Of a stretch of 64,000 nt of DNA, positions 1 to 64,000 are shown in pieces (position 1 is the first letter of the stretch; every line of letters starts with the position of its first letter). Below the pieces are notes generated by a model that saw nothing but the letters and a program-made list of their open reading frames with translations, had not been told where the DNA came from and did no database searches. The position numbers were made by a program, and so were the translations under genes. The DNA comes from Candidatus Binatia bacterium. GTDB taxonomy: Bacteria > Vulcanimicrobiota > Vulcanimicrobiia > Vulcanimicrobiales > Vulcanimicrobiaceae. Location of the stretch: contig DATKHY010000007.1 in assembly GCA_035544215.1 (NCBI GenBank), forward strand, positions 372,001-436,000. The letters are read 5' to 3'.

Positions 1-1362
1 CTGCGCGAGTCGGGGCGCGACGGCAATCGGATCGACTTTGCCGTCACACCGCTCAACATGCTCGTCGACTCGCCGCTCGACATGGGGCGCTACGCCAAAA
101 AATGGAACCTCTGGCAAGACGGCCCCGCCTTCGTGCAGCTCGACGCGTTCGCGGACTACCCGCAAGACCTCGACATCGGTTCTAGCCTGCTGCACGCGTA
201 TCAGCGCATGCCCGCCGAGGCCTTTGCTATGTACGGCTCGCGGCACTTCGCCGACTACCACGCGCTGCTCACGCTGAGCGAATCAGTCGGCTTTCAGGGG
301 ATCGAGCATCACCAGTCCAGCGACAACCGCGCCGGTGACGATTTTTTGACGGATCCCGACCAGTCGCTCTCTGCCGGCGACCTGATCACCCACGAGTTTT
401 CGCACTCGTGGAACGGAAAGTATCGCCGGCCGGCCGACCTGACGACGCCGAACTTCCAGGTGCCGCAGCTCACGGATTTGCTCTGGGTGTACGAGGGCAT
501 GAACCAATACCTCGGCGACGTGCTCTCATTCCGCTGCGGAATCCGCGAGCCGAAGCTGTATCCGGAGTATCTCGCGACGGTCTATGCCTCGATGGACTAC
601 GAAACCGGACGCGCCACGACGCCGCTGATCGATCTGACGACTGGTGCGCCGTACTACTATGAGGCCCGCGGCGCGTATCCGGCGATACGCCGCAACGCCA
701 ACGACTTCTACACCGAGGGCGAACTGGTCTGGCTCGACGTGGACACCATCATCCGCGAGCGCGCGCACGGCGCGCGCTCGCTCGACACGTTCCTGCATCG
801 CTTCACGGAGCCGGCGGTCACCGGACCGATCGTCTTAACGTACACTCGCGCACAGGTCGAGAGCCTGCTGAACGAAGTCGAGCCCTACGATTGGCACCAC
901 TTCTTCGAGCGTTACGTTTACCACCCGAGCCCGCATCCGCCGAACGATGAGCTGGCCCGGGCCGGCTGGCGAATCGTGTACACTCAAAAGCCCAACGAGT
1001 TCATCACCGCGGAGCAGTCCGACGACCACGGGATAACGGGCTGGTATTCGTACGGGGCGGATCTCAACGCCGAAGGAGCCGTACGCGACGTGCGCGAGAA
1101 CTCGGCGGCGTGGCGGGCCGGTCTCGCGCCCGGCATGCACATCCTCGCGGTCGATGGACAGCAGTTCTCGGAAGAGGTCCTTGGGTACGCATTACGCCGC
1201 GCGCAGCACTCCAACACCCCGATCTCGCTGATCACGAGGCAAAACGGCTGGTACCAGACCCTCTCACTCAACTACCAGGAGGGGGTCCGCTACCCGCACC
1301 TGGAGCGCGTCGCCGGCTCGCCGGACATGCTGGCCGAGATCGTCGCCCCCCACGCAAAGTAG
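1..1362 (+). CDS. M61-family (glycyl aminopeptidase-like) metallopeptidase with PDZ domain, 5' end outside window
   Basis: The reading frame is open from the first base, so the N-terminus lies outside the window; 453 residues are visible. The zinc motif HEFSH, followed by SWNGKYRRP, lies near residue 132, and the likely third ligand is in WVYEGMNQYLGD about 30 residues later. The upstream stretch EHHQSSDNR is typical of M61 peptidases. The last ~110 residues look like a PDZ domain, as in M61 aminopeptidases, which release N-terminal Gly or Ala residues. The family is often periplasmic, but any signal peptide would be outside the window. The family call rests on motifs. Confidence 0.88.
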   Translation: MRESGRDGNRIDFAVTPLNMLVDSPLDMGRYAKKWNLWQDGPAFVQLDAFADYPQDLDIGSSLLHAYQRMPAEAFAMYGSRHFADYHALLTLSESVGFQGIEHHQSSDNRAGDDFLTDPDQSLSAGDLITHEFSHSWNGKYRRPADLTTPNFQVPQLTDLLWVYEGMNQYLGDVLSFRCGIREPKLYPEYLATVYASMDYETGRATTPLIDLTTGAPYYYEARGAYPAIRRNANDFYTEGELVWLDVDTIIRERAHGARSLDTFLHRFTEPAVTGPIVLTYTRAQVESLLNEVEPYDWHHFFERYVYHPSPHPPNDELARAGWRIVYTQKPNEFITAEQSDDHGITGWYSYGADLNAEGAVRDVRENSAAWRAGLAPGMHILAVDGQQFSEEVLGYALRRAQHSNTPISLITRQNGWYQTLSLNYQEGVRYPHLERVAGSPDMLAEIVAPHAK

Positions 1363-1407
1363 CTGGGCGGCCGACCGTCGAATTGCAAAACTACGGAGGT
1401 ATTCCCT

Positions 1408-1848
1408 ATGCTTCTGACTCGATCGATTTTCACGTCACTCGCGCTCGCCGTCGCGCTGACCGCGGCCGGGACGGCCTCGGCGCCGATCATCGTGACGCCC
1501 GACACGGCGAAGTGGCAACCGGTGCCGCAGTTCAAGGGATGGGAGATGGCGATCGTCGTCGGCAATCCCGCGAAAGCGGATGCCTACTACGCGTACCTGC
1601 TCAAAGCGCCGTCCGGCGGCATGGCGCCGCCGCACTATCACGGCATGACGGAGAACGTCACGGTCCTGAGCGGCGAGCTGATGGTCGGACTCGGCGACAA
1701 GATGGACACTTCCAAGATGAAGCCGCTTGGGCCGGGCAGCGTCGTCTCGATTCCGGCCGGCGTTCACCATTACGCGGTGACGAAGGGCGAGACGGTGCTG
1801 GAGATCAGCGGCATCGGTCCCGATACGACGACGCTGCTCCACCACTAG
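1408..1848 (+). CDS. Secreted cupin-domain protein
   Basis: This 146-residue protein starts with an N-terminal signal peptide, roughly residues 1-24, ending near TASA. A GGAGGT ribosome site lies about 8 nt before the ATG. The cupin motifs are PPHYHGMTENVTVLSGEL, with paired His and Glu metal ligands, and later PGSVVSIPAGVHHYA. It is one small beta-barrel with a metal site. The substrate cannot be read from sequence; such proteins include sugar or aromatic isomerases and binding proteins. It follows the M61 gene by 45 nt on the same strand and may be co-transcribed with it. Confidence 0.8.
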   Translation: MLLTRSIFTSLALAVALTAAGTASAPIIVTPDTAKWQPVPQFKGWEMAIVVGNPAKADAYYAYLLKAPSGGMAPPHYHGMTENVTVLSGELMVGLGDKMDTSKMKPLGPGSVVSIPAGVHHYAVTKGETVLEISGIGPDTTTLLHH

Positions 1849-1852
1849 CGTC

Positions 1853-2196
1853 GTGCGGGCGCGCAGCGCCCTCATCGCCGCAAGCATTGCGCTGAGCGGC
1901 TGCGTTAGCGCGCCCACGGCGTTCCCGTTGCCGGCGAACGGCAGCGCCGCCCAAGCCGTGCACGGCATCCTACTCACCGTTCGGCCGGCGCCATCCGTCT
2001 CTCGGTAATGACGCGATCGGAGACCGTCGAGCAGGTCTCGGCGTTCTGTTCGTTCGGTGCGCGCTACGTCGGATGGTACGCGTGGGACGACAGCGGTTTC
2101 GAATCGCGCACGCGCACGCCGAACAACTCGGATGCGATCGCCGATGGGATGATCGCGGGGGCCGCGGCGCGCCGCGCGATTTGGAACCCGCGTTAG
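1853..2196 (+). pseudogene. Probable broken small lipoprotein gene (two short frames)
   Basis: A GTG at 1853 opens a 51-codon frame whose product begins like a lipoprotein (ALIAASIALSGC). It ends at TAA 2006-2008, where an ATG overlaps the stop and opens a second 62-residue frame containing VSAFCSFGARYVGWYAWDD. The first frame looks like a signal peptide with no mature domain, and the second like a mature domain with no signal. One frameshifted gene is therefore the simplest reading. Two overlapping, coupled small genes are possible. I recognise no family. Confidence 0.4.
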
Positions 2197-2657
2197 TGAT
2201 GAAACGCCGGCAGCGCCGGCTTGAGGATCATGAGGACGAACGCGACGACCGGAAGCGCGAGCGCGATAAATCCCCATAGATCCCAGGACTTCGAGAGCCG
2301 CTCGTACTCCGCGAGGCTGCCAGCGTGTGCAGCGACCGAGAGCTTTCGCTGCGTGCGGGACAGCGGCCCAAAGGCCAGGCCCGATAGAATGAAGGCGATC
2401 AGTCCCCATAACAGCCAGCCCGTCCCGAGGATTGAAATGCCGCCGACGAATGCCGCAGCGAAGCCGCCGATCAACAACATGAGAATGCCCGGGATCGTAA
2501 AAACGCGATCCGCCGCGATGATGGCGTCGATCGTGAAGGCCATGATGGCCGCGTTGCCGCTGCGGTCCGACACGCGCTTCCAAAACACGCCGACGGTGAT
2601 GTTACCGAGGAAGAGCACGACGCCCGCGACGTGAATCAGCTTGAGGACCAGATACAT
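2193..2657 (-). CDS. DUF2269-type integral membrane protein
   Basis: The product has 154 residues and about four hydrophobic segments. It starts MYLVLKLIHVAGVVLFLGN, the beginning typical of DUF2269 proteins, and carries the expected polar loop AHAGSLAEYERLSKSWD before the last helix. The cellular role is unknown. It lies 13 nt downstream of the DUF4239 gene on the same strand, so the two probably form an operon. Confidence 0.75.
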   Translation of the reverse strand: MYLVLKLIHVAGVVLFLGNITVGVFWKRVSDRSGNAAIMAFTIDAIIAADRVFTIPGILMLLIGGFAAAFVGGISILGTGWLLWGLIAFILSGLAFGPLSRTQRKLSVAAHAGSLAEYERLSKSWDLWGFIALALPVVAFVLMILKPALPAFHH

Positions 2658-2670
2658 TTTAGAGTCCTTT

Positions 2671-3402
2671 TCAGCGGTAGTCGAGCGCCCTCAAGATCTG
2701 CTCGGGGCTGATGCTGACGCTGCCGCAATACGGATACGCCAACTCGATCATCACCCAGAAGACGGCCCCGATCGCGAATGCGACGAGCAGGGTCAGCGCT
2801 ACGTGCGTGTCGCGCCGCTCCGGCATGGCGATCGCGAGGACGCCAAAGAGGGTCAGCGCCATAATGGATAGCGTGATCTTGAGCTCCGGCGGCGCCGTCG
2901 CATACGCGCCGTGCCAGCGCTCGGCGCGCATCTCTTCCATCGTCGTCAGTTGCTGGAAGAGATTGTTCGCGTATTCGGGCGCTCGCGGCTTGGCGACGCG
3001 TTCCAGTTTCTTCAGCAACGCCGTGACGCGCGGCTCGGGCGTTCCGCCGCACATCCGCGGCCAGGCTGCCGCCGTGGCCGAGATGTACGCTTTTAGCAGC
3101 GGCAACTGGGAGGGCGCGATGTCTCGCGAGGCGAGGCGAATTGCCCCCGTCTCGGTATCCAGGTTCGATTGCGCTCGCGCGAAGACGCCCCACAGCGTGA
3201 TGACGGTAAACGCGGACATCACGGCCACGAGCGCCCCGATGCAGGTGGCCCACGAGCTCACGACGGCCGGCCCGCAGGTCACGCCTCGGCTTCCGTACCA
3301 CCCGCGCGCGAGGAACGTGGCGGCGAGCGCGATCGCGCTCGACACGCCGAGCACCAATACGAACGTTACCCACGACGGAAGGTTAGTCAGCCAAAGGGAC
3401 AT
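2671..3402 (-). CDS. DUF4239-type membrane protein
   Basis: This 243-residue membrane protein has two N-terminal helices (from about residue 8 and residue 53), a soluble middle segment and two C-terminal helices. That is the layout of DUF4239, a family of unknown function sometimes compared with bestrophin channels. I chose the ATG at 3402 (MSLWLTNLPSWV) over a TTG 36 nt upstream because the paralogue at 8267 begins the same way (VLWLYDLPTWL). The two paralogues also share the C-terminal arrangement, including a run near the end resembling SIxPxxxxxxYxxL. Confidence 0.72.
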   Translation of the reverse strand: MSLWLTNLPSWVTFVLVLGVSSAIALAATFLARGWYGSRGVTCGPAVVSSWATCIGALVAVMSAFTVITLWGVFARAQSNLDTETGAIRLASRDIAPSQLPLLKAYISATAAAWPRMCGGTPEPRVTALLKKLERVAKPRAPEYANNLFQQLTTMEEMRAERWHGAYATAPPELKITLSIMALTLFGVLAIAMPERRDTHVALTLLVAFAIGAVFWVMIELAYPYCGSVSISPEQILRALDYR

Positions 3403-3469
3403 CGCAGGCTCGCCGTTTTCGGCAGAGGCCGGAGTCAACCTATCGCGGAAGACGGCTTCGCACTAAGTT

Positions 3470-4117
3470 ATGGTTCCAGCGTGGCTCAATGCGCTCTCGG
3501 TCGCGTCGCTTGTCGTAGCGGGGCTGTGCGCTGCACTCGTTGCGATCGACCTCGTGCGCTTGCCGCAACCCATGGCGATCATGAACTGGGTCTGGCCGAT
3601 CACCGCGCTCTATGGAGGTCCCGTCGCGCTGTGGATGTACGCGCGACTGGGCCGGCCCTCTTCGCGGGAGAAGGCGTTTTACGGGGGAGTTGCCGTGAGC
3701 GCTTCGCACTGCGGCGCGGGCTGCGTCCTCGGCGACGTCATCGCGGAGTTTGTGATCTTCTTCACTGGTCTGACCCTGTTCGGTTCGATGCTCCTGACCG
3801 AGTTCGTCGGCGACTACATCCTGGCGTACGTGTTCGGGATCGCGTTTCAGTACTTCGCGATCGTCCCGATGCGGCATCTGTCATTCGGCGAAGGCCTGCG
3901 CGCTGCGATCAAGGCCGACACACTGTCGCTGACGGCGTTCGAGATTGGCCTGTTCGGATGGATGGCCGTGTCGTATTTCGTGCTGTTTCAGCCGCACCTC
4001 ATGCCGACTCAGCCCACGTTCTGGTTTATGATGCAGATCGGCATGATCCTAGGCTTCATCACGTCCTATCCGGCGAACTGGCTCTTGATCCGAACCGGGA
4101 TCAAAGAGGTGATGTAG
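3470..4117 (+). CDS. DUF4396-type membrane protein
   Basis: The 215-residue product has about six hydrophobic segments. The segment ASHCGAGCVLGDVIAEF carries the His/Cys pattern characteristic of DUF4396, a family often found near copper or heavy-metal genes. The Cys/His cluster inside the membrane could bind a metal; that is inference from composition. The gene is divergent from the DUF4239/DUF2269 pair with 67 nt between start codons, so 3403-3469 must hold at least one promoter. Confidence 0.75.
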   Translation: MVPAWLNALSVASLVVAGLCAALVAIDLVRLPQPMAIMNWVWPITALYGGPVALWMYARLGRPSSREKAFYGGVAVSASHCGAGCVLGDVIAEFVIFFTGLTLFGSMLLTEFVGDYILAYVFGIAFQYFAIVPMRHLSFGEGLRAAIKADTLSLTAFEIGLFGWMAVSYFVLFQPHLMPTQPTFWFMMQIGMILGFITSYPANWLLIRTGIKEVM

Positions 4118-4188
4118 CGCCGCGAACGTTTTCGTACGCGGCCCCCTGTACCATCAGGGAAACAGCGAACCTTTTCAGGAGAGCAGCA

Positions 4189-4383
4189 ATGCCAGGTACC
4201 ACGATATTCCGGCTCCGCCGGCCGATGTTCCACGCCGTCGTCGACTTCGCCGGCGTCACGCCAGAGCCCAGCGAAGGCTCATCGCCGTGCAATGAGGGCG
4301 AGCCAACCCGTTCGCAGAGTCTGCCTACGGAATTGAGGCACGTCAATGGGCGCCTGTTCCCGGGTTGGGGTCCTGAAATCTAG
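4189..4383 (+). CDS. Possible small protein, 64 residues
   Basis: A short frame follows an AGGAG ribosome site and ends 4 nt inside the convergent gene on the other strand. The product MPGTTIFRLRRPMFH... has no domain I recognise and no signal peptide. The ribosome site is the only positive evidence. Without it this would be a gene-free 260-nt stretch. Confidence 0.3.
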   Translation: MPGTTIFRLRRPMFHAVVDFAGVTPEPSEGSSPCNEGEPTRSQSLPTELRHVNGRLFPGWGPEI

Positions 4384-5126
4384 AGGCCCCCAGGAAGCGG
4401 TTTGCTGGTCAAATGGGCGTAGCGCGCTTGCGTTCCGTTCTGCGCGCGCTGCTGTGCGATCGCGCTCTTCTGACGGGGTAGCTGACCGGCCAGCTGTCCC
4501 AATCCGGAGTTGAGCCCGGCGTTGATGCGCTGCCACTGCTGCTTCGGCACGAACGCGACACCGGGATACGCTGAGCGTACGTCCGGGACGGACGTGTTTT
4601 CGCTTTGCACCCTCCGAATTATTGAGACCAGCGAATCGACGTCGCCAAAGGCGTAGCCGTTGATGCTGGGCCCCGTTACGGCGAAAAATGCCTCCTGCGC
4701 ATGGTACAACTCAAATCCCGGATCGCCTATGCCGCCGAGCTTCTTCTGGTCGACCAACAGTGCGAATTGACGCCCCTTATACTGCGCCGTGTAAAACCAA
4801 TACGTCGCCTCATTGCGATAGCCGAGGTCGTAGAGACGAATCGCGGCAACGTAGGTTTCCGCAAAGTTGAGCTTCGCCCAATTTTTCTTCATTTGAAGGA
4901 TCGTGGCGACGAACTCACTCGAGTTCTTCGATGCCAGGCCCGCGCTGAATTCGCCAACCTTGATGACCGTGCCGGCCGAATTGTAATAGGGGGTGACGTA
5001 TCCGTCGATGAGCCCCGGATCCCCGGCGAACGCGGGCGCCGCGCACAGCCAGCCCACGACGATGGCGGAGGCTAAACGACCCGTGCGTTTCCGTACGGCG
5101 ACTCGGCTACCATGGCACATCATCAT
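4380..5126 (-). CDS. Secreted protein of unknown function
   Basis: The 248-residue protein begins MMMCHGSRVAVRKRTGRL, followed by a hydrophobic stretch ending APAFA-GD, a good signal peptide. The 5126 start was chosen because GAGG precedes it by about 8 nt; longer versions have no ribosome site. The mature part is mixed alpha (for example AETYVAAIRLYDLGYRNEATYWFYTAQYKGR, which resembles TPR or Sel1-type helices). I do not recognise a family. Its start codon is only 25 nt from the divergent propeller gene start at 5152. Confidence 0.6.
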   Translation of the reverse strand: MMMCHGSRVAVRKRTGRLASAIVVGWLCAAPAFAGDPGLIDGYVTPYYNSAGTVIKVGEFSAGLASKNSSEFVATILQMKKNWAKLNFAETYVAAIRLYDLGYRNEATYWFYTAQYKGRQFALLVDQKKLGGIGDPGFELYHAQEAFFAVTGPSINGYAFGDVDSLVSIIRRVQSENTSVPDVRSAYPGVAFVPKQQWQRINAGLNSGLGQLAGQLPRQKSAIAQQRAQNGTQARYAHLTSKPLPGGL

Positions 5127-5151
5127 CAAAAAACCTCGTAGGAGAAAATAC

Positions 5152-6116
5152 ATGTTCGCATCAACGTGCCGGCGTGCGCTGCCGGCGTTCGCCCTCGCGG
5201 CCCGGGGTAGCCGGGACCTGTCCGCGACCCGGTCGGAAGGTGCCTCCCGCTCCACACTCCGCTGATTTTTACGGCGAACCGCGACGGTGGGAGCGGAAGC
5301 GGCGGCCTTCTCGCATTCGAGCTTAGCGCCAACGGCAACGTCGCGCCGATTCGGAATATCTCCGGATCTAAGACCCAGTTAGGCAATCCCGACTCGCTTG
5401 CCTTCGATGCAAGCGGCAACATCTACACGGCCGACGACACCGGGGTTGAGGTCGACGTCTTCGGCTCGAAAGCAAACGGCGACGTTGCGCCTACGCGCAT
5501 CATCGGCGGCTCGAAAACGATAATAGGCGGCACGGAAGGCCTCTTCGTGGACCACTCCGGCGATCTCTGGGTCAGCAGCTACAGAGAGAACGAGATTACA
5601 GAATACGCGCCGGACGTGAAAGGCAACGTTGCCCCGATCAACGAGATTCGCGGCAGCAGCACTCAACTGAACGGTCCGTGCGGCATGGCGACGGACGCCA
5701 ACGGCGACCTTTTCGTCGCAAACGTGTATGGCAACTCGATCACCGTCTATGCCAAGGGTGCTAGGGGTAACACTACGCCGAAGGGCGTCATCGAGGGCGG
5801 CAACACCAACCTCTCGTGGCCGTTTGCCATCGCGTTCGATCCCAGTGGCCGGCTTCTCGTGGCGGAAGAGAATCCGGACGTGCTCGTCTTCGCGAGCGGC
5901 GCCATGGGTAACGTCGCGCCGGTCCAGAACATCACCTCGATTAAGGCCGCGGGCGGCGTGATGTCCGACAGCGCCGGTCATATCTACATCGCCGACACGA
6001 CCGGTAACTCGATCAAAGAGTTTGCCGGCGACGCCAATGGCGACGCAATGCCGCTTCGCACGATCTCGGGACCGAAGACGGGGTTAAAGACTCCGTACTA
6101 CCTCGGCTTGCAGTAG
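5152..6116 (+). pseudogene. NHL-type beta-propeller secreted protein, frame broken after the signal peptide
   Basis: AGGAG precedes an ATG at 5152 whose frame encodes a start (MFASTCRRALPAFALA) and stops at about 5264. The propeller blades (repeats such as GNVAPIRNISGSKTQL, GNVAPINEIRGSSTQL) continue in a different frame that has no start codon after the TAG at 5208. The break therefore lies in the GC-rich stretch 5190-5250. The remainder is intact to 6116 and gives about five NHL-like blades with the 'DANGDLFVAN' pattern. A sequencing error at one base would restore a single secreted propeller. Confidence 0.7.
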
Positions 6117-6124
6117 CGCGCGCG

Positions 6125-6166
6125 GGGGCTCGCGCTACGCTACGGTTGAAGCGCTGCGCGAGCCCC
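6125..6166. terminator. Strong hairpin between convergent genes
   Basis: An 11-bp GC stem (GGGGCTCGCGC at 6125-6135 with GCGCGAGCCCC at 6156-6166) encloses a 20-nt loop just after the propeller stop. There is no U-tract, so an intrinsic terminator is only probable. It separates the propeller gene from the convergent M29-like gene. Confidence 0.5.
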
Positions 6167-6211
6167 GCGGGTGATTATCGGTTTTCCGTCGACGGATACG
6201 GTGCTGCCGGG

Positions 6212-7141
6212 CTACGTGCCCAAGAAGCCGAAGGCAGAACCGTTCGTGCCCCCATAGCCTAGGTCGCCGCCCCAGCCGAAGCTGACGGAGCCGCCCGCGA
6301 AAGTAGCCAGCATCAAGCTTCCTGGGATGTCCTTGACCGCGTCGTTCACGCCGATATCAACGATCGAAAATGCGTCACGGCGGCGCTAAAGGTCGCAGTA
6401 AAGCCTTTGAGGTCGTCCTTACCCCAGAATGTGTTGTCGAAGACGATCTTACCGGTTGCGGTTCCCGGAACTGGGATGACGAATAGGTCGCCGGCGGGCA
6501 GGGCGGTGTAGCAGTTGACGCCGGCGCAATCGGCACCAATCGAGCCGGCGCTCACGATGAACCGCGTGCCCTTGACGCCGAAAGAAATGTCGGTCGGCGG
6601 GTTCGGAAAGATGCCGTTACCGACTTCGACGTAGCGCCGGTGCCCGCTCAAAAACAGCTGCAGGGCCGGCGCGCTGGCCTTGGACTGTGCGGCGAGCCGG
6701 TTTTGATCTGCAGCAGCGAAGAAATTGTAGTCTGGGTCCCCGCCGAAGTCGACGTTGATCTGCGTGTCGATCATTTTGTAAAGACCCAGCAACAACAACG
6801 GCGATTGTGAGCCGTATTTCGCCGGCACGTCGGAGTACATGCGCTGATTGTAGTTGTCGCTGGTGACCCAGGTCAGCGGGAACGCCCCCGCCGCTCTTAC
6901 CGCCACGGCCAGATCTTCGAGGAATGGAAAGTTGGGGGGATCGCTGGTCAGCAGAACGATCTGATCCTCCTGAACCTGCGCGACTTGCACGACGCTCTTC
7001 GCCACCGCGTTGAGATCCGCGCTCGACGGGTCGGCTCGCGCGCTCGGAGCGACCACAACCGTGACGAGAAGCCAAGAGACGAGCGCGAAGGCGCCCGGGC
7101 GGGGGCCAGGCCAAGCCGAGACCCCACTCGGGCGTACACAT
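6212..7141 (-). pseudogene. M29 (aminopeptidase T)-like protein, broken at both ends
   Basis: The long central frame (7056-6346) resembles M29 metallopeptidases: SDPPNFPFLEDLAVAVRAAG, the VPAKY segment, LPAGDLFVIPVPGTATGKIV, and VFDNTFWGKDD. The expected C-terminus (VDIGVNDAVKDIPGS ... GGTNGSAFGF) sits in another frame from about 6360 down to a TAG at 6212-6214. A signal peptide (AFALVSWLLVTVVVAPSARA) is in the central frame but lacks a start, while a start lies one frame away near 7140. Two or more indels, or assembly errors, must be assumed. It lies directly downstream of the lipoprotein gene at 7150. Confidence 0.6.
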
Positions 7142-7149
7142 CGGAGGGT

Positions 7150-7866
7150 TTAGAACTCCGAGAACTGGCTCTGGAAGAGCGCCGAACCCGATGCGGCCGC
7201 AGCGCCGTTTTCGAAGAAACAGTCGCCCCCGAACGACAGGCCGACGTCCTGTACCTTGGAGACCGCAGCGGCGAACTCGTTCGGAACCGTGTTGCCGACC
7301 TGCCCGTTCCAATCCGACCACTGGGTCGGATCGGAGAGCGGCGCCGTCAAAGTCATGGTCCCGTTTGCGAGAACGTATGATACGGGGTTAGACCACCAGA
7401 AGTTGGTATACGCGAAGCCCGGTGTGTCGAAATAGAAGCGGACCGCGGGCGGGTTGCCGCAGCCACCGCCGTTTTGAGTGACGAAGACGTCGGTAGCGCC
7501 GCTCACGGTGATCGTGTCCGTCAGGTTCTTTCCCGTCAGATCGCCGGTGAGCGACTTGTCACCGGTCGTCAGGAGAGCCGTGAATTGCGTCGAGTTAATG
7601 CTAAAACTAGCGACGCCGTTCGAGTAGTCGGCTCTTCGAGGGAAAAGACTCCTTCCGGATGGATTATAATCGTAGTACGTCCACGCGGACGATACGAGCG
7701 GGCCAATGTGTTTCGAAGGATTCCCGGCCATGGCGCGGCCGACGACCTTCTGCATCGGACCGACCGGGGCTAGATTCGCCGAACCGCCGCCGCTGCTGCT
7801 GCAGCCGGCGAGAACTGCGGCGACAGCGCCAACGCAAAAAGCCAACCGTATATTGGCAGTGTCCAT
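7150..7866 (-). CDS. Lipoprotein of unknown function
   Basis: The 238-residue product has a clear lipobox (AVAAVLAGC, Cys22) followed by a Gly/Ser linker. The mature domain is beta-rich with two CG-containing segments (NGGGCGNPPAVRFYF and SFGGDCFFENG) that could form a disulfide. I recognise no family. It is probably the first gene of a unit with the broken M29-like gene, whose start lies 9 nt after this stop codon. Confidence 0.62.
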   Translation of the reverse strand: MDTANIRLAFCVGAVAAVLAGCSSSGGGSANLAPVGPMQKVVGRAMAGNPSKHIGPLVSSAWTYYDYNPSGRSLFPRRADYSNGVASFSINSTQFTALLTTGDKSLTGDLTGKNLTDTITVSGATDVFVTQNGGGCGNPPAVRFYFDTPGFAYTNFWWSNPVSYVLANGTMTLTAPLSDPTQWSDWNGQVGNTVPNEFAAAVSKVQDVGLSFGGDCFFENGAAAASGSALFQSQFSEF

Positions 7867-8031
7867 ATTTACGCTCCCTACACTCTAAAGAGATAGCAAG
7901 CCGACGGCATGGTTCGGGGCGGCCCGGCGCGGGCCTGCCCTAGCACGTCTTTTCTATCCCTCGGTCGCACTTCGCGCAGGGGAAGCCGCGCTCGACGTTG
8001 CCGCCGCTCTTCCTCGGAAGAGGAACTTCTC

Positions 8032-8187
8032 ATGCGGCTTTCGCGCTCCCCGGCAACCGCCTACGAGCATCTGCACTCCGAGGAGTGCGAGCGCGAAAAC
8101 GCCCAGCTGCGCGCGAAGCTGCGCGAGCTCGGCGTGGCTACCCAGCGAGTCAAAGATTTTTTCTGGACGAATCGACACTGCGTATAA
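8032..8187 (+). CDS. Possible small coiled-coil protein, 51 residues
   Basis: An AGAGG ribosome site precedes the ATG. The product contains a heptad-like helix (EHLHSEECERENAQLRAKL) ending in RVKDFFWTNRHCV. It is too short to assign. The helical pattern and ribosome site suggest a real small protein, but no neighbour supports a role. Confidence 0.4.
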   Translation: MRLSRSPATAYEHLHSEECERENAQLRAKLRELGVATQRVKDFFWTNRHCV

Positions 8188-8266
8188 GCCCCGGTTTGAC
8201 GTTGCTTCCCGCGTGCGGGGGATCACCGGATTACGCCGGGAAATCGAAGTGTTCAGGAGGGCTATA

Positions 8267-9070
8267 GTGCTTTGGTTATACGACCTGCCAACTTGGCTCA
8301 TGGGCCTGATCATCGTCGGCGGCTTTACCTCTATCTCCGTTGCCGGCCTGTACGCATCGAGGCGCCTCGTAGGAGGAATAACCGGGCCTCGTCCGGGCCA
8401 TAATGAGGGCGTCGATGCGTACATCGCAGCGGCGGCGGTCTTCTACGGCCTCGTTGCGGGTCTCATTGCCGTCGCAGCGTGGCAGCAATTCGCGAGTTTC
8501 GACGATCAGGTAACGCAAGAAGCCGGCTCGGTTGCAACGCTATATCGGAGCGTTGCCACATATCCCGAGCCTTATCGGTCAAAATTGACTCAAGAGTTGC
8601 GCGCCTACACCCGGGCCGTTATTGACGGGTGGCCGCTCCTGCAGCACGGTGTTGTTCCGCCCGAGCCTGCCGCTTTATTGAACAAGTTTCAAGCGACGTT
8701 TTATTCCTTCGAGCCCAAAACTGAAGGTGAGCGAATCATCCACGCCTCGGCCGTTGACGAATTCGTCCGCATGATTGAGCTGCGGCGGTTACGCTTGCAC
8801 GACAAAGACGCAGGATTGCCTGCAGCCCTCTGGGCCGTCGTGATTCTCGGCGGAGTGCTGACGATGTTTCTCACCTACTTCCTCGGATTGGAGCGATTCA
8901 AAGTTCATGTCGTAATGACGACTGTTTCCGGCATCTTGGTGTCGCTTCTTATTTTCATGATCGCCGCCGTCGATCACCCATTCCGGGGCGAAGTCAGCAT
9001 TGGACCCGACGCGTTCCAGCTGACGTACGACCAGCTCGAGTCGCAACAGCTGACAACGAACCACCCCTGA
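8267..9070 (+). CDS. DUF4239-type membrane protein (second paralogue)
   Basis: The 267-residue protein starts at GTG 8267, eight nucleotides after a strong AGGAGG. It has two N-terminal helices, a soluble middle part (QEAGSVATLYRSVATYPEPY) and two C-terminal helices, ending with SIGPDAFQLTYDQLE. This is the same architecture as the gene at 2671-3402, with which it shares the start (V/M)LWLxDLPxW. The function of the family is not established. It stands alone, with no same-strand neighbour within 1 kb downstream. Confidence 0.72.
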   Translation: MLWLYDLPTWLMGLIIVGGFTSISVAGLYASRRLVGGITGPRPGHNEGVDAYIAAAAVFYGLVAGLIAVAAWQQFASFDDQVTQEAGSVATLYRSVATYPEPYRSKLTQELRAYTRAVIDGWPLLQHGVVPPEPAALLNKFQATFYSFEPKTEGERIIHASAVDEFVRMIELRRLRLHDKDAGLPAALWAVVILGGVLTMFLTYFLGLERFKVHVVMTTVSGILVSLLIFMIAAVDHPFRGEVSIGPDAFQLTYDQLESQQLTTNHP

Positions 9071-9176
9071 CCGTCCCTGGACCGAGGCAAAGCACCATAA
9101 AATAGGGCTTCGTCCGAACCATTTACGTCGTCGCAGGCAACGCCGGCCGTAACGCGGATTGCGACTCAGAGTTTGC

Positions 9177-10697
9177 TTATAACGAATAGGTAAAGACTGA
9201 GCCATGGCAGCCGCTACAGCGGTAGCGCACGTTGTTCGTGCCGGCCTTGAGGTCAAAGACCAAGACTACAGCCGCGCGCCCGGCGGGGATCTCCCCTGGA
9301 CCGCTAATCTTCAGTTGCGACGGATCGCCCCAAATTGCCACTCCGAAACGCAGAGCTCGCGGCGCTGAGAACGCGAGCTCGAGCCAACCGTCCGTGACGC
9401 TCCCGCGCAGAAGCGACGGCATCTCGCGACCAGGCACTTGGGGTAGCGGGCGATTGAAACGCGAGACCGGATAATCTGCGTATCTGAACACTCGGCTCGG
9501 CAGCGTGCGCCCCGAAAGAAACGTCATGCCGACCAGGGAGTCATGATAGTCGATCGTCGCCGGATACAGCGTGTCGCCGTGGAGCACGGCTGACCCAACT
9601 TCCGTACCCCCGGGTATATACGGGAAAGCTACCGCCCGCGGCGCAGCGGAGAAGGTGCGAGCGTCACGAGTCGCTCGAGTCAACGTTTCGAGCTTCATTC
9701 CGTCGCGTACGGCCTCATCGAACAGCGCATTCATAACGAACGTGTTAGCCGAAATTGCGCCGTCAATTGACTCCTCCTGCACGATCATGACAATCGGCTG
9801 AGTCTGGCCTGCCGCAGCATATGCGTCGACAATTTCTCGTGCGTACGCGGCTGCGAACTTCGGAGTAAATCCGCCACGCCGCAGCAGATCGTCGGGATCC
9901 GTAGAAAAGGCGGCTTCACGCCCGCTAAGGTAGGCGCGCGTCAGATCACGCGCCGTCCACTCAAAGGCCAAAAAGGAGCAACCGCCATCCGGCTGCGGTC
10001 GCTTGTAAGAATGAATGTCGGCACAATAGGTGCCCCATGGCGCACCGAGGTCGGACGTCCCATCGGTACCGCGACTGTTCCAGGTAATCCCCCAGAACGC
10101 ATGCTCGCCAAATGAGAGAGCGCGCCGCACGTTGCGTTCTACGCCGGCCGTTAGAATGCTTACACTCGGAACATACCACGGAAGCTTCGCCGACATCGCC
10201 GCGTGCAGGTTGCCCCAGAACTGAGCCTGGGCATCGTCGTCGTTGGCACGGTGAAACGCGTTGTAGTCAGCAGCATAGGCCATGTGACGAATATCGCCCA
10301 CCATCCAAGTTACGGGCACGTGGTGCGCCGCGGCCGTTCGCTCGATATTACGCGTGCCCTTCACCGAGATCACCTCGTCCAGAGAGGTAAAGACAAACCG
10401 CGTCTGCGTCGCTGTGGATGGGATAGACCAATGCGGGCGATCCGGAGACAGATTTCTACCTAAGACGTTGAAGCCGCACTTTGCCAAGCGCACATCGATG
10501 GGCGGAAAATCGCCTGCCGGGATTCGATACCAGATCACTCCGTCGTAACTTACCGTGCATGGAGCGGCACTTCGATCGACGACGGTGCCTCTGGCGTAAG
10601 ACGCCGGCAACGAGGACACCGGCGCGGTAACATGCGCGCAAGCCGCAAGCGGGATGACGACGGCCGTTGTGAGCCGTCTCCAGCACGCACTCATCAT
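9177..10697 (-). CDS. Large secreted lipoprotein of unknown function
   Basis: The 506-residue protein starts MMSACWRRLTTAVVIPLAACA, which reads as a lipoprotein signal. The body has segments such as HHVPVTWMVGDIRHMAYAAD, GEHAFWGITWNSRGTDG and RYRCSGCHGSVFTYSL. The pattern of charged loops and aromatic strands, with WMVGD and EES motifs, recalls a TIM-barrel or deacetylase-like fold, but I cannot name a family. The CxxC near the C-terminus is notable. The longer alternative N-terminus would run through the adjacent GloVer remnant, so the 10697 start was preferred. Confidence 0.6.
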   Translation of the reverse strand: MMSACWRRLTTAVVIPLAACAHVTAPVSSLPASYARGTVVDRSAAPCTVSYDGVIWYRIPAGDFPPIDVRLAKCGFNVLGRNLSPDRPHWSIPSTATQTRFVFTSLDEVISVKGTRNIERTAAAHHVPVTWMVGDIRHMAYAADYNAFHRANDDDAQAQFWGNLHAAMSAKLPWYVPSVSILTAGVERNVRRALSFGEHAFWGITWNSRGTDGTSDLGAPWGTYCADIHSYKRPQPDGGCSFLAFEWTARDLTRAYLSGREAAFSTDPDDLLRRGGFTPKFAAAYAREIVDAYAAAGQTQPIVMIVQEESIDGAISANTFVMNALFDEAVRDGMKLETLTRATRDARTFSAAPRAVAFPYIPGGTEVGSAVLHGDTLYPATIDYHDSLVGMTFLSGRTLPSRVFRYADYPVSRFNRPLPQVPGREMPSLLRGSVTDGWLELAFSAPRALRFGVAIWGDPSQLKISGPGEIPAGRAAVVLVFDLKAGTNNVRYRCSGCHGSVFTYSL

Positions 10698-10717
10698 AGA
10701 AGCCGTGAGTTGGCGCA

Positions 10718-11189
10718 AACTGGAGCAAACCCCGTGGGCGGCTTGATCGACATCAATGGCACCTCGTACGGCACGACGGAGACCGGAGGGCCGGACAACG
10801 ACGGAAGTGTTCATAGCATAAGCACGACGGGCACGGAGAAGGTGTTACATGGATTCGGTGGCCGCTCCGACGGAACGTTCCCCGTTGCCGGCCTGATCGA
10901 CGTCCGCGGCACCCTCTACGGCACGACCCTCAGCGGTGGAACCTGCTTCGTTTGCATGGCATACGGCTCATATGGAACCATTTTCAGCGTTACCACGAAT
11001 GGGACAGAGAAGGTACTGTACGACCTCACCGGCTTCCGCGACGGAGCAAACTCGGTCGCGGGCTTGACCAACCTCAACGGCACGCTTTACGGCACGACCG
11101 GCTTTGGCGGCGGCAGCGGATGTTACTATCCCTACGGCTGCCGAATCGTTTTCTCGTTCACCCCTGGTGGGCGCAACGTGCGCCTCTAA
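10718..11189 (+). pseudogene. GloVer-repeat protein fragment lacking its N-terminus
   Basis: The frame carries three repeat units of the GloVer type (GLIDINGTSYGTT, GLIDVRGTLYGTT, GLTNLNGTLYGTT), each followed by a strand ending EKVL or VFSF. The units are the same kind as in the intact gene at 13584-14849. Here the sequence begins abruptly at QTGANPVGG with no start or signal peptide, butting against the start of the opposite-strand lipoprotein gene. It is a truncated copy. Confidence 0.65.
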
Positions 11190-11231
11190 CTACTGGGGGC
11201 TGCCGCCACCCTGCGAGCCCTGTTCGAACGT

Positions 11232-11253
11232 CGCGCGGTAGTGATACCGCGCG
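11232..11253. terminator. Perfect GC hairpin
   Basis: CGCGCGGTA at 11232-11240 and TACCGCGCG at 11245-11253 form a 9-bp stem around GTGA. It lies 43 nt after the GloVer fragment stop. There is no T-tract, so termination is plausible but unproven. Confidence 0.35.
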
Positions 11254-11325
11254 TAACGTAGCCGTCCTGTACCGTTTGGAAGGGCGGTCACAGGGTCGCC
11301 CGATGAAGCGTTTGTGTGAGCAGCC

Positions 11326-12087
11326 GTGTTTTGCCTCCGCCTCCGCGCACGGCATGTTGCCGCCGTCGTCGTAGCGCTCTGCGGTCTCGCGACCCTGACC
11401 GCACAGATGCCTGCGCCTTCGCCGTCATCGGTTAAGCAATTACGGCATTTGGAATATTCGTTCAGCGTCGCCGTAGAAGGCTTGCAAGGTTACAGGTTCA
11501 CCGCACAAGGCGGCGGCTTACAAACGGTCGACCGTTTCGGCAACGTTGCCGACCCGGAAGGCGGAAGCGGGACGATGCTCGTCGATGTGATGTCGATAGC
11601 GCAAGATGGCGCGCTCGTCGTGCGAATCGCCGAGCTGGTGCGCGGCGATCCGCGTCCGCGACAAACTTACACGTGCGCGGTCTACGGCGACACGACAGTC
11701 GCCTGTAACTCGACGCCGTCTCCCAGCGAAGCCGAATGGGTGCTGCTCGGATATCTGGGACGGCAGTTCATCGACAACGCGCCGTGGGACGCTCAAGGAC
11801 GTTGGCAGCGTACGGTACATACGTCGCAATATACCGCGCAGGAACATTTCACGCTGGTGAACGCAAAGAACGATCGCAATATCGTAGTGCACGAGAGCAA
11901 GACGATGAAGCTGAGCGACATCAACCTCGAGCAGCAGACATCAGAGGTAACGATCGACTACGATCGCACCATGGAAGTGCCGGACGTCATCCGCGACGAG
12001 GTATCGGCGTCGAGCGACATCGAGGGAAGCCACGCGAGCTACCTCTTCACGCTCGTACGCGACTCGTACGCTAAGCCGCCCTGGTAG
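11326..12087 (+). CDS. Secreted protein of unknown function
   Basis: The 253-residue product starts at GTG and has a signal peptide (HVAAVVVALCGLATLTAQ). The mature part is a single beta-rich domain with LEYSFSVAVEGLQGYRF near its start and a Cys pair in YTCAVYGDTTVACNS that could be a disulfide. The layout resembles lipid-binding or 'DUF'-type periplasmic beta-barrels, but I cannot name the family. The start is weakly supported because no clear ribosome site precedes it. Confidence 0.5.
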   Translation: MFCLRLRARHVAAVVVALCGLATLTAQMPAPSPSSVKQLRHLEYSFSVAVEGLQGYRFTAQGGGLQTVDRFGNVADPEGGSGTMLVDVMSIAQDGALVVRIAELVRGDPRPRQTYTCAVYGDTTVACNSTPSPSEAEWVLLGYLGRQFIDNAPWDAQGRWQRTVHTSQYTAQEHFTLVNAKNDRNIVVHESKTMKLSDINLEQQTSEVTIDYDRTMEVPDVIRDEVSASSDIEGSHASYLFTLVRDSYAKPPW

Positions 12088-12660
12088 ATGGCGTAGGAGC
12101 CGTCTACGGCATCGAATAGAATGGTGACACCTGCGTTGGGGCAGTTACGTTTCTCTAAGATTCCGAGGCAAGCGGCGCCAACGGACGCCGGCACTGCAAA
12201 CAACTACGCTACGCGCGGCTCGGCCGCTCGATACCGTTCGAGTTTAGGACAGTACCTCGCATTCTGTGACAACTCCGTGACAAATCGCGATGTGTCACCC
12301 TTTGACCGCCTCAGGGCGACACATAAGAACGCGGCCAGTGCGGCGCAAATTGCCTGTAAAATAAGGACAAAACTGCCCGATCCCGCCCGCTTCCGACCCG
12401 TCCATGACAAAATGTGACACGTCGGGCGCCAGTCCCCGTTCCCGGACTGGCCATGCTTTTCAGCACGCCCTTGCCCCTAAGCGAGCCACTGAATTCGGGA
12501 ACATGCGCCCGTTCGCGTCAATTGAAGCTGAGTTTCGCGCCCTCGCGTCTAAGTTTAAAGCGTCGTCTCGCCAAAAGGAACGTTTTGAGTTCGAGGCGCG
12601 AGACGGGCAATGACGCGCAAGCGACTAGACCATGAGGAAGCGTAAGATGCACGGAGGTGG
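12088..12660. other. Gene-free stretch with a degenerate att-type remnant
   Basis: No convincing coding sequence is seen. At 12356-12365 there is TGTAAAATAAGG, the flank found next to the tRNA-Leu 3'-end copies further right. Immediately after it, 12376-12418 matches the far end of the block after the copy at 33339 (GCTTCCGACCCGTCC, then TGACAAAATGTGACA). The tRNA-derived core between them is missing. I read this as a deleted copy of the same integration scar. TGTGACAACTCCGTGACAA occurs at about 12264-12282. Confidence 0.45.
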
Positions 12661-12666
12661 AACGGC

Positions 12667-13320
12667 ATGAGCGACCTCGTCCGCTACCGGTCGCCGCTGC
12701 AAGGCCCGCAGGGTCTGGCTTGGGATGGCCAGTCGATGTGGCTGACGAGCGCCGCGAACGGTCGCTTATATGCGCTCGATCCGAAGACGTGGAACATCCG
12801 GCGCAAATTCGTTCCGCCGCATGAATCCTTAGGTGTGACCTACACCGGCTCGGACTTGCGGCTGATCCTCGCTCCAACGATTGACGAGCCCGACCTGGAA
12901 CGCGACCAGCGGTACGTCTATTCGTTTACGCCCGACGCGGGATTCACCGCGTGCTTCCCGTGCCCGGATTTCTCCGGATCGTTTTTAGCGTATGCAAACG
13001 GAACGTTGTATCTCTCACAAGCGTGGGATAAGAAGCTGATCGAGCTCAACGAGGGCGGTGCGCCTGTACGCGAAGTGCAGCTCGAAAGACGCCCTGTCGG
13101 TATGACGATCGTTGACCGTGCGTTCTATTTGGCCACTGTTGACGAAGATTGGGTCGACGGTCAGCTCCAGCGGCTCGGCGTCGATGCCGCTGCGTCATCG
13201 ATCGAAACGCTGCTATCGTTTCCGTTTAAACCGCGTAGCGTCGCCTACGACGGCGAGCGGTTTTGGACCGCCGATCGCAACAACCATGCTATCGTGTCGT
13301 TTACGCTGGCGATTTCCTAA
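12667..13320 (+). CDS. YncE/SMP-30-like beta-propeller, cytoplasmic
   Basis: The 217-residue protein has a strong GGAGGTGG ribosome site 7 nt before its ATG and no signal peptide. Repeating strands such as GPQGLAWDGQSMWLTSAANG, RPVGMTIVDRAFYLATVDED and RSVAYDGERFWTADRNNH follow the pattern of small propellers (YncE, SMP-30 and glutamine cyclotransferase relatives). It is short for a full six-bladed propeller. No catalytic signature is evident. Confidence 0.6.
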   Translation: MSDLVRYRSPLQGPQGLAWDGQSMWLTSAANGRLYALDPKTWNIRRKFVPPHESLGVTYTGSDLRLILAPTIDEPDLERDQRYVYSFTPDAGFTACFPCPDFSGSFLAYANGTLYLSQAWDKKLIELNEGGAPVREVQLERRPVGMTIVDRAFYLATVDEDWVDGQLQRLGVDAAASSIETLLSFPFKPRSVAYDGERFWTADRNNHAIVSFTLAIS

Positions 13321-13383
13321 CGATCGTAACCCGACGCTCTACCTGGAGGGCCGCGCCGAAGCCACCAATGATCTTGCGATCGC

Positions 13384-13587
13384 ATGTCCGATCTACAAGC
13401 AGCATCTCAGGATACCCTATTTGGACAGCTACGACTCGGCGACGCAACGGTGTGGGTAGGAGATTACCGGACCGGCACGGTCGTCGCGACGCTCGGCAGC
13501 GGCGACGGGCTTAGTGCGCCGCTTTCAGCTGCCAAGTACTCGCAAGGCGACGAGTTATCTACGCGGCTTACGCAGGGACGTCGCTAG
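13384..13587 (+). CDS. Doubtful 67-residue frame
   Basis: An ATG frame without a ribosome site encodes MSDLQAASQDTLFGQLRL ... VWVGDYRTGTVVATLG, one propeller-like strand pair. It ends 4 nt inside the convergent GloVer gene. It may be a fragment of a propeller gene rather than a gene. Confidence 0.22.
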   Translation: MSDLQAASQDTLFGQLRLGDATVWVGDYRTGTVVATLGSGDGLSAPLSAAKYSQGDELSTRLTQGRR

Positions 13588-14849
13588 GGAATAAACGAAA
13601 AGACGGTCCCGCGCCCGTGCGCACCGCCAAGCGAAGTCGTGCCGTAAAGCGTGCCGCCCACTTCGAGCAAGTTGGCCTTGGGCGTCTTCCCGTCGGAGGC
13701 CGAGCCGAAGCTGTACAGGACCTTCTCCGTGCCGCTTACCGTTATGCTGTAGATGGTCCCGCCACCGTGGGCGCCGCCATTGGAAGTCGTGCCATAGAGC
13801 GTGCCATTGACGTCGCGCAAGCTGGCCTGGGGATTGGCGCCGTCGGAGCCCGAGCCGTAGCCCGAGCCGAAGCTGTGCACTACCGTCTCCTTTCCGCTCG
13901 CAGTTATGCTGTAGACGGTCCCTGCGCCGTAGACGCCACCATACAAAGTCGTGCCATAGAGCCTGCCGTTCATGTCGCGCAAGCCGGCCCAGGGCCAAGC
14001 GCCATCCGAGTGCAAGCCGAAGCTGTGCAGAACTGTCTCGGTACCGCTCGTGGTTATACTGTAGACGGTGCCGTCGCCGAAGTCGCCGCCCAACGAAGTC
14101 GTGCCGTACAGCGTGCCGCTCACGTCACGCAAGCCAGCCTCGGGATTCGTGCCGTCGTAGCCCCCGCCGAACGTATATAGCACGGATTCAGTGCCGGTCG
14201 GAGTGATGCTGTAGACGGTCCCGCCGCTGTTGCCGCCGCCGGTGTTGCCGCCGTTGAGAGTCGTTCCGTAGATCGTGCCGTTCACGTCACGTAAGCTGGC
14301 CACGGGATTGGAGCCATCCCCCGAGCCAGGATCGAAGCTGTGCACCACCGTTTCTGCGCCGAAGGCACCTATGCTGTAAACGGTCCCGTGGTTGTAGTCG
14401 CCCCCTAACCAAGTCGTGCCGTAGAGCTTGCCGTTCACGAGACGCAATCCGGCCTGGGGATAGGCGCCATCGCCCTCGTGCCTGCCGCGGAAGCTGTGCA
14501 GAACCGTCTCTCCGCCGCTCTTGCTTATGTCGTAGACGGTCCCGGCGTTGTGGGCGCCTCCAAAGTCGGTCGTGCCGTAGAGCGTTCCGTTTACGTCGAT
14601 CAAGCCCGCAACGGGTTCGGCGCCGTCGGAGCCCGAGCCGAAGCTGTGCAGCGTCTCATATCTGACGGCCGGCCGACCGTGTGTCGTTCGGATCGCCGGC
14701 CTGCCCGGCGTAGATGCCGTCCTTTGGGTCGACTCGGAAGAACTGACTGGCAGAGACGCGATGCCCTCCAACGTCGTCGAACAACCCGCGACAAGCGCTG
14801 CTAGAAAAACAACTGCCGCATCCGCCCGTGTCATAGATCGAGCTCGCAT
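13584..14849 (-). CDS. GloVer-repeat lipoprotein (seven x-LYGTT repeats)
   Basis: The 421-residue product starts MRARSMTRADAAVVFLAALVAGC, a lipoprotein signal, after a strong AGGAG site; a longer frame reaching 15257 only reads through the upstream repeat. Seven ~55-residue units each carry GL(R/I)DVNGTLYGTT, a Gly-rich turn, GTVYSI and ETVLHSFG. This is the 'choice-of-anchor tandem repeat GloVer' pattern, thought to form a secreted beta-propeller or solenoid. The repeats at DNA level are similar enough for unequal recombination. Confidence 0.82.
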   Translation of the reverse strand: MRARSMTRADAAVVFLAALVAGCSTTLEGIASLPVSSSESTQRTASTPGRPAIRTTHGRPAVRYETLHSFGSGSDGAEPVAGLIDVNGTLYGTTDFGGAHNAGTVYDISKSGGETVLHSFRGRHEGDGAYPQAGLRLVNGKLYGTTWLGGDYNHGTVYSIGAFGAETVVHSFDPGSGDGSNPVASLRDVNGTIYGTTLNGGNTGGGNSGGTVYSITPTGTESVLYTFGGGYDGTNPEAGLRDVSGTLYGTTSLGGDFGDGTVYSITTSGTETVLHSFGLHSDGAWPWAGLRDMNGRLYGTTLYGGVYGAGTVYSITASGKETVVHSFGSGYGSGSDGANPQASLRDVNGTLYGTTSNGGAHGGGTIYSITVSGTEKVLYSFGSASDGKTPKANLLEVGGTLYGTTSLGGAHGRGTVFSFIP

Positions 14850-15151
14850 ACCGATTCTCCTGAGAGGCAACCAATGGAAACAGAAAGTCGGCATCCAAGA
14901 TGGACCCACTTGCGTCGCCGTATTTCGACGCGAGTGCAGGACCTCCTCCATGCGACAACGTGCCAGCTGATGTGCGGCTGCCCGATGGTCGCTCTTAGAA
15001 TTGGCCACACACGATCTGCTTGTTGTCGCTGATTTTTTCTGCGACGACGCCGGTGCAATTTGTCCGGTCTTCGCTTGAAAGCAGCGCGTTGAGATCGACC
15101 ATCTGGCCCGTCCGTAGAAACCGACAATCGTTAAAATAAGGCCGATTTTCT
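14850..15151. other. Gene-free stretch upstream of the GloVer gene
   Basis: Apart from the ribosome site of the GloVer gene at its left edge I see no gene. TTAAAATAAGGC near 15131-15142 is the flank that also precedes the tRNA-Leu-derived copies at 32480 and the true tRNA gene (TATAAAATAAAGC). Confidence 0.5.
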
Positions 15152-15315
15152 TGGGATGGCCGGGAGTCGAACCACTACTCGGGGTTCCGGACGCTCCCCT
15201 CCGATACCGAAACGTGCTAGTTTGTGAGGCTTTTTCGTCACTCAGGTTCCCAACCAATACCGAGCTCTACCGCCCTTTTCTAACCACTCCGTTAGAAAAC
15301 GTTAGAAACGCCACC
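15152..15315 (-). repeat. att-type scar, copy A: tRNA-Leu 3' end plus conserved block
   Basis: Positions 15152-15173 are identical to the 22 nt at the 3' end of the tRNA-Leu gene (T-arm 3' side, acceptor strand and discriminator). The following ~140 nt resemble copies B and C: GGGGTTCCGG, a GGCTTTTTCG segment, then CTCCGTTAGAAAACGTTAG at 15289-15307. All copies have the orientation of the real tRNA, as expected for att sites left by tRNA-targeting integrases. No full tRNA can be folded here. Confidence 0.75.
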
Positions 15316-15469
15316 TCAGACGATCACCTCGCGAACCTTGCGCCATCGACATTCCCCGCTAACGATGGAAGTGGAGATGGTTGCAGATGGGTGCATGCCG
15401 AGAGCTCCTCGCGGCATGACCGCCGGCGAGCCGACCAGTTAAGGCCCGTAGAACGGTCGATGTTCAGCC
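15316..15469. other. Short gene-free spacer
   Basis: It contains AAGTGGAGATGG and a short imperfect repeat CGCTAACGATGG, but no frame with a ribosome site. I see nothing functional beyond the flank of copy A. Confidence 0.4.
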
Positions 15470-15853
15470 TTATCCCATCCGGCTGATGAATTGGTCCATG
15501 TCGAAATAGTCGCGCCACGCGCTGATCTTGCCGTCACTGACCTCGAAAGTCCCCATGACCGGCAACTCGAACGACCTATCAGGGAGTTTGAAGACGTCTA
15601 CCCGCTCGGTCATCACGACTGGACCATTGGCTGCGATGTTGATGATGCGGAACTGAATGCCCTCGATGCCTGGCGCGCCAGGGCGGATGAACGACGCGAT
15701 GTTGTTCGCGATGGACTCCCTGCCGGTGACCGGCGCCAATGGAATATTGTGGTAGACGGCGTCGTCAGTGAAAAATGCGGCCAGCTCGGCGGCGCCGATG
15801 TCGTCGGACCACGCCGCGCAGAACCTGCGCACTACCTCGATCGGGCTCTCCAT
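15470..15853 (-). CDS. Limonene-1,2-epoxide hydrolase-like (SnoaL-fold) protein
   Basis: The 127-residue protein has a strong AAAGGAGGATCC ribosome site. The features match the limonene-epoxide hydrolase branch of the SnoaL/NTF2-like fold: AVYHNIPLAPVTGRESI, ERVDVF with the Arg and Asp of the Asp-Arg-Asp catalytic triad, and PVMGTFEVSDGKISAWRDYFD carrying the second Asp. It probably adds water to a small epoxide; the substrate is unknown. The gene lies alone between tRNA-Leu-derived scars A and B, so it is likely island cargo. Confidence 0.8.
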   Translation of the reverse strand: MESPIEVVRRFCAAWSDDIGAAELAAFFTDDAVYHNIPLAPVTGRESIANNIASFIRPGAPGIEGIQFRIINIAANGPVVMTERVDVFKLPDRSFELPVMGTFEVSDGKISAWRDYFDMDQFISRMG

Positions 15854-15884
15854 CTGGATCCTCCTTTAGCGGCATTCGGCATTC

Positions 15885-16050
15885 CGCGCCACGTGGCTGC
15901 TGCAGTGCGGCATCGACGTCCGGACCGTTTGCCGCAGTCCTAGGGCACAGCAGTACCGTCACAACGTCGAACGCGTATGCGCACGTACTGCCGGGCGCGG
16001 AGGCTCGCCCCGTCGAGGCCATCGCCAAGCGTCTTGGCGGAGCATCCTGA
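15885..16050 (+). pseudogene. Tyrosine-recombinase (phage/island integrase) C-terminal remnant
   Basis: One frame reads AFRATWLLQCGIDVRTV and the next frame continues AAVLGHSSTVTTSNAYAHVL, ending PVEAIAKRLGGAS at a TGA at 16048. Together these are the box II region of a tyrosine recombinase: the HATWLL helix, LGHSS, and a Tyr in NAYAHV, the usual nucleophile position. A single extra T in CCGTTTGCC (about 15940) breaks the frame. The rest of the enzyme is gone. The remnant ends about 90 nt before att-type copy B, as island integrases usually do. Confidence 0.78.
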
Positions 16051-16138
16051 CCCACAGTTTTCAATCGCACGGCAACACTGTGGTCACGTTAGTGATTACC
16101 GTGCGGCGCAGACGCCTGCTACGTCGACAGATTTTCTT

Positions 16139-16302
16139 TGGGATGGCCGGGAGTCGAACCTACGCTCGGGGGTTCCGGGTAGTCCCATCCACTGCCGAAT
16201 AGCGTTATTTCGTAGGGCTTTTTCGCCCCAGACTTCCCGGGCGGTACCGTCGCTTCCCGACCGTTCCCGACCGCTCCGTTAGAAAATGTTAGAAAAATCG
16301 CG
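16139..16302 (-). repeat. att-type scar, copy B
   Basis: The 22 nt at 16139-16160 equal the tRNA-Leu 3' end, followed by CTACGCTCGGGGGTTCCGGG, TAGGGCTTTTTCGCC and CCGCTCCGTTAGAAAATG near 16273-16290. The block is most similar to copy C. The integrase remnant ends just to the left. It bounds the left side of the ~16.3-kb unit that contains the arginine cluster. Confidence 0.75.
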
Positions 16303-16439
16303 CCGGTGGCCTGGACGAAGTCTAGTCGTCGCTGGCTCCGAATTCAGGGTCGAGGCCACGGTACGTGGCGCACGCACTACCGCTTGCTCGCCAGGCGTCT
16401 CGCGCATAGCCATACGTGGTACGACTGCTACGGCACGTA

Positions 16440-17310
16440 GATCGTCACCCCGTTCTGGAGCGGCGAGGGAAATCTCGAGCATGGCGATCTGAAATGCCGC
16501 ACCGCTACATCGGCGGCATGGCGCTGTGCATGTACGATCCGCAAACGCGTCAATCGAGGATTTGGTGGGGAACGCGCCAGCTCGCCGTATCGGCGCCGGC
16601 GCAGGTCGGCCATTTCGAAAACACCGGCGTGGGAAGATTCTACTCGTACGACAACTGGCAGGGTATGCCGATCATCACGCGCTTTCAGTGGAGCATCCCG
16701 CATGGAAATCCGCGCTTCGAGCAAGCGTTCTCAACCGATGGCGCCAAGACGTGGGAGATGAATTGGACCACCGACTATACGCGTGTCTCGTCCGCAACAC
16801 CGGGCGTGTGGAACCGCCCCGACAAGGCGCAGGGCGAGCACGACGGGTTCGCGTTTCTTGCGGGAACGTGGAACTTGCACATCAAGCGGCTCGAGCATCC
16901 TCTGAGTGCCAAAAAGGATTGGATCAGCTGCTCCGGCCTATCGATCGCCCATCAGTTCTGGGGCGGCGCCGGAGACTTCCAAGAAGCGCGCATCACGTGC
17001 GGCGCGCAGACGATCAACGCGGTGACGCTGCGTCTTTACCATGCCGCGTCCGGCAAATGGCTGTCATATTGGGCCACTCAAGCCAATGGTCTTGCAGCGG
17101 GCCTTCCGATCGAAGGTACGCTCGATGCACACGGCAACGGTGAACTGAGCGGACCCGACGTGCTCAACGGTAAACCGATCCTCGCGCGCGCGCGATAGTC
17201 GACGCCGCGTCGAAACCCGCATTTTGAACAAGCCTACTCAGTAGACGACGGCAAGACGTGGGAAACAAACTGGATCACCGACTACACTTGCGCGGCTGCG
17301 CACGACTAAT
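16440..17310 (+). pseudogene. Two-domain lipocalin-like/DUF1579-like protein, degraded
   Basis: An open frame 16416-17198 encodes the end of one domain (LCMYDPQTRQSRIWW ... RFEQAFSTDGAKTWEMNW) and most of a second (FAFLAGTWNLHIKRLEHPL, LRLYHAASGKWLSYW). Upstream, IVTPFWSGEGNLE in another frame looks like the missing start. Downstream, after the stop at 17198, HFEQAYSVDDGKTWETNW resumes the second domain in yet another frame. The gene was a tandem-domain protein and now carries at least two frame disruptions. The domain type resembles calycin-like 'DUF1579' proteins; function unknown. Confidence 0.5.
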
Positions 17311-17316
17311 GCGTCT

Positions 17317-17364
17317 CATCCCGAGCGTAGCGTAACGTAGTCGAGGGACGCGGGTCCCGGGATG
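17317..17364. repeat. Palindromic dispersed repeat, member 1
   Basis: CATCCCGAGCGTAGCG ... GTAGTCGAGGG ... CCCGGGATG can fold with its ends paired. It belongs to the same family as the elements at 35239, 49438 and 49875, which share a CATCCTGAGC / GTCGAAGG core. It sits just after the degraded lipocalin-like gene, in the 380-nt gap before the DoxX genes, where no other feature is seen. Confidence 0.55.
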
Positions 17365-17577
17365 CTGCCCCGACGAAATGCGCGAGGTAGGCCGGGTCGA
17401 ACCGACGGACTCGCGCTAAACCGCCAACCTGGCGCGTTTCTTCCAACGCTTTCCTGAGGTACAGCGAGCCGTGCCCCTCTACCAAATGGTTTGCCAAGGC
17501 TCGCCGATCGATGCATGCTCCGGCAGCGAGAAGAGCGACAGGATTAACATCAGGCCCAGGATGGCGGCCGCCGCGAT

Positions 17578-18021
17578 CTACGGTATGGCACTCGTCTTGC
17601 CGACAGGCATCGATCCCCCGAGTCGCCGGTCCGGTGGTCGTAAAGCCCAGGAGACGACCGTAAAGACGATCATGACCGCGGCGCCGACGTCCAGCGGATC
17701 CCCCGCAAACAAATGCGAAACAATAGCTGAGGAATAATTGAAGAATGCTCCGGCATAGGCCCATTCCTTTACGCGTGGGAGGCGCGGCGCAAGCAACGTC
17801 GCCGCGCACGCGAGTTGCCACGCACCCAAGATGTACTTGAAGTACTGCGGGTAGCCAAGATGTCCGAGGGTCACCGCCAGGTAGTTCAGTCGAAACGAAA
17901 AGACCCACATGGCTCCCGCAGCGTTCTCAAACGCCACGGGTAGGGTGAACGTCCAGTACGCGATCGTGCGGATACGGTGGAATCCATTCGAGATCGCCTG
18001 ACTTGTCGACTCGTTGCTCAT
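17578..18021 (-). CDS. DoxX-like membrane protein
   Basis: The 147-residue protein has four predicted membrane helices, beginning after FHRIRTIAYW. The phrases LGHLGYPQYFKYILGAWQLACAATLL and AGAFFNYSSAIVSHL are typical of the DoxX-like family (small four-helix membrane proteins, quinone- or redox-associated in some cases). Its ATG overlaps the stop of the upstream DoxX gene by 4 nt, so the two are translationally coupled. The tandem pair may form a heteromer; that is inference. Confidence 0.75.
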   Translation of the reverse strand: MSNESTSQAISNGFHRIRTIAYWTFTLPVAFENAAGAMWVFSFRLNYLAVTLGHLGYPQYFKYILGAWQLACAATLLAPRLPRVKEWAYAGAFFNYSSAIVSHLFAGDPLDVGAAVMIVFTVVSWALRPPDRRLGGSMPVGKTSAIP

Positions 18022-18383
18022 GTTAAGTGGGAAAAACGTCCAACTGCTACAAACGCGGCCAGCAGAAAAAGGATGATTGGCGCCAGCGCGGGCTCACGGC
18101 CCCGAAGGTGATAGCCCATTGCGAGCAACATGATGATTCCGATCCCGATTGCGGCCCATGCACTTAGCACCGGCGCGACATTAAGCGCCATCGGTAGCAC
18201 GACGCCGATTGCTCCGATCATTTCGGCAATCCCGATGAAGCCGGCTAGCCCGCGCGCGACGGGGGTCTGTCCTAACTTCGTTATGGAAGTCACGTAATAG
18301 CCGTAGGTAAACACCTTAATCGCGCCGCCGTAGAGAAATGCGAGCGCCACCAGTCCCTGGGCGATCCAGAGGGCGATATTCAT
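18018..18383 (-). CDS. DoxX-family membrane protein
   Basis: The 121-residue product has four hydrophobic segments. IAQGLVALAFLYGGAIKVF at the N-terminus and GFIGIAEMIGAIGVVLP in the middle are standard DoxX features. It precedes and overlaps the second DoxX-like gene (ATGA). The AGAGGAGCC upstream of its start is a plausible ribosome site. The role is unknown; DoxX proteins occur in small-molecule detoxification and redox operons. Confidence 0.78.
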   Translation of the reverse strand: MNIALWIAQGLVALAFLYGGAIKVFTYGYYVTSITKLGQTPVARGLAGFIGIAEMIGAIGVVLPMALNVAPVLSAWAAIGIGIIMLLAMGYHLRGREPALAPIILFLLAAFVAVGRFSHLT

Positions 18384-18893
18384 AGGGCGGTCCTTGTCTT
18401 TCTTGAGAGGAGCCTCACTCTATTACCGTGAGGCCAGGGCGCAGTTCTGGATGGAGAACGCTGCAACACGTTATCCTGCGGCCGTCGCTAGCGATTCCGG
18501 ATCAGAGTATATCGGCGTGTACTTTAGACGACCGAGTCAGCATTCGTCACAAATGTGACGGATCGCAGCGTGAAAAAGTGACAAGTGGAAGGCCGAGAAT
18601 CGCTGGCACAAATTCGAAGAGGAGCGTCTCCGTCCGCTCGCGTAACCGGATGCTCGGTTCGGCCGGCTGAAGCAGACGATGCCATTTCAGGAGCTCGGTT
18701 GGCGTTTCGATCTGCGGCTATTGAGCCCCCGCCCCTTTGAGACACATGTCGGCGATTCGAATCCCGAACGAACTAAACGCCGCAGGAAGTAGCGCGCGCA
18801 GCGCGGCAGCAATCGGAACGAGGCGGTGCAACCGTAAAAACATCGCTCCCTGCAACAGGAGGGCCATTCGCACGACACTCTGGCAAAGCGCTG
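18384..18893. other. 510-nt gene-free stretch
   Basis: No convincing gene. GTCACAAATGTGAC (18547-18560) is a perfect inverted repeat, and GTGACGGATC and AGTGACAAG elements follow, similar to the TGACA repeats in the att-type blocks. The piece may be another decayed scar or an operator for the DoxX pair, whose start lies about 165 nt away. Confidence 0.4.
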
Positions 18894-19913
18894 TCAGTTG
18901 CTAACGACGGCGCTACTAGGTGTGCTGGGAAACCCCGTGATCGTCTCGAGCGGATTCCCGCCCGCCGGATACGGATAGATCAAGACGCTTCCACCCCCGC
19001 CGTTGTAGGCGTTCGGGCAGATCACGCGTTTGCCGTAGATAAAAGTCTCAACGCAGTCCGTCGATTGCTGGAGTTGTGTCGAACCGGTGACCTTGCCGCC
19101 GGATGAGATGCGATAGACCACGGAGTATCCGGACGCGCCGAGTTGATCGGCGAGGGTCAGGGATCCGTCGGCGTATTGCACGGCGCCGGGGAAGTTGATC
19201 GTTGCGCCGCTAACGACGATTGGCGTAAAGGTCTTACCGTTGAACGAGGCGAGCGCAAACGCTTTCGAGTCGTCGATCCCGTCAAGGTAGAGCTTTCCTT
19301 TGGGATCGTAACCCACGAAGTAGACGTGCAGGAATTTCGGCGCTTGGTAGATGGTCGCACGCCCGTGCGCGTGATGGAAGACGCCGATACTTCCGGGGCC
19401 GGAGGATCCGTTCGTGGTGAAGTTTCCTACGGCGAGGTCTCCGTTAATGGGGTCTATGGCGCAGCTGACGGCGTTGGCGGCCTTGCCTTCGCTCAAGACG
19501 GCTAACTGCTTGCCACCCCAATGCCCGTACTCGCGAACGTGACTGACCTGACCGAGATTACCGGTAGCCACTACCCACCAGTCGCCGTTACCGCTCGGGC
19601 ATTCGCCCTGTGGGTTGGAACCTGGGATCACGCCGAGGAGCTGGCCGGGGTTCGGCCAGGCGAAGGCTGCGATATCGCCGCCGGTGCTGACATAAAGCAC
19701 TTGCTTCGGCGCGAAAAGCGGATCCATCCGCGCCGCGAGAGGAGGCACGATCACCCGGTCCGACCCGTTCATCGCTGCTAGCGAGTCGGCACAACAGAGC
19801 CGTGCAGCAGCCTGAGGGGCGTATGGCTGAAAGTGCGTGGTTTCACTGCAGGCTGCCAGCGCGAGCAATCCGACGAGGAGCGGCGCATGCTTTATCATCG
19901 GGTCACTTTTCAT
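18894..19913 (-). CDS. Secreted propeller-like lipoprotein
   Basis: The 339-residue product has a lipobox (LVGLLALAAC) followed by propeller-like strands such as QVLYVSTGGDIAAFAWP, VSCAIDPINGDLAVGNFTT and AVQYADGSLTLADQLG. It overlaps the preceding propeller gene by 4 nt and forms a unit with it. Proteins of this kind are abundant in this window. No catalytic residues are apparent, and a binding or surface role is inferred only from fold. Confidence 0.62.
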   Translation of the reverse strand: MKSDPMIKHAPLLVGLLALAACSETTHFQPYAPQAAARLCCADSLAAMNGSDRVIVPPLAARMDPLFAPKQVLYVSTGGDIAAFAWPNPGQLLGVIPGSNPQGECPSGNGDWWVVATGNLGQVSHVREYGHWGGKQLAVLSEGKAANAVSCAIDPINGDLAVGNFTTNGSSGPGSIGVFHHAHGRATIYQAPKFLHVYFVGYDPKGKLYLDGIDDSKAFALASFNGKTFTPIVVSGATINFPGAVQYADGSLTLADQLGASGYSVVYRISSGGKVTGSTQLQQSTDCVETFIYGKRVICPNAYNGGGGSVLIYPYPAGGNPLETITGFPSTPSSAVVSN

Positions 19914-20788
19914 CGCGGGCTCACCGCGAAACCGTAATAGAATGCCGGTGGCACGAGCTTCGGGCTTGCGACGAGGCGTTCTTGACCGCTCGGATAGGTG
20001 AACTCGGCCGGAACCGCGCTCACGGTCTGTCCGGTATACGCCTCGGCGAAGATGCGGTCGCCTTGCAATGCGAAGTACTCCTCACCCCAGTCCACATACT
20101 CTATCGATTTCGACGGGCTCGTTGACCCGGGAGGGTAAACGAGAATCTGGCCGAGCGTGTTGTCGTACGCGTCGTTCGCAACGATGACATTGCCGCTGCC
20201 GTCAACCGCAACTCGCCAGAACAGGGAGCTGAGGGCCGCATCCTTCGCGTGCAAGCCAAGCGCCTTTCCTTTCGTCGAGCCGCGGGCGTACTCGATCACA
20301 TCGCTGATCGATGGGCCGCTCGATCCGTAGTAGATGTAGGTCACGTAGAGGTTGTCGCTCGCGTCGAGCCCGAGAGCGTGCGGGCAACCGGGAATGTCGG
20401 TGATCGTTAACGTCGGCTTCATGCTCCCCTTCGCGTACTCGACGACGTCGCCGTCGCCGGGGTCGTCGGCGCAGCCGAAATTGGAAATGTTGGCGACGTA
20501 GAGCGTGCCATGCGAATCTACTGCAACGTCGTCCGGACCGGTGAGTCCGTCGGAGTACGTTTTGCTCGGCTTGGTCGCGCCGCGCGGGAAGACCTCGACG
20601 TCATTCGGCAACGACCCGGACGCCCCCAGGGAGGTGACTGCGACATAGAGGCGCTGTGCCGCGTCCACGGTCACACCGATCGGGTAGTCGCTAAACACGA
20701 GTTGACCTGCCGGCACGAACCCTTTGCTTCCCAGGCTAAAGATGCTCACCGCGCTCGCTAACGGTTCTGAGGCGTAGACGAGCGTCAC
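19910..20788 (-). CDS. NHL-type propeller, apparently separated from its signal peptide
   Basis: The frame gives about 292 residues of NHL-like blades (YPIGVTVDAAQRLYVAVTS, GPDDVAVDSHGTLYVANIS, CPHALGLDASDNLYVTYIY). A GTG at 20788 overlaps the stop of the short upstream frame (GTGA), so coupled translation is possible. Without the upstream frame the protein has no export signal, which is odd for this family. I think one gene was split by a frameshift near 20790-20880. Longer readings of this frame give a low-complexity Arg-rich N-terminus unlike family members. Confidence 0.6.
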   Translation of the reverse strand: MTLVYASEPLASAVSIFSLGSKGFVPAGQLVFSDYPIGVTVDAAQRLYVAVTSLGASGSLPNDVEVFPRGATKPSKTYSDGLTGPDDVAVDSHGTLYVANISNFGCADDPGDGDVVEYAKGSMKPTLTITDIPGCPHALGLDASDNLYVTYIYYGSSGPSISDVIEYARGSTKGKALGLHAKDAALSSLFWRVAVDGSGNVIVANDAYDNTLGQILVYPPGSTSPSKSIEYVDWGEEYFALQGDRIFAEAYTGQTVSAVPAEFTYPSGQERLVASPKLVPPAFYYGFAVSPR

Positions 20789-20988
20789 GCCCGCCCGGGC
20801 GAAAACGTGACTCGCTCCTTGCGCCCGATGTCGCCTACGCAGTAGCTGCCCGCACGCGCCCGGACCCAGCGCAAGAAGGTACAAAGATGCTCGCTCGGCG
20901 GCCTTTTACCAGGCGCCGCGCCAGTCGGCGCCGCCAGGCCAACGCCCGCCACCGCAAGCAGGCTTAACATTGCCACGGTACTTTTCAT
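20785..20988 (-). CDS. Signal-peptide fragment coupled to the NHL propeller
   Basis: This 67-residue frame starts MKSTVAMLSLLAVAGVGLAAP after GAGG and looks like a complete signal peptide. It then runs into residues with no domain (SEHLCTFLRWVRARAG) and stops exactly at the propeller's GTG. It is most simply the displaced N-terminus of the propeller gene at 19910-20788. An independent small secreted protein is the alternative. Confidence 0.5.
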   Translation of the reverse strand: MKSTVAMLSLLAVAGVGLAAPTGAAPGKRPPSEHLCTFLRWVRARAGSYCVGDIGRKERVTFSPGRA

Positions 20989-21034
20989 ATTCTGGTTTCC
21001 TCGTGCACGTTTTCCTGATCCGAAGCCGAGGCGC

Positions 21035-22048
21035 TCACTGCGCGGGTTGAAAGACGACGTCTGTATAGGACACGCCTTGATCGTACTCGACCCAACTCGG
21101 CCCGGTCTGCCCGTATGCGAAGCCATCGGCCACTGCCAAAGGGGGCCCTCCCTTAGTGTTCGCGGTGATCGGAGCACTGACAATTAAGAGATCGCCAGGG
21201 GCTATCGAGAGCATCGATAGCTCACCGATCGCGCCTTTCACATTTCCGCGCACCACGATAGACCGCGATGGCCTAGTCGCACCGGGCGGATACACGCCAA
21301 CATATGACGACGCGGCAAGCAAGTTGGCGACGTAAAGATTGCCGCGGCTATCCACGGCAACCCCCATCGGCCGGCGCAAACCTCTCAAATGCAACGGCTC
21401 GGGTGTCTTGGAACCGTGCGCGAGTCTCAGCACGGCGTTGGCTGCGCCGTCTGCTATATAGAGATTGCCGGCCTTGTCGACCGCGAGACCGGCCGGTTCG
21501 AGAAGGTTGGTCGTGATCGTTGCGCGGGGGACCGTCTTACCTTTTGGAAAAACCTCAATCGAGCCGAGGAGTTCGTTGCTCGCGTAGACTGTGCCGCGCG
21601 CGTCTACCGCGACGCCGAGCGTCGTGTTGAGACCTGCCGTCAGCGTTGTGCTCGGCGAGAGGCTTCCGCGCGCGTACTCGGTAATGCTGCCGTCGCCGCC
21701 GGCATCAACCTGCGCGTTCGCGACGTAGATCGTGCCCTCGGCATCCTCCGCAATCTGGACGGGATAGGAAGAGCCACTAAGCTGCGTAAACGGCGGCAAG
21801 AAGCCCGTACGGATATCGCCGAAATTCGGGCGGCAGACCCAGACGATGCCGCTATCGATGTCCGAAACGAAAACGAGGCCGTCGTACTTCCTCGCGCGCG
21901 TCGTCAGCGGGGTTCGGGTACCAGACGTCACGCCGCCCCCGCCCGCGGGTGGAATCACGCGAGCTCCGTTTCCCAAGCAGCCGGCGAGCAGCACAACCGC
22001 GATGCTAGCGGCAATTGCGCGCCTGGATAATCCCTTCCAAAGCAGCAT
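21035..22048 (-). CDS. NHL-repeat lipoprotein
   Basis: The 337-residue protein has a lipobox (AASIAVVLLAGC), a Gly-rich linker and about five NHL blades, for example GVAVDARGTVYASNELLGS, GLAVDKAGNLYIADGAANA and GVAVDSRGNLYVANLLAAS, with the D-x-x-G-N-L-Y-V-A-N signature. It is probably a six-bladed surface propeller. It lies 46 nt upstream of the signal-peptide frame at 20988 on the same strand. The three propeller genes 18894-22048 are likely one transcription unit. Confidence 0.8.
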   Translation of the reverse strand: MLLWKGLSRRAIAASIAVVLLAGCLGNGARVIPPAGGGGVTSGTRTPLTTRARKYDGLVFVSDIDSGIVWVCRPNFGDIRTGFLPPFTQLSGSSYPVQIAEDAEGTIYVANAQVDAGGDGSITEYARGSLSPSTTLTAGLNTTLGVAVDARGTVYASNELLGSIEVFPKGKTVPRATITTNLLEPAGLAVDKAGNLYIADGAANAVLRLAHGSKTPEPLHLRGLRRPMGVAVDSRGNLYVANLLAASSYVGVYPPGATRPSRSIVVRGNVKGAIGELSMLSIAPGDLLIVSAPITANTKGGPPLAVADGFAYGQTGPSWVEYDQGVSYTDVVFQPAQ

Positions 22049-22167
22049 GGATCAGACTCTCCTTCCCGGCGTCATTGCAAGGCCGAAGGACATTAGGTTA
22101 TAAAAGGCACAATCCGCGCGCTGTCGTCAACACCTCTTGGGAAAAAGTCGCTGGTTCGGTTCGCGCG

Positions 22168-23832
22168 TCAGAGCACGAGGCTCTGCCTGAGCTCCACCGC
22201 GGCTCGTCGGTATCGCGCGTCGCCAGTGACCGCGTGGGCAAGGTCATAGGTAAGAATTCGCGCCTCCGAGCTTCCAAAGCGTTCGGCCGTGGGCAGAGAG
22301 CTGCGCAGGTACTCCGCCGCCTCCCCGCGCCGGCCGTCCGCGAGCGCCGCGCTCGCCAAACATCGTAGGGCCGCCGCCACGACGCGCTGGCTCCCACTTC
22401 GTTCCGCGGCTCGGCAAGCTTCATTCGCCCAATGACGGGATTCTGGAATGCGGCTCGCTTTGCAGCGGTGTGCCGATTGCAGCAGCGCCATATGCGCCCA
22501 CTCGCGGCTTCCCTTGGGTTCTGCATCCTTTGCCGCGTGGAGAATGGAGGGCACCATGCGCCAAAATCTGGTGCCGACAAGAGCGTCGGCCGCGTAGATC
22601 GACACGTAGGCCAGAAGGCGGGAATTACGAAGTTGCCGCGACGCGGATGTCAAAAGCCGTGCGGCATCCAGTGTCGTTCTCGCGACGTCCGCGTTGATAA
22701 AAGGATTAGCACTCAGCTCCAGCTCTATTTCGACGACACGCCGTACTGAGCCGCACGCCTTCGATAGCCGGAGCGCGCGATTTAAGAGCGCCACGTATTT
22801 CGCTGGATCGTACGCCCCAGGTCGTGCCGACAGCAACGCGACTTGTTCCCGCAGCAGGATACAGTCGATTTCATGTTGGGGCGAGAGCATTAATCGCGAC
22901 TGCGCGAGCTCGCCGATCTCGCGAATACACTCTGACGCCGCCCCGTATCGACCCTGAAGCTTGTGTCGATTTCCGCACTCGAACAGGACGTCGATGAGAA
23001 GTTCTCCGATGCGCTCATCGGGTTGGGCGCGAAACGGCTCGAGGCTCTCGTGCGCTGAAAGCAGCGCGGCCTCGGCCGTTCCAAAATCTGCAGTGGCCCA
23101 TGCTACTTTGGACCGAAGCAACGCTACGCGAGCGCGGGCTGTCGCTAGTGCGACGCCGGCAAGCACGCCCGTGCCTACTGCGAGGACTCGCGACGCCTCC
23201 GCAAGCGAAACGCCAGCCTTTGCGTAAGCGCCTCGTTCGAGATCCACGTCGGCGCGTCTGCAGAGGCACTCGATGCGGCGCTCAGGGTCGAGGCCGGACG
23301 CAACCATCGCATCGAACCCACAGATTGCACGATCGTAATCGCCGGCGTCGGCTGCAGCGCGAGCTCGCACCAGCGCCAAATCTAAAGTGTCGGGCGTAGA
23401 GAAAGAGACCGCGCGCGGGGCAGACTCAAGAGACTGGACGTGCCGGGCGACGCGTATGCATGCCTGGCGATATTGACGGTAAAACTCGCTCTTTGAAACC
23501 CGCAACTCGCTTGCGATCTGTTTTGGAGTCGCACCCTCGAGGCGTCGCGCAATTATTGTATCCTCTTGTAGACGAAGCCTTGTGGCCGCCGGCGAAAGCT
23601 CGCTGGATTTTAAGCACTCTACGCTTTTCGCGATGCACTCCCGCACTTGTGCCGCAATTACAGCATCCTGCTCGCGATTTCCGCGGCGAACGCCGGTCCC
23701 GAAAAACCGGCTGACCAGAGGATTGCGGCGCAGCTCACCCGGCTCGTGCAGGTGTCGGAAGAGGTGCCGCACCGCAACATCGAACGAAGTGCCGGGCTTG
23801 GCTCTCGGCATTGCCAGCGGTTCTGCAAGCAC
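22168..23832 (-). CDS. HTH and TPR-type regulator of unknown target
   Basis: About 554 residues. A helix-turn-helix of sigma-70 region 4 or LuxR type is visible near residues 105-135 (ARRLEGATPKQIASELRVSK). It is followed by roughly 400 residues of alpha-helical TPR-like repeats (RADVDLERGAYAKAGVSLAE, CGNRHKLQGRYGAASECI). There is no membrane segment. The GTG at 23832 is favoured because GGAGG lies about 11 nt upstream; an alternative GTG at 23844 overlaps that site. It starts 22 nt after argB on the same strand, so argB transcription probably continues into it. Its target is unknown. Confidence 0.6.
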   Translation of the reverse strand: MLAEPLAMPRAKPGTSFDVAVRHLFRHLHEPGELRRNPLVSRFFGTGVRRGNREQDAVIAAQVRECIAKSVECLKSSELSPAATRLRLQEDTIIARRLEGATPKQIASELRVSKSEFYRQYRQACIRVARHVQSLESAPRAVSFSTPDTLDLALVRARAAADAGDYDRAICGFDAMVASGLDPERRIECLCRRADVDLERGAYAKAGVSLAEASRVLAVGTGVLAGVALATARARVALLRSKVAWATADFGTAEAALLSAHESLEPFRAQPDERIGELLIDVLFECGNRHKLQGRYGAASECIREIGELAQSRLMLSPQHEIDCILLREQVALLSARPGAYDPAKYVALLNRALRLSKACGSVRRVVEIELELSANPFINADVARTTLDAARLLTSASRQLRNSRLLAYVSIYAADALVGTRFWRMVPSILHAAKDAEPKGSREWAHMALLQSAHRCKASRIPESRHWANEACRAAERSGSQRVVAAALRCLASAALADGRRGEAAEYLRSSLPTAERFGSSEARILTYDLAHAVTGDARYRRAAVELRQSLVL

Positions 23833-23854
23833 CCGCGGTAACACCTCCGGCTCT

Positions 23855-24661
23855 TTAGCAAATAATCGTAGCGTCGCCGCCTATCGCCGCGGCGATTGCG
23901 TTTGGCTTGGCCAAGCAAATAAACGCCGCCGAAGCACCACCGCGCACCGCGCGTGCTGCGCTTTCGACTTTCGGTTTCATGCTCGAGCGACACGCGGCAC
24001 TGCCGGCAAATAGCAACGCCTCATCGGCCGTAAGGCGGTCGATGCCCGACGCAGGATCGTTCGCGTCGCGAAAAACACGCGGGACGTTCGTAATCGCGAC
24101 AAAAACGTCGGCTCGCAATGCCGCGGCGATCGCGGCCGCCGCGTGATCGGCGTTGACGTTGTATGCGTGCGCTTTATCGAGCGCGACGGCGAGCGGAGCG
24201 ACGACCGGCACAAAGCCCCCGTCGAAAAGCGAGCGAAGTAGCCGTACGTCGGTTGCAACGATGCGTCCAACGTAGCCGAGATCGTGGCCGCGTAGGCCCG
24301 CTGCGCGGTCGGCGACGAGCATGTCGCCGTCCTGGCCGCTGATACCGACAGCCTGGATGCCGAGTGCGAGCGCTGCACGCACGATCCGCTTGTTCACGGT
24401 TGCGCAGAGCACGGCTTCCGTGGTCTCGAGCGTCGCTGCGTCGGTCACGCGCAGACCGTCGATGCGCGCGCTCTCAACGCCGCGCCGCGCGAGCGCCGCA
24501 TCGATCTCGGGCCCGCCGCCGTGGACCAGCACTATCGCGCTCCCCGCTTCGCGCAACGTGACGATTTCCGCCAGAATGGGATCGATCTTGGACGCCTGGC
24601 CGGCCGGCATGGCGCCGCCGCCGTACTTTACGACTACGACCCTTGCATAATTATGCGACAT
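23855..24661 (-). CDS. argB: Acetylglutamate kinase
   Basis: The 268-residue protein phosphorylates N-acetylglutamate, the second step of the arginine pathway. Family motifs are present: VVVKYGGGAM, VLVHGGGPEI, RVTDAATLE, GHDLGYVGRI and AYNVNADHAAAAIA. ATG 24661 (MSHNYARVV) is the likely start; ATG 24667 is also possible. Neither has a ribosome site, and both lie inside the ArgR-type operator region, so a leaderless message is likely. It is divergent from the other seven arg genes, which is unusual because argB more often sits among them. The HTH-TPR gene follows it. Confidence 0.93.
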   Translation of the reverse strand: MSHNYARVVVVKYGGGAMPAGQASKIDPILAEIVTLREAGSAIVLVHGGGPEIDAALARRGVESARIDGLRVTDAATLETTEAVLCATVNKRIVRAALALGIQAVGISGQDGDMLVADRAAGLRGHDLGYVGRIVATDVRLLRSLFDGGFVPVVAPLAVALDKAHAYNVNADHAAAAIAAALRADVFVAITNVPRVFRDANDPASGIDRLTADEALLFAGSAACRSSMKPKVESAARAVRGGASAAFICLAKPNAIAAAIGGDATIIC

Positions 24662-24676
24662 ATGCATAAATATACA
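24644..24676. promoter_or_regulatory. Two ArgR-type operators over the argB/argF starts
   Basis: TGCATAATTATGCG (24644-24657) and TGCATAAATATACA (24663-24676) each differ by one base from the palindrome TGCATAWWTATGCA. Their centres are 19 bp apart, close to the paired-box spacing ArgR hexamers use. They form an AT-rich island in GC-rich DNA and cover the possible start codons of both argB (24661/24667) and argF (24653/24662). argR is the second gene of the cluster. Repression of both directions by arginine-bound ArgR is the expected outcome. Confidence 0.75.
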
Positions 24677-24679
24677 GAA

Positions 24680-25663
24680 ATGTACGCCGTCGCACCAGCC
24701 CCTTCTCCGCTTTTCGGCCTTGCCGGGCGCAGCTTCCTCAAAGTGAGCGATCTCGCCGTGGAAGAGCTGCGTGCGCTCCTGCGGCTTGCCGCGCTGCTGA
24801 AGAACCGTCCTGCGCGCGAACACCGGCACCTTCTGCAGGGGCGGACCGTCGCGCTGCTCTTCGAGAAGCCTAGCCTGCGGACTCGCGTCTCGTTCGAAGT
24901 CGCGGCCAGCACGCTCGGCGGCAAGACCCTCTTCGCCCAGGGCGCGGAGTTCGCGATCGGTTCGCGCGAGACACCCGAAGATGCGGCTCGCGTGCTCTCC
25001 CGCTATGTCGATGCGGTCGTCGTCCGGACGCACGAGCACGCGCCGCTCGAGCGGTTTTCGCGCGCCGCAGGCATTCCCGTAATCAACGGACTCTCGGCCG
25101 AGGCGCATCCGTGTCAGGCACTCGCCGACATGCTCACGCTGACCGAGCATTTCGGCGACGTCGCCCGGCTACGCATCGCGTATCTGGGAGATGCCCGCAA
25201 CAACGTCGTTACGTCGTTAGCCGAAGCGGCCGTCATGCTCGGCGCCGAGGTGCGCCTCGGGTGCCCCACGACGCATCGGCCGTTGAAGACGTTTTTCACG
25301 CATCTCGCGCGACTTTCCGGTCAATCCGGCGGAACTGCCCGCGCTTTCTCTAGCGCCGCCCGGGCGGTGCGCGGCGCCGACGCGGTCTATACCGACGTTT
25401 GGACTTCGATGGGCGAAGAGCAGTATCGCGAGCGTAACGACGCGATGCTGCGACCGTACGCGGTAACGCGCGAGCTAATGAGCTGCGCCGCCGGGCACGC
25501 AGTTTTTCTTCATTGTCTGCCCGCGCATCGCGGCGAAGAGGTGAGCGCGGAGGTCATCGACGGGCTTCACAGCATGGTTTTCAGTCAAGCAGAAAACCGG
25601 ATGCACGCACAAAAAGCACTGCTCGTCGCGCTCCTGACGCAATGCAAAGGATATCCGATATGA
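24680..25663 (+). CDS. argF: Ornithine carbamoyltransferase
   Basis: The 327-residue enzyme makes citrulline from ornithine and carbamoyl phosphate. Signatures: FEKPSLRTRVSFE (carbamoyl-phosphate loop), HPCQALADMLT, and FLHCLPAHRGEEV with the HCLP ornithine motif. ATG 24680 (MYAVAPAPSP) best fits family length. In-frame ATGs at 24653 and 24662 sit inside the operators. No ribosome site precedes any of them. It opens a seven-gene operon and overlaps argR by 4 nt. The insert ARLSGQSGGTARAF near residue 220 is unusual but in frame. Confidence 0.93.
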   Translation: MYAVAPAPSPLFGLAGRSFLKVSDLAVEELRALLRLAALLKNRPAREHRHLLQGRTVALLFEKPSLRTRVSFEVAASTLGGKTLFAQGAEFAIGSRETPEDAARVLSRYVDAVVVRTHEHAPLERFSRAAGIPVINGLSAEAHPCQALADMLTLTEHFGDVARLRIAYLGDARNNVVTSLAEAAVMLGAEVRLGCPTTHRPLKTFFTHLARLSGQSGGTARAFSSAARAVRGADAVYTDVWTSMGEEQYRERNDAMLRPYAVTRELMSCAAGHAVFLHCLPAHRGEEVSAEVIDGLHSMVFSQAENRMHAQKALLVALLTQCKGYPI

Positions 25664-26127
25664 AAGAACGACGTCAACGTGCCATCTTAACCCTCGTCGC
25701 GACGCGCCCGATCCACTCGCAGGACGAACTCGTCGCGCTTCTTCATAGGCAAGGAATCGAGGCTACACAGGCCACGGTCTCGCGCGACATCAGGGAACTG
25801 CATCTGTTGAAGCTACCGATCGGCTCGAAGCACGGCGAGATCTTCAAGTACGTCGTGCCGACTGCGGCGCCGAACTATGCGAGTCGTCTTCACCGCGTGA
25901 TGACGGAGCTCGCCACGACGTTCGCGGGAACTGCAAATCTGATCGTCATCCACACCCCGCCGGGTAGTGCGATGATGGTGGCATCGGCGATCGACGAGGC
26001 GGCCTGGCCCGAAATCCTCGGCACCGTCGGCGGCGACGATACGATTCTGGTCGTCGTTCGCTCGCCCGACGAGATGCCGGTCGTCAAGCAGCGTTTTGAG
26101 GATCTGACAGTTCAAGCCGCCGCATGA
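25660..26127 (+). CDS. argR: Arginine repressor
   Basis: The 155-residue regulator has an N-terminal winged helix (RPIHSQDELVALL, then ATQATVSRDIRELHLLK, the classic ArgR recognition segment) and a C-terminal oligomerisation/arginine-binding domain with GTVGGDDTILVVV. In the family, hexamers with bound arginine contact paired ARG boxes. Its ATG overlaps the argF stop (ATGA) and its stop overlaps argG. The operators at 24644-24676 are the obvious target, giving autoregulation of the cluster. Confidence 0.93.
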   Translation: MKERRQRAILTLVATRPIHSQDELVALLHRQGIEATQATVSRDIRELHLLKLPIGSKHGEIFKYVVPTAAPNYASRLHRVMTELATTFAGTANLIVIHTPPGSAMMVASAIDEAAWPEILGTVGGDDTILVVVRSPDEMPVVKQRFEDLTVQAAA

Positions 26128-27353
26128 GTAGAATCGTTCTGGCATATTCCGGCGGCCTCGATACGTCGGTGCTGTTGAAAAAGCTCGTTCTCGAAGGGCA
26201 CGAAGTCATCGCGATGACGGCCGATCTCGGCGAAAGCGACGCGGTGGCCGGGCCGGTTGCGCGGGCGGAGCTCGAAGCGGTGCGCGCCAAAGCGCTCCTA
26301 CTGGGCGCATTCGATGCCGTCGTGGTCGACGCGCGCGAGCGGTTCGTAAGCGACTATGCTTTCCCGGCGCTTCGAGCCAACGCGCTCTATGAAGATGCGT
26401 ACCCGCTCTCGGCGGCGCTCTCGCGCCCGCTCGTCGCCCAGCTGCTCGTCGAGACCGCGCACCGGCACGATGCGACCGTCGTCGCGCACGGATGTACCGG
26501 AAAGGGGAACGACCAAGTGCGCATCGAGCTGGCCGTCCGCGCGCTCGACCCGGCCTTGACCTGCCGCGCTCCGTTGCGCGAGTCGCCGCTCTCGCGACCG
26601 GACGCGATCGCGTTTGCGCGCGAGCACGGGGTGCCGGTAGCGCATACCGTCGAGAAGCCGTATTCGATCGACGCAAACCTCTGGGGGAGATCGATCGAAG
26701 CCGGCGTGCTCGAAGATCCGTGGAGCTCGCCGCCGGAAGACGCGTTTTCGTGGACGGCCGGTGCGGCGCGGCGACCTGCTGCGCCGCAAGAGATCGTCGT
26801 GGCGTTCGACGCCGCCGAGCCGCGGCACGGCTCAAATACGAGCGCTGCGCTGGTGGCCGAGCTCAACGCAGCCGGCGGCACGCACGGCGTGGGCCGGATC
26901 GATCTCGTCGAAGACCGCGTCGTCGGGTTCAAGTCGCGCGAAGTCTACGAATCCCCAGCAGCAACGATCCTCATCACCGCGCATCGCGCACTCGAGCGGC
27001 TCGTGCTGACGCGCGACGAGCTCCGCCTCAAAGCAATGACCGATCGTCGCTATGCGGAGCTCGTGTACGACGGGTTGTGGATGCACCCGCTCCGCTCCGC
27101 GCTCGACGCCTTCAACGCCGCTTTCGCTCCGCGAATGACGGGTGAGGTTCGCATTCGCCTCCATTGCGGCGCATGCGTGGTCGCCGGCACGCGGTCGCCG
27201 TTCACGCTCTACCGCGAGCGGGTTGCAACGTACGGCACGCGCGACGCCTTCGACCACGCGGCGGCGAGCGGATTCATCGCGCTGCACGGGCTTCCGCTCG
27301 AAACCTACGTGCTCGTTACCGAGGCGCAGGCGGCGGCGGCCGGCGCGCGGTGA
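26124..27353 (+). CDS. argG: Argininosuccinate synthase
   Basis: The 409-residue enzyme joins citrulline and aspartate using ATP. It shows the N-type ATP-pyrophosphatase loop AYSGGLDTSV at residues 6-15 and the second signature HGCTGKGNDQVR near residue 120, followed by RAPLRESPLSRPDAIAFAREHG. The length is normal. The start ATG overlaps the argR stop and the stop overlaps the argH GTG. Strong GC bias makes long opposite-strand frames here, which are not genes. Confidence 0.95.
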   Translation: MSRIVLAYSGGLDTSVLLKKLVLEGHEVIAMTADLGESDAVAGPVARAELEAVRAKALLLGAFDAVVVDARERFVSDYAFPALRANALYEDAYPLSAALSRPLVAQLLVETAHRHDATVVAHGCTGKGNDQVRIELAVRALDPALTCRAPLRESPLSRPDAIAFAREHGVPVAHTVEKPYSIDANLWGRSIEAGVLEDPWSSPPEDAFSWTAGAARRPAAPQEIVVAFDAAEPRHGSNTSAALVAELNAAGGTHGVGRIDLVEDRVVGFKSREVYESPAATILITAHRALERLVLTRDELRLKAMTDRRYAELVYDGLWMHPLRSALDAFNAAFAPRMTGEVRIRLHCGACVVAGTRSPFTLYRERVATYGTRDAFDHAAASGFIALHGLPLETYVLVTEAQAAAAGAR

Positions 27354-28702
27354 GCGCCTTGCAGTGGGGCGGCCGCTTTGGCGCCCCCGCCGATTCGAAG
27401 CTGCTCGCCTTCGGCTCGTCGCTGGAAGAAGATCTGGCGCTCGCGCCTTTCGACGTTGCGTGCTCGCTCGCACACGTCGAGGCACTCGACGGCGGCGCCG
27501 TCGTCACGCCGGCGCAGGCCGAATCGCTGCGAGTCGCGCTGCGCGCCGTCGAAACGGAGATTCGCGACGGCCGTTTTGCGGCGTACGCGCGCGCGCTCGG
27601 CGCGGAGGACATTCACGGCGCGATCGATGCACGCGTTCGCGAGCTGGCCGGAGCGCCCGGCGAGTGGCTGCATGCCGGGCGTAGCCGCAACGACCAGGTT
27701 GCCACGACGCTCCTGCTCTACGTCGACGAGCGCGCGCGCGCGGCGCGTCGCCAAACGCACGCCATCGCCTCCTCGGTCGCCGCACGCGCACGTGCGACGA
27801 TCGAGGCCGGCACTATCCTCGCCGGGTGCACGCATCGGCAGCCGGCGCAGCCCGTCCTGCTGGCCTTCGTCTTAGTCGCCTGGAGCGAAAGCTTCGTGGG
27901 CGCGGCGCGTCGCTTTTTCGACATCGAGCGCGCCGCGACGCAGTCGTGCCCGCTCGGCAGCGCCGCCCTGGCAGGTTCCGGATTGCCGCTCGACCGGGAT
28001 CGTGCGGCGCGCGCGCTCGGTTTTGCAAGCCCCTCGCGTAACGCGCTTCATGCGATCGGAAATCGTGACGTGGCACTCGATTTCGCGCACGCCTGCGTAC
28101 GCGTTGTCGCCGACGCATCGCGCATCGCGGAAGAGTTGATCGTCTGGTCGACGCCGGCCTACGGATACGTTCGTTTAGGACATGCGTCGTCGACCGGCTC
28201 GAGCCTGATGCCGCAAAAGCGAAATCCCGATCCGTTCGAGCTCATCCGCGCGCACGCGGCCAAGCTGGTCGGCTTGTACGCCGGTGCGCTCGGGACGCTG
28301 TGCGGCCTGGCGCCCTCCTACCAGCGCGATTTACAAGTTACGAAGAGTCAGGTGATTGCGATCGTCGAGGATGCCCTGTGCGTTCTCGACGCATTTGCGC
28401 GCGCGCTTGCCGACGTGACATTCGATCGTGCCCGCATGGAAACGGCCGCGCTCGACGGCTACACGACTGCGACGGATGCCGCAGATGCACTGATCGCCGG
28501 AGGTACGTCCCCGCGACAAGCGCACGCGCGCATCGGCGCCGACGTCGCGCGCGCGGAATCGGAAGGTCGCGCACTCGATGGGCTCGACGCGCGCGCTTCC
28601 GTTGCGGCAAAGAGAACGCGCGGATCGACGCGCCAATCGGATGTTTACGAACAAATCGCTTCCATCGAAGCGGAGCTCGCCGATCTCGGAGAGGCATGGT
28701 GA
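27350..28702 (+). CDS. argH: Argininosuccinate lyase
   Basis: The 450-residue enzyme of the fumarase/aspartase superfamily releases arginine and fumarate. It begins VSALQWGGRFGAPAD at GTG 27350, which overlaps the argG stop. Family landmarks are AGRSRNDQVATT, TILAGCTHRQPAQPV and the signature GSSLMPQKRNPD. Length is typical. It is translationally coupled on both sides and is the last pathway step. Confidence 0.95.
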   Translation: MSALQWGGRFGAPADSKLLAFGSSLEEDLALAPFDVACSLAHVEALDGGAVVTPAQAESLRVALRAVETEIRDGRFAAYARALGAEDIHGAIDARVRELAGAPGEWLHAGRSRNDQVATTLLLYVDERARAARRQTHAIASSVAARARATIEAGTILAGCTHRQPAQPVLLAFVLVAWSESFVGAARRFFDIERAATQSCPLGSAALAGSGLPLDRDRAARALGFASPSRNALHAIGNRDVALDFAHACVRVVADASRIAEELIVWSTPAYGYVRLGHASSTGSSLMPQKRNPDPFELIRAHAAKLVGLYAGALGTLCGLAPSYQRDLQVTKSQVIAIVEDALCVLDAFARALADVTFDRARMETAALDGYTTATDAADALIAGGTSPRQAHARIGADVARAESEGRALDGLDARASVAAKRTRGSTRQSDVYEQIASIEAELADLGEAW

Positions 28703-29667
28703 CGCGCGTTCATGTCTGGGGTGCGAGCGGATATGCCGGGGCGGAGGCGATCCGCCTCCTCCACGCTCATCCGCTGCTCGAGCTCGGCGTGCTCGAGAGC
28801 CACAGCCACGCCGGGGAGCGCGTAAGCGAACACTTTCCACGCCTACGGGCGACCCCGTACCGGTTCGGCGAGTCCGGTAGCACCCTCGCAGCGGCTACCG
28901 ACGCCGATGTTGCGATCGTCGCCGGATCCGAAGATCACGCTGAGGCGATCGTGCCGGCGCTGCTCGAGCGCCGGGTGCGCGTGGTAGACCTATCGTCGCG
29001 CTATCGGCTGGATGAGTCAGCCGTCTACGGCTTATCCGAGTGGTTTGGGGAGGCGGTCGCCGAGGCGCAGCTCGTAGCCAATCCCGGATGTTATCCAACG
29101 GCCGCTTTGCTCGCTCTTCTGCCGCTCGCGCAGGTTGCGAGCCCGCGCCACGTCGTGATCGACGCGAAGAGTGGAATCACGGGTGCCGGCCGGACGCCGC
29201 ACGTAGACTCACTTTTCGCAGAGGTTAGCGGCGACGTCCGCGCCTACGGCCTCAAGGGCCACCGCCATTACCCGGAGATCCAACGATTTCTCCACGCCGG
29301 CGGCATCGAAGCGAGTCTCACGTTCACGCCGCACGTCGTGCCGATCGCCCGCGGCATGTTAGTCAATGCGTACGCCGTCTGCGACGTAGCGGTGAGCGCC
29401 GATAAAGTCGCGGCAGCCTACGACCGCGCGTACGCGCGGGCGCCTTTTGTGAGAATGCTGTGGGGGAACCGCGCTCCAAGCGTTGCGGCCGTGGTCGGAA
29501 CGAACGATGCCGAGATACGAGTCGACGTCGAGGGGCCGGTCGTGCGCATTCTCTGCGCCATCGATAACCTCGGTAAGGGTGCGGCCGGACAAGCCATCCA
29601 GAACGTGAACCTGATGTTGGGACTTCCGCAAGAAAGCGGCCTCGATGCTCGCGCAATCGTTGCTTGA
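28696..29667 (+). CDS. argC: N-acetyl-gamma-glutamyl-phosphate reductase
   Basis: The 323-residue protein reduces acetylglutamyl phosphate with NADPH. It starts MVTRVHVWGASGYAGAE (dinucleotide-binding loop) and has ANPGCYPTA with the catalytic Cys, plus KSGITGAGR. ATG 28696 overlaps the argH stop; GTG 28699 is possible. It follows argH and precedes argJ with a 23-nt overlap. Confidence 0.94.
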   Translation: MVTRVHVWGASGYAGAEAIRLLHAHPLLELGVLESHSHAGERVSEHFPRLRATPYRFGESGSTLAAATDADVAIVAGSEDHAEAIVPALLERRVRVVDLSSRYRLDESAVYGLSEWFGEAVAEAQLVANPGCYPTAALLALLPLAQVASPRHVVIDAKSGITGAGRTPHVDSLFAEVSGDVRAYGLKGHRHYPEIQRFLHAGGIEASLTFTPHVVPIARGMLVNAYAVCDVAVSADKVAAAYDRAYARAPFVRMLWGNRAPSVAAVVGTNDAEIRVDVEGPVVRILCAIDNLGKGAAGQAIQNVNLMLGLPQESGLDARAIVA

Positions 29668-30859
29668 GTTGATCTCGCTCCGCGGCGGTCTCGGCGCCGT
29701 GCCCGGCGTGCGGCTCGCCGGCGTGCATGCCGGGATCAAGCCCCGCAAGCGCGATCTCGCGCTGATCGCATTCGACGGGCCGCAAACCTGCGCGTCGGTG
29801 ACGACCACCAATGAGATCAAGGCGGCGCCGTTGCTCGTCAGCGCGGCCCATCTCGCGCAGTCGCCCACGATGCGCGCGCTCGTTTGCAACTCGGGCTGCG
29901 CAAACGCGTGCACCGGCGAGCGGGGAGAACGCGACGCCCGCGCAACCGCGCGGCAAGTCGCCGCCCTGCTTGAAATCGCGCCCGCCCAGGTGGTCGTCGC
30001 GTCGACCGGCGTGATCGGCGTGCCGTTGCCGGTGGACCGCGTGCAGCGGGGGCTGGAGCGAGCCGTCATGCTGCTGGATTCGGGCGGCAAGGCCGCATTC
30101 GATGCGGCCGAGGCGATCATGACGACCGATCGCGTGCCGAAGCTCGCCGCCTACGCGTTCTATCATTGCGGCCGAAAGTACGTCGTCGGCGGCATCGCTA
30201 AGGGGTCGGGGATGATCGCTCCAAACATGGCGACGATGCTGGCCTTTATCGCGACGGATTATCCGCTATCCGGCGGCGCGCTCGCCCATCTTCTGCGCGA
30301 GCGCGCGGACGAAAGTTTCAATATGATCTCGGTCGACGGCGATATGTCGACCAACGATGCGGTATACGCGTTTGCCCCCGCAAGTGTGAACGGCGCACAC
30401 GCGCCGGCCGAATGCGCCGCCGCGCTGCGCGCCGTTTGCCTTGACCTCGCGCGTGCCATGGTCGCCGACGGCGAAGGCGCCACCAAAACGCTCGAGGTTC
30501 GCGTCACCGAAGCGGGCGACGTCAAGCAAGCGCGCGCCATTGCCCGTGCGATCATCAACAGTAATTTGGTGAAGACCGCGCTCTTCGGCGAGGATCCGAA
30601 CTGGGGACGGGTCGTCGCGGCCGCCGGCGCGGCCCGCGCGGGCCTCGACCCGTCGGAGTGGTCCCTGTATGTCAACGGCAAACTGTGGGTGGACCGCGGC
30701 GGTATCGAGTCGCTCTCCGAAGCCGAAGCCCATCGCGAGCTCGAGTCGTCGAACGTGGCCATCGAGTTGAAGCTAGCATTGGGAGGCGCCGAAGCGACGG
30801 GTTGGGGATGCGACCTCTCGCGCGACTACGTGCGCATCAATGCGAGCTACCGAACGTGA
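29645..30859 (+). CDS. argJ: Ornithine/glutamate N-acetyltransferase
   Basis: The 404-residue proenzyme transfers acetyl from acetylornithine to glutamate. The autocleavage region KGSGMIAPNMATML supplies the catalytic Thr, and FGEDPNWGR is the second signature. It recycles the acetyl group, so no argE is needed. Because no argA is seen in the window, a bifunctional form that also uses acetyl-CoA is possible but not provable from sequence. It overlaps argC by 23 nt. Confidence 0.93.
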   Translation: MLAQSLLELISLRGGLGAVPGVRLAGVHAGIKPRKRDLALIAFDGPQTCASVTTTNEIKAAPLLVSAAHLAQSPTMRALVCNSGCANACTGERGERDARATARQVAALLEIAPAQVVVASTGVIGVPLPVDRVQRGLERAVMLLDSGGKAAFDAAEAIMTTDRVPKLAAYAFYHCGRKYVVGGIAKGSGMIAPNMATMLAFIATDYPLSGGALAHLLRERADESFNMISVDGDMSTNDAVYAFAPASVNGAHAPAECAAALRAVCLDLARAMVADGEGATKTLEVRVTEAGDVKQARAIARAIINSNLVKTALFGEDPNWGRVVAAAGAARAGLDPSEWSLYVNGKLWVDRGGIESLSEAEAHRELESSNVAIELKLALGGAEATGWGCDLSRDYVRINASYRT

Positions 30860-32052
30860 CGCTGCTCGATACCTATTCTCGGGCACCACTGACGATCGTT
30901 GCCGGTGAAGGCTGCGAGCTCATCGACGATCGCGGACGCCGGTATCTCGATTTCATCAGCGGTATCGCAGTCAACGTGCTCGGTCATGCGCATCCGGCGA
31001 TTGCCGAGGCCGTCGCGACGCAGGCGGGCAGGCTGACACATGCGAGCAATCTCTATCACCATGAGCCCGCGGGTACGCTCGCGCGCGAACTCGTCGAGCG
31101 CTCCGGAATGAGCGGCGCGTTCTTATGCAACTCCGGCAGCGAGGCGAATGAAGCTGCGATCAAGCTCGCACGCAAGTGGGCTTACCGTCGCGGCGAGCGG
31201 GAGCGTCGCACGATCCTAGCCTGTACGGGGTCCTTCCACGGTCGCACGCTCGGGTCGCTCGCCGCAACCGCGACCGCGTCGTATCGGGAAGGCTTTGAGC
31301 CGCTACCGAATTGTTTTGATTTCGTCGCGTTCAACGACCTCGATTCACTGCGTAGCGCAATCGATGAAAGCGTTGCGGCGTTCATTGTGGAGCCGGTACA
31401 AGGAGAAAGCGGAGTGCACGTCGCGAGCGTCGAGTTTCTTGCGACGGCCCGCCGGCTCTGTGACGAGCGTGGCGCGCTTCTGATCTTCGACGAGATTCAA
31501 TGCGGAATGGGACGGACAGGCTCGTTCTTTGCATTTGAGCAATTCGGGGTGCGGCCGGACATCGTCACCCTCGCGAAAGGGCTGGCCAACGGACTGCCGA
31601 TCGGCGTCGCTCTCGCCGGCGACCGCTGCGTTGGCGGATTCGCTCCCGGCGATCACGGATCGACGTTCGGCGGGTCTCCCGTCCCGTGTGCCGCCGCACT
31701 CGCGCATCTGCGTGTGCGCGATGAACTCGATCTCGATCGCAACGTGCGCGCTCGATCGCGTGACCTGTTCGGCGCTCTCGCTCAGCTTGCGTCGTCAGTG
31801 CCCGACGTGCTAGAGTCACCGCGGGGGCTTGGCCTACTCGTCGGTCTGCCCGTTCGCGCACCATACGAAGCGAGGGCGATCGTCGCCCGGGCGCGCGAGT
31901 GCGGGCTGCTCCTCGGCAGCGCGGGCTCCAATACGCTGCGCTTAGCGCCACCGCTGATCTTGTCAGAGAGTGACGTCGAACGAGCCGTGTCTTTGCTCAC
32001 GGTCGCAATCGAGCGCGAGACAAACGCATTGCAAGACGCGCCGAGTGGCTGA
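30856..32052 (+). CDS. argD: Acetylornithine aminotransferase
   Basis: The 398-residue PLP enzyme starts at GTG 30856, overlapping the argJ stop (GTGA). Motifs: FISGIAVNVLGHAHPAI, LCNSGSEANEAAIK, FDEIQCGMGRTG and the PLP lysine in VTLAKGLANGLPIG. It converts acetylglutamate semialdehyde to acetylornithine. It is the last gene of the operon. No clear intrinsic terminator follows; the sequence runs into a decayed integrase region. Confidence 0.93.
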   Translation: MTLLDTYSRAPLTIVAGEGCELIDDRGRRYLDFISGIAVNVLGHAHPAIAEAVATQAGRLTHASNLYHHEPAGTLARELVERSGMSGAFLCNSGSEANEAAIKLARKWAYRRGERERRTILACTGSFHGRTLGSLAATATASYREGFEPLPNCFDFVAFNDLDSLRSAIDESVAAFIVEPVQGESGVHVASVEFLATARRLCDERGALLIFDEIQCGMGRTGSFFAFEQFGVRPDIVTLAKGLANGLPIGVALAGDRCVGGFAPGDHGSTFGGSPVPCAAALAHLRVRDELDLDRNVRARSRDLFGALAQLASSVPDVLESPRGLGLLVGLPVRAPYEARAIVARARECGLLLGSAGSNTLRLAPPLILSESDVERAVSLLTVAIERETNALQDAPSG

Positions 32053-32279
32053 CACCAACTACTGATGCGCCCGACTTTCTACTTGGGTTATGGCTGATGT
32101 GTAAGGCAATTTCAGGCCACGGATAATTGTGAGGGTGGGTTGATTTTATTCCGCTCGTCGTGAGTGGCGTATTGACGCGAAGCGGTAGGCGCGACTTGGT
32201 AATCGCCGGCACTACACTCGACACGCTGTACGCTTTTGGCGCGCATACTGGCTCAGTGGTATGTTGCAGCAAAGTAACG
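32053..32279. other. Gene-free stretch downstream of argD
   Basis: No gene is visible. No GC hairpin with a T-tract follows the operon. The first half is relatively AT-rich (GGTTGATTTTATTCCG). It probably includes further decayed integrase sequence, since recognisable integrase residues start near 32280. Confidence 0.4.
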
Positions 32280-32358
32280 GCGCGGCCCGAAGTAGCGAGG
32301 AAGCGTCTCCGTCACGCCGATATCCGCGCCACGACCGAGGTTATCTGCGCGCCTATCA
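32280..32358 (+). pseudogene. Second tyrosine-recombinase C-terminal remnant
   Basis: The plus strand reads ARPEVARKRLRHADIRATTEV, matching the box II region of island integrases (VAxKxLRHxDIRTTxEVYAH). The expected Tyr-Ala-His then degrades to ICAPIM, consistent with small indels. No intact enzyme surrounds it. It ends about 120 nt left of att-type copy C, the same position the first remnant has relative to copy B. Confidence 0.62.
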
Positions 32359-32479
32359 TGAGCGCGCGACGCCCAAGCCGGGGGCATTTTAGACTCGGCT
32401 CTGCGGCGGTGGAACTTTTACGGCGGTTAGAAAATGCGATCTCGAGCGACGAAAAAGTCAATAAAATAAGGCTAAATTT

Positions 32480-32640
32480 TGGGATGGCCGGGAGTCGAAC
32501 CTACGCTTGGGGGTTCCGGGAAGCCCCGTCCATTACCGAATAGCGTTATTTTGTAGGGCTTTTTCGCTTCCAGGTTCCCGAGCGATACCGCCCAGTCCCG
32601 GCCGCTCCCGACCGCTCCGTTAGAAAATGTTAAAAAAACT
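32480..32640 (-). repeat. att-type scar, copy C
   Basis: 32480-32501 equals the tRNA-Leu 3' end. The following block matches copy B closely (CTACGCTTGGGGGTTCCGGG, ACCGAATAGCGTTATTTTG, CGCTCCGTTAGAAAATG). TAAAATAAGGC lies just to its left. It forms the right boundary of the unit that carries the arginine cluster. Confidence 0.75.
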
Positions 32641-32890
32641 CGATCGGTGACCTGAACAATCCAGTTGTCCCTGGCTCCAGATTCTGGGCCGACGCTATGT
32701 CCTATGGACCAAATCCACTAATCCGATTAATTAGTATGCGACACAAAGGAGTTGCTGAAGGTCTTCGGGACTGCGCAACCAGGCTGATGGCGATTATTTC
32801 GCCGTCTCGGCCGCCCAAAAAGGTCAACGCGCGATTCTCGTATATAGACATCGCAGCGACGCCGAGGGTTATAGAGGTGCGCCTAGGATG

Positions 32891-33268
32891 TCAACCGTCG
32901 CCGTCCTTGAGGGCAGCGTAGATCGTGGCGCGTCGCTCGTCTAGCTTTGCATTGACGTCGCTAGCCGTAGGTCCAACGGTCTTCGGAGTAAACCGAACGT
33001 CACCGAAGCTGCCCATTCCGCCGAAAAGGTTACGCCGGATAACGGCGATTTGCTCTCTGCTGAGAGGGGTGGTCTGCGCCTCGACTAACTCGACAATTAT
33101 TGAAAACACTCCCACCCAGACGAGAGCTCGTGGATCCGCGACCTTAGGCTCTGCTGGGACCCAATCGTTCCCATTCCACGTTCTGGTATTCGGGCCGATT
33201 TCCGCTGCAAGAGGAGCCATATCTTCGATAGCACCGCGGAGTTCGGTTATTAATACTTGTTTGTTCAT
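32891..33268 (-). CDS. Hypothetical protein, island cargo
   Basis: The 125-residue product begins MNKQVLITELRGAIEDMAPL and is helical with one central hydrophobic strand (RALVWVGVFSIIVELVEAQ). It has no signal peptide, recognised domain or clear ribosome site. It lies alone between scars C and D, and its codons look less GC-biased than those of the arg genes, which suggests transferred DNA. Confidence 0.5.
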   Translation of the reverse strand: MNKQVLITELRGAIEDMAPLAAEIGPNTRTWNGNDWVPAEPKVADPRALVWVGVFSIIVELVEAQTTPLSREQIAVIRRNLFGGMGSFGDVRFTPKTVGPTASDVNAKLDERRATIYAALKDGDG

Positions 33269-33338
33269 GGTATCGGAAAGGGTATCGAGCTGACTGGATT
33301 TAGTACCGACGAATCTCTGACAATAACGCCAATTTATA

Positions 33339-33495
33339 TGGGATGGCCGGGAGTCGAACCCAAGCTCGGGGATTCCAGTCGCTGCCGACCGTTACCGAAA
33401 AGTGTTATTCCGTGAGGCTTTTCCGCCCACTGGTTCCCGAACCATCCCTGCCGATTCTGACCGCTTCCGACCCGTCCGTGACAAAACGTGACAAT
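33339..33495 (-). repeat. att-type scar, copy D
   Basis: 33339-33360 equals the tRNA-Leu 3' end, and the next base also matches the tRNA. The block is diverged from A-C: it ends CCGTCCGTGACAAAACGTGA (33473-33492) instead of CCGTTAGAAAATG. The variant matches the truncated scar at 12376-12418, so two integrase-specificity subtypes may be represented. Confidence 0.72.
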
Positions 33496-33536
33496 AAGCA
33501 AAAGCTCGAATCCCATGAACCAGTGAGGCCAAAACG

Positions 33537-33799
33537 ATGAACATAAGAGCGTTTGCCGAGCGCTACACGGCGGCGTGGTGCGGTGGGGATCCTTGCGCGG
33601 TAGCAGCATTTTTTCGCCGGACGGGTCGCTCACAGTCAATGACGGAGCGCCAGCGCGAGGACGCGTGGCGATCGCGGAAATAGCCAGAAGCTTTATGGAC
33701 GCCTTCCCGGATCTCAGCGTTGCACGTGCTCGCGTTGTTCCTAGCAATCACCGCTCTCGTTTTACAGTTTGTGCACCGCTAAGAAACCTTCGATTCTGA
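33537..33799 (+). pseudogene. SnoaL-like protein, frameshifted and truncated
   Basis: After GAGG, an ATG at 33537 encodes NIRAFAERYTAAWCGGDPCAV and AAFF, then loses frame. The continuation SPDGSLTVNDGAPARGR, AEIARSFMDAFPDL lies in the next frame. Both parts match the SnoaL polyketide-cyclase-like family. The break coincides with a run of six T at about 33608-33613, where one more T would restore the frame. The C-terminal third is missing. Confidence 0.6.
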
Positions 33800-33889
33800 T
33801 ATTCTCGCGAAAAAGAGGCAATGGCAGGCTAACGCCTGGAAGGGGACTAAAATAGGCAACCTGAACACGGTCTCAGTTGGAGGTGTTCC

Positions 33890-34498
33890 ATGGAACGACG
33901 TAGCCGCCACGCTGCCGCGGCCTTCGCTACCGTTGTTGCTATTGGCGGCTTATTCGTGTCGTCGCATGCCGCAAGCGATGCGTCCCAAAGCCCTTCCGAT
34001 GCGCGCGCTGAGGCGCGCGGGCTTGGGGCTTGGGCAACACATAAAATGTTCCGGCTTCGTCTGGCCATCCTCACGTTGATCGTAACTTTTCTTAGCCCCA
34101 GCAACGCGCTAGCAGCGTCATCTCCAGAACTTAACACAGTTGGGGTCGCGATCGTGCGGGCCGTGGGTACGTGCCCGGCGACGATCCGGATCAGAGTCGC
34201 ATCGACGTATTTCGAAGGCGGCTATACGCTCGACATCACGGCTATGACGTCTGACGTCGCTTACGTGAGCGAGCTTCGCTCGGCAACGCCGCAGCAGATC
34301 GTATTCAATGCAAAGCTCCGTCCAGCGTATGAGTCTTGTAAAGGCTCGGGCCGGTCGAAGGACAATGCGCACCGCTTCACGCTGCAAAACGGTACGCTGA
34401 CCTACGTCATCACGCCCCGTAAAGATCCTAACAACAGTCCGAGATTGAACGACGTGAGCGTCTCGCCTCCGCACGTGAACATGTCCTTCGCGGACTGA
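33890..34498 (+). CDS. Secreted protein of unknown function with two signal-like segments
   Basis: GGAGGTG precedes the ATG at 33890, whose product begins with a signal-like stretch (ATVVAIGGLFVSSHA). Residue 53 starts a second, better signal peptide (MFRLRLAILTLIVTFLSP, ending NALA). The mature domain contains AIVRAVGTCPATIRIRV and ESCKGSGRSKDNAHRF with two Cys. Either a fusion removed an upstream stop, or translation begins at 34046. No family is recognised. Confidence 0.5.
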   Translation: MERRSRHAAAAFATVVAIGGLFVSSHAASDASQSPSDARAEARGLGAWATHKMFRLRLAILTLIVTFLSPSNALAASSPELNTVGVAIVRAVGTCPATIRIRVASTYFEGGYTLDITAMTSDVAYVSELRSATPQQIVFNAKLRPAYESCKGSGRSKDNAHRFTLQNGTLTYVITPRKDPNNSPRLNDVSVSPPHVNMSFAD

Positions 34499-34567
34499 CT
34501 CTCATCGCCCCGGGACAGACCCCCTATCGGGCGCAAGTGCACACGCGCACGTAGGAGGTGCGTAGCC

Positions 34568-34822
34568 ATGATCGTACCGCGGCACTGCGAGCTGGATCAC
34601 AGCCGGGCCCAACTTGCGGCCTTGCTTTTCGTTTCACCACCCCTCGGGAACGTGCAACGCAATGCCCGCGAACCCTTAATCGCCCTACCCCACCCCACCT
34701 TTCCGGGCGCGCACGCGCCACGTAGGAAGCAGGTAGCAGCTGGTCTTTCGATCGGTTCAAAGATAGGCACCCGTATAGCAGGCATCCTTGCTTGGTACTG
34801 CGATTCGCGGACAAAACCTTGA
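34568..34822 (+). CDS. Doubtful 84-residue frame
   Basis: GGAGGT lies 8 nt before the ATG, but the product (MIVPRHCELDHSRAQLAALL...) has no domain and an amino-acid composition like random GC-rich sequence. The surrounding 34499-35050 otherwise contains no gene; two imperfect copies of CACGTAGGA occur there. Confidence 0.25.
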   Translation: MIVPRHCELDHSRAQLAALLFVSPPLGNVQRNAREPLIALPHPTFPGAHAPRRKQVAAGLSIGSKIGTRIAGILAWYCDSRTKP

Positions 34823-35104
34823 CCAACCTAAAATGCGCTATAGTCCTAACGCCGCATGCTCCCAATAACTTGCTTCCAGCATCGAGTTATGCAGCGCTGA
34901 ACCGAGCAGTACCATGCTCGCGTCTCCACTTGGTTTGAACACCGCGTCCCTAGCAAAATATCAACCTAAGCCCGACAGTCGCATTGATGCTCATCGAGCG
35001 GACAAAACGAGACCTAGTGCGGCGGAAACTCCTATAAAATAAAGCAAATACTTTTTGGGATGGCCGGGAGTCGAACCCGGACGCCCTTTCGGGCTGCAGA
35101 TTTT

Positions 35105-35356
35105 CGCACCACTATGGCTTTCGCCACCGCGCTCTCGCGTTTGTGGTCCGGACTGTGCCTTGACCGTATGAGCTTGCGCTCACGTAGGCCGCGCCCGTCC
35201 AGTCTCTACACCTTCTCCACTACGGAGCTTGGCTCGGCGTCGTCACGTCGCCCTTCGCCCTGAGCTTGTCGAAGGGTCAGGACGACAGAGAGTTCGCCGA
35301 ATTTGAGCGCATCCCGCGGGTGGTTTCCCGATCCCGCGGCTCAACCGTTTCCCGTC
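35105..35356 (-). ncRNA. Self-splicing group I intron in tRNA-Leu(UAA)
   Basis: The 252-nt intron ends in G, as group I introns do. P1 can form between exon CTT plus intron GAC and GTTGAG, giving the U-G pair at the 5' splice site. P2 is CCGCGGG/CCCGCGG. P3 pairs GCGCTC with GGGCGC. The P4-P6 core reads CTCAAATTCGGCGAAC and GACGCCGAGCCAAGC. P7 is GACTG/CAGTC, with AAGGTGTAGAGACTGGACGG resembling the cyanobacterial tRNA-Leu intron core. No homing-endonuclease frame is present. Subclass (probably IC3) is inferred from the similarity. Confidence 0.92.
35239..35286. repeat. Palindromic dispersed repeat, member 2, inside the intron
   Basis: GTCGTC at 35239 pairs with GACGAC at 35281, and CCCTTCGCCCTGAGCTTGTC is the family core. 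It occupies the loop between the P5/P6 strands, a region that tolerates size variation, so splicing need not be harmed. Related elements are at 17317, 49438 and 49875. Confidence 0.65.
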
Positions 35357-35402
35357 AAGTCTGCTGTGTCTGCCTATTCCACCACCATCCCAAGCAGGTC
35401 GG

Positions 35403-35645
35403 CTACTGCTGGTAGTGTTCAACGACCTCTTCCTTGCGCATCTCTGCAACGCCGGGGTCTTGCCCGGCGTCGCGCCGGGCGCGGCGTTGGCGTAATAGGT
35501 CCCAGTACTGGTCGAGCCTGACAGTGATCTCGTCGAGGCGCTTGAGATCCTCAGACGTGAGCTTGCCGTTCTCGCCGTGCTCGAGCAGCCGGTGCTCTTC
35601 GGCAACGAGCTCCTCGATGTGCTCGCGTATCTGCGTGTCGTTCAT
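35403..35645 (-). CDS. DUF2630 protein
   Basis: The 80-residue helical protein (MNDTQIREHIEELVAEEHRL ... LDQYWDLLRQRRARRDAG) matches DUF2630 in length and in the VRLDQYWDLLRQRRA segment. The function of the family is unknown. Its ATG overlaps the stop of the Ppx/GppA gene (TAATG), so the two are coupled. Its 3' end lies 12 nt from the tRNA-Leu 5' end. Confidence 0.82.
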   Translation of the reverse strand: MNDTQIREHIEELVAEEHRLLEHGENGKLTSEDLKRLDEITVRLDQYWDLLRQRRARRDAGQDPGVAEMRKEEVVEHYQQ

Positions 35646-36613
35646 TAGTTCATCCCCTTCGCGACTCTCGAACCTTCAGGGCCACGTTGGGGTTGCCGCG
35701 TCGCGTCCCACTGCTGTAGCAAGAAGCCGAGCAGCAAATCGGAGGTCGTCGCGAGCGCCTCGTCGCGCCCCAGCGTCTCGAGGGCGGCATCCAGCACGAC
35801 GATCCCCGCCGGCAGAATGTCGGCACGCTGTGGTTTCATGCCCACCACCTTCTTGCGCTCATCGAGGCTGATGTTGCACAAACGCTCAATCGTGCGTTGC
35901 AGATCCGCGCGCGTCAGCCGGTACGATCCGATCGGCGCCGCTCGTCCGCGCACGATCGCAGCCGCCGTCGTCGCGCTGCCGCCGACGAGCGCCACGCGCT
36001 CCGCGGGCGCGCACTCCGCGAGCGGTCGGAGGGCCTCGCGCGCAAGGTCTGCTGCACGGGACAGCTCCCCGGCCGGTACCGGGCCTTCACGCCCCGCGAG
36101 CTTAGGCACGGAGTCCGTCAGGCGTACGGCCCCGACCTCGCATGAGATCACCCTCTCGGGGGTAACCGAATCGCCAACCGCGTACTCGGTGCTGCCGCCT
36201 CCGACGTCGATAACGCCGACGCGATCGCCGCGCCGGCCATCGAACGCCGTCAGCGCGCCGCGATACGAGGCCTCCGCTTCCTCTTCCCCGGTCAGGACGC
36301 GCAGCGGAACGCCGAGCACATCGCGCACTCGCTCCATGAACTCTTCACCATTGTCTGCTCGGCGCAGCGCGCTCGTCGCGGTCGCGAACATGCGGACGTA
36401 ATGCCCGCGCATCGCTCGCGCGAGCTGCGCGACGGCATCGATCGTGCGCTGCATCGGCTCGTCGCCGAGCCGGCCCCGCTCGCCCATTCCCTCGCCGATG
36501 CGCGTTCCGATCGAACGGGCGAACTCAACGCGAGGCTTATCGAGCTCGACGTCCGCCAGCAGCGCGCGGGTCGAGTTCGTGCCAATCGATACGATCGCGT
36601 AGCGCCTGCTCAG
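35645..36613 (-). CDS. Ppx/GppA-family phosphatase, probably with a CTG start
   Basis: The ASKHA-fold protein has RRYAIVSIGTNSTRALLAD at the extreme N-terminus and the second phosphate loop VIDVGGGSTEY near residue 135. Members hydrolyse polyphosphate or pppGpp. The first ATG (36487) would delete the essential first loop. In the correct frame the only upstream option after the TAA is CTG at 36613, eight nucleotides after AGAGG. With it the length is 322 residues, normal for the family. It follows the S1-like gene by 12 nt. Confidence 0.85.
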   Translation of the reverse strand: MSRRYAIVSIGTNSTRALLADVELDKPRVEFARSIGTRIGEGMGERGRLGDEPMQRTIDAVAQLARAMRGHYVRMFATATSALRRADNGEEFMERVRDVLGVPLRVLTGEEEAEASYRGALTAFDGRRGDRVGVIDVGGGSTEYAVGDSVTPERVISCEVGAVRLTDSVPKLAGREGPVPAGELSRAADLAREALRPLAECAPAERVALVGGSATTAAAIVRGRAAPIGSYRLTRADLQRTIERLCNISLDERKKVVGMKPQRADILPAGIVVLDAALETLGRDEALATTSDLLLGFLLQQWDATRQPQRGPEGSRVAKGMN

Positions 36614-36625
36614 AACCGCGTCCTC

Positions 36626-36976
36626 TTACTGCTTCGCTTCAAACAGCGCGGCCCGGCGCTTCTTGCGCAAGAAATGCCGTTCCGCCGCGGGAAGCCCCTC
36701 GGCCGGCTCCCACTCCTCAGTGCTCTTGAGGTACGCCACGATCTGCTCGTCGAGCTCGTCATCGCGAATCTGCGGCACGAGCGAGACCGCGCAGCGCCGC
36801 CCCTCGCGCCGCACCTCGAACGCGAGCCGCTTGCGGCGCGCGAGCGAGCGTTGATACTGGTCGCGGTGCGACTCCACATCTGCCGCGCTGGCCGTGGCCA
36901 GATCGCCGTCGTCGAGCCGGACCGTCGCGCCGTAGGCGTTCAGGTTGATCACGATTCCGCCCAGCGTGTCGTTCAC
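36626..36976 (-). CDS. Small S1-like RNA-binding domain protein
   Basis: The 116-residue product begins MNDTLGGIVINLNAYGATVR, which resembles the first strands of an S1/OB domain, and ends with a charged helix (FLRKKRRAALFEAKQ). It starts at GTG overlapping the ftsB-like stop (GTGA). RNA or ribosome association is inferred from the S1-like strand only. Confidence 0.6.
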   Translation of the reverse strand: MNDTLGGIVINLNAYGATVRLDDGDLATASAADVESHRDQYQRSLARRKRLAFEVRREGRRCAVSLVPQIRDDELDEQIVAYLKSTEEWEPAEGLPAAERHFLRKKRRAALFEAKQ

Positions 36977-37335
36977 GGATTCGAGGAGGTCGCCGCAGGC
37001 TGCGGCGACACGAAGATGAGGGCCTCGTTCGGACGCACGAGGCGTAGGCGATCGTGGATTTCGGGAATCGCCCCCTGGGGATCGTGCAGCCGCCGCACCT
37101 CGCCCTGCTGCTCGTCGCGGCGCTTCTGCAGCGCGGCGATGTCCGCGCGTATCGACGAGAGCTCGCGCGCGGCGACCACGTTTTCGCCGATCGCGCGCGC
37201 AAACTGAACGGCAACCAATCCTACGATGAGGAGTGCAATCCCGGCGGCCGCCATTCGGCCGGCGAGGCGAAGCACCGGGCGCACGCGCGGCCTCAGTGCG
37301 GTTTTCCTACGGGTTTTAGACCCTCTGCCTGCCAT
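36973..37335 (-). CDS. FtsB/DivIC-type septum formation protein
   Basis: The 120-residue bitopic protein has a basic cytoplasmic tail, one membrane helix (AAAGIALLIVGLVAVQFA) and a periplasmic coiled coil (ELSSIRADIAALQKRRDEQQ) ending RLVRPNEALIF. This is the FtsB/DivIC pattern of the divisome FtsQLB complex. The start overlaps the accA 3' end by 43 nt, and its stop overlaps the next gene. Confidence 0.8.
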   Translation of the reverse strand: MAGRGSKTRRKTALRPRVRPVLRLAGRMAAAGIALLIVGLVAVQFARAIGENVVAARELSSIRADIAALQKRRDEQQGEVRRLHDPQGAIPEIHDRLRLVRPNEALIFVSPQPAATSSNP

Positions 37336-38279
37336 TCTCCCAACAGCCGGTACTTTCGATAACGCTCCTCTAGAAGTCTTTCCACTGAGAGCGCCGCTAA
37401 ACGCGCGAGCGCCGCGTCGACGGCCTGCAACGTACGCGTCACGACTTCGGCGGCATCCCGGTGGGCGCCGCCCAGCGGCTCGGGTACGATCTCGTCGACG
37501 ATGCCGAAGCGGCGCAAGTCATCGGCGGTCAACTTCAACCGCGCCGCCGCTTCTTCCGCTTTGCCCGCATCCGACCAGAGGATCGCGGCGCAACCTTCCG
37601 GCGACGCGACCGAATAGGTGCTATACTCCAGCATCATCACGTGATCGGCGATCGCGAGCGCTAGCGCGCCACCCGAGCCGCCCTCGCCAACGATGGTGGC
37701 TACGATCGGCACGCGCGCCGTCGAGAAGACTTGCAGGCACGTAGCGATCGCCTCGGACTGCGCGTGTTCCTCGGAGCTGATGCCGGGATCCGCGCCCTTC
37801 GTGTCGACGAACGTGACGATCGGCAGCCCGAGCCGCCCGGCGAGACGCGCCAGCCGGCTCGCTTTACGATAGCCTTCCGGCGACGGCATCCCGAAGTTAC
37901 GGCGCAAATTCTCCTTAGTGTCGCGGCCGCGCTGCTGGCCGATCACGACGACCGGACGGGAGTGCAACAAGGCAAATCCGCCCACGATCGAGGGGTCGTC
38001 ACGAAAGTGGCGATCCCCATGCAGCTCGTCGAAGCGATCGAAGCGTGAGATGTAATCGAGCGACGTCGGGCGCGCCGGATGGCGCGCCATGTGGACCTTC
38101 TCCCACGGCGAGAGCGTTCCGAAAAGCTCCTGGAGGATCTCGCGATACTTCTGTTCGAGCGCGGCGACCTCGGTCGACATGTCGAGCGGCTGCGCCGCAG
38201 AAGCTTGCCGCAGCTCCGCGATCCGCCGCTCCAGCTCGGCCATGCCCTTTTCGCGCTCGACGATGATGTTGTTGCTCAT
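37293..38279 (-). CDS. accA: Acetyl-CoA carboxylase carboxyltransferase, alpha subunit
   Basis: The 328-residue subunit has PWEKVHMARHPARPTSLDYI, GHDRHF replaced by GDRHFRDDPSIVGGFA, GQQRGRDTKENLRRNFGMPS and EGGSGGALALAIAD, all standard AccA segments. With AccD it transfers CO2 from carboxybiotin to acetyl-CoA for fatty acid synthesis. ATG overlaps the accD stop (ATGA). The biotin carboxylase and carrier genes are not in the window. Confidence 0.94.
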   Translation of the reverse strand: MSNNIIVEREKGMAELERRIAELRQASAAQPLDMSTEVAALEQKYREILQELFGTLSPWEKVHMARHPARPTSLDYISRFDRFDELHGDRHFRDDPSIVGGFALLHSRPVVVIGQQRGRDTKENLRRNFGMPSPEGYRKASRLARLAGRLGLPIVTFVDTKGADPGISSEEHAQSEAIATCLQVFSTARVPIVATIVGEGGSGGALALAIADHVMMLEYSTYSVASPEGCAAILWSDAGKAEEAAARLKLTADDLRRFGIVDEIVPEPLGGAHRDAAEVVTRTLQAVDAALARLAALSVERLLEERYRKYRLLGEWQAEGLKPVGKPH

Positions 38280-39124
38280 CGCGCCTTCGCGTATTCGAGA
38301 AGCCGCACCAGAGTCTCTTTGAGATTCCGCCGATCGACGACCATGTCGATCGCGCCTTTCTCGAGCAGGAATTCGGCGGTTTGGAATTGGTCGGGGAGAC
38401 GCTGGCGAATCGTCTGCTCGATCACGCGCCGCCCGGCGAAGCCGATCATCGCCTTCGGTTCGGCGACGATGACGTCTGCCTGGAACGCGAAGGACGCCGA
38501 TACCCCGCCGGTTGTTGGATCGGTGAGCACCGTTACGAAGAAGTTACCCGCCTCCATGAAGCGCGCCACGGCAGCCGTCGTCTTTGCCAACTGTATGAGC
38601 GCCACCATCCCCTCTTCCATGCGGGCTCCGCCAGATGCCGCGAAGATGATGCACGGCACCTTCCTGCGCTCGGCCTCTTCGAGCAGGAGCGTGATGCGTT
38701 CGCCGGCCACGCGACCCATCGTGCCGCCGCGAAAGTGAAAGTCCATGACGCCGAGCGCGACCGGATGTTCGCCAACCGTCGCGAAGCCGCAGACGACGGA
38801 CTCGGACAGACCGCTGCGCTCGCGATCCGCGCTGAGCTTCGCGGGATAGGGCTTCCTGTCCGACCATCCGAGCGGATCGCTCGACACGACCTCCTCTCCG
38901 ATCTCGGTGAAGTCGCCGTCGGCGATCGATCGGATGCGATCGTGGGCACCCATGCGAAAGTGATAGCCGCAGCGCGTGCAGACGTCGAGGTTAGCCGCGA
39001 GCTCTCGGCGGTACAGCACCTCGCCGCACTTGGGGCACTTGCTCCACAGCGCCGCGTCGTTGCGGTCTTCTTTCTCACGCCGACCTTCGGCGGATCCGGC
39101 GATGACGCGCCGCCACTCGCGCAT
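38276..39124 (-). CDS. accD: Acetyl-CoA carboxylase carboxyltransferase, beta subunit
   Basis: The 282-residue subunit carries the four-Cys zinc ribbon CPKCGEVLYRRELAAN ... VCTRCGYHF and then the crotonase-fold core (GFATVGEHPVALGVMDFHF, FAASGGARMEEGMVALIQ, TDPTTGGVSASFA). It pairs with AccA encoded immediately downstream. Its start overlaps the glycosyltransferase stop (TGATG). Confidence 0.94.
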   Translation of the reverse strand: MREWRRVIAGSAEGRREKEDRNDAALWSKCPKCGEVLYRRELAANLDVCTRCGYHFRMGAHDRIRSIADGDFTEIGEEVVSSDPLGWSDRKPYPAKLSADRERSGLSESVVCGFATVGEHPVALGVMDFHFRGGTMGRVAGERITLLLEEAERRKVPCIIFAASGGARMEEGMVALIQLAKTTAAVARFMEAGNFFVTVLTDPTTGGVSASFAFQADVIVAEPKAMIGFAGRRVIEQTIRQRLPDQFQTAEFLLEKGAIDMVVDRRNLKETLVRLLEYAKAR

Positions 39125-39846
39125 CAGGCCTTACGCTCCTTGACCGGCAGCAGCCAGGCCGTGTACAGCCGCCGGAGCTGCCTGAGGTAGTTGAAGATCT
39201 CGCGATTGTTGAGTTTGGACTCGCCCGCGACACGATCGGTGAAGACGTACGGCACTTCGATCGCCTTCCTGTACTTCGCCTTGGCGATCACCTCCAGACC
39301 GATCTTGAAGCCGATCGGGTCGAGCGTCACGCCCTCGAGCGCGTCGCGCCGCACGAGAAAGTATCCGCTCGTCACATCCTTTACGCGGGTGAGAGGACGC
39401 GCCAGCCAGCACGCGACCAGTGATGTCACGATGCGTCGTCTCGGCCAGTTTGCGATTCCGCCGCCCGGAACGTAGCGGCTTCCGACCGCGAGTCCATACT
39501 CGCCCGACTCCAACGCCTGCACCATCCGGGGCAGCGCGTTGATGTCGTGGCTGAAGTCCGCGTCCATCGCGCCGAGCGCGAGCGACTCGGGACGAGCGAT
39601 CTTCCAGCCTTCGATGACCGCGCTGGACAAGCCGAGCTTGCCGCTACGGTGCAGGCATCGTACCGGCAATTCGCCCGAAAGCTGCTCGACGACGTCACCG
39701 GTGCCGTCCGGCGAGTTGTCGTCCACAACGATGATCTCGCCGTCGAGCCCGTTCGCCGCGAAGGTCTCGGATAGCGCCCGCAGGAGCTTGCCGATATCGG
39801 CAGCCTCGTTGTAGGTCGGAATGACGATCGAAAAGGGTAAGGGCAT
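39124..39846 (-). CDS. GT2-family polyprenol (dolichol)-phosphate mannosyltransferase-like protein
   Basis: The 240-residue enzyme begins MPLPFSIVIPTYNEAADIG and has IIVVDDNSPDGTGDVVEQL, GAMDADFSHD (DxD nucleotide-sugar site) and SRYVPGGGIANWPRRR, as in DPM1-type enzymes that transfer mannose or another hexose to polyprenyl phosphate at the inner membrane. It lacks a C-terminal membrane domain. ATG 39846 is preferred over a TTG two codons upstream. Confidence 0.85.
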   Translation of the reverse strand: MPLPFSIVIPTYNEAADIGKLLRALSETFAANGLDGEIIVVDDNSPDGTGDVVEQLSGELPVRCLHRSGKLGLSSAVIEGWKIARPESLALGAMDADFSHDINALPRMVQALESGEYGLAVGSRYVPGGGIANWPRRRIVTSLVACWLARPLTRVKDVTSGYFLVRRDALEGVTLDPIGFKIGLEVIAKAKYRKAIEVPYVFTDRVAGESKLNNREIFNYLRQLRRLYTAWLLPVKERKA

Positions 39847-39861
39847 GCGCAATCGCTGTTT

Positions 39862-40599
39862 CTACGACGTTAAGGCGCCTATCACCGCCAACAGCACCAT
39901 CGCCGCGGTATCGGTGCGTAGGATGCGTGCGCCGAGCCACACCAATGTGGCCCCGCAGCGCTCGGCGAGCTCGGCTTCGGCATGGGTGAAGCCGCCCTCC
40001 GGCCCGATGACGACGAGCAGGCGCCCCGCGTTAGGTAACGCGGACCGCAGCCGCTCGCGCAGCGCTATGGGCTGCGCCGTCTCCCACGCGAAGAGCACCG
40101 CCGCATATTCTTCGAAGCGTTGCGCGAGCGTCCCGAAGTCGAGCGGCGCAACGATCGACGGGATGTTGCGTCGCCCGCACTGTTGCGCGGCGGCGCGCGC
40201 CAGCCGGCGCCAACGTGTGAGCTTCTCGGCCCCGACGGCGCGGCCGACACTGCGCTCGGAGTAAAACGGGAGAAACGCCGCGGCACCCAGCTCCGTGCAC
40301 TTCTCGATCACAAATTCCATACGCCGTCCCTTGGGCACTGCCTGCGCCACCTCGACGTCCAGCGCGAGTGCGCGTTCCACACCTTCGACGACGCGTTCGA
40401 CGAGGGTCGCGCGCACAGCGGGCTCTACGGCATCGATCGCCGCGACGAACGCCCCCGCCGTCGAGTCGATGATTTCGAGACGATCGCCGGCGCGCAGACG
40501 CAACACGTGTGCGATCTTGTGCGCGTCGCCGCCGGCGATCTCGACGCTGCCGCCAATCTCGCCACGACCCTCGACGAAGAATCGGCGGGCCGCGGTCAC
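39862..40599 (-). CDS. rsmE: 16S rRNA (uracil(1498)-N3)-methyltransferase
   Basis: The 245-residue SPOUT-fold enzyme has an N-terminal PUA-like domain (GGDAHKIAHVLRLRAGD) and the trefoil-knot motifs VIGPEGGFTHAEAELAE and LGARILRTDTAAM that bind SAM. It is immediately downstream of dnaJ (1-nt overlap), a common arrangement. The start is GTG. Confidence 0.93.
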   Translation of the reverse strand: MTAARRFFVEGRGEIGGSVEIAGGDAHKIAHVLRLRAGDRLEIIDSTAGAFVAAIDAVEPAVRATLVERVVEGVERALALDVEVAQAVPKGRRMEFVIEKCTELGAAAFLPFYSERSVGRAVGAEKLTRWRRLARAAAQQCGRRNIPSIVAPLDFGTLAQRFEEYAAVLFAWETAQPIALRERLRSALPNAGRLLVVIGPEGGFTHAEAELAERCGATLVWLGARILRTDTAAMVLLAVIGALTS

Positions 40600-41714
40600 T
40601 ACTCGGGGCGAAACGCGTCCTTCACGCGCTCGAAGAACGTGCGCTCTTCGACGGCGTCGCCGCCCGCGCGCGCGTACTCTTCTAAAAGATCTCGCTGCCG
40701 TTTGTTGAGCTTCGTCGGGACCGCGACGTGGATGGTCACGTGATGATCACCGCGCTGCGTGCCGCGTATGCTCGGCATGCCGTAGCCGCGCAGCCGCAGC
40801 CGGGTACCAGACTGCGTCCCCGGCGACAACGTGACTTCGACGTCGCCTCCGAGCGACGGCACGTCGATGGTCGTGCCGAGCGCCGCATGCGGAAAGCTCA
40901 CCGGCACGTCCACGAACGTGTCGCGCCCGTCGCGCCGGAAGAGCGGATGCGCGCCGATGCTCAGGTACGCGTACAGATCGCCCGGCGGTCCGCCGCGGCT
41001 TCCCGCCTCGCCGTTGCCGGCGATGCGGATGCGCGATCCGTCGTCGACTCCGGCCGGAATCTTGACGGTCAGGCGCGTCTCGATCGCGCGCCGGCCGCGC
41101 CCGCCGCACGCGTCGCACGGGTGCGGAATCACGTGCCCCTCCCCGTTGCAGCGCGAGCAAGCGGACTGCGTGACGATCTGCCCCAGCGGCGTGTGGCGCA
41201 CCGTCTGCGCCATCCCGCTTCCGCCGCAGCGCTCACACGCCACGACAACCGTTCCCCGACGCGCGCCGCTGCCCTCGCAGACGTCGCATTGCGCGAGACG
41301 ATCGAACACGATCTCGCGGCTCGTCCCGGCATATGCTTCTTCGAGTGGAATTTCGATGTCGTAGCGGAGGTCTGCTCCGCGCTCGGGCCCCGCGCGTCGC
41401 GCCGCCGCTCCGCGCATGTTGCCGAAGAACATGTCGAAGATATCGCCGAACGCGCCCGCGCCGAATCCGAAGCCGCCGGGACCGCTAGCGCCGTTGCCGA
41501 CGACCCCGAAGCGATCGTACTGTGCGCGCTTGTTCGGATCGGACAAGACTTCGTAGGCCTCGTTGATCTCCTTGAAGTGATGCTCGGCCTTCGACTTGTC
41601 GTGCGCGACGTCGGGATGGTGCTCCCGCGCCAGCTTGCGATAAGCTCGCTTGATCTCGTCCCCCGATGCGTCAGCGGCGACGCCGAGGATCTCGTAGTAA
41701 TTCGTGGTGGGCAC
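40599..41714 (-). CDS. dnaJ: Chaperone DnaJ
   Basis: The 371-residue co-chaperone has the J domain (KLAREHHPDVAHDKSKAEHH with the HPD motif), a Gly-rich linker (GNGASGPGGFGFGAGAFGD), four zinc-finger repeats (CDVCEGSG, CERCGGSG, CSRCNGEG, CDACGGRG) and the C-terminal substrate domain. It starts at GTG one nucleotide after hrcA. No dnaK or grpE is adjacent. Confidence 0.95.
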   Translation of the reverse strand: MPTTNYYEILGVAADASGDEIKRAYRKLAREHHPDVAHDKSKAEHHFKEINEAYEVLSDPNKRAQYDRFGVVGNGASGPGGFGFGAGAFGDIFDMFFGNMRGAAARRAGPERGADLRYDIEIPLEEAYAGTSREIVFDRLAQCDVCEGSGARRGTVVVACERCGGSGMAQTVRHTPLGQIVTQSACSRCNGEGHVIPHPCDACGGRGRRAIETRLTVKIPAGVDDGSRIRIAGNGEAGSRGGPPGDLYAYLSIGAHPLFRRDGRDTFVDVPVSFPHAALGTTIDVPSLGGDVEVTLSPGTQSGTRLRLRGYGMPSIRGTQRGDHHVTIHVAVPTKLNKRQRDLLEEYARAGGDAVEERTFFERVKDAFRPE

Positions 41715-41715
41715 G

Positions 41716-42771
41716 CTAGCTTTCCGGAATATGCTCCACGTCGGAGAGCCGCTGGCTCAAACTCTCCGCGGTGCCGGTGGCCAGCGCCAGCAGACGCCCG
41801 TACGGCATCCGACGCGGTCCCAGAATCGACAGCATGCCCAACGCGTGCTCGCCGAAGCGGTATGGCACCGTCACGACCGAGAGATCCGCCAGCTCTTCGC
41901 TGCCGAGCTCGTGACCGATCTTGACGCTTGCGGCATCCGAGTTCATGGCGTCCGCCACGATCTGATAGAGCGTCTTCTGCTCCTCGACGATTCGCAGGAT
42001 CGAACGAAGCTTGCGCAGGTCTTGAAATTCGGGCTGATCCAGGAGGTTCTGCGCGCCGGCCGCGGCAATGGTCGGCTGTTCGCTCGAGCGGGCCGTGACG
42101 ACTGCCGCGACGACCGCGCTGCGCAGATCGTCGGAGACGCCCGATTCTCGCGCGGCAAGCGCGATCTCCCCTTCGGTTGCGTCGCGCAGCGGATGGTTAG
42201 CGAGACGCGCGTTGAGCGCGTTCGAAAAACGCGTGAGATCGTCGGGCTGAGCTTCAGCCCGCAGCTCGAATAGGCTTTGCGCGGCGACGCCGAGCGACGT
42301 AACGACGACGGCCACGCCGGTGTGCGGCGACAGCCAGATCAGCTGGATGTGCTTGAAGCGCTGCGCCTCTTGCTGCGGCTTCGTCACGAAAGCCAGGTTG
42401 TTCGAGAGGCGCCCGAGCAGCCGCGTCGTGCTGTCGATGATCTCGTCCAGCTCGCGGGTCGCATCGCAGAGCTCGTCGTGAATCCGCCGGCGCTCGGTTT
42501 CGGTCAGCTCCTCGGGCTGCATCAGCTGGTCGACGTACGTCCTATAGCCCGCGTCGGAGGGGATGCGCCCGGCGGAGGTGTGCGGCTGCACGAGGTAACC
42601 GCCGGCCTCCAGCTCGGCCATCTCGTTGCGAACGGTCGCGGAACTCACGCCGAGGTTATATTTTTGCGTGAGCGAGTGCGAGCCGACCGGTTCGGCGGTG
42701 GCGATGTACTCGTAGACGACGGTGGCGAGGATGTAGGCTCTGCGCTTGCCCAGCCCGGTGCTATCTATCAC
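41716..42771 (-). CDS. hrcA: Heat-inducible transcription repressor HrcA
   Basis: About 351 residues. It starts MIDSTGLGKRRAYILATVV at GTG 42771 and has the winged helix (AEPVGSHSLTQKYNLGVSSA, then TVRNEMAELEAGGYLVQPHT, the HrcA signature) and the GAF-like core. HrcA binds CIRCE to repress chaperone genes. A perfect CIRCE ends 11 nt upstream of its start, so it autoregulates hrcA-dnaJ. The longer upstream frame only reads through the operator. Confidence 0.94.
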   Translation of the reverse strand: MIDSTGLGKRRAYILATVVYEYIATAEPVGSHSLTQKYNLGVSSATVRNEMAELEAGGYLVQPHTSAGRIPSDAGYRTYVDQLMQPEELTETERRRIHDELCDATRELDEIIDSTTRLLGRLSNNLAFVTKPQQEAQRFKHIQLIWLSPHTGVAVVVTSLGVAAQSLFELRAEAQPDDLTRFSNALNARLANHPLRDATEGEIALAARESGVSDDLRSAVVAAVVTARSSEQPTIAAAGAQNLLDQPEFQDLRKLRSILRIVEEQKTLYQIVADAMNSDAASVKIGHELGSEELADLSVVTVPYRFGEHALGMLSILGPRRMPYGRLLALATGTAESLSQRLSDVEHIPES

Positions 42772-42775
42772 CGCC

Positions 42776-43282
42776 CTACTGTAGCACTCCCGCCTCGGGA
42801 GTGCTAGCCGCGGCCGGAGCTTCCGCTCGCTCGATTGCATCGGACAGCTCCTGCCAGCTCAGTCCCCCCACCGAGACGTAGCTGACGTCCCCCAGAGGGT
42901 CGAGTACGAGCGTGATCGGCCATTTCGAAACCGAGTAGACGCGGGAGATCGCGCCGCCGCTATCCTCGACGATCGGCAGCGCGATGTCGCGCTCGCGGAG
43001 ATAGCTGGCCGCGACGTTGGGCATCTCCTCCGAGATCGTTACGATCGCGATGCGGTCGCCGAACGTCTGCTTCGCGCGCACGAAGTAATCGAGCTCTTCG
43101 GTGCACGCGTGGCACCACGTGGCCCAAAAATTTATAACGACCACTTTCCCACGAAGGTCGGAGAGGTATTTCGTGCCGTGCGCGCCGGGAATGGCGAAGT
43201 TCGGCGGCGGGGCGTCGTAGCGGATTGTGGCGAGTCCCGTTGCAGGCGTGGTCGACGCAGCGAGAAGCAGTGCGGCTAACAT
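42776..43282 (-). CDS. TlpA-like secreted thioredoxin-fold protein
   Basis: The 168-residue protein has a short signal-like start (MLAALLLAASTTPATG) and a thioredoxin fold with VVVINFWATWCHACTEEL (CxxC, residues CHAC) and the cis-Pro in SKWPITLVLDP. It belongs with periplasmic or membrane-tethered disulfide reductases of the TlpA/ResA type. Its 3' end overlaps the CIRCE. It is divergent from acs with 60 nt between starts. Confidence 0.85.
   Translation of the reverse strand: MLAALLLAASTTPATGLATIRYDAPPPNFAIPGAHGTKYLSDLRGKVVVINFWATWCHACTEELDYFVRAKQTFGDRIAIVTISEEMPNVAASYLRERDIALPIVEDSGGAISRVYSVSKWPITLVLDPLGDVSYVSVGGLSWQELSDAIERAEAPAAASTPEAGVLQ
42782..42806. promoter_or_regulatory. CIRCE operator
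   Basis: TAGCACTC (42782-42789), a 9-nt spacer and GAGTGCTA (42799-42806) match the consensus HrcA operator exactly over the eight-base arms. It lies just upstream of the hrcA GTG and inside the last codons of the TlpA-like gene (EAGVLQ-stop). Repression of hrcA-dnaJ is expected. Confidence 0.92.
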
Positions 43283-43342
43283 CTTTCCAGTGGCTCGAAA
43301 TCTTCGGCAGGCATGACTGCGTGGCCTAGGTAACTCGCTCGA

Positions 43343-45298
43343 ATGAGCACGCCCGCAATCGAAGCGCTCTTCGAAGAGAGGCGGCGCTTCCCGCCGCCTC
43401 CCGAGTTTGCCGCCCAGGCAAACGCGCCGCCGGAGATCTACGCCGAAGCCGAGCGCGACCCCGAGGCGTTTTGGGCGGCCTGGGCGCGTCGCCTCGAGTG
43501 GATCAAACCGTTTGAGACGACGCTGGAATGGAACGAGCCGTTTGCGCGCTGGTTCGGCGACGGCGAACTCAACGTTTCTGTCAACTGCTTGGACCGGCAC
43601 GTGAGCGGTGGACGCGGCGACAAAATCGCCTATTACTACGAGGGCGAACCGGGCGATCGGCGCACGATCACGTACCGCGAGCTGCTCGACGACGTCAACA
43701 AGTTCGCCAACGGGCTGCGCGGGCTCGGCATCCACAAGGGCGACCGCGTCGCGATCTACATGCCGATGATTCCGGAGCTTCCCGTCGCGATGCTTGCCTG
43801 CGCTCGCATCGGCGCCGCGCACTCGGTGATCTTCGGCGGCTTCTCGCCAGAGTCGATCGTCGACCGCGTCAACGACGCGGAGTGCGTAGCCCTGATCACG
43901 GCTGACTTCGGCTGGCGCCGCGGCGGAAAAGTGCCGCTAAAGCGCAACTGTGACGTCGCGATGGAGAAGACGCCGTCGATCAAGCACTGCATCGTGGCGC
44001 GGCGCGTCGGCGACGACGTCTTTATGCGCGAGGGCCGCGACCACTGGTGGAGCGAGGTCGTCGCCGGCCAGCCCACCGAGTGTGAACCAGCGGCGATGAA
44101 CGCAGAAGATCTTCTCTTCCTCCTCTACACCAGCGGCACTACGGCTAAGCCCAAGGGCATCAAGCACACGACGGGCGGCTACCTGACTCACGTCATGATG
44201 ACCCACAAGCTCGTCTTCGATCTCAAGGAAGACCGCGACGTCTATTGGTGCACGGCCGATATCGGCTGGGTCACGGGTCACTCCTACATCGTCTACGGTC
44301 CACTCGCGAACTGCGCGACGAGCGTGCTGTACGAGGGCACGCCGGATTTCCCCGACAAGGACCGGTTCTGGGAGATCGTCGAGCGCTATCGCGTAACGAT
44401 CCTTTACACCGCGCCGACCGCGATCCGGACCTTCATGAAGTGGGGAACCGAGTATCCGGCGCGCCACGATCTCACATCGCTACGGCTGCTGGGGACCGTC
44501 GGTGAGCCGATCAACCCCGAGGCGTGGATCTGGTACCGCGAATGGATCGGCGGCAATCGCGTTCCCGTGGTCGACACGTGGTGGCAGACGGAAACCGGCG
44601 GCATCATGATCTCGCCGCTGCCGGGCGTCACGACGCTGCTGCCCGGCAGCGCGACGCAGCCGCTGCCCGGAATCGGCGCGGACGTCGTCAACGATCGCGG
44701 AGAATCCGTTCCGCCGGGCGGCGGAGGATACGTCGTGCTGACGCGGCCGTGGCCCGGCATGCTGCGCGGCATCTGGGGTGATGACGAACGCTACGTGCAG
44801 ACCTACTGGTCAAAGTTTCCACACGTGTATTTCGCCGGCGACGGCGCGCGTCGCGACGCGTCCGGCGACTACTGGTTCATGGGCCGCATCGATGACGTGA
44901 TGAACGTGAGCGGGCACCGCATCTCGACGACCGAGGTCGAGAGCGCGCTCGTCGATCATCCCACCGTTGCCGAGGCGGCGGTGTGCGGCAAGCTCGACGA
45001 CATGACCGGTCAGGCGATCTACGCGTTCGTGTCGCTTAAAGGCGATCGCGCCGACACGCCAGAGCTCGCCGACGAGCTGCGCGACCACGTCGCGGCGCGG
45101 CTGGGCAAGTTTACGCGTCCAAAGTACATCACGTTCACGCAGGAGCTGCCGAAGACGCGCAGCGGCAAGATCATGCGGCGCCTGCTGCGCGACATCGCCG
45201 AGGGACGCACGCTCGGCGACACGACGACGCTGGCCGACTCCTCGATCGTCAAGGAGCTGCAGGAGCGCGCAAAGACGGGAGTGACCCAGGAAGACTGA
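43343..45298 (+). CDS. acs: Acetyl-CoA synthetase
   Basis: The 651-residue ligase activates acetate to acetyl-CoA through acetyl-AMP. Motifs: LLYTSGTTAKPKGIKHTTGG (AMP-binding P-loop), WWQTETGGIMISPLPG, HRISTTEVESALV, and the C-terminal TRSGKIMRRLLRDIAEG, whose Lys is the usual regulatory acetylation site. Full length. It is convergent with the DinG-type helicase gene, 11 nt apart, with no visible terminator. Confidence 0.95.
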   Translation: MSTPAIEALFEERRRFPPPPEFAAQANAPPEIYAEAERDPEAFWAAWARRLEWIKPFETTLEWNEPFARWFGDGELNVSVNCLDRHVSGGRGDKIAYYYEGEPGDRRTITYRELLDDVNKFANGLRGLGIHKGDRVAIYMPMIPELPVAMLACARIGAAHSVIFGGFSPESIVDRVNDAECVALITADFGWRRGGKVPLKRNCDVAMEKTPSIKHCIVARRVGDDVFMREGRDHWWSEVVAGQPTECEPAAMNAEDLLFLLYTSGTTAKPKGIKHTTGGYLTHVMMTHKLVFDLKEDRDVYWCTADIGWVTGHSYIVYGPLANCATSVLYEGTPDFPDKDRFWEIVERYRVTILYTAPTAIRTFMKWGTEYPARHDLTSLRLLGTVGEPINPEAWIWYREWIGGNRVPVVDTWWQTETGGIMISPLPGVTTLLPGSATQPLPGIGADVVNDRGESVPPGGGGYVVLTRPWPGMLRGIWGDDERYVQTYWSKFPHVYFAGDGARRDASGDYWFMGRIDDVMNVSGHRISTTEVESALVDHPTVAEAAVCGKLDDMTGQAIYAFVSLKGDRADTPELADELRDHVAARLGKFTRPKYITFTQELPKTRSGKIMRRLLRDIAEGRTLGDTTTLADSSIVKELQERAKTGVTQED

Positions 45299-45309
45299 GG
45301 AAGCTCTTT

Positions 45310-47208
45310 CTAACGGCCGAAGAACGGCTCCAAGTCATCCAGGTGGTCGATCCGCGTAGCGGGCGGCAACGTCGCGAGGATCGTGGCGCCGTAGCGCGTC
45401 GACGCGGCGCGCCCGTCCAACAGCGCGACCAGTCCGCGATCGCTGCGGCTGCGGATCAGGCGCCCGAAACCCTGTTTGAGGCGTACCGTCGCGGCCGGAA
45501 TCATGTAGTGCTCGAAGCCGTCCAGCCCGCGCGCCTCGAGCGCGCGCACGCGCGCCATGACGAGTGGATCGCTCGGCGACGGAAACGGCAGCCGGTCGAT
45601 GATGACGCAGGAGAGCGCGTCGCCCACGACGTCGATGCCCTCCCAGAACGTCGCCGTAGCGAACAGCACCGCGCCGGGCGTTTGCCGGAACCACTCGAGC
45701 AGATACAGCCGCGGCATCTCGCCCTGCAGCCGGACGGGATAGGCGAGGCGCTCCCGCACGAGCGCGTACACTTCGCGCAGGCGCGCGTGCGATGTGAACA
45801 GCACGAAGGCGCGACCGCCGCTGCGGTCGAGACACTCCTCGACGAGCGGCGCCGCCCGGCGGGCGAACTCCGACGACTTCGGATTCACTTCGACCGGCGC
45901 GATAAAGAGCCGCGCCTGGGTCGCGTAGTCGAACGGCGACGGCGCGATCAGCTCCTGCGCGTCGTCAATTCCGAGCGTCCGGCGCGCGAACCCGAACGAC
46001 TCGTCCGTCGACAGCGTCGCGCTGGTCAGGACGACGCTATGTGTGCGCGCGAAGAGGGCCGCGCGCAAGAAGTCGGCTACCTCGTGCGGCGCGCACTTCA
46101 CGCAATAGCCGCCCTCGTTGTCGGTACGCTCGACCCACGCGATCGTCTCCGGTGTTCCAGCCTCGACGCGGTCGATCACCGCCTCGTGCGCGAGCACGCT
46201 CCGCAACGCAAGGTCGCGCCGGCGCTCGCCCTCCGCCTCGTTTTCGACGCGCCGCTTGAGCGCGCCGTGCCAGTTGGCGTAGAGCCAATTCTCCAGGCGG
46301 TACAGCGTTTCGCGCAGCGACTCGAGCGCGGGCCAGACGGCTTCGTTTGCCGCGATCGGATAGCGGTCGCCGGGGACGCGCGCCAGCGCCGATACCAGGC
46401 CGCGGATGCCTGCGTCGAACTCCGCATCGAACGTAGACGGCAGGTCGTAGAAGCGATGCAGCTTGCGCAGCATTCGGCCAACGGTCGCCGCCGAGAGCGC
46501 GGCCGTGAGGGCGTCGGTCGCCCAGCGTTCGCACTGGTGCGCCTCGTCCAGCACCGCGACGTCGTACGCAGGCAACAGGCCGCCGCCGCTCGCGAGGTCC
46601 AAGAAAAAGAGCGCGTGATTGACGACGATGAGGTCGGCATACTTCGCCTCGTCGCGCTTCGCGAAGAAAAAGCAGTCGCGAAAATGCCTGCAGAATTCGC
46701 CGACGCACTCATCCGCGTCGGCGTCGAGCTGCTCCCACTCGTTCACGGGCGGCTGGAAGGGTAGCTCGGCGCGGTCGCCGCTCTCCGTGCGGCCTCCCCA
46801 TTCCCACATCCGCTGCATCGTTCGCGATGGGGCGATCAATCGGTCGGAGCGCATCAGCTCGAGCTTCTGCCTGCACAGGTAATGGCTGCGCCCCTTGAGC
46901 AGCGTGACGCGGACCGGCGTTCCCAGTGCCGCCTCCACGAGCGGGATGTCCTTGTGCACGAGCTGCTCCTGCAGCGCGATCGTCCCGGTCGAGAGCATGA
47001 CCTTCTTGCCGCTGCGGATCGCCGGTACGAGATAGGCGAGCGATTTTCCGACGCCGGTGCCGGCTTCGACGATCGTGTGCATCCCCTCGAGGATGCCGCG
47101 CTCGACGAGCTGCGCCATCTGCAGCTGTCCGGAGCGCGGCTCGTAGCAGGACAGAGTGCTCGCGAACGGGCCGTCCGTGCCGAAGACGTGCTCGAGCGAC
47201 GTGGTCAT
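45310..47208 (-). CDS. DinG-family (XPD-like) ATP-dependent helicase
   Basis: The 632-residue superfamily 2 helicase has Walker A VEAGTGVGKSLAYLVPAI, the Q-like N-terminus GQLQMAQLVERG and DEAH (AVLDEAHQCERW). Between them, Cys residues (HYLCRQKLEL, ECVGEFCRHFRDCFF) form an Fe-S cluster site. C-terminal motifs are SATLSTDESFGFARR, FATATFWEGIDVVG and QGFGRLIRSRSDRG. It probably unwinds 5'-3' at R-loops or damage. ATG overlaps the rhomboid stop. Confidence 0.9.
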   Translation of the reverse strand: MTTSLEHVFGTDGPFASTLSCYEPRSGQLQMAQLVERGILEGMHTIVEAGTGVGKSLAYLVPAIRSGKKVMLSTGTIALQEQLVHKDIPLVEAALGTPVRVTLLKGRSHYLCRQKLELMRSDRLIAPSRTMQRMWEWGGRTESGDRAELPFQPPVNEWEQLDADADECVGEFCRHFRDCFFFAKRDEAKYADLIVVNHALFFLDLASGGGLLPAYDVAVLDEAHQCERWATDALTAALSAATVGRMLRKLHRFYDLPSTFDAEFDAGIRGLVSALARVPGDRYPIAANEAVWPALESLRETLYRLENWLYANWHGALKRRVENEAEGERRRDLALRSVLAHEAVIDRVEAGTPETIAWVERTDNEGGYCVKCAPHEVADFLRAALFARTHSVVLTSATLSTDESFGFARRTLGIDDAQELIAPSPFDYATQARLFIAPVEVNPKSSEFARRAAPLVEECLDRSGGRAFVLFTSHARLREVYALVRERLAYPVRLQGEMPRLYLLEWFRQTPGAVLFATATFWEGIDVVGDALSCVIIDRLPFPSPSDPLVMARVRALEARGLDGFEHYMIPAATVRLKQGFGRLIRSRSDRGLVALLDGRAASTRYGATILATLPPATRIDHLDDLEPFFGR

Positions 47209-47873
47209 TGCAGCGGGTTGTGCGGACCGCCGGGCGTCTCGTATTCCGACTCGAGTTCGCGCCCCGTTCTTGCGTCTACGACGACCGGCACCACGCGGCG
47301 CGGTGGAAAATAGATCACGTAGGTCAGCGCAAAGCCCGCCAACAGGCCGGCTACGTGCGCCTGCCACGAGATGACCGGCACTGTAAAGGTGATAATCAGG
47401 TTGAGGACGAGGATACCGATATTGGCGCGCACTAGGTCCATCCCCGGCTTCCCGAGCTTGAAACCGATCGCGAAGAGCGCGCCGAAGAGACCAAAGATCG
47501 CGCCACTCGCGCCTACGGTCGGAACGTTCGGGGCGCTGAAGTAGACGACGCCGAGTCCCGATGCGATCAGCGAGACCATGTAGACAAGGAGCATGCGCCA
47601 AGATCCGAGCGCGAACTCGATGAAGCGGCCGAGGAAGTAGAGCGACAGCATATTGACGCCGATGTGGATCAAGCCCCCGTGCAGGAACGCCCCGGTGAGG
47701 ATGCGCCACCATTGGCCATCTTGCAAGACGAAGGCGGGAATCAAAGCCCCCTCATACAGCACGCGTTGAATTCCGGCGCTGTTTCCTAAGCCGGATATCA
47801 TCCCCGGTCCGCCGACCGAAATCTCCCAGACATATCCGATGACGTTGCAGACGATCAAGAAGCGAGTGATCAC
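47205..47873 (-). CDS. Rhomboid-family intramembrane serine protease
   Basis: The 222-residue protein has six hydrophobic segments. The catalytic Ser is in GASGAIFGLFGAL (GxSG motif) and the His in WQAHVAGLLAGFALTY, with the substrate-gating region LIHIGVNMLSLYFLG. All catalytic elements are intact. The C-terminal tail is cytoplasmic and short. GTG start overlaps the upstream dtxR-type stop (GTGA). Confidence 0.92.
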   Translation of the reverse strand: MITRFLIVCNVIGYVWEISVGGPGMISGLGNSAGIQRVLYEGALIPAFVLQDGQWWRILTGAFLHGGLIHIGVNMLSLYFLGRFIEFALGSWRMLLVYMVSLIASGLGVVYFSAPNVPTVGASGAIFGLFGALFAIGFKLGKPGMDLVRANIGILVLNLIITFTVPVISWQAHVAGLLAGFALTYVIYFPPRRVVPVVVDARTGRELESEYETPGGPHNPLQ

Positions 47874-48538
47874 GCGATCATCACCGTGCGCGCGAGCTCG
47901 AGCGAGATCGCGTGGCGCTCGCCGCCGACTTCGATCGTGACCGGTCCTCCGAGCGGTGCCTTGTCGACGACCTCGAGACGTGCGCCCGGGCGCAATCCTA
48001 CCTGGCCCAGGTAGCGCAAGATTTCCGGCATCTGCTCGGTGACGCCGGAGACGGTCACGCGCGTACCGGGCTCAACCTGCGCGAGCGGAATGCCCTCTCG
48101 CACGGGTTCGGTCAAGTCTTTGGGCGGGATCGGATGGCCGTGCGGGCAGGTCTGCGGGTTTCCAAGCGCCGCGACGAGCCGCTCTTCGACGCGATCCGTA
48201 ATCGCGTGCTCGAGGATGCAGGCTTCGGCATACACTTCATCCCAAGGCATGCCCAAAATGTCGGTCAGCAGCCGCTCCGCCAGCCGGTTGCGGCGCACGA
48301 CCCCGACCGCGACCTCGAGGCCCTGTCGCGTCAGCCGGATGTCACCGCGAACCTCGTGCTCGACGTACCCCTCACTGACGAGTTTTTTCAGCATCCCGGA
48401 GACCGATGCCGGCGCAACGCCCAGCTCGCTGGCCAGCGCAGAGGTCGTGACGCCCGGGCCCTCGCGCTCGAGACGATAGATCGCCTTCATGTACATTTCG
48501 AAGGACTCGGCAAAGTGCGAATGCGAGTGGCCGGGCAT
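47870..48538 (-). CDS. DtxR/MntR-family metal-dependent repressor
   Basis: The 222-residue regulator has a winged helix (VTTSALASELGVAPASVSGM, then LKKLVSEGYVEHEVRGDIRL), the metal-binding and dimerisation helices (ACILEHAITDRVEERLVAAL, CPHGHPIP) and a C-terminal SH3-like FeoA domain. His/Cys/Glu residues in these segments fit Fe or Mn sensing. The N-terminal MPGHSHSHF is His-rich. It starts 8 nt after adenosine deaminase; the target operators are not identified. Confidence 0.88.
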   Translation of the reverse strand: MPGHSHSHFAESFEMYMKAIYRLEREGPGVTTSALASELGVAPASVSGMLKKLVSEGYVEHEVRGDIRLTRQGLEVAVGVVRRNRLAERLLTDILGMPWDEVYAEACILEHAITDRVEERLVAALGNPQTCPHGHPIPPKDLTEPVREGIPLAQVEPGTRVTVSGVTEQMPEILRYLGQVGLRPGARLEVVDKAPLGGPVTIEVGGERHAISLELARTVMIA

Positions 48539-48546
48539 ATCTCGTT

Positions 48547-49647
48547 CTAACTTCGCGGACCCGCGTGGAGTTCCGCAATGGCCGCGGTCAGCCGCGCCTC
48601 CATCGCCCGCTTCTCGCCTTCCCCGGCGAAGCTGGCGTGGATCGCGTTGCGGACGTAGCGCTGCAGCGCCTCCGGACCGGCGGTCCGCTCCACGATCGCG
48701 TACTCCTCCCGCAACGTCGTGCCAAAGATCGCGGGGTCGTCGCAATCGATGGTGACGACGCAACCGAACTGGTCGAACTCGACGTGGGGATGCGGATGGC
48801 CCGCGAGCTCCGCGCCGGTCAGGCGATTCGACGTGGGGCAGATCTCAAGCGGGATGCGCCGCTGTGCCAACGTCTCTACTGTGGCTGGATGCTCGAGCGC
48901 ACGAATTCCATGGCCGATGCGTTCGGCATGCAGCAGCTCGAGGGCATCGCGCACGCTCGCCGGACCGTCCGCCTCGCCGGCGTGCGCCACGCAGTGCAAT
49001 CCTTGCGCTCGCGCATAGGCGAAGACGTCGGCGAATAGCCTCGCCGGAAAGCGAGCCTCGTCGCCGCCGAGCGCGATGCCGATTACGTCGAGATCGGTCA
49101 TCGCCGCCATCGCTCGCGTCGTCGCCAACGCGCTCTCGGCGCCGAAATTGCGCGTCACGTCGGCGAGCAGCTTGAACGTCGCGCGAGGCCGCGCCTTGCG
49201 CAGCTCCGTCGCGATCGCTTCCACAGCAGCGCGGACGTCGAGCTGCGGGTTGAAGAACGTCCAGACCGACGGTGAGACGAACAGCTCGCCGTAGATCACG
49301 TTCTGCGCCAGCGCGTCCTCGACGAATTCGCGCGCGAGCAGCGCGTAATCCTCGGGATCGCAGAGCGCGCGACTAACCGCGGCGAAGAGCAGCAGGAATT
49401 CCTCGAGACCTTCAAACGCATAAGGATCCCCCGCATTGTCATCCTGAGCCCGTCGTGTGTCATCCTGAGCCGAGAGCCTGTCCCGAGCGGAGTCGAAAGA
49501 AAGGATGACCGAAGAATCACGTCTATAGCGCAGCGGCACGCCGTGCTTCGCCGCCAACTCGACAAACGTGGGCGCGCGCAAGCAACCTTCCAGGTGACAG
49601 TGAAGGTGGATCTTGGGAATACGCTCCGCGAGCGTTCCAGGGGCCAT
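48547..49647 (-). CDS. Adenosine deaminase family protein carrying a repeat-derived insert
   Basis: The 366-residue TIM-barrel hydrolase has IHLHCHLEGCLRAPT (zinc ligands HxH), CVAHAGEADGPASV with the catalytic Glu, ERIGHGIRA and the DCDDPAIFG Asp pair. It deaminates adenosine or a related aminopurine. Between RYRRD and DPYAFEGLEEF about 24-29 residues (SSVILSFDSARDRLSAQDDT...) are added by the in-frame palindromic element at 49438-49509. The 49647 start is preferred; the longer frame reads into the tRNA leader. Confidence 0.88.
   Translation of the reverse strand: MAPGTLAERIPKIHLHCHLEGCLRAPTFVELAAKHGVPLRYRRDSSVILSFDSARDRLSAQDDTRRAQDDNAGDPYAFEGLEEFLLLFAAVSRALCDPEDYALLAREFVEDALAQNVIYGELFVSPSVWTFFNPQLDVRAAVEAIATELRKARPRATFKLLADVTRNFGAESALATTRAMAAMTDLDVIGIALGGDEARFPARLFADVFAYARAQGLHCVAHAGEADGPASVRDALELLHAERIGHGIRALEHPATVETLAQRRIPLEICPTSNRLTGAELAGHPHPHVEFDQFGCVVTIDCDDPAIFGTTLREEYAIVERTAGPEALQRYVRNAIHASFAGEGEKRAMEARLTAAIAELHAGPRS
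49438..49509. repeat. Palindromic dispersed repeat, member 3, in frame inside adenosine deaminase
   Basis: GTCATCCTGAGC occurs twice (49438 and 49459) and AAGGATGAC closes the element at 49501. The total is 72 nt, a multiple of three, so the reading frame survives. On the coding strand it reads as Ser/Asp/Arg-rich residues. The related elements are intergenic or in the tRNA intron. Confidence 0.72.
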
Positions 49648-49750
49648 GCGGCTGCCTTTCGGCGTCGCCCCATCAAGCACCGCGCCAAGCCGCCCCGGCG
49701 AATACCCGGCAGGGGCGCAACCCAAACCGTCGTAAACTAGTCGTTCCTAT

Positions 49751-49827
<77 letters not shown>

Positions 49828-49832
49828 AGTCC

Positions 49833-49867
49833 AGGTCCGACAAATGACTTTTGTTGGACCTTATTTT
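49833..49867 (+). terminator. Intrinsic terminator after tRNA-Met
   Basis: AGGTCCGACAAA (49833-49844) and TTTGTTGGACCT (49850-49861) make a 12-bp stem with one G-U pair around a 5-nt loop, followed by TATTTT. It begins 6 nt after the tRNA CCA. Confidence 0.8.
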
Positions 49868-49874
49868 GAGAACT

Positions 49875-49895
49875 GTTCGACAGGCTAAGGGTGAC
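49875..49895. repeat. Half palindromic repeat, member 4
   Basis: GTTCGACAGGCTAAGGGTGA matches one arm of the dispersed element (CCTTCGACAAGCTCAGGG). It follows the tRNA-Met terminator and lies in the 67-nt gap before the cupredoxin stop. Confidence 0.5.
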
Positions 49896-49934
49896 ACCGG
49901 GAGGCTCACGCTCACACGACGCTGCGCATCGAGG

Positions 49935-50381
49935 TTACCTAATCGCCGCGGTTTCGATGGTTGTGCCGTTTTCGCGCAGTTCGATGCGGGTGAACAGTGT
50001 CCCGATGCGCGTAAAGAGCTCGCTGCTTTGGCCTTGCGGCTGGGTCGAGCCGAGATCCGTGGCGCTACCATTGCGGATCCCGTACACCTCATACCGTCCG
50101 CTCGCTGCGACGATCACGTAGTACCATGAGCGGTCGCGCGACGTGTGGCGCCACACGCCACCAGTGTCCAGGCCCTTCGAATCGAAGCTGCCGTCGACGG
50201 CCGTGACCGTGTGCGCGTCGTCATCGTCGTTGACGAACGTCACGGTCTGCCCTGCGACGATCGTCAGCGTCTTGGGGGTGAAGGCATCATCTTTGATACG
50301 GATCGCCGGCGCCGACGGTGAGGCCGTGGCCGGCGCGGTCAGCAGCGCGGCGAGCAGCGCGAGCGGTAAAAATCGTTTCAT
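49935..50381 (-). CDS. Secreted cupredoxin-like protein lacking normal copper ligands
   Basis: The 148-residue product has a signal peptide (MKRFLPLALLAALLTAPATA) and the first strands of a plastocyanin-like domain (AIRIKDDAFTPKTLTIVAGQ, TVTFVNDDDDAHTVTAVDG) with one His. Where cupredoxins normally have Cys-x-x-His-x-x-Met, the sequence runs SWYYVIVAASGRYEVYGIRN and ends in an unrelated tail. The copper site is therefore incomplete; a 3' replacement is likely. It overlaps the end of the CadC-like gene by 95 nt. Confidence 0.6.
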   Translation of the reverse strand: MKRFLPLALLAALLTAPATASPSAPAIRIKDDAFTPKTLTIVAGQTVTFVNDDDDAHTVTAVDGSFDSKGLDTGGVWRHTSRDRSWYYVIVAASGRYEVYGIRNGSATDLGSTQPQGQSSELFTRIGTLFTRIELRENGTTIETAAIR

Positions 50382-51513
50382 GCCGGATGTATGCCGCCCG
50401 GCGCGATCCGGTTGGGGGCGCGTGCTCGCCGTCTTCGATCGACGCCCACGCCGGGTGGTTCGGGGGTGGGCTCGGACGCGCCACGAGCTGCGGAGACAAT
50501 TCCGCAGCCTCGGCGCGATAGACCGCGGCGTCCGCAACGCGGCCGTCGCTAAACGCTAGGCGGCTCATCCAGGTGAGCGTCGCGACGGAGAGCGGGTCGA
50601 GCCGCGCGGCGAGGCTAAGCTGCGCCCAACCTTCGCGAAGTTGGCCTTGCCGGGCAAGTGCGATGCCGTACCACTCGTGCCCCGCCGCGTACTGCGGATC
50701 CGCGGCTATCGCTCTGCGGAACTCTGCCGCCGCCGCCGTCGCCCGCCCGGCGTGGAGCTCGGCGAGGCCCAAAGTGGCGTGTGCGGGCGCGGAGCCCGGA
50801 TCGAGCGAGAGGGCCTCCATCGCGTAGACGCGCGCTCGCGCGAAGTACACGCTCGGCCGGTGCGAGCCGTAGCAATAATCGCCCATGCTCTCGTTGGCAT
50901 CGGCCAAGCCCACGTAGCCGAGCGGGCTCGTCGGGTCGAGGTCGATCACGCGCGCGAAGTAACGCATACTGTTCTCCACGCCGGCGGCGCTTCGCAGATT
51001 CCAGTAATAGCGGCCGATGGCATAGAGCCGCGCCCCTTCCACCGATAGCGGTGTAGGCTTTGGCGCGCCGGTCGATCCGGTGTAAAACGCAAAAGCGACT
51101 CCTAGCGCCGCAACCAGAGCGATCGAAGCGATACGCGGCCAAGCGAAGAGCCGGCGGCGGCGCTCTATCGCGGGAGCGGCAGGCGCAACGGTCGCGCGGC
51201 TAACCTGGGCTCGGAGCCGGTAACCGTATCCGGAAACGGTTTCGATTGACGTTTGATCGCCGTAAAGACGAAAGATCTTGCGCAGCACGTAGACGTTTTG
51301 CGCGAGGTTGCTCTCCTCGACGAAGCGGTCCGGCCAGAGGCGCTCCATGAGCGCCTCCTTCGAAACCGCCATTCCGGACGACTCGACGAGCGCGATCAGC
51401 GTCTCCACGACCTTCGCCCCGGCCCCGACGGACTTCCCCGAATGCGTCAGGGCACGCCGCTCGACGCAGAGCCGGAAGGAGCCGACTTCATAAACGATCA
51501 TCGCGGTCTCCAT
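50287..51513 (-). CDS. CadC/ToxR-like regulator: winged helix, membrane helix, TPR domain
   Basis: The 408-residue protein has an OmpR-type winged helix (residues ~1-105: VSKEALMERLWPDRFVEESN, LAQNVYVLRKIF, GYGYRLRA), a single membrane helix (IASIALVAALGVAFAFYTG) and TPR-like repeats (TSPLGYVGLADANESMGDYC, PAHATLGLAELHAGRATAAA). Such proteins sense signals outside and bind DNA inside. ATG 51513 has no ribosome site and lies in an inverted repeat that may be its operator. The last ~30 codons overlap the cupredoxin gene. Confidence 0.82.
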   Translation of the reverse strand: METAMIVYEVGSFRLCVERRALTHSGKSVGAGAKVVETLIALVESSGMAVSKEALMERLWPDRFVEESNLAQNVYVLRKIFRLYGDQTSIETVSGYGYRLRAQVSRATVAPAAPAIERRRRLFAWPRIASIALVAALGVAFAFYTGSTGAPKPTPLSVEGARLYAIGRYYWNLRSAAGVENSMRYFARVIDLDPTSPLGYVGLADANESMGDYCYGSHRPSVYFARARVYAMEALSLDPGSAPAHATLGLAELHAGRATAAAAEFRRAIAADPQYAAGHEWYGIALARQGQLREGWAQLSLAARLDPLSVATLTWMSRLAFSDGRVADAAVYRAEAAELSPQLVARPSPPPNHPAWASIEDGEHAPPTGSRRAAYIRHETIFTARAARRAADRAGHGLTVGAGDPYQR

Positions 51514-51529
51514 CAAAGCTTTTTGATGG
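51510..51529. promoter_or_regulatory. Inverted repeat over the start of the CadC-like gene
   Basis: CCATCAAA and TTTGATGG flank GCTT as a perfect 8-bp palindrome. It covers the ATG of the regulator and sits 45 nt upstream of the divergent secreted gene start at 51574. A binding site for autoregulation is plausible. Confidence 0.4.
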
Positions 51530-51573
51530 CGCTTCTCAAGACGCCCCGGGCGCCAACGCTCACGATAACGACT

Positions 51574-52110
51574 ATGGTAAAAAGAGCCGCCTTACTCCTG
51601 GCCGGCGTCGTCCTCTTGGCCGAGGCGCCGGTGCCCCGTAGCGAGATCGCCTCGCGGACGTTTCTCGTCGGTACGTGGCGCTGCAGCTTCACCGTCGGCG
51701 ACGAGGCCGGGAACTACTCGACGATGTGGTCTCGCATTCTTGACGGGCGATGGCTACGGCAGACGTTCGACCAACCCAAGCAGGCACGCGCGCCTCGGTT
51801 CCAGGGCGAGTTCCTCGTCGGTTACGATCCGGATCGGCGACAATGGGTCCGCTTCGGGGCGGTGAGCACGGGGCAGTACTTCGCGATGCGCATGGTCGAC
51901 GACGGTGCGGGCGGGTGGAACGTTACGTACGTGAGCCTCTTCGGGCGCGGGCGATCTTTGCCGTCGACGGGCTACGATGCGCGGTTCGTCCGCAAGAGCG
52001 ACACGCTGTACACGATCGACGGCCCAACCTACCCGAACGCAGAGAACGTGACCGTGACCGAGCATCACGTGTGTCACAAGATCGTCAGTCTGCCCCGTCC
52101 GATCTCGTAG
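51574..52110 (+). CDS. Secreted DUF1579/lipocalin-like protein
   Basis: The 178-residue product has a signal peptide (VKRAALLLAGVVLLAEA) and then a calycin-like domain: TFLVGTWRCSFTVGDEAGNY, DGRWLRQTFDQPKQ, EFLVGYDPDRRQWVRFG and TVTEHHVCHK. The pattern 'GTWxC ... R(W/Q)xRQxF ... DPxxxxW' resembles DUF1579-type proteins and the degraded gene at 16440. It is divergent from the CadC-like regulator, so it may be that regulator's target. Confidence 0.6.
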   Translation: MVKRAALLLAGVVLLAEAPVPRSEIASRTFLVGTWRCSFTVGDEAGNYSTMWSRILDGRWLRQTFDQPKQARAPRFQGEFLVGYDPDRRQWVRFGAVSTGQYFAMRMVDDGAGGWNVTYVSLFGRGRSLPSTGYDARFVRKSDTLYTIDGPTYPNAENVTVTEHHVCHKIVSLPRPIS

Positions 52111-53120
52111 TCGGCCATTCCATAATAGATGTCGAACTCGCGCTCACCGATACGATCGATGCCGGTCGGGAACACGACGCGACCGACGGTGCCGTGCAGC
52201 TCGCCGGGTCGCTCGGGAACGAAGAGCGGATCGGGCGATCGAAAAACGATCTGGTCCAAGTGTTGCGCGTCGTGAACCAGCACGCCGGCGCAGTATCGCA
52301 ACAGCTCCGATCCGCGCGGGTGCGCCAGCGCGTCGACACCGTGAATCACGGAAAGCCAACCCTCGGCAACGCGCACCGGCGGCGTACCTGCGCCGACCTT
52401 GACGCTGCCCCAGTTCGCGGGAGGCATCGTAAGGCGGTGCGTTTCGGTGACGGTGCAGAGCGCGCTAAGGTCGGTGCGAACCGCTTCAAGCGGAATGTAG
52501 CCGATCGCGATGCCCTCGCGTTCGGTCGGGGGCAGCGATTCGATCACCGAAAGCGCGGTCTGACCGGATGTGGCGAGCAGCTGGAGCGTCGGGCGATGGT
52601 AGAACGCGAGCGCTTCCACCCCGCTCGGCGAGGTTACGGGTGCGGGAAAGAACGCCGCGTCCTTGTCGGCTAGCGGAGCGCTGCTGCCCTCGAACTGCAT
52701 CAAGCCGAGGCGCTGCCATTGCAGGCCATCTTCGGAGACCGCCGCCGCGACCTCCGGACCGCGTGGACCGTACGCAACGTATGCCATCACGAAACGATCG
52801 AGCGGCTCGACAAACGTGACGCGCGGATCTTCGCACCCGTAGCCGCCCGGCGCGTCTCGGAGTTCGTATGGCGCCTGCGGCTCGAGCGCGTAGCCGCAGA
52901 ACTCGACGTCCAACGAGCCGCCGCTGCGCTCGCGCGCGCGATACGAGCCAATGCGCGAGATATTCCCCGGCGCGACCATCCGCGGATAGATCTGCAGCGT
53001 GCCGTCTCGGAGCCGAGTGCAGGCCGGATTGATAACGCCGAGGCGCTCGGACGGCATCGCGTCGGGGTCGGGCTTGAGCAGGATCCCGGTGCGGCGGAAG
53101 TTCAGGTTATCGAGCGGCAC
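52074..53120 (-). CDS. GH130-family glycoside phosphorylase/hydrolase
   Basis: The 348-residue five-bladed propeller starts at GTG 53120 (MPLDNLNFRRTGILLKPD) and has GYGCEDPRVTFVEPLDRFVM, VAAAVSEDGLQWQRLG and FPTGIDRIGEREFDIYYGMA. The EDPR segment supplies the catalytic Asp of GH130 enzymes, most of which phosphorolyse beta-mannosides. It overlaps kbl by 14 nt, an unexpected partner for threonine degradation. Its own 3' end overlaps the convergent secreted gene by 37 nt. Confidence 0.82.
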   Translation of the reverse strand: MPLDNLNFRRTGILLKPDPDAMPSERLGVINPACTRLRDGTLQIYPRMVAPGNISRIGSYRARERSGGSLDVEFCGYALEPQAPYELRDAPGGYGCEDPRVTFVEPLDRFVMAYVAYGPRGPEVAAAVSEDGLQWQRLGLMQFEGSSAPLADKDAAFFPAPVTSPSGVEALAFYHRPTLQLLATSGQTALSVIESLPPTEREGIAIGYIPLEAVRTDLSALCTVTETHRLTMPPANWGSVKVGAGTPPVRVAEGWLSVIHGVDALAHPRGSELLRYCAGVLVHDAQHLDQIVFRSPDPLFVPERPGELHGTVGRVVFPTGIDRIGEREFDIYYGMADYEIGRGRLTIL

Positions 53121-54312
53121 CTTTGAGCAGCCCCGTCTCCTTCCCGACGTTCTCGAACGCGCGCAGCGCGCGGTCCATTTCGTCCTGCGTGAGCGCCGCG
53201 CTGATCTGCACCCGGATGCGCGCCGTCCCCTCGGGCACGACCGGATAGCCAAACCCGGTGACGAAGACGCCGGCCTTCAGAAGCTTGTCGCTGATCGCGA
53301 TCGCAAACGACGTCTCGCCGACGATGATCGGCACGATCGCGCTCTCGCTCTCGAGCGGCTTGTAGCCGATCCGCTTGAGCCCGTCGCGAAAATAGCGCGT
53401 TTTCTCGCGCAGGCTCTGCACGAGCTCGGGGTGATCGTCCAGATAATCGATGGCGGCCATGGAGCTGCACGCCACGGTCGCGGGAAGCGCGTTCGAAAAC
53501 AGCTGTGGGCGCGATCGCTGGATCAGCGTGTCGATCAGCGCGGCGCTACCGGCGACGAAGCCGCCCGCCGCGCCGCCGAGCGCTTTCCCGAGCGTGCCCG
53601 TGATCACGTCGACCTCACCGGTCAAGCCGTAGTGTTCGATGGTGCCGCGCCCGGTCTCGCCCATCACGCCGGTCCCGTGCGAGTCGTCCACAACGCTGAT
53701 TGCGCCGTACTTCTTGGCGAGCGCGGCGATCTCGGGCAGCTTGGCGAGGTCGCCTTCCATCGAGAAGACTCCGTCGGTAACGATGACGATGGGGAAGCAG
53801 CCCTGCACGCTCTTCAGCTTCTCCTCCAACGCGCCCATGTCGCCGTGCTTGAAGCGCTCGCGCCGCGCCTTCGATGCGAGCCGAACGCCGTCGATGATCG
53901 AGGCGTGATTGAGCTCGTCGGATACAATCGCCGAGCCTTCGTCGCAGATCGTCGGGAAGAGTCCGGTGTTGGCGTTCCAGCACGAGACGTACGTAAGGGC
54001 CGCCTCCAGCCCCAAAAATTTGGCGATGCGGTCCTCGAGTACACGATGCACGTCGAACGTTCCGCAGATGAAGCGCACCGACGCCGTGCCCGCGCCGTAC
54101 TTGTCGAGCCCGAACTTCCCGGCCTCGACGACCTCCGGCTGATCCGCAAGGCCGAGATAGTTGTTGCTGGACAGCACGATGACGTCGCCGGCCTCCTCCA
54201 TGTGCACCTCGGGCGCCATCGGGGTCGTCAAGTGACGCAGGTGCTTGTAGGTTCCGGCCTTTTTGAGCGCATCGAGGTCGTCTCGCAGCTTCGCTTCGAA
54301 CGCTGAACTCAC
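53107..54312 (-). CDS. kbl: Glycine C-acetyltransferase (2-amino-3-ketobutyrate CoA ligase)
   Basis: The 401-residue PLP enzyme splits 2-amino-3-ketobutyrate with CoA into glycine and acetyl-CoA. Motifs: SSNNYLGLADQPEV, DELNHASIIDGVRLA, VVDDSHGTGVMGETGRG and the PLP lysine in TGTLGKALGGAAGG. It starts at GTG 54312, 10 nt after AAGGAGA, overlapping the tdh stop (GTGA). This tdh-kbl pairing defines the threonine dehydrogenase route. Confidence 0.94.
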   Translation of the reverse strand: MSSAFEAKLRDDLDALKKAGTYKHLRHLTTPMAPEVHMEEAGDVIVLSSNNYLGLADQPEVVEAGKFGLDKYGAGTASVRFICGTFDVHRVLEDRIAKFLGLEAALTYVSCWNANTGLFPTICDEGSAIVSDELNHASIIDGVRLASKARRERFKHGDMGALEEKLKSVQGCFPIVIVTDGVFSMEGDLAKLPEIAALAKKYGAISVVDDSHGTGVMGETGRGTIEHYGLTGEVDVITGTLGKALGGAAGGFVAGSAALIDTLIQRSRPQLFSNALPATVACSSMAAIDYLDDHPELVQSLREKTRYFRDGLKRIGYKPLESESAIVPIIVGETSFAIAISDKLLKAGVFVTGFGYPVVPEGTARIRVQISAALTQDEMDRALRAFENVGKETGLLKGAAR

Positions 54313-55367
54313 TTTGCAACGTCTCCTTTGAAGTCGAGTACGATCTTGGCCGCCTCGCCCTTGTCTGTCAGTTCGAATGCGTGCTGGAACTGATCGTACG
54401 GTAACACGTGGGTGATGATCGCCCGCGGGTCCACTCGCCCGCTCTTGACGAGCGCTTCCGTCTGGTACCACGTCTCGAACATGCGCCGGCCGTTGATGCC
54501 GAGCACCGTGAGGCCCTTGAAGATGATTCGCTCGGCGAGATTCAGACTCACGTCGCCTGACGGAATGCCGAGAAGCGCGGCGGTTCCTCCGTTACGCAGC
54601 AGCTGCAAACCCTGATCGATCGCTGCGGCGTTGCCGGACATCTCGAGCAGCACGTCCACGCCGTCGCCGCGGGTTCGCTCGCGAATCTCCGTGACGAGTC
54701 CAGGCTGCGTCGCCAGAAACGTCGCGTCGGCGCCGAGGCGCTGGGCGAGCTCGAGCTTGGCCGGATTTACGTCGATCGCGTAAACGGCCGTGGCGCCGGC
54801 TGCGCGCGCCACCGCGACGGCCATCAGCCCGATCGAGCCCACACCGGTGATCGCCACACTCTTGACGCTGACGCCTGCGGCCATCACGGTGTGGACGGCG
54901 TTGCCGAGCGGATCGAAGATCGCGGCATACACGTCGGGAATCGCGGGATCGAGACGCCACACGTTGTACTCGGGAATGGCGACGTACTCCGCGAAAGCGC
55001 CGTCACGGTCCACGCCGATGATCTCGACGTGTTCGCAGATATGCGCCTGTCCGGTGCGGCAGAGCAGACACGTCAGGTCCACTATGTGACCTTCGGCAGA
55101 CACGCGCTCGCCCACACGCACGGAGCGCACGGCGTCGCCGACGGCCGCGACGGTTCCCATGAACTCATGCCCGATGACTCGCGGTGGCTTAATCCGTTGC
55201 CGCGCCCAGCTGTCCCAGTTGTAAATGTGAAGATCCGTGCCGCAGAGCCCCGCCTTTTCGACGCGGACTAGGACGTCAGTGGGCCCGATCGACGGTACCG
55301 GCACATCGGTCAACACAAAGCCGGGCTCGGGACCCGGCTTGACGAGCGCGCGCATCGAGGAAGCCAT
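54309..55367 (-). CDS. tdh: L-threonine 3-dehydrogenase
   Basis: The 352-residue zinc alcohol dehydrogenase-family enzyme has GLCGTDLHIYNWDSW (catalytic Cys), GHEFMGTVAAVG, the Rossmann motif GVGSIGLMAVAVARAAG, and GINGRRMFETWYQ, typical of Tdh. In the structural-zinc lobe, GHIVDLTCLLCRTG places Asp where the first Cys is usual, leaving three Cys. ATG 55367 is preferred; a GTG six codons upstream is possible. It follows cysA by 43 nt and could share its transcript. Confidence 0.9.
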   Translation of the reverse strand: MASSMRALVKPGPEPGFVLTDVPVPSIGPTDVLVRVEKAGLCGTDLHIYNWDSWARQRIKPPRVIGHEFMGTVAAVGDAVRSVRVGERVSAEGHIVDLTCLLCRTGQAHICEHVEIIGVDRDGAFAEYVAIPEYNVWRLDPAIPDVYAAIFDPLGNAVHTVMAAGVSVKSVAITGVGSIGLMAVAVARAAGATAVYAIDVNPAKLELAQRLGADATFLATQPGLVTEIRERTRGDGVDVLLEMSGNAAAIDQGLQLLRNGGTAALLGIPSGDVSLNLAERIIFKGLTVLGINGRRMFETWYQTEALVKSGRVDPRAIITHVLPYDQFQHAFELTDKGEAAKIVLDFKGDVAK

Positions 55368-55410
55368 GACGGCGCGGTATTTCACTCGCGCGAGGGGAAA
55401 CCCCCGCGCG

Positions 55411-56448
55411 CTAGACCGCTTGCTGGTCCGTCGTAAAGACCGCGAGATCCCGCGGCGTGATGAAGACTTCCTCGCCGCTTCGTAGCGCGAGGGCGCGGAA
55501 ACGCTCCGGCGCCATCTCGACCCGAACAGGCGCGCCCCACTCCGTCACCGCCTCGACCTTCACGACCGGCCCCGCCGCATTGATATGCTTCGTAATCGCA
55601 CGGAAATAGTTGGCGCCCTGCGGCTGACGCGCGACGTCCAACGCGTGTGGGCGCACGAAGACGAGGTGACCGGTCGCCTCCGGGTTGATCTGCGGCGTTC
55701 CGTTCTCGATGCGCCCGTGGAAGAGGTTGACGTTTCCCAAGAAGTTGTAGACGAACGAGCTCGCCGGGTGATGATAGACCTCGTCCGGGCTCCCGACCTG
55801 CTCGATTCTCCCGCCGTTCATCACGGCGACCTGATCGGAGACCTCGAGCGCTTCCTCTTGATCGTGCGTCACGAAGACGCTGGTGACCCCGACCTCGTCG
55901 TGCAGCTGACGCAGCCACCGGCGCAACTCCAAGCGAACCTTTGCGTCGAGCGCGCCAAAGGGCTCGTCCAGCAGCAGCACGCTCGGCTCGACCGCGAGCG
56001 CGCGTGCCAGCGCCACGCGCTGACGCTGGCCGCCGGAGAGCTGCGACGGATAGCGCCCGGCCTGGTTCCGCAGGGCGATCAGCTCGAGCAGCTCCGAGAC
56101 GCGCTCGCGAATACGCTGCGCACTTGGGCGCGTGCGCCGCGGGCGGACACGCAGACCAAACGCGATGTTCTCGAAGACGGTCATGTGACGGAAAAGTGCG
56201 TAGTGCTGAAACACGAAGCCGACTCGCCGCTCGCGCGCGGTGCGCTTGCTGAAATCCTCGCCGTCGAACTGCACGATGCCGGAGTCCGCGATCTCCAGCC
56301 CCGCGATGATGCGTAGCAGCGTCGTCTTGCCCGAGCCCGATGGGCCGAGGAGGGCGACGAGCCGCCCGCTCGGGATCTCCAGGTCAACGCGATCGAGAGC
56401 CGTGAAGTTTCCAAAGCGCTTCGTGATGTTCTTGACCGCAATGCTCAT
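55411..56448 (-). CDS. cysA: Sulfate/thiosulfate ABC transporter ATP-binding protein
   Basis: The 345-residue ATPase has Walker [15 protein letters not shown], signature [16 protein letters not shown], Walker [14 protein letters not shown] and the switch His in [11 protein letters not shown], plus a C-terminal regulatory TOBE-like domain ([12 protein letters not shown]). It drives sulfate import with CysT and CysW. ATG overlaps the cysW stop. The frame upstream to 56901 is an artefact over cysW. Confidence 0.93.
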
Positions 56449-57302
56449 GCCACGTGGCCTCCGCGCGTGCCGACGCGCCATTCGACGAAACTCTTGATGA
56501 TCAGCGTTGCGAGTGCCAGGAGTGTCAAGAGCGAGGCGACGGCGAATGCCGGAACGAATTGATAGTCGTTGTAGAGAACTTCGATTTGTAAAGGCATCGT
56601 ATTCGTGAGGCCGCGGATATGCCCGGAGACGACGCTGACCGCCCCAAACTCGCCCATCGCGCGAGCGTTGCACAGAATCACACCGTAGAGCAGCGCCCAC
56701 TTGACGTTCGGCAGCGTTACTTTCAAGAACGTCTGCCAGCCGCCGGCACCAAGGGTCAGCGCGGCTTCCTCCTCGTCGTTCCCCTGCGCCGCCATCAGCG
56801 GAAGCAGCTCTCGGGCGATGAACGGAAACGTTACGAAGATCGTGACGAGGACGATGCCCGGAACCGCGAAAATGACGTGGACGTCGTGCGCCGTCAACCA
56901 CGGGCCCATGACGCCCTGGGCGCCGAAGAGGAGCACGTAGACCAGGCCGGCCACGACGGGCGAGACCGAGAACGGCAGGTCGATCAGCGCGATCAAGAGC
57001 GTCTTGCCGAAGAACTCGAACTTACCGATCGCCCACGCGGCGCATACGCCGAAGACGAGGTTCGCCGGAACGGCAATCGCGACCGCCAGGAGCGTCAGCC
57101 GAATCGCCGCCAGGCTGTCGGAGTCACGGAAACTCGCGAAGTACGCCGCGATTCCCTGACCAAAAGCGGCGGTGAAGATGATGGCGAGCGGCGACAGCAG
57201 GAACGCCCCGAGAAAGACCACGGTCGCCACGATCAGCGCGCGGCGCACGGTCGCCGATTCGCCGACGGCGGGCGCCCGCCCGAGCGGAATCGTCCCTACC
57301 AT
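56445..57302 (-). CDS. cysW: Sulfate ABC transporter permease CysW
   Basis: The 285-residue permease has six membrane helices. It carries the ABC-interaction (EAA) loop [23 protein letters not shown], shared with Cys[19 protein letters not shown] and [20 protein letters not shown] are typical CysW segments. Start ATG 57302 lies 2 nt before the stop of the small ORF in the gap to cysT, so translation is coupled through that ORF. Confidence 0.93.
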
Positions 57303-57400
57303 AGATAGTTCGACGACAGTGAAGCCACGATGAGCAGCGCGGTTAACGAGAGCGGCGACGTAATCGGCTTGTCGCGATGGGACTTAGCTTTCGACCGCAT
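57296..57400 (-). CDS. 34-residue small membrane protein between cysT and cysW
   Basis: [20 protein letters not shown] followed by a hydrophobic stretch [14 protein letters not shown] looks like a single-pass membrane peptide with a basic cytoplasmic head. GAGG lies 7 nt before its ATG, which overlaps the cysT stop (TAATG). Its stop overlaps the start region of cysW (ATGGTAG). Such tight placement argues for real translation, for example as an accessory subunit or a coupling leader. Confidence 0.6.
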
Positions 57401-58284
57401 TATGGCGCCTCGATGAGCGGCCGAAGCGAGGGAGCAGCGACGGTCTCTCGACCCTCCCGCCGAGTGCTCCATCGTTGCATCATGTTGATGGCAAGGAGAA
57501 AAACGAACGAAACGATCAGCATGACGACCGCGATCGCCGTCGCCCCGCTGTAATCGTACTCCTCGAGCTTTGTAACGATGAGCAGCGGGGCTATCTCGGT
57601 TCTCATCGGCATATTGCCGGCAATGAAGATTACGGAACCGTACTCGCCGACGCCGCGCGCGAACGCCAAAGCAAAACCGGTGAGCGCCGCTGGAAAGATC
57701 CCGGGATAGAGCACGCGCGCGAACGTCTGCCACCGGTCGGCGCCGAGGCTAGCGGCGGCTTCTTCCAGTTCCTTGTCGAGATCTTCGAGGACTGGTTGCA
57801 CCGTTCGCACAACAAACGGCAGCCCGACGAACGTCAGAGCGACGACTACGCCCAAACGCGTAAACGCGACGTGAACGCCGGCCGACGCCAGCGGCGATCC
57901 GAACCATCCGTTTGGCGCGTAGAGCGTCGTCAGGGCGATTCCCGCCACCGCGGTTGGCAGCGCGAACGGTAGATCGACGAGCGCGTCGAGGATACGTTTG
58001 AACGGAAAACTGTAGCGCACCAGCACCCATGCGACCAGCGTGCCGAACGCAAAGTTGAGCGCCGCGGCGATCAGCGCGGCCCCGAAGCTCAGGCCATACG
58101 CCGCGAGTGCCCGCGGCGTTAGGACGGCGCGCCAGAACTCGTGCCACCCGAGCTTCGACGTCTCGACGAATGTCGCCGAGAGCGGAATCAGCACGATCAG
58201 CGATAGGTAGAGAATCGTGAAGCCTAGAGTCAACCCGAAGCCCGGGATGATGCTCTGGCGCCGGGCGGAGAGCGCTCGCAACAT
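57400..58284 (-). CDS. cysT: Sulfate ABC transporter permease CysT
   Basis: The 294-residue permease has about six helices. ALVDLPFALPTAVAGIALT and LEDLDKELEEAAASLGADRW (EAA loop), with GVGEYGSVIFIAGNMPMRTE, identify CysT. The ATG at 58284 is two codons inside a TTG that overlaps the sbp stop (TTGA). It pairs with CysW to form the channel. Confidence 0.93.
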   Translation of the reverse strand: MLRALSARRQSIIPGFGLTLGFTILYLSLIVLIPLSATFVETSKLGWHEFWRAVLTPRALAAYGLSFGAALIAAALNFAFGTLVAWVLVRYSFPFKRILDALVDLPFALPTAVAGIALTTLYAPNGWFGSPLASAGVHVAFTRLGVVVALTFVGLPFVVRTVQPVLEDLDKELEEAAASLGADRWQTFARVLYPGIFPAALTGFALAFARGVGEYGSVIFIAGNMPMRTEIAPLLIVTKLEEYDYSGATAIAVVMLIVSFVFLLAINMMQRWSTRREGRETVAAPSLRPLIEAP

Positions 58285-58286
58285 CG

Positions 58287-59294
58287 TCAATGCGTTTGAT
58301 AAATCTGATCGAACACGCCGCCGTCAGCGAAATACGTTTCCTGTGCCCGCCTCCAACCGCCGAACCGGTCGATCGTCACGAGCCGCATCGCCGGGAACTG
58401 CCCGGCGTAGCGCCGCGCTACGGAGGGCAGCCTCGGCCGAAAGTAATGCCGCGCGATGACATCCTGACCAGCGGCCGAGTACAGATAGTGCAGGTACGCC
58501 TCGGCGATCGCGCGCGTCCCCTTCTTGTCAACCACGTTGTCGACGACGGCGACGGGCGGCTCGGCCAGAATGCTCAGGGACGGCCTCACGATCTCGAAGC
58601 GCCCGCGGCCGAGCTTGTTGACCGCGAGCAGCGCGTCGCTCTCCCATGCGATCAAGACGTCGCCGATGCCGCGCTCGACGAAGGTCGTCGTCGAGCCGCG
58701 CGCCCCCGAGTCGAGCACGGGGACGTTCTGATATAGCTTGCCGACGAACGCCTTGGCTGATGCGTCGTTACCGCCGCGCTGCGCGAGCGCGTACGCCCAG
58801 GCCGCGAGGAAGTTCCACCGTGCGCCGCCCGACGTCTTCGGATTGGGCGTAATGACGCCGACTCCGGAACGAACGAGATCGTTCCAATTGCGGATGCGCT
58901 TCGGATTGCCCTGGCGCACGAGAAAGACAATCGTCGACGTGTACGGCGTGCTGTTGTCGGGAAGGCGCGTCTGCCAGTTCGGCGGCAACAGCTTCGCCTT
59001 GTCGGCGATGGCGTCGATATCATATGCGAGAGCCAGCGTGACCACGTCCGCTTGGAGGCCATCGATAACCGCGCGAGCCTGCTTTCCGGAACCGCCGTTG
59101 CTCTGCTGGACGGTCACGCTCTGGCCCGCCTTTGCCTTCCAGTAGCGCGCGAAGACGGCGTTATAGTCGTCGTAGAGCTCGCGCGTCGGATCGTACGAGA
59201 CGTTGAGAATTGTGGCCGGCGGCGCGTCGGCGCGCGCCGACACCGCCGCGCCCAGAATTAGCGCCGCCAGCGCGATGTACGTGGAAGTCCTCAT
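58287..59294 (-). CDS. sbp: Periplasmic sulfate-binding protein
   Basis: The 335-residue protein has a signal peptide ([20 protein letters not shown]) and family motifs [67 protein letters not shown] and AWESDALLA. Sbp delivers sulfate to CysTWA. The start follows GAGGGG embedded in a palindrome, and two conserved promoter motifs lie at 59334-59379. Confidence 0.93.
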
Positions 59295-59333
59295 AACGAG
59301 AAGGGGCCCCTCTTTCGGTTGCGGCAAAAAGTG

Positions 59334-59379
59334 AACTCTAGTCACTTTCGCGGCTTCCGATTTAATAACCTGGGTCACT
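59334..59379 (-). promoter_or_regulatory. Two-part promoter motif upstream of the sulfate operon
   Basis: AACTCTAGTCACTTTC (59334-59349) and TAACCTGGGTCACT (59366-59379) recur upstream of the porin gene at 61575 and 61607. The distance between motif starts is 32 bp in both places, about three helical turns. On the coding strand each half reads TGAC(C/T)NN(A/G)..T, so they are direct repeats of one operator type. A sulfur-responsive regulator is the likely reader. Confidence 0.6.
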
Positions 59380-59385
59380 AAATAG

Positions 59386-59426
59386 GTAAAAAGAGAACCG
59401 CCCAGCGGACCGGCTGGGCGGTTCTC
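59386..59426 (-). terminator. Intrinsic terminator of the porin gene
   Basis: GAGAACCGCCCAGC (59393-59406) and GCTGGGCGGTTCTC (59413-59426) form a 14-bp stem with a 6-nt loop. On the minus strand it is followed by TTTTTA (plus 59387-59392). It lies 21 nt after the porin stop and separates it from sbp. Confidence 0.88.
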
Positions 59427-59447
59427 CCTTCCCTTGCTTAGGAGGCG

Positions 59448-61544
59448 TTAGAAGTCGTACTCGACCTGCGCGCGGTTGTACTTGAACAGCGGCAGGCCGC
59501 CGAACTCCGATTGCCCGATCGGCGCGCCCGGCGCGCAGCTCGTCGTGCCGGCCGCGCCGCAGAATGTGTTGCTCAGCGAGCGCTGGATGTAGCGATAGCG
59601 CAGCACGAGGCCATGATAGGGGCCCTTGCCCGAGTAGTGGCTGAAGCGGTAACGTCCGTCGAGCACCCAGATGTTGGTGTTCTCAGGCGCGAGCGCGTTG
59701 CCGTAATTGTACCACGCGTCGGTTGCGATAAAGACCCACTTCTTGTTGGTCGAAGTGTACTGCGCCCCGACTTTCCAGGACGTGCCCGGCGCGCGCCGGT
59801 CGGCCATGCCCTGCGAGACGCTGGTCGTGAAGAGGGGATCGCTGTCGTAGTTATCCGTATACGGGCTGGCCCAACCGCCGTAGTAGATCTGCGCCGGGCC
59901 GTTGGTATGCGGCTGGAAGCACTGCGCCGCGTTGAGGGGCAGGAAGTAGGCCAGCGTGGCCTTTGCGGAGATCTGGTAGTTCGAGTTGTTGCAGGTCACG
60001 CCGTTTGGCAGATTGATCGTGTCCGTCTTCCACGGAATTGCGTCGTAGCCGGCGGTCAGCTGGAAGTTCTTCGCCACGGTGACGCCGATCTGCGCGCCAT
60101 ACGCTTGGCTATTGATCTTGCCGATGTAAGACTGTCCCGCGTTTTGCTCGGTCCCGCCTTGCACCGCGATGAACGGCGCCCAGCTTCCGGGGAACGTGTA
60201 CTGGGCGTCGCCCCACCACATATTGACGAGATCGCTCACGCCGTAAAAGTATCCATCGGCCGCGAGTCCAGTGCCCGACGGATTGGCATAGCCCAGTTTG
60301 CCCATCGCGAAACCGTTGGTGAAGATCCCCGTGCCGCCGGGGACGATGATATTGTTGGCCAGACCGTTGTTGCCGGCCGGATAACTCGTCAGTAGCGTTT
60401 GGCGACCAAATGACGAGCTCGTGCGGTTCTCGTACGCCAGCATGTCTGCGCCTTGCACGGTGATCCCGCCCGGCGTCGTGTAGCCAAGATAGCCGCCTTC
60501 GAACGCGGCCGGCTTTAAGCGCGAATCCGCCGGGTTCGCCCACGGCGAGTTGAACGTGATGTTGCCCATCGCGCCGTCCCACCCGTACGCTTTGTATTTC
60601 AGGTACGCCTCGTAGAACGTACTCAACGTGAATCCGGGCAGCGTGTCGTCCGGATTAGTGTTCGGAGGAACCTGCGAGACGCACGGCGAGCCCTTGAGGT
60701 GGTTGGCCGGAACGACGCACGGGCCGTTGATCGGATTGGCATACAGGTACGTCCCGCCGATGCCCCAACCGCCACCCGGGAAGTCGTACTCACCGCCGAG
60801 CGCCACCGCGCTATTCCAAGACGCCTGATTCACGCCCGCCGTGCTGTATTTTGCACCGGGCGTGAAGTTGAACTGGGCTCCCGGATTGTTCGACGCATTC
60901 TGACGCGTAAAGTAAAACGAACGAACGAAACCGTGAATCGATAGCGGATTGGGCGTCCGCGGCGGCGGCGGAAGCGGCGCGACCGCAGCCGGCGGCGGGG
61001 GTGCGGGCGCTTCGGTCGGCGGGGGCGTCGCCGGAATGTAGCGCACGACCACCAGCCGGCGATCCGGCACCCACTGCACGTACGCTCCCATGCCTTCGGA
61101 AATCACGCGCACCGGCACGAGCACGTCGCCCTGATAAAGAATCGGCGGCACGTCGAGTGGACGCGACTCGCCGTTGATGATGACCTCCGGCTTGCCGACG
61201 GTTACGCGAACCTCGGCGCCGGACTTCGAAACTACCGCCGTCTTGCTGGACGGATCGTACGACACCGTTGCGCCCATCTGCTCGAACATCGAGCGCAGCG
61301 GAATCAGGATCGTCCCGCCGCGCACCAGCGCGGCCAAGACCCGGCCTTGCTTAAGGACGTCCGGCCGCGAGTAGACGTGCCGGTCGTTATAAAGAATGGG
61401 AATCTGCCCCGAGGGCGGAGTGCCGAAGTTCGCGGGCGGCACGGACCCGGTCTGCGCCACGGTCGTCGCACTTAGCGCCGGCGCGATCGTGACCGCCCCG
61501 GCGAGAGCTGCGATGAGTCCCGCTCGAGCACAAGCAGTCTTCAT
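59448..61544 (-). CDS. Outer-membrane porin with an N-terminal amine-oxidase-type stalk domain
   Basis: The 698-residue protein starts MKTACARAGLIAALAGAVTI (signal peptide). Residues ~45-165 form a copper-amine-oxidase N-terminal-like stalk (ILIPLRSMFEQMGATVSYDP, VLVPVRVISEGMGAYVQW). A Pro-rich linker (PPPTEAPAPPPP) follows. The rest is a beta-barrel rich in aromatic strands (GFVRSFYFTRQNAS, YHGLVLRYRYIQRSLS) ending VEYDF, the C-terminal Phe of outer-membrane proteins. Promoter similarity to sbp suggests a role in anion (sulfate) entry; this is inference. Confidence 0.78.
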   Translation of the reverse strand: MKTACARAGLIAALAGAVTIAPALSATTVAQTGSVPPANFGTPPSGQIPILYNDRHVYSRPDVLKQGRVLAALVRGGTILIPLRSMFEQMGATVSYDPSSKTAVVSKSGAEVRVTVGKPEVIINGESRPLDVPPILYQGDVLVPVRVISEGMGAYVQWVPDRRLVVVRYIPATPPPTEAPAPPPPAAVAPLPPPPRTPNPLSIHGFVRSFYFTRQNASNNPGAQFNFTPGAKYSTAGVNQASWNSAVALGGEYDFPGGGWGIGGTYLYANPINGPCVVPANHLKGSPCVSQVPPNTNPDDTLPGFTLSTFYEAYLKYKAYGWDGAMGNITFNSPWANPADSRLKPAAFEGGYLGYTTPGGITVQGADMLAYENRTSSSFGRQTLLTSYPAGNNGLANNIIVPGGTGIFTNGFAMGKLGYANPSGTGLAADGYFYGVSDLVNMWWGDAQYTFPGSWAPFIAVQGGTEQNAGQSYIGKINSQAYGAQIGVTVAKNFQLTAGYDAIPWKTDTINLPNGVTCNNSNYQISAKATLAYFLPLNAAQCFQPHTNGPAQIYYGGWASPYTDNYDSDPLFTTSVSQGMADRRAPGTSWKVGAQYTSTNKKWVFIATDAWYNYGNALAPENTNIWVLDGRYRFSHYSGKGPYHGLVLRYRYIQRSLSNTFCGAAGTTSCAPGAPIGQSEFGGLPLFKYNRAQVEYDF

Positions 61545-61574
61545 AAAGAGAAGGAGCCTCCTGTTCAGGGAAGT

Positions 61575-61620
61575 AACTGAAGTCAATTTCTTTGGAGCGC
61601 CCCGGTTAACCTTGGTCACT
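61575..61620 (-). promoter_or_regulatory. Two-part promoter motif upstream of the porin gene
   Basis: AACTGAAGTCAATTTC (61575-61590) and TAACCTTGGTCACT (61607-61620) match the sbp upstream motifs with the same 32-bp spacing, while the 16 nt between them differ. The leader after it also resembles that of sbp, with the ribosome site AGGAGG inside the palindrome AGGAGGCTCCT and then TTCTCTTTATG. Confidence 0.6.
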
Positions 61621-61651
61621 TTTTTGAGCCGGCACGCATCGTTAGGGACGG

Positions 61652-61681
61652 AAATCGCCCGGCTGCACAGCCGGGCGATTT
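61652..61681. terminator. Terminator downstream of pstB
   Basis: AAATCGCCCGGC (61652-61663) and GCCGGGCGATTT (61670-61681) form a 12-bp stem around TGCACA, with T-tracts on both sides. It stands between pstB and the porin promoter, so read-through from the pho/pst genes is limited. Confidence 0.8.
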
Positions 61682-61815
61682 TTGGCGTAGACGCACCCCC
61701 AAAAATCTCCGTCGCGGCGCACAAGACCCGGACGATCAAAGGTGACACCGCAATTAGTCTATCGCCCGCTGATTAAGCTCTTCTTAACAACCGTTTAACC
61801 GAAGTGGCGGGGAAA

Positions 61816-62607
61816 CTAGCCGTAGCGACCCGTGATGTAGTCTTCGGTGCGCTTGTCTTTGGGCTTGGTGAAGATCGTCGCGGTCTTGTCGGTCTCGACC
61901 AGTTCGCCGAGCAGGAAGAACGCCGTCTTGTCGCTCATGCGCGCGGCCTGCTGCATCGAGTGCGTAACGATGACGACGGTATAGTCCTTCTTGAGGTCGC
62001 CGATGAGGTCTTCGATCTTGCTCGTCGCGATCGGGTCCAGCGCCGAAGCCGGCTCGTCCATCAAGATGACTTCGGGATCGACCGCGAGACAGCGAGCGAT
62101 GCAGAGCCGCTGCTGCTGGCCGCCCGAGAGCGCCAGCGCGGAGCGGTCGAGCCGATCCTTGACCTCGTCCCAGAGCGCGGCGTGCCGCAGGCTGCGCTCA
62201 CAGATTTCCTTCAGCGTGGCCGTATCGCGCTCGCCATGGATACGCGGCCCGTATACGACGTTGTCGAAGATTGACTTCGGAAACGGGTTGGGGCGCTGAA
62301 AGACCATACCGACGCGATAGCGGACCGTCACGGGATCGATGTCGGGGGCGTAGATGTCCTGGTCGTCCAGCAACACGCGCCCTTCCACGCGAGCTCCCGG
62401 CGTCAGGTCGTGCATTCGATTCAGCGCGCGGATGAACGTGGACTTTCCGCAGCCCGAAGGCCCGATCAGCGCCATCACTTGATTCGCGGGCACGTGGAGC
62501 GACGCGTTACGGATAGCGTGAAAGGCGCCGTAATACACGTCGAGGTTTTCGACGTTGATCTTTGGCTCGATCGAAACCGAAACCACGTCTTCGGTACTCA
62601 CGAACAT
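61816..62607 (-). CDS. pstB: Phosphate ABC transporter ATP-binding protein
   Basis: The 263-residue ATPase has [40 protein letters not shown] (typical PstB), [35 protein letters not shown] and [13 protein letters not shown]. It powers PstSCA phosphate uptake and couples to PhoR signalling. It follows phoR by 39 nt. pstS, pstC and pstA are not in the window, so the transporter is split. Confidence 0.95.
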
Positions 62608-62646
62608 GCGCCGCCGGTATTCGTCATGCGATTCGGATTGCCCGTC

Positions 62647-63834
62647 TTAAGGCCGTTTAATGCGCATGATGGGGAGCCGAATCGTAAACGACGTGCCCCT
62701 CCCCAGCATCGACTCAGCCGAAATCGCGCCACCGTGCGCGTCGACAATGCCCTTGACGATCGCGAGCCCGAGGCCCGCGCCGCTGCTCCCGCGAGTGCGC
62801 GAGCGATCAACCACGTAAAAACGCTCGAAGATGTGCGGCAGGTCGCGGTACGGGATGCCCTCTCCCGTGTCGCGGACGCGCAGCACCGCGTCGCTGTCGC
62901 GCGCATCGAGCTCCACGCGGATGCGCCCGCCGCCCGACGTGTGGCGCAGCGCGTTGTCGATAAGATTGACGAAGATTTGCGACAGCCGATCGGGATCGGC
63001 TTCGACGCGAACGGGCCGCAGCGGGTTGAGCTCGAGCGAAATGCCCTTGTTGAACGCCTGCTGCTCGAACGACGCCACGATCGGGCGAGCGACCTCTTCG
63101 AGATCGACGTCGCGCAAATCGAGCTTGAGCTGACCCGACTCGGCGCGCGCCTGTTCGAGCAACTGACCGACGAGCGCGGTCAACCGGTCCACTTGAGCGA
63201 GCGCCTGGGGAACGAAGAGGTCGCGCGCCTCCTCTTCGGGAGCCTCGAGCACAGTCTCGAGCATCAGCTTGATCGACGAAAGGGGCGTGCGCAGCTCGTG
63301 CGAGACGTTGGAAAGAAACTCTTTGCGCGCCCGGTCGAGGCGCACGAGCCCGGTCTGATCGTCGGAGAAGATGACGACTCGCGGCATATTCCCGTTCTCG
63401 TCGGCGAGCGGCGACACCGAGATCCGGTAGGTTCGCTGGCCCTGCGCGCCCGTGAGGATGAGCGGCGCCACCGAGGCCTCGCCGCCCAACGCGTCGGCGA
63501 TGCGGTGCTCCAACTCGACGTTATGGATGGCTTCGATGATGTGGAGGCTCGTCGCGCGGCCCGAATCGAAACCGAACGTTGTCCCAGCCGCCGCATTGGC
63601 AAACTCGACGCGCCGCTCGCGATTGACCAAGATGACGCCGATCGGCAGCGCGCCGACGAGGCGCGCGAATCCGCTGTCGGGCGAAAGCGGGGCCGGTTCC
63701 GCGGGAGGGGGCGCGGCCTCCTCACTCGATTCGCTTTCCGCGGAGGTCGCCGGGCGGCGGGGAATGCGTCCGAGGGCGAGTCCCGCGGCGAGCCCGGCTA
63801 CCAGCGCGAAAAGCGACCACTCGAGAGGGGTCAA
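62647..63834 (-). CDS. phoR: PhoR-type sensor histidine kinase
   Basis: The 395-residue kinase has one N-terminal membrane helix (WSLFALVAGLAAGLALG), a PAS-like domain (LPIGVILVNRERRVEFANAA), the phospho-acceptor helix SNVSHELRTPLSSIKLMLET and ATPase boxes (NALRHTSGGGRIRVELDARD, DTGEGIPYRDLPHIFERFYV, GAGLGLAIVKGIVDAHGG). TTG 63834 overlaps the response-regulator stop (TTGA). The adjacent pstB supports phosphate sensing. Confidence 0.88.
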   Translation of the reverse strand: MTPLEWSLFALVAGLAAGLALGRIPRRPATSAESESSEEAAPPPAEPAPLSPDSGFARLVGALPIGVILVNRERRVEFANAAAGTTFGFDSGRATSLHIIEAIHNVELEHRIADALGGEASVAPLILTGAQGQRTYRISVSPLADENGNMPRVVIFSDDQTGLVRLDRARKEFLSNVSHELRTPLSSIKLMLETVLEAPEEEARDLFVPQALAQVDRLTALVGQLLEQARAESGQLKLDLRDVDLEEVARPIVASFEQQAFNKGISLELNPLRPVRVEADPDRLSQIFVNLIDNALRHTSGGGRIRVELDARDSDAVLRVRDTGEGIPYRDLPHIFERFYVVDRSRTRGSSGAGLGLAIVKGIVDAHGGAISAESMLGRGTSFTIRLPIMRIKRP

Positions 63835-64000
63835 GCCTTGAACATGTAGCCGCGGCTGCGAACCGTGAGAATGTGCCGCGGCGATCGCGAGTCTTCTTCT
63901 ATCTTCTCGCGCAGCCAGCGAATGTGCACGCTGACGGTTTGCTGTTCGCCTTCGAAGTCGTATCCCCAGACCTTGTCGAGCAGGGTCTGGCGCGTCACGA
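63831..64000 (-). CDS. phoB: OmpR/PhoB-family response regulator, C-terminal DNA-binding end only
   Basis: The visible residues TRQTLLDKVWGYDFEGEQQT, VSVHIRWLREKIEED and RHILTVRSRGYMFKA are the end of an OmpR-type winged helix (recognition helix TVSVHIRWLREKI and the RGxGY-like wing). The receiver domain lies beyond the window. It is coupled to phoR by a 4-nt overlap, so it is the cognate regulator, probably PhoB. Confidence 0.85.
   Translation of the reverse strand, partial: VTRQTLLDKVWGYDFEGEQQTVSVHIRWLREKIEEDSRSPRHILTVRSRGYMFKA

Follow-up and report, generated by a model that had tools for sequence, protein, structure and literature searches.

The window, by which we mean the whole stretch of 64,000 nucleotides that was analysed, belongs to a genome of the phylum Eremiobacterota (WPS-2). 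On its minus strand, at 35056-35391, lies a class II tRNA-Leu(UAA) gene with an interruption of 252 nt at 35105-35356. The gene starts with GGGATGG and runs up to GCAGACTT, where the 252 nt set in; it resumes with AAAATCTGC and ends with CATCCCA. The 5' exon (35357-35391, minus strand), which is conserved across 30 relatives, closes with GACUU and thereby with C32, U33 and U34. The 3' exon (35056-35104, minus strand), which is also supported by the relatives' alignment, supplies A35, A36, A37 and A38, the class II variable arm GCCCGAAAGGGC and the T arm. When introns are allowed, ARAGORN calls a tRNA-Leu(taa) at c[35055,35392] with an intron of 252 nt and a junction of GACTT with AAAAT; the same mode also called, within the window, one tRNA-Val with an intron that seems to be spurious, so that the tRNA-Leu call is weak alone. 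In default mode the program misses the split tRNA-Leu, and the window yields just a tRNA-Met at 49751. Since the seven-base anticodon loop reads CUUAAAA, the break must be placed between U34 and A35. Coordinates, size and insertion site had been given correctly by an earlier sequence-only reading, which did not state the strand; its view that a class II tRNA-Leu(UAA) emerges once the 252 nt are removed is shared by ARAGORN with introns and by the 30 relatives.

Upstream, the gene is followed by a DUF2630 protein of 80 aa (35403-35645, minus strand), a flank that is conserved in intron-bearing and intronless relatives, and then by a Ppx/GppA phosphatase (35645-36487, minus strand). On the other side, the 3' end of the tRNA-Leu gene is found twice: a perfect direct repeat of 23 bp covers 33339-33361 and 35056-35078, 1,717 bp apart. 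It resembles a pair of attachment sites flanking a small element.

The interruption has the build of a group I intron, as judged from ARAGORN with introns, from two core models and from covariation. All its parts lie on the minus strand. The internal guide GAG (35340-35342), recognised by inspection and conserved in position among the relatives, pairs with the CUU of the 5' exon to form P1: U34 makes a wobble pair with G at the 5' splice site, U33 pairs with A and C32 with G, and this pairing is kept in the relatives. P2 is a hairpin with a GGGAAACC loop (35314-35339). Then follow the 5' strands of P3 (UGCGCUC, 35305-35311) and P4 (UUCGGCG, 35295-35301), the 3' strand of P4 (CGCCGAG, 35233-35239), the P6 hairpin (35211-35232), the 5' strand of P7 (GACUG, 35200-35204), the 3' strand of P3 (GGGCGCG, 35190-35196), the P8 hairpin (35162-35190) and the 3' strand of P7 (CAGUC, 35151-35155). 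The last pair of P7 is G-C in Eremiobacterota and C-G in Cyanobacteria. The P9 domain (35105-35149) has a GAAA loop and closes at 35105 with a G, the terminal (omega) G and last base of the intron. A reading frame for a homing endonuclease was not found within the 252 nt.

In the alignment, the intron exceeds those of the closest relatives by about 30 nt, because a REP-like palindrome, CCCTTCGACAAGCTCAGGG, is inserted in the P5 loop (35258-35276, minus strand). This element is absent from most sister introns. It has 16 genomic copies at up to two mismatches; the reversed control has none. Similar palindromes sit in other peripheral loops of related introns, in P6 in one genome (G016) and in P9 in another (G058). 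In Nostoc, the P6b loops of trnL introns bear repeats (PMC4476775), with which the palindromes may be compared, if by analogy only.

The group I core was scrutinised with a model, R1, built from 33 introns, 17 of relatives and 16 of cyanobacteria, the window's own intron being left out. R1 matches 35147-35314 with 127.9 bits (E 2.9e-36), the next-best match in the window reaching 10.6 bits. A second model, R2, made from cyanobacterial tRNA-Leu introns only, matches the same place with 53 bits (E 2.3e-14). RNAalifold recovers P3, P4, P5, P6 and P8 unaided. With the P7 pseudoknot included, 97.0% of the cells in P3-P8 are paired versus 83.6% in shuffles, and the proportion falls to 29-42% if the structure is slid by 1-3 columns as a control; cells with double changes number 167 versus 64.6 in shuffles. 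The differences that set the two phyla, Eremiobacterota and Cyanobacteria, apart are paired ones: G-C against U-A in P3, G-C against A-U and C-G against G-C in P4, and G-C against C-G in P7. P5 and P8 also covary between Eremiobacterota and Cyanobacteria. What defines a group I intron, the catalytic core P3-P8 with the P7 pseudoknot, is thus present. P1 with its U-G pair, the core, P7 and the terminal G, all of which had been proposed from the letters, are borne out by core models, paired changes and inspection of the sequence.

The Rfam model RF00028 (Intron_gpI), however, gave no group I match here, neither at its gathering threshold nor at E up to 10. The same model skips a sister intron (L033), yet credits a cyanobacterial one (L045) with 91 bits; its silence therefore reflects low sensitivity of the model and not a missing core. 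A match to a group I covariance model, on which the sequence-only reading had made its case depend, is accordingly provided by R1 and R2 but formally lacking for RF00028. The gene is a tRNA-Leu(UAA) and the insertion site is U34/A35, as in the known class of such introns, and the observation is a real tRNA-Leu(UAA) group I intron. Cyanobacterial tRNA introns are classed as IC3, and homology to them suggests an IC3-like subgroup here. A scan of viral contigs for the core motif found none.

The intron is not a peculiarity of one genome. A pattern scan of named genomes gave matches in Cyanobacteria, in 'Candidatus Eremiobacterota' and in two Proteobacteria records. Among about 149 genomes of the phylum, 50 have the Leu intron, in 40 the tRNA-Leu(UAA) is uninterrupted, and none has both; in genomes with neither form the assembly may simply break off at this gene. 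Two contigs with the intron indeed stop at the 3' end of the tRNA (G003:C27 and G005:C6). The 50 genomes, some with the intron on contigs above 1 Mb, led us to reject contamination or misassembly of a single MAG. Within the phylum, f1 and f3, two families of one class, were the only ones to yield it. Both states are met within several genera, among them g1 (8 and 2), g9, g19, g26, g34 and g4, and a member of the host's own family (G025) has the uninterrupted gene. A literature search of open-licence papers retrieved no earlier report of a tRNA intron in Eremiobacterota. This is a known kind of intron, but one that is new to the phylum as far as that literature goes.

Other group I introns are also around. 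The 23S rRNA gene of the same genome harbours a second one (G000:C3:383998-384272; L001 1501-1775), which RF00028 scores with 70.9 bits. Elsewhere in Eremiobacterota, tRNA-fMet genes contain group I introns (L207, L208, L209 and L211, in G108, G101, G102 and G051, respectively). An ORF inside the G108 intron matches PF11645 (E 3e-50) and also the structure 2OST (E 4e-59), which we take to be I-Ssp6803I. Three further group I introns of the phylum interrupt apparent tRNA-Tyr and tRNA-His genes (L206 in G113, L212 in G110 and L213 in G111).

On a host tree of 64 genomes, which is a single-gene tree (rpoB) made by a quick method, the presence and absence of the intron require at least 19 state changes versus 21.8 in shuffles, and 69 of 500 shuffles are as low. 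In the same genera, intron-bearing and intronless genes have upstream flanks that are collinear as far as the tRNA; downstream of it, conservation among the relatives is mostly lacking. Distances between introns correlate with rpoB distances between hosts (Mantel rho 0.47 in f1 and 0.36 overall; none of 2000 permutations reached these values). Old presence with many precise losses fits the shared flanks and the distance correlation together. Close relatives have gained or lost the intron repeatedly at the same spot; the simplest reading is that of an old resident, precisely removed from the one locus on many occasions. Because the number of changes on the rpoB tree is near random, repeated gain by transfer is still a tenable alternative. 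A further reservation is that, in the intron trees, f3 introns are placed among those of f1, though the AU test does not reject f1 as a single clade (p 0.53). As the sequence-only reading had expected, the case bears on vertical inheritance versus transfer, namely inside Eremiobacterota; for the deep link to Cyanobacteria, the AU test rejects no alternative.

The trnL intron is the textbook example of an ancient intron and has been used to argue for vertical inheritance from cyanobacteria to plastids. The sequence-only reading had taken the U34/A35 site as a cyanobacterial hallmark. This did not hold up. When R1 was also run on 386 genomes of Cyanobacteriota and 398 of Pseudomonadota, group I introns turned up in 104 and 41 of them, respectively, and those that were read lie in tRNA genes. 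About 15 Pseudomonadota loci (at least 15 of the 30 read) have tRNA-Leu(UAA) introns at U34/A35 (L387, L392, L400-L405, L407, L408, L410-L416). A gamma-proteobacterial case of a tRNA-Leu(UAA) intron was reportedly described by Vepritskiy et al. in 2002. In some cyanobacteria the site is used by a second intron type unlike the classical one (L264 and L355, in genomes G345 and G449). A contig of a 'Tatlockia' MAG (L054, JACCVJ010000252.1) shows a cyanobacterial-type tRNA-Leu with intron; it is probably a contaminant. With same-site introns in Pseudomonadota and long-standing ones in Eremiobacterota, identity of the site alone cannot prove vertical inheritance.

The deep branches have to be read with care: the introns are short, the alignment offers about 220 columns, and long stem branches meet. 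Introns of Eremiobacterota come out as a single clade (93/95; 100/100 with Pseudomonadota included), and the classical cyanobacterial Leu introns as a separate one (100/98; 100/99 with Pseudomonadota included). In the alignment and tree with cyanobacterial introns that had been proposed, the Eremiobacterota introns do not fall inside the classical cyanobacterial clade. In the tree that includes Pseudomonadota, they stand beside the tRNA-Arg introns of that phylum (100/99) and away from cyanobacterial Leu introns. That placement would fit a separate colonisation of U34/A35 in Eremiobacterota by tRNA introns, of Leu or Arg type, whose lineage also occurs in Pseudomonadota. Also, the P9.0-P9 segment AGTCCGGACCACAAAC resembles the pseudomonadotan AGTCCAGACCACGAAC and not the classical cyanobacterial AGTCCAATTCTCAAA, although this shared segment may be ancestral. 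With the few columns, the long branches and every tested alternative surviving the AU test (with Pseudomonadota included, p is 0.46 for Eremiobacterota with Pseudomonadota Leu introns and 0.12 for all Leu introns together), a separate colonisation is a serious possibility that stops short of being probable. It concerns the origin only; the splicing mechanism would be the same as in our preferred explanation. An independent, non-cyanobacterial colonisation, combined with endonuclease-less coming and going within genera at a fixed locus and in a single-copy, presumably essential tRNA, is a scenario that we put forward tentatively.

It is unlikely that Cyanobacteria and Eremiobacterota inherited one tRNA-Leu(UAA) intron vertically from a shared ancestor. 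A joint clade of Eremiobacterota and cyanobacterial Leu introns does survive the AU test (p 0.51; 0.27 with Pseudomonadota included), but the link to tRNA-Arg introns and the restriction to the class of f1 and f3 speak against it. A recent transfer of the classical intron from the cyanobacteria sampled could explain the identical gene, site and GAG guide and the homologous core. Yet the two sets of introns are well supported clades, each on a long stem and lying outside the other, and these clades and the fixed paired differences in P3, P4 and P7 make such a transfer very improbable.

Whatever its origin, the intron presumably has to be spliced. In the genome of 3.23 Mb, which is 97% complete, a second, uninterrupted tRNA-Leu(UAA) was not found. 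The other long tRNAs are those for Leu with UAG, CAA, GAG and CAG, four for Ser and one for Tyr; a backup for the interrupted gene is not among them. By the established decoding rules, UUA is read by tRNA-Leu(UAA) only. The codon is rare but used: UUA makes up 43 of the 15,555 codons in the window's long ORFs, although part of these ORFs may be spurious. Because the genome has this sole tRNA-Leu(UAA) and UUA is in use, splicing would presumably be essential to the cell. The fold is documented by covariation; for the chemistry we rely on the intron family. There, the CUU at the end of the 5' exon would pair with the GAG guide to form P1 with its U-G wobble, exogenous guanosine bound in P7 would cleave after U34, and U34 would attack after the terminal G and join A35 to give a normal class II tRNA-Leu. 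That we see a decayed insertion which no longer splices is hardly credible, despite the REP-like element in P5: the core is the same as that conserved in 30 relatives, a backup gene was not found, and the element occupies a peripheral loop, a kind of place where other relatives have inserts too. Very probably, then, we are dealing with a small tRNA-type (IC3-like) group I intron without endonuclease in the single tRNA-Leu(UAA) gene; most simply, it would be an old resident of the class with precise losses at the same locus, perhaps along with some transfer.

The class, with about 90 genomes, roughly half of them with the intron and mixed genera at an orthologous locus, makes rates and routes of loss and gain testable. 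There is also a practical side: as neither ARAGORN in default mode nor Rfam detects the gene, such genomes can seem to be devoid of a tRNA they need.

With the cyanobacterial and plastid trnL intron, the one described here has in common the gene, the U34/A35 site, the GAG guide, the P2-P9 architecture, GAAA loops and the lack of a homing endonuclease. It differs by the pair identities in P3, P4 and P7, the P9.0 segment and a clade of its own, and also by its host phylum and by escaping RF00028. The tRNA-Leu(UAA) introns of Pseudomonadota share the site and a similar P7-P9 segment, but they have another P2 region (GAGTG...AGAAC) and P8 and belong to another clade. The tRNA-Arg(CCU) and tRNA-Ile(CAU) introns of proteobacteria such as Agrobacterium and Azoarcus are group IC3 introns of the anticodon loop; they reside in other tRNAs and use the guide GGG, and the Arg type neighbours the Eremiobacterota clade. 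The tRNA-fMet intron of Synechocystis, finally, is a tRNA-type group I intron of a type also present in Eremiobacterota, but it resides in a different tRNA and carries the PD-(D/E)XK homing endonuclease I-Ssp6803I.
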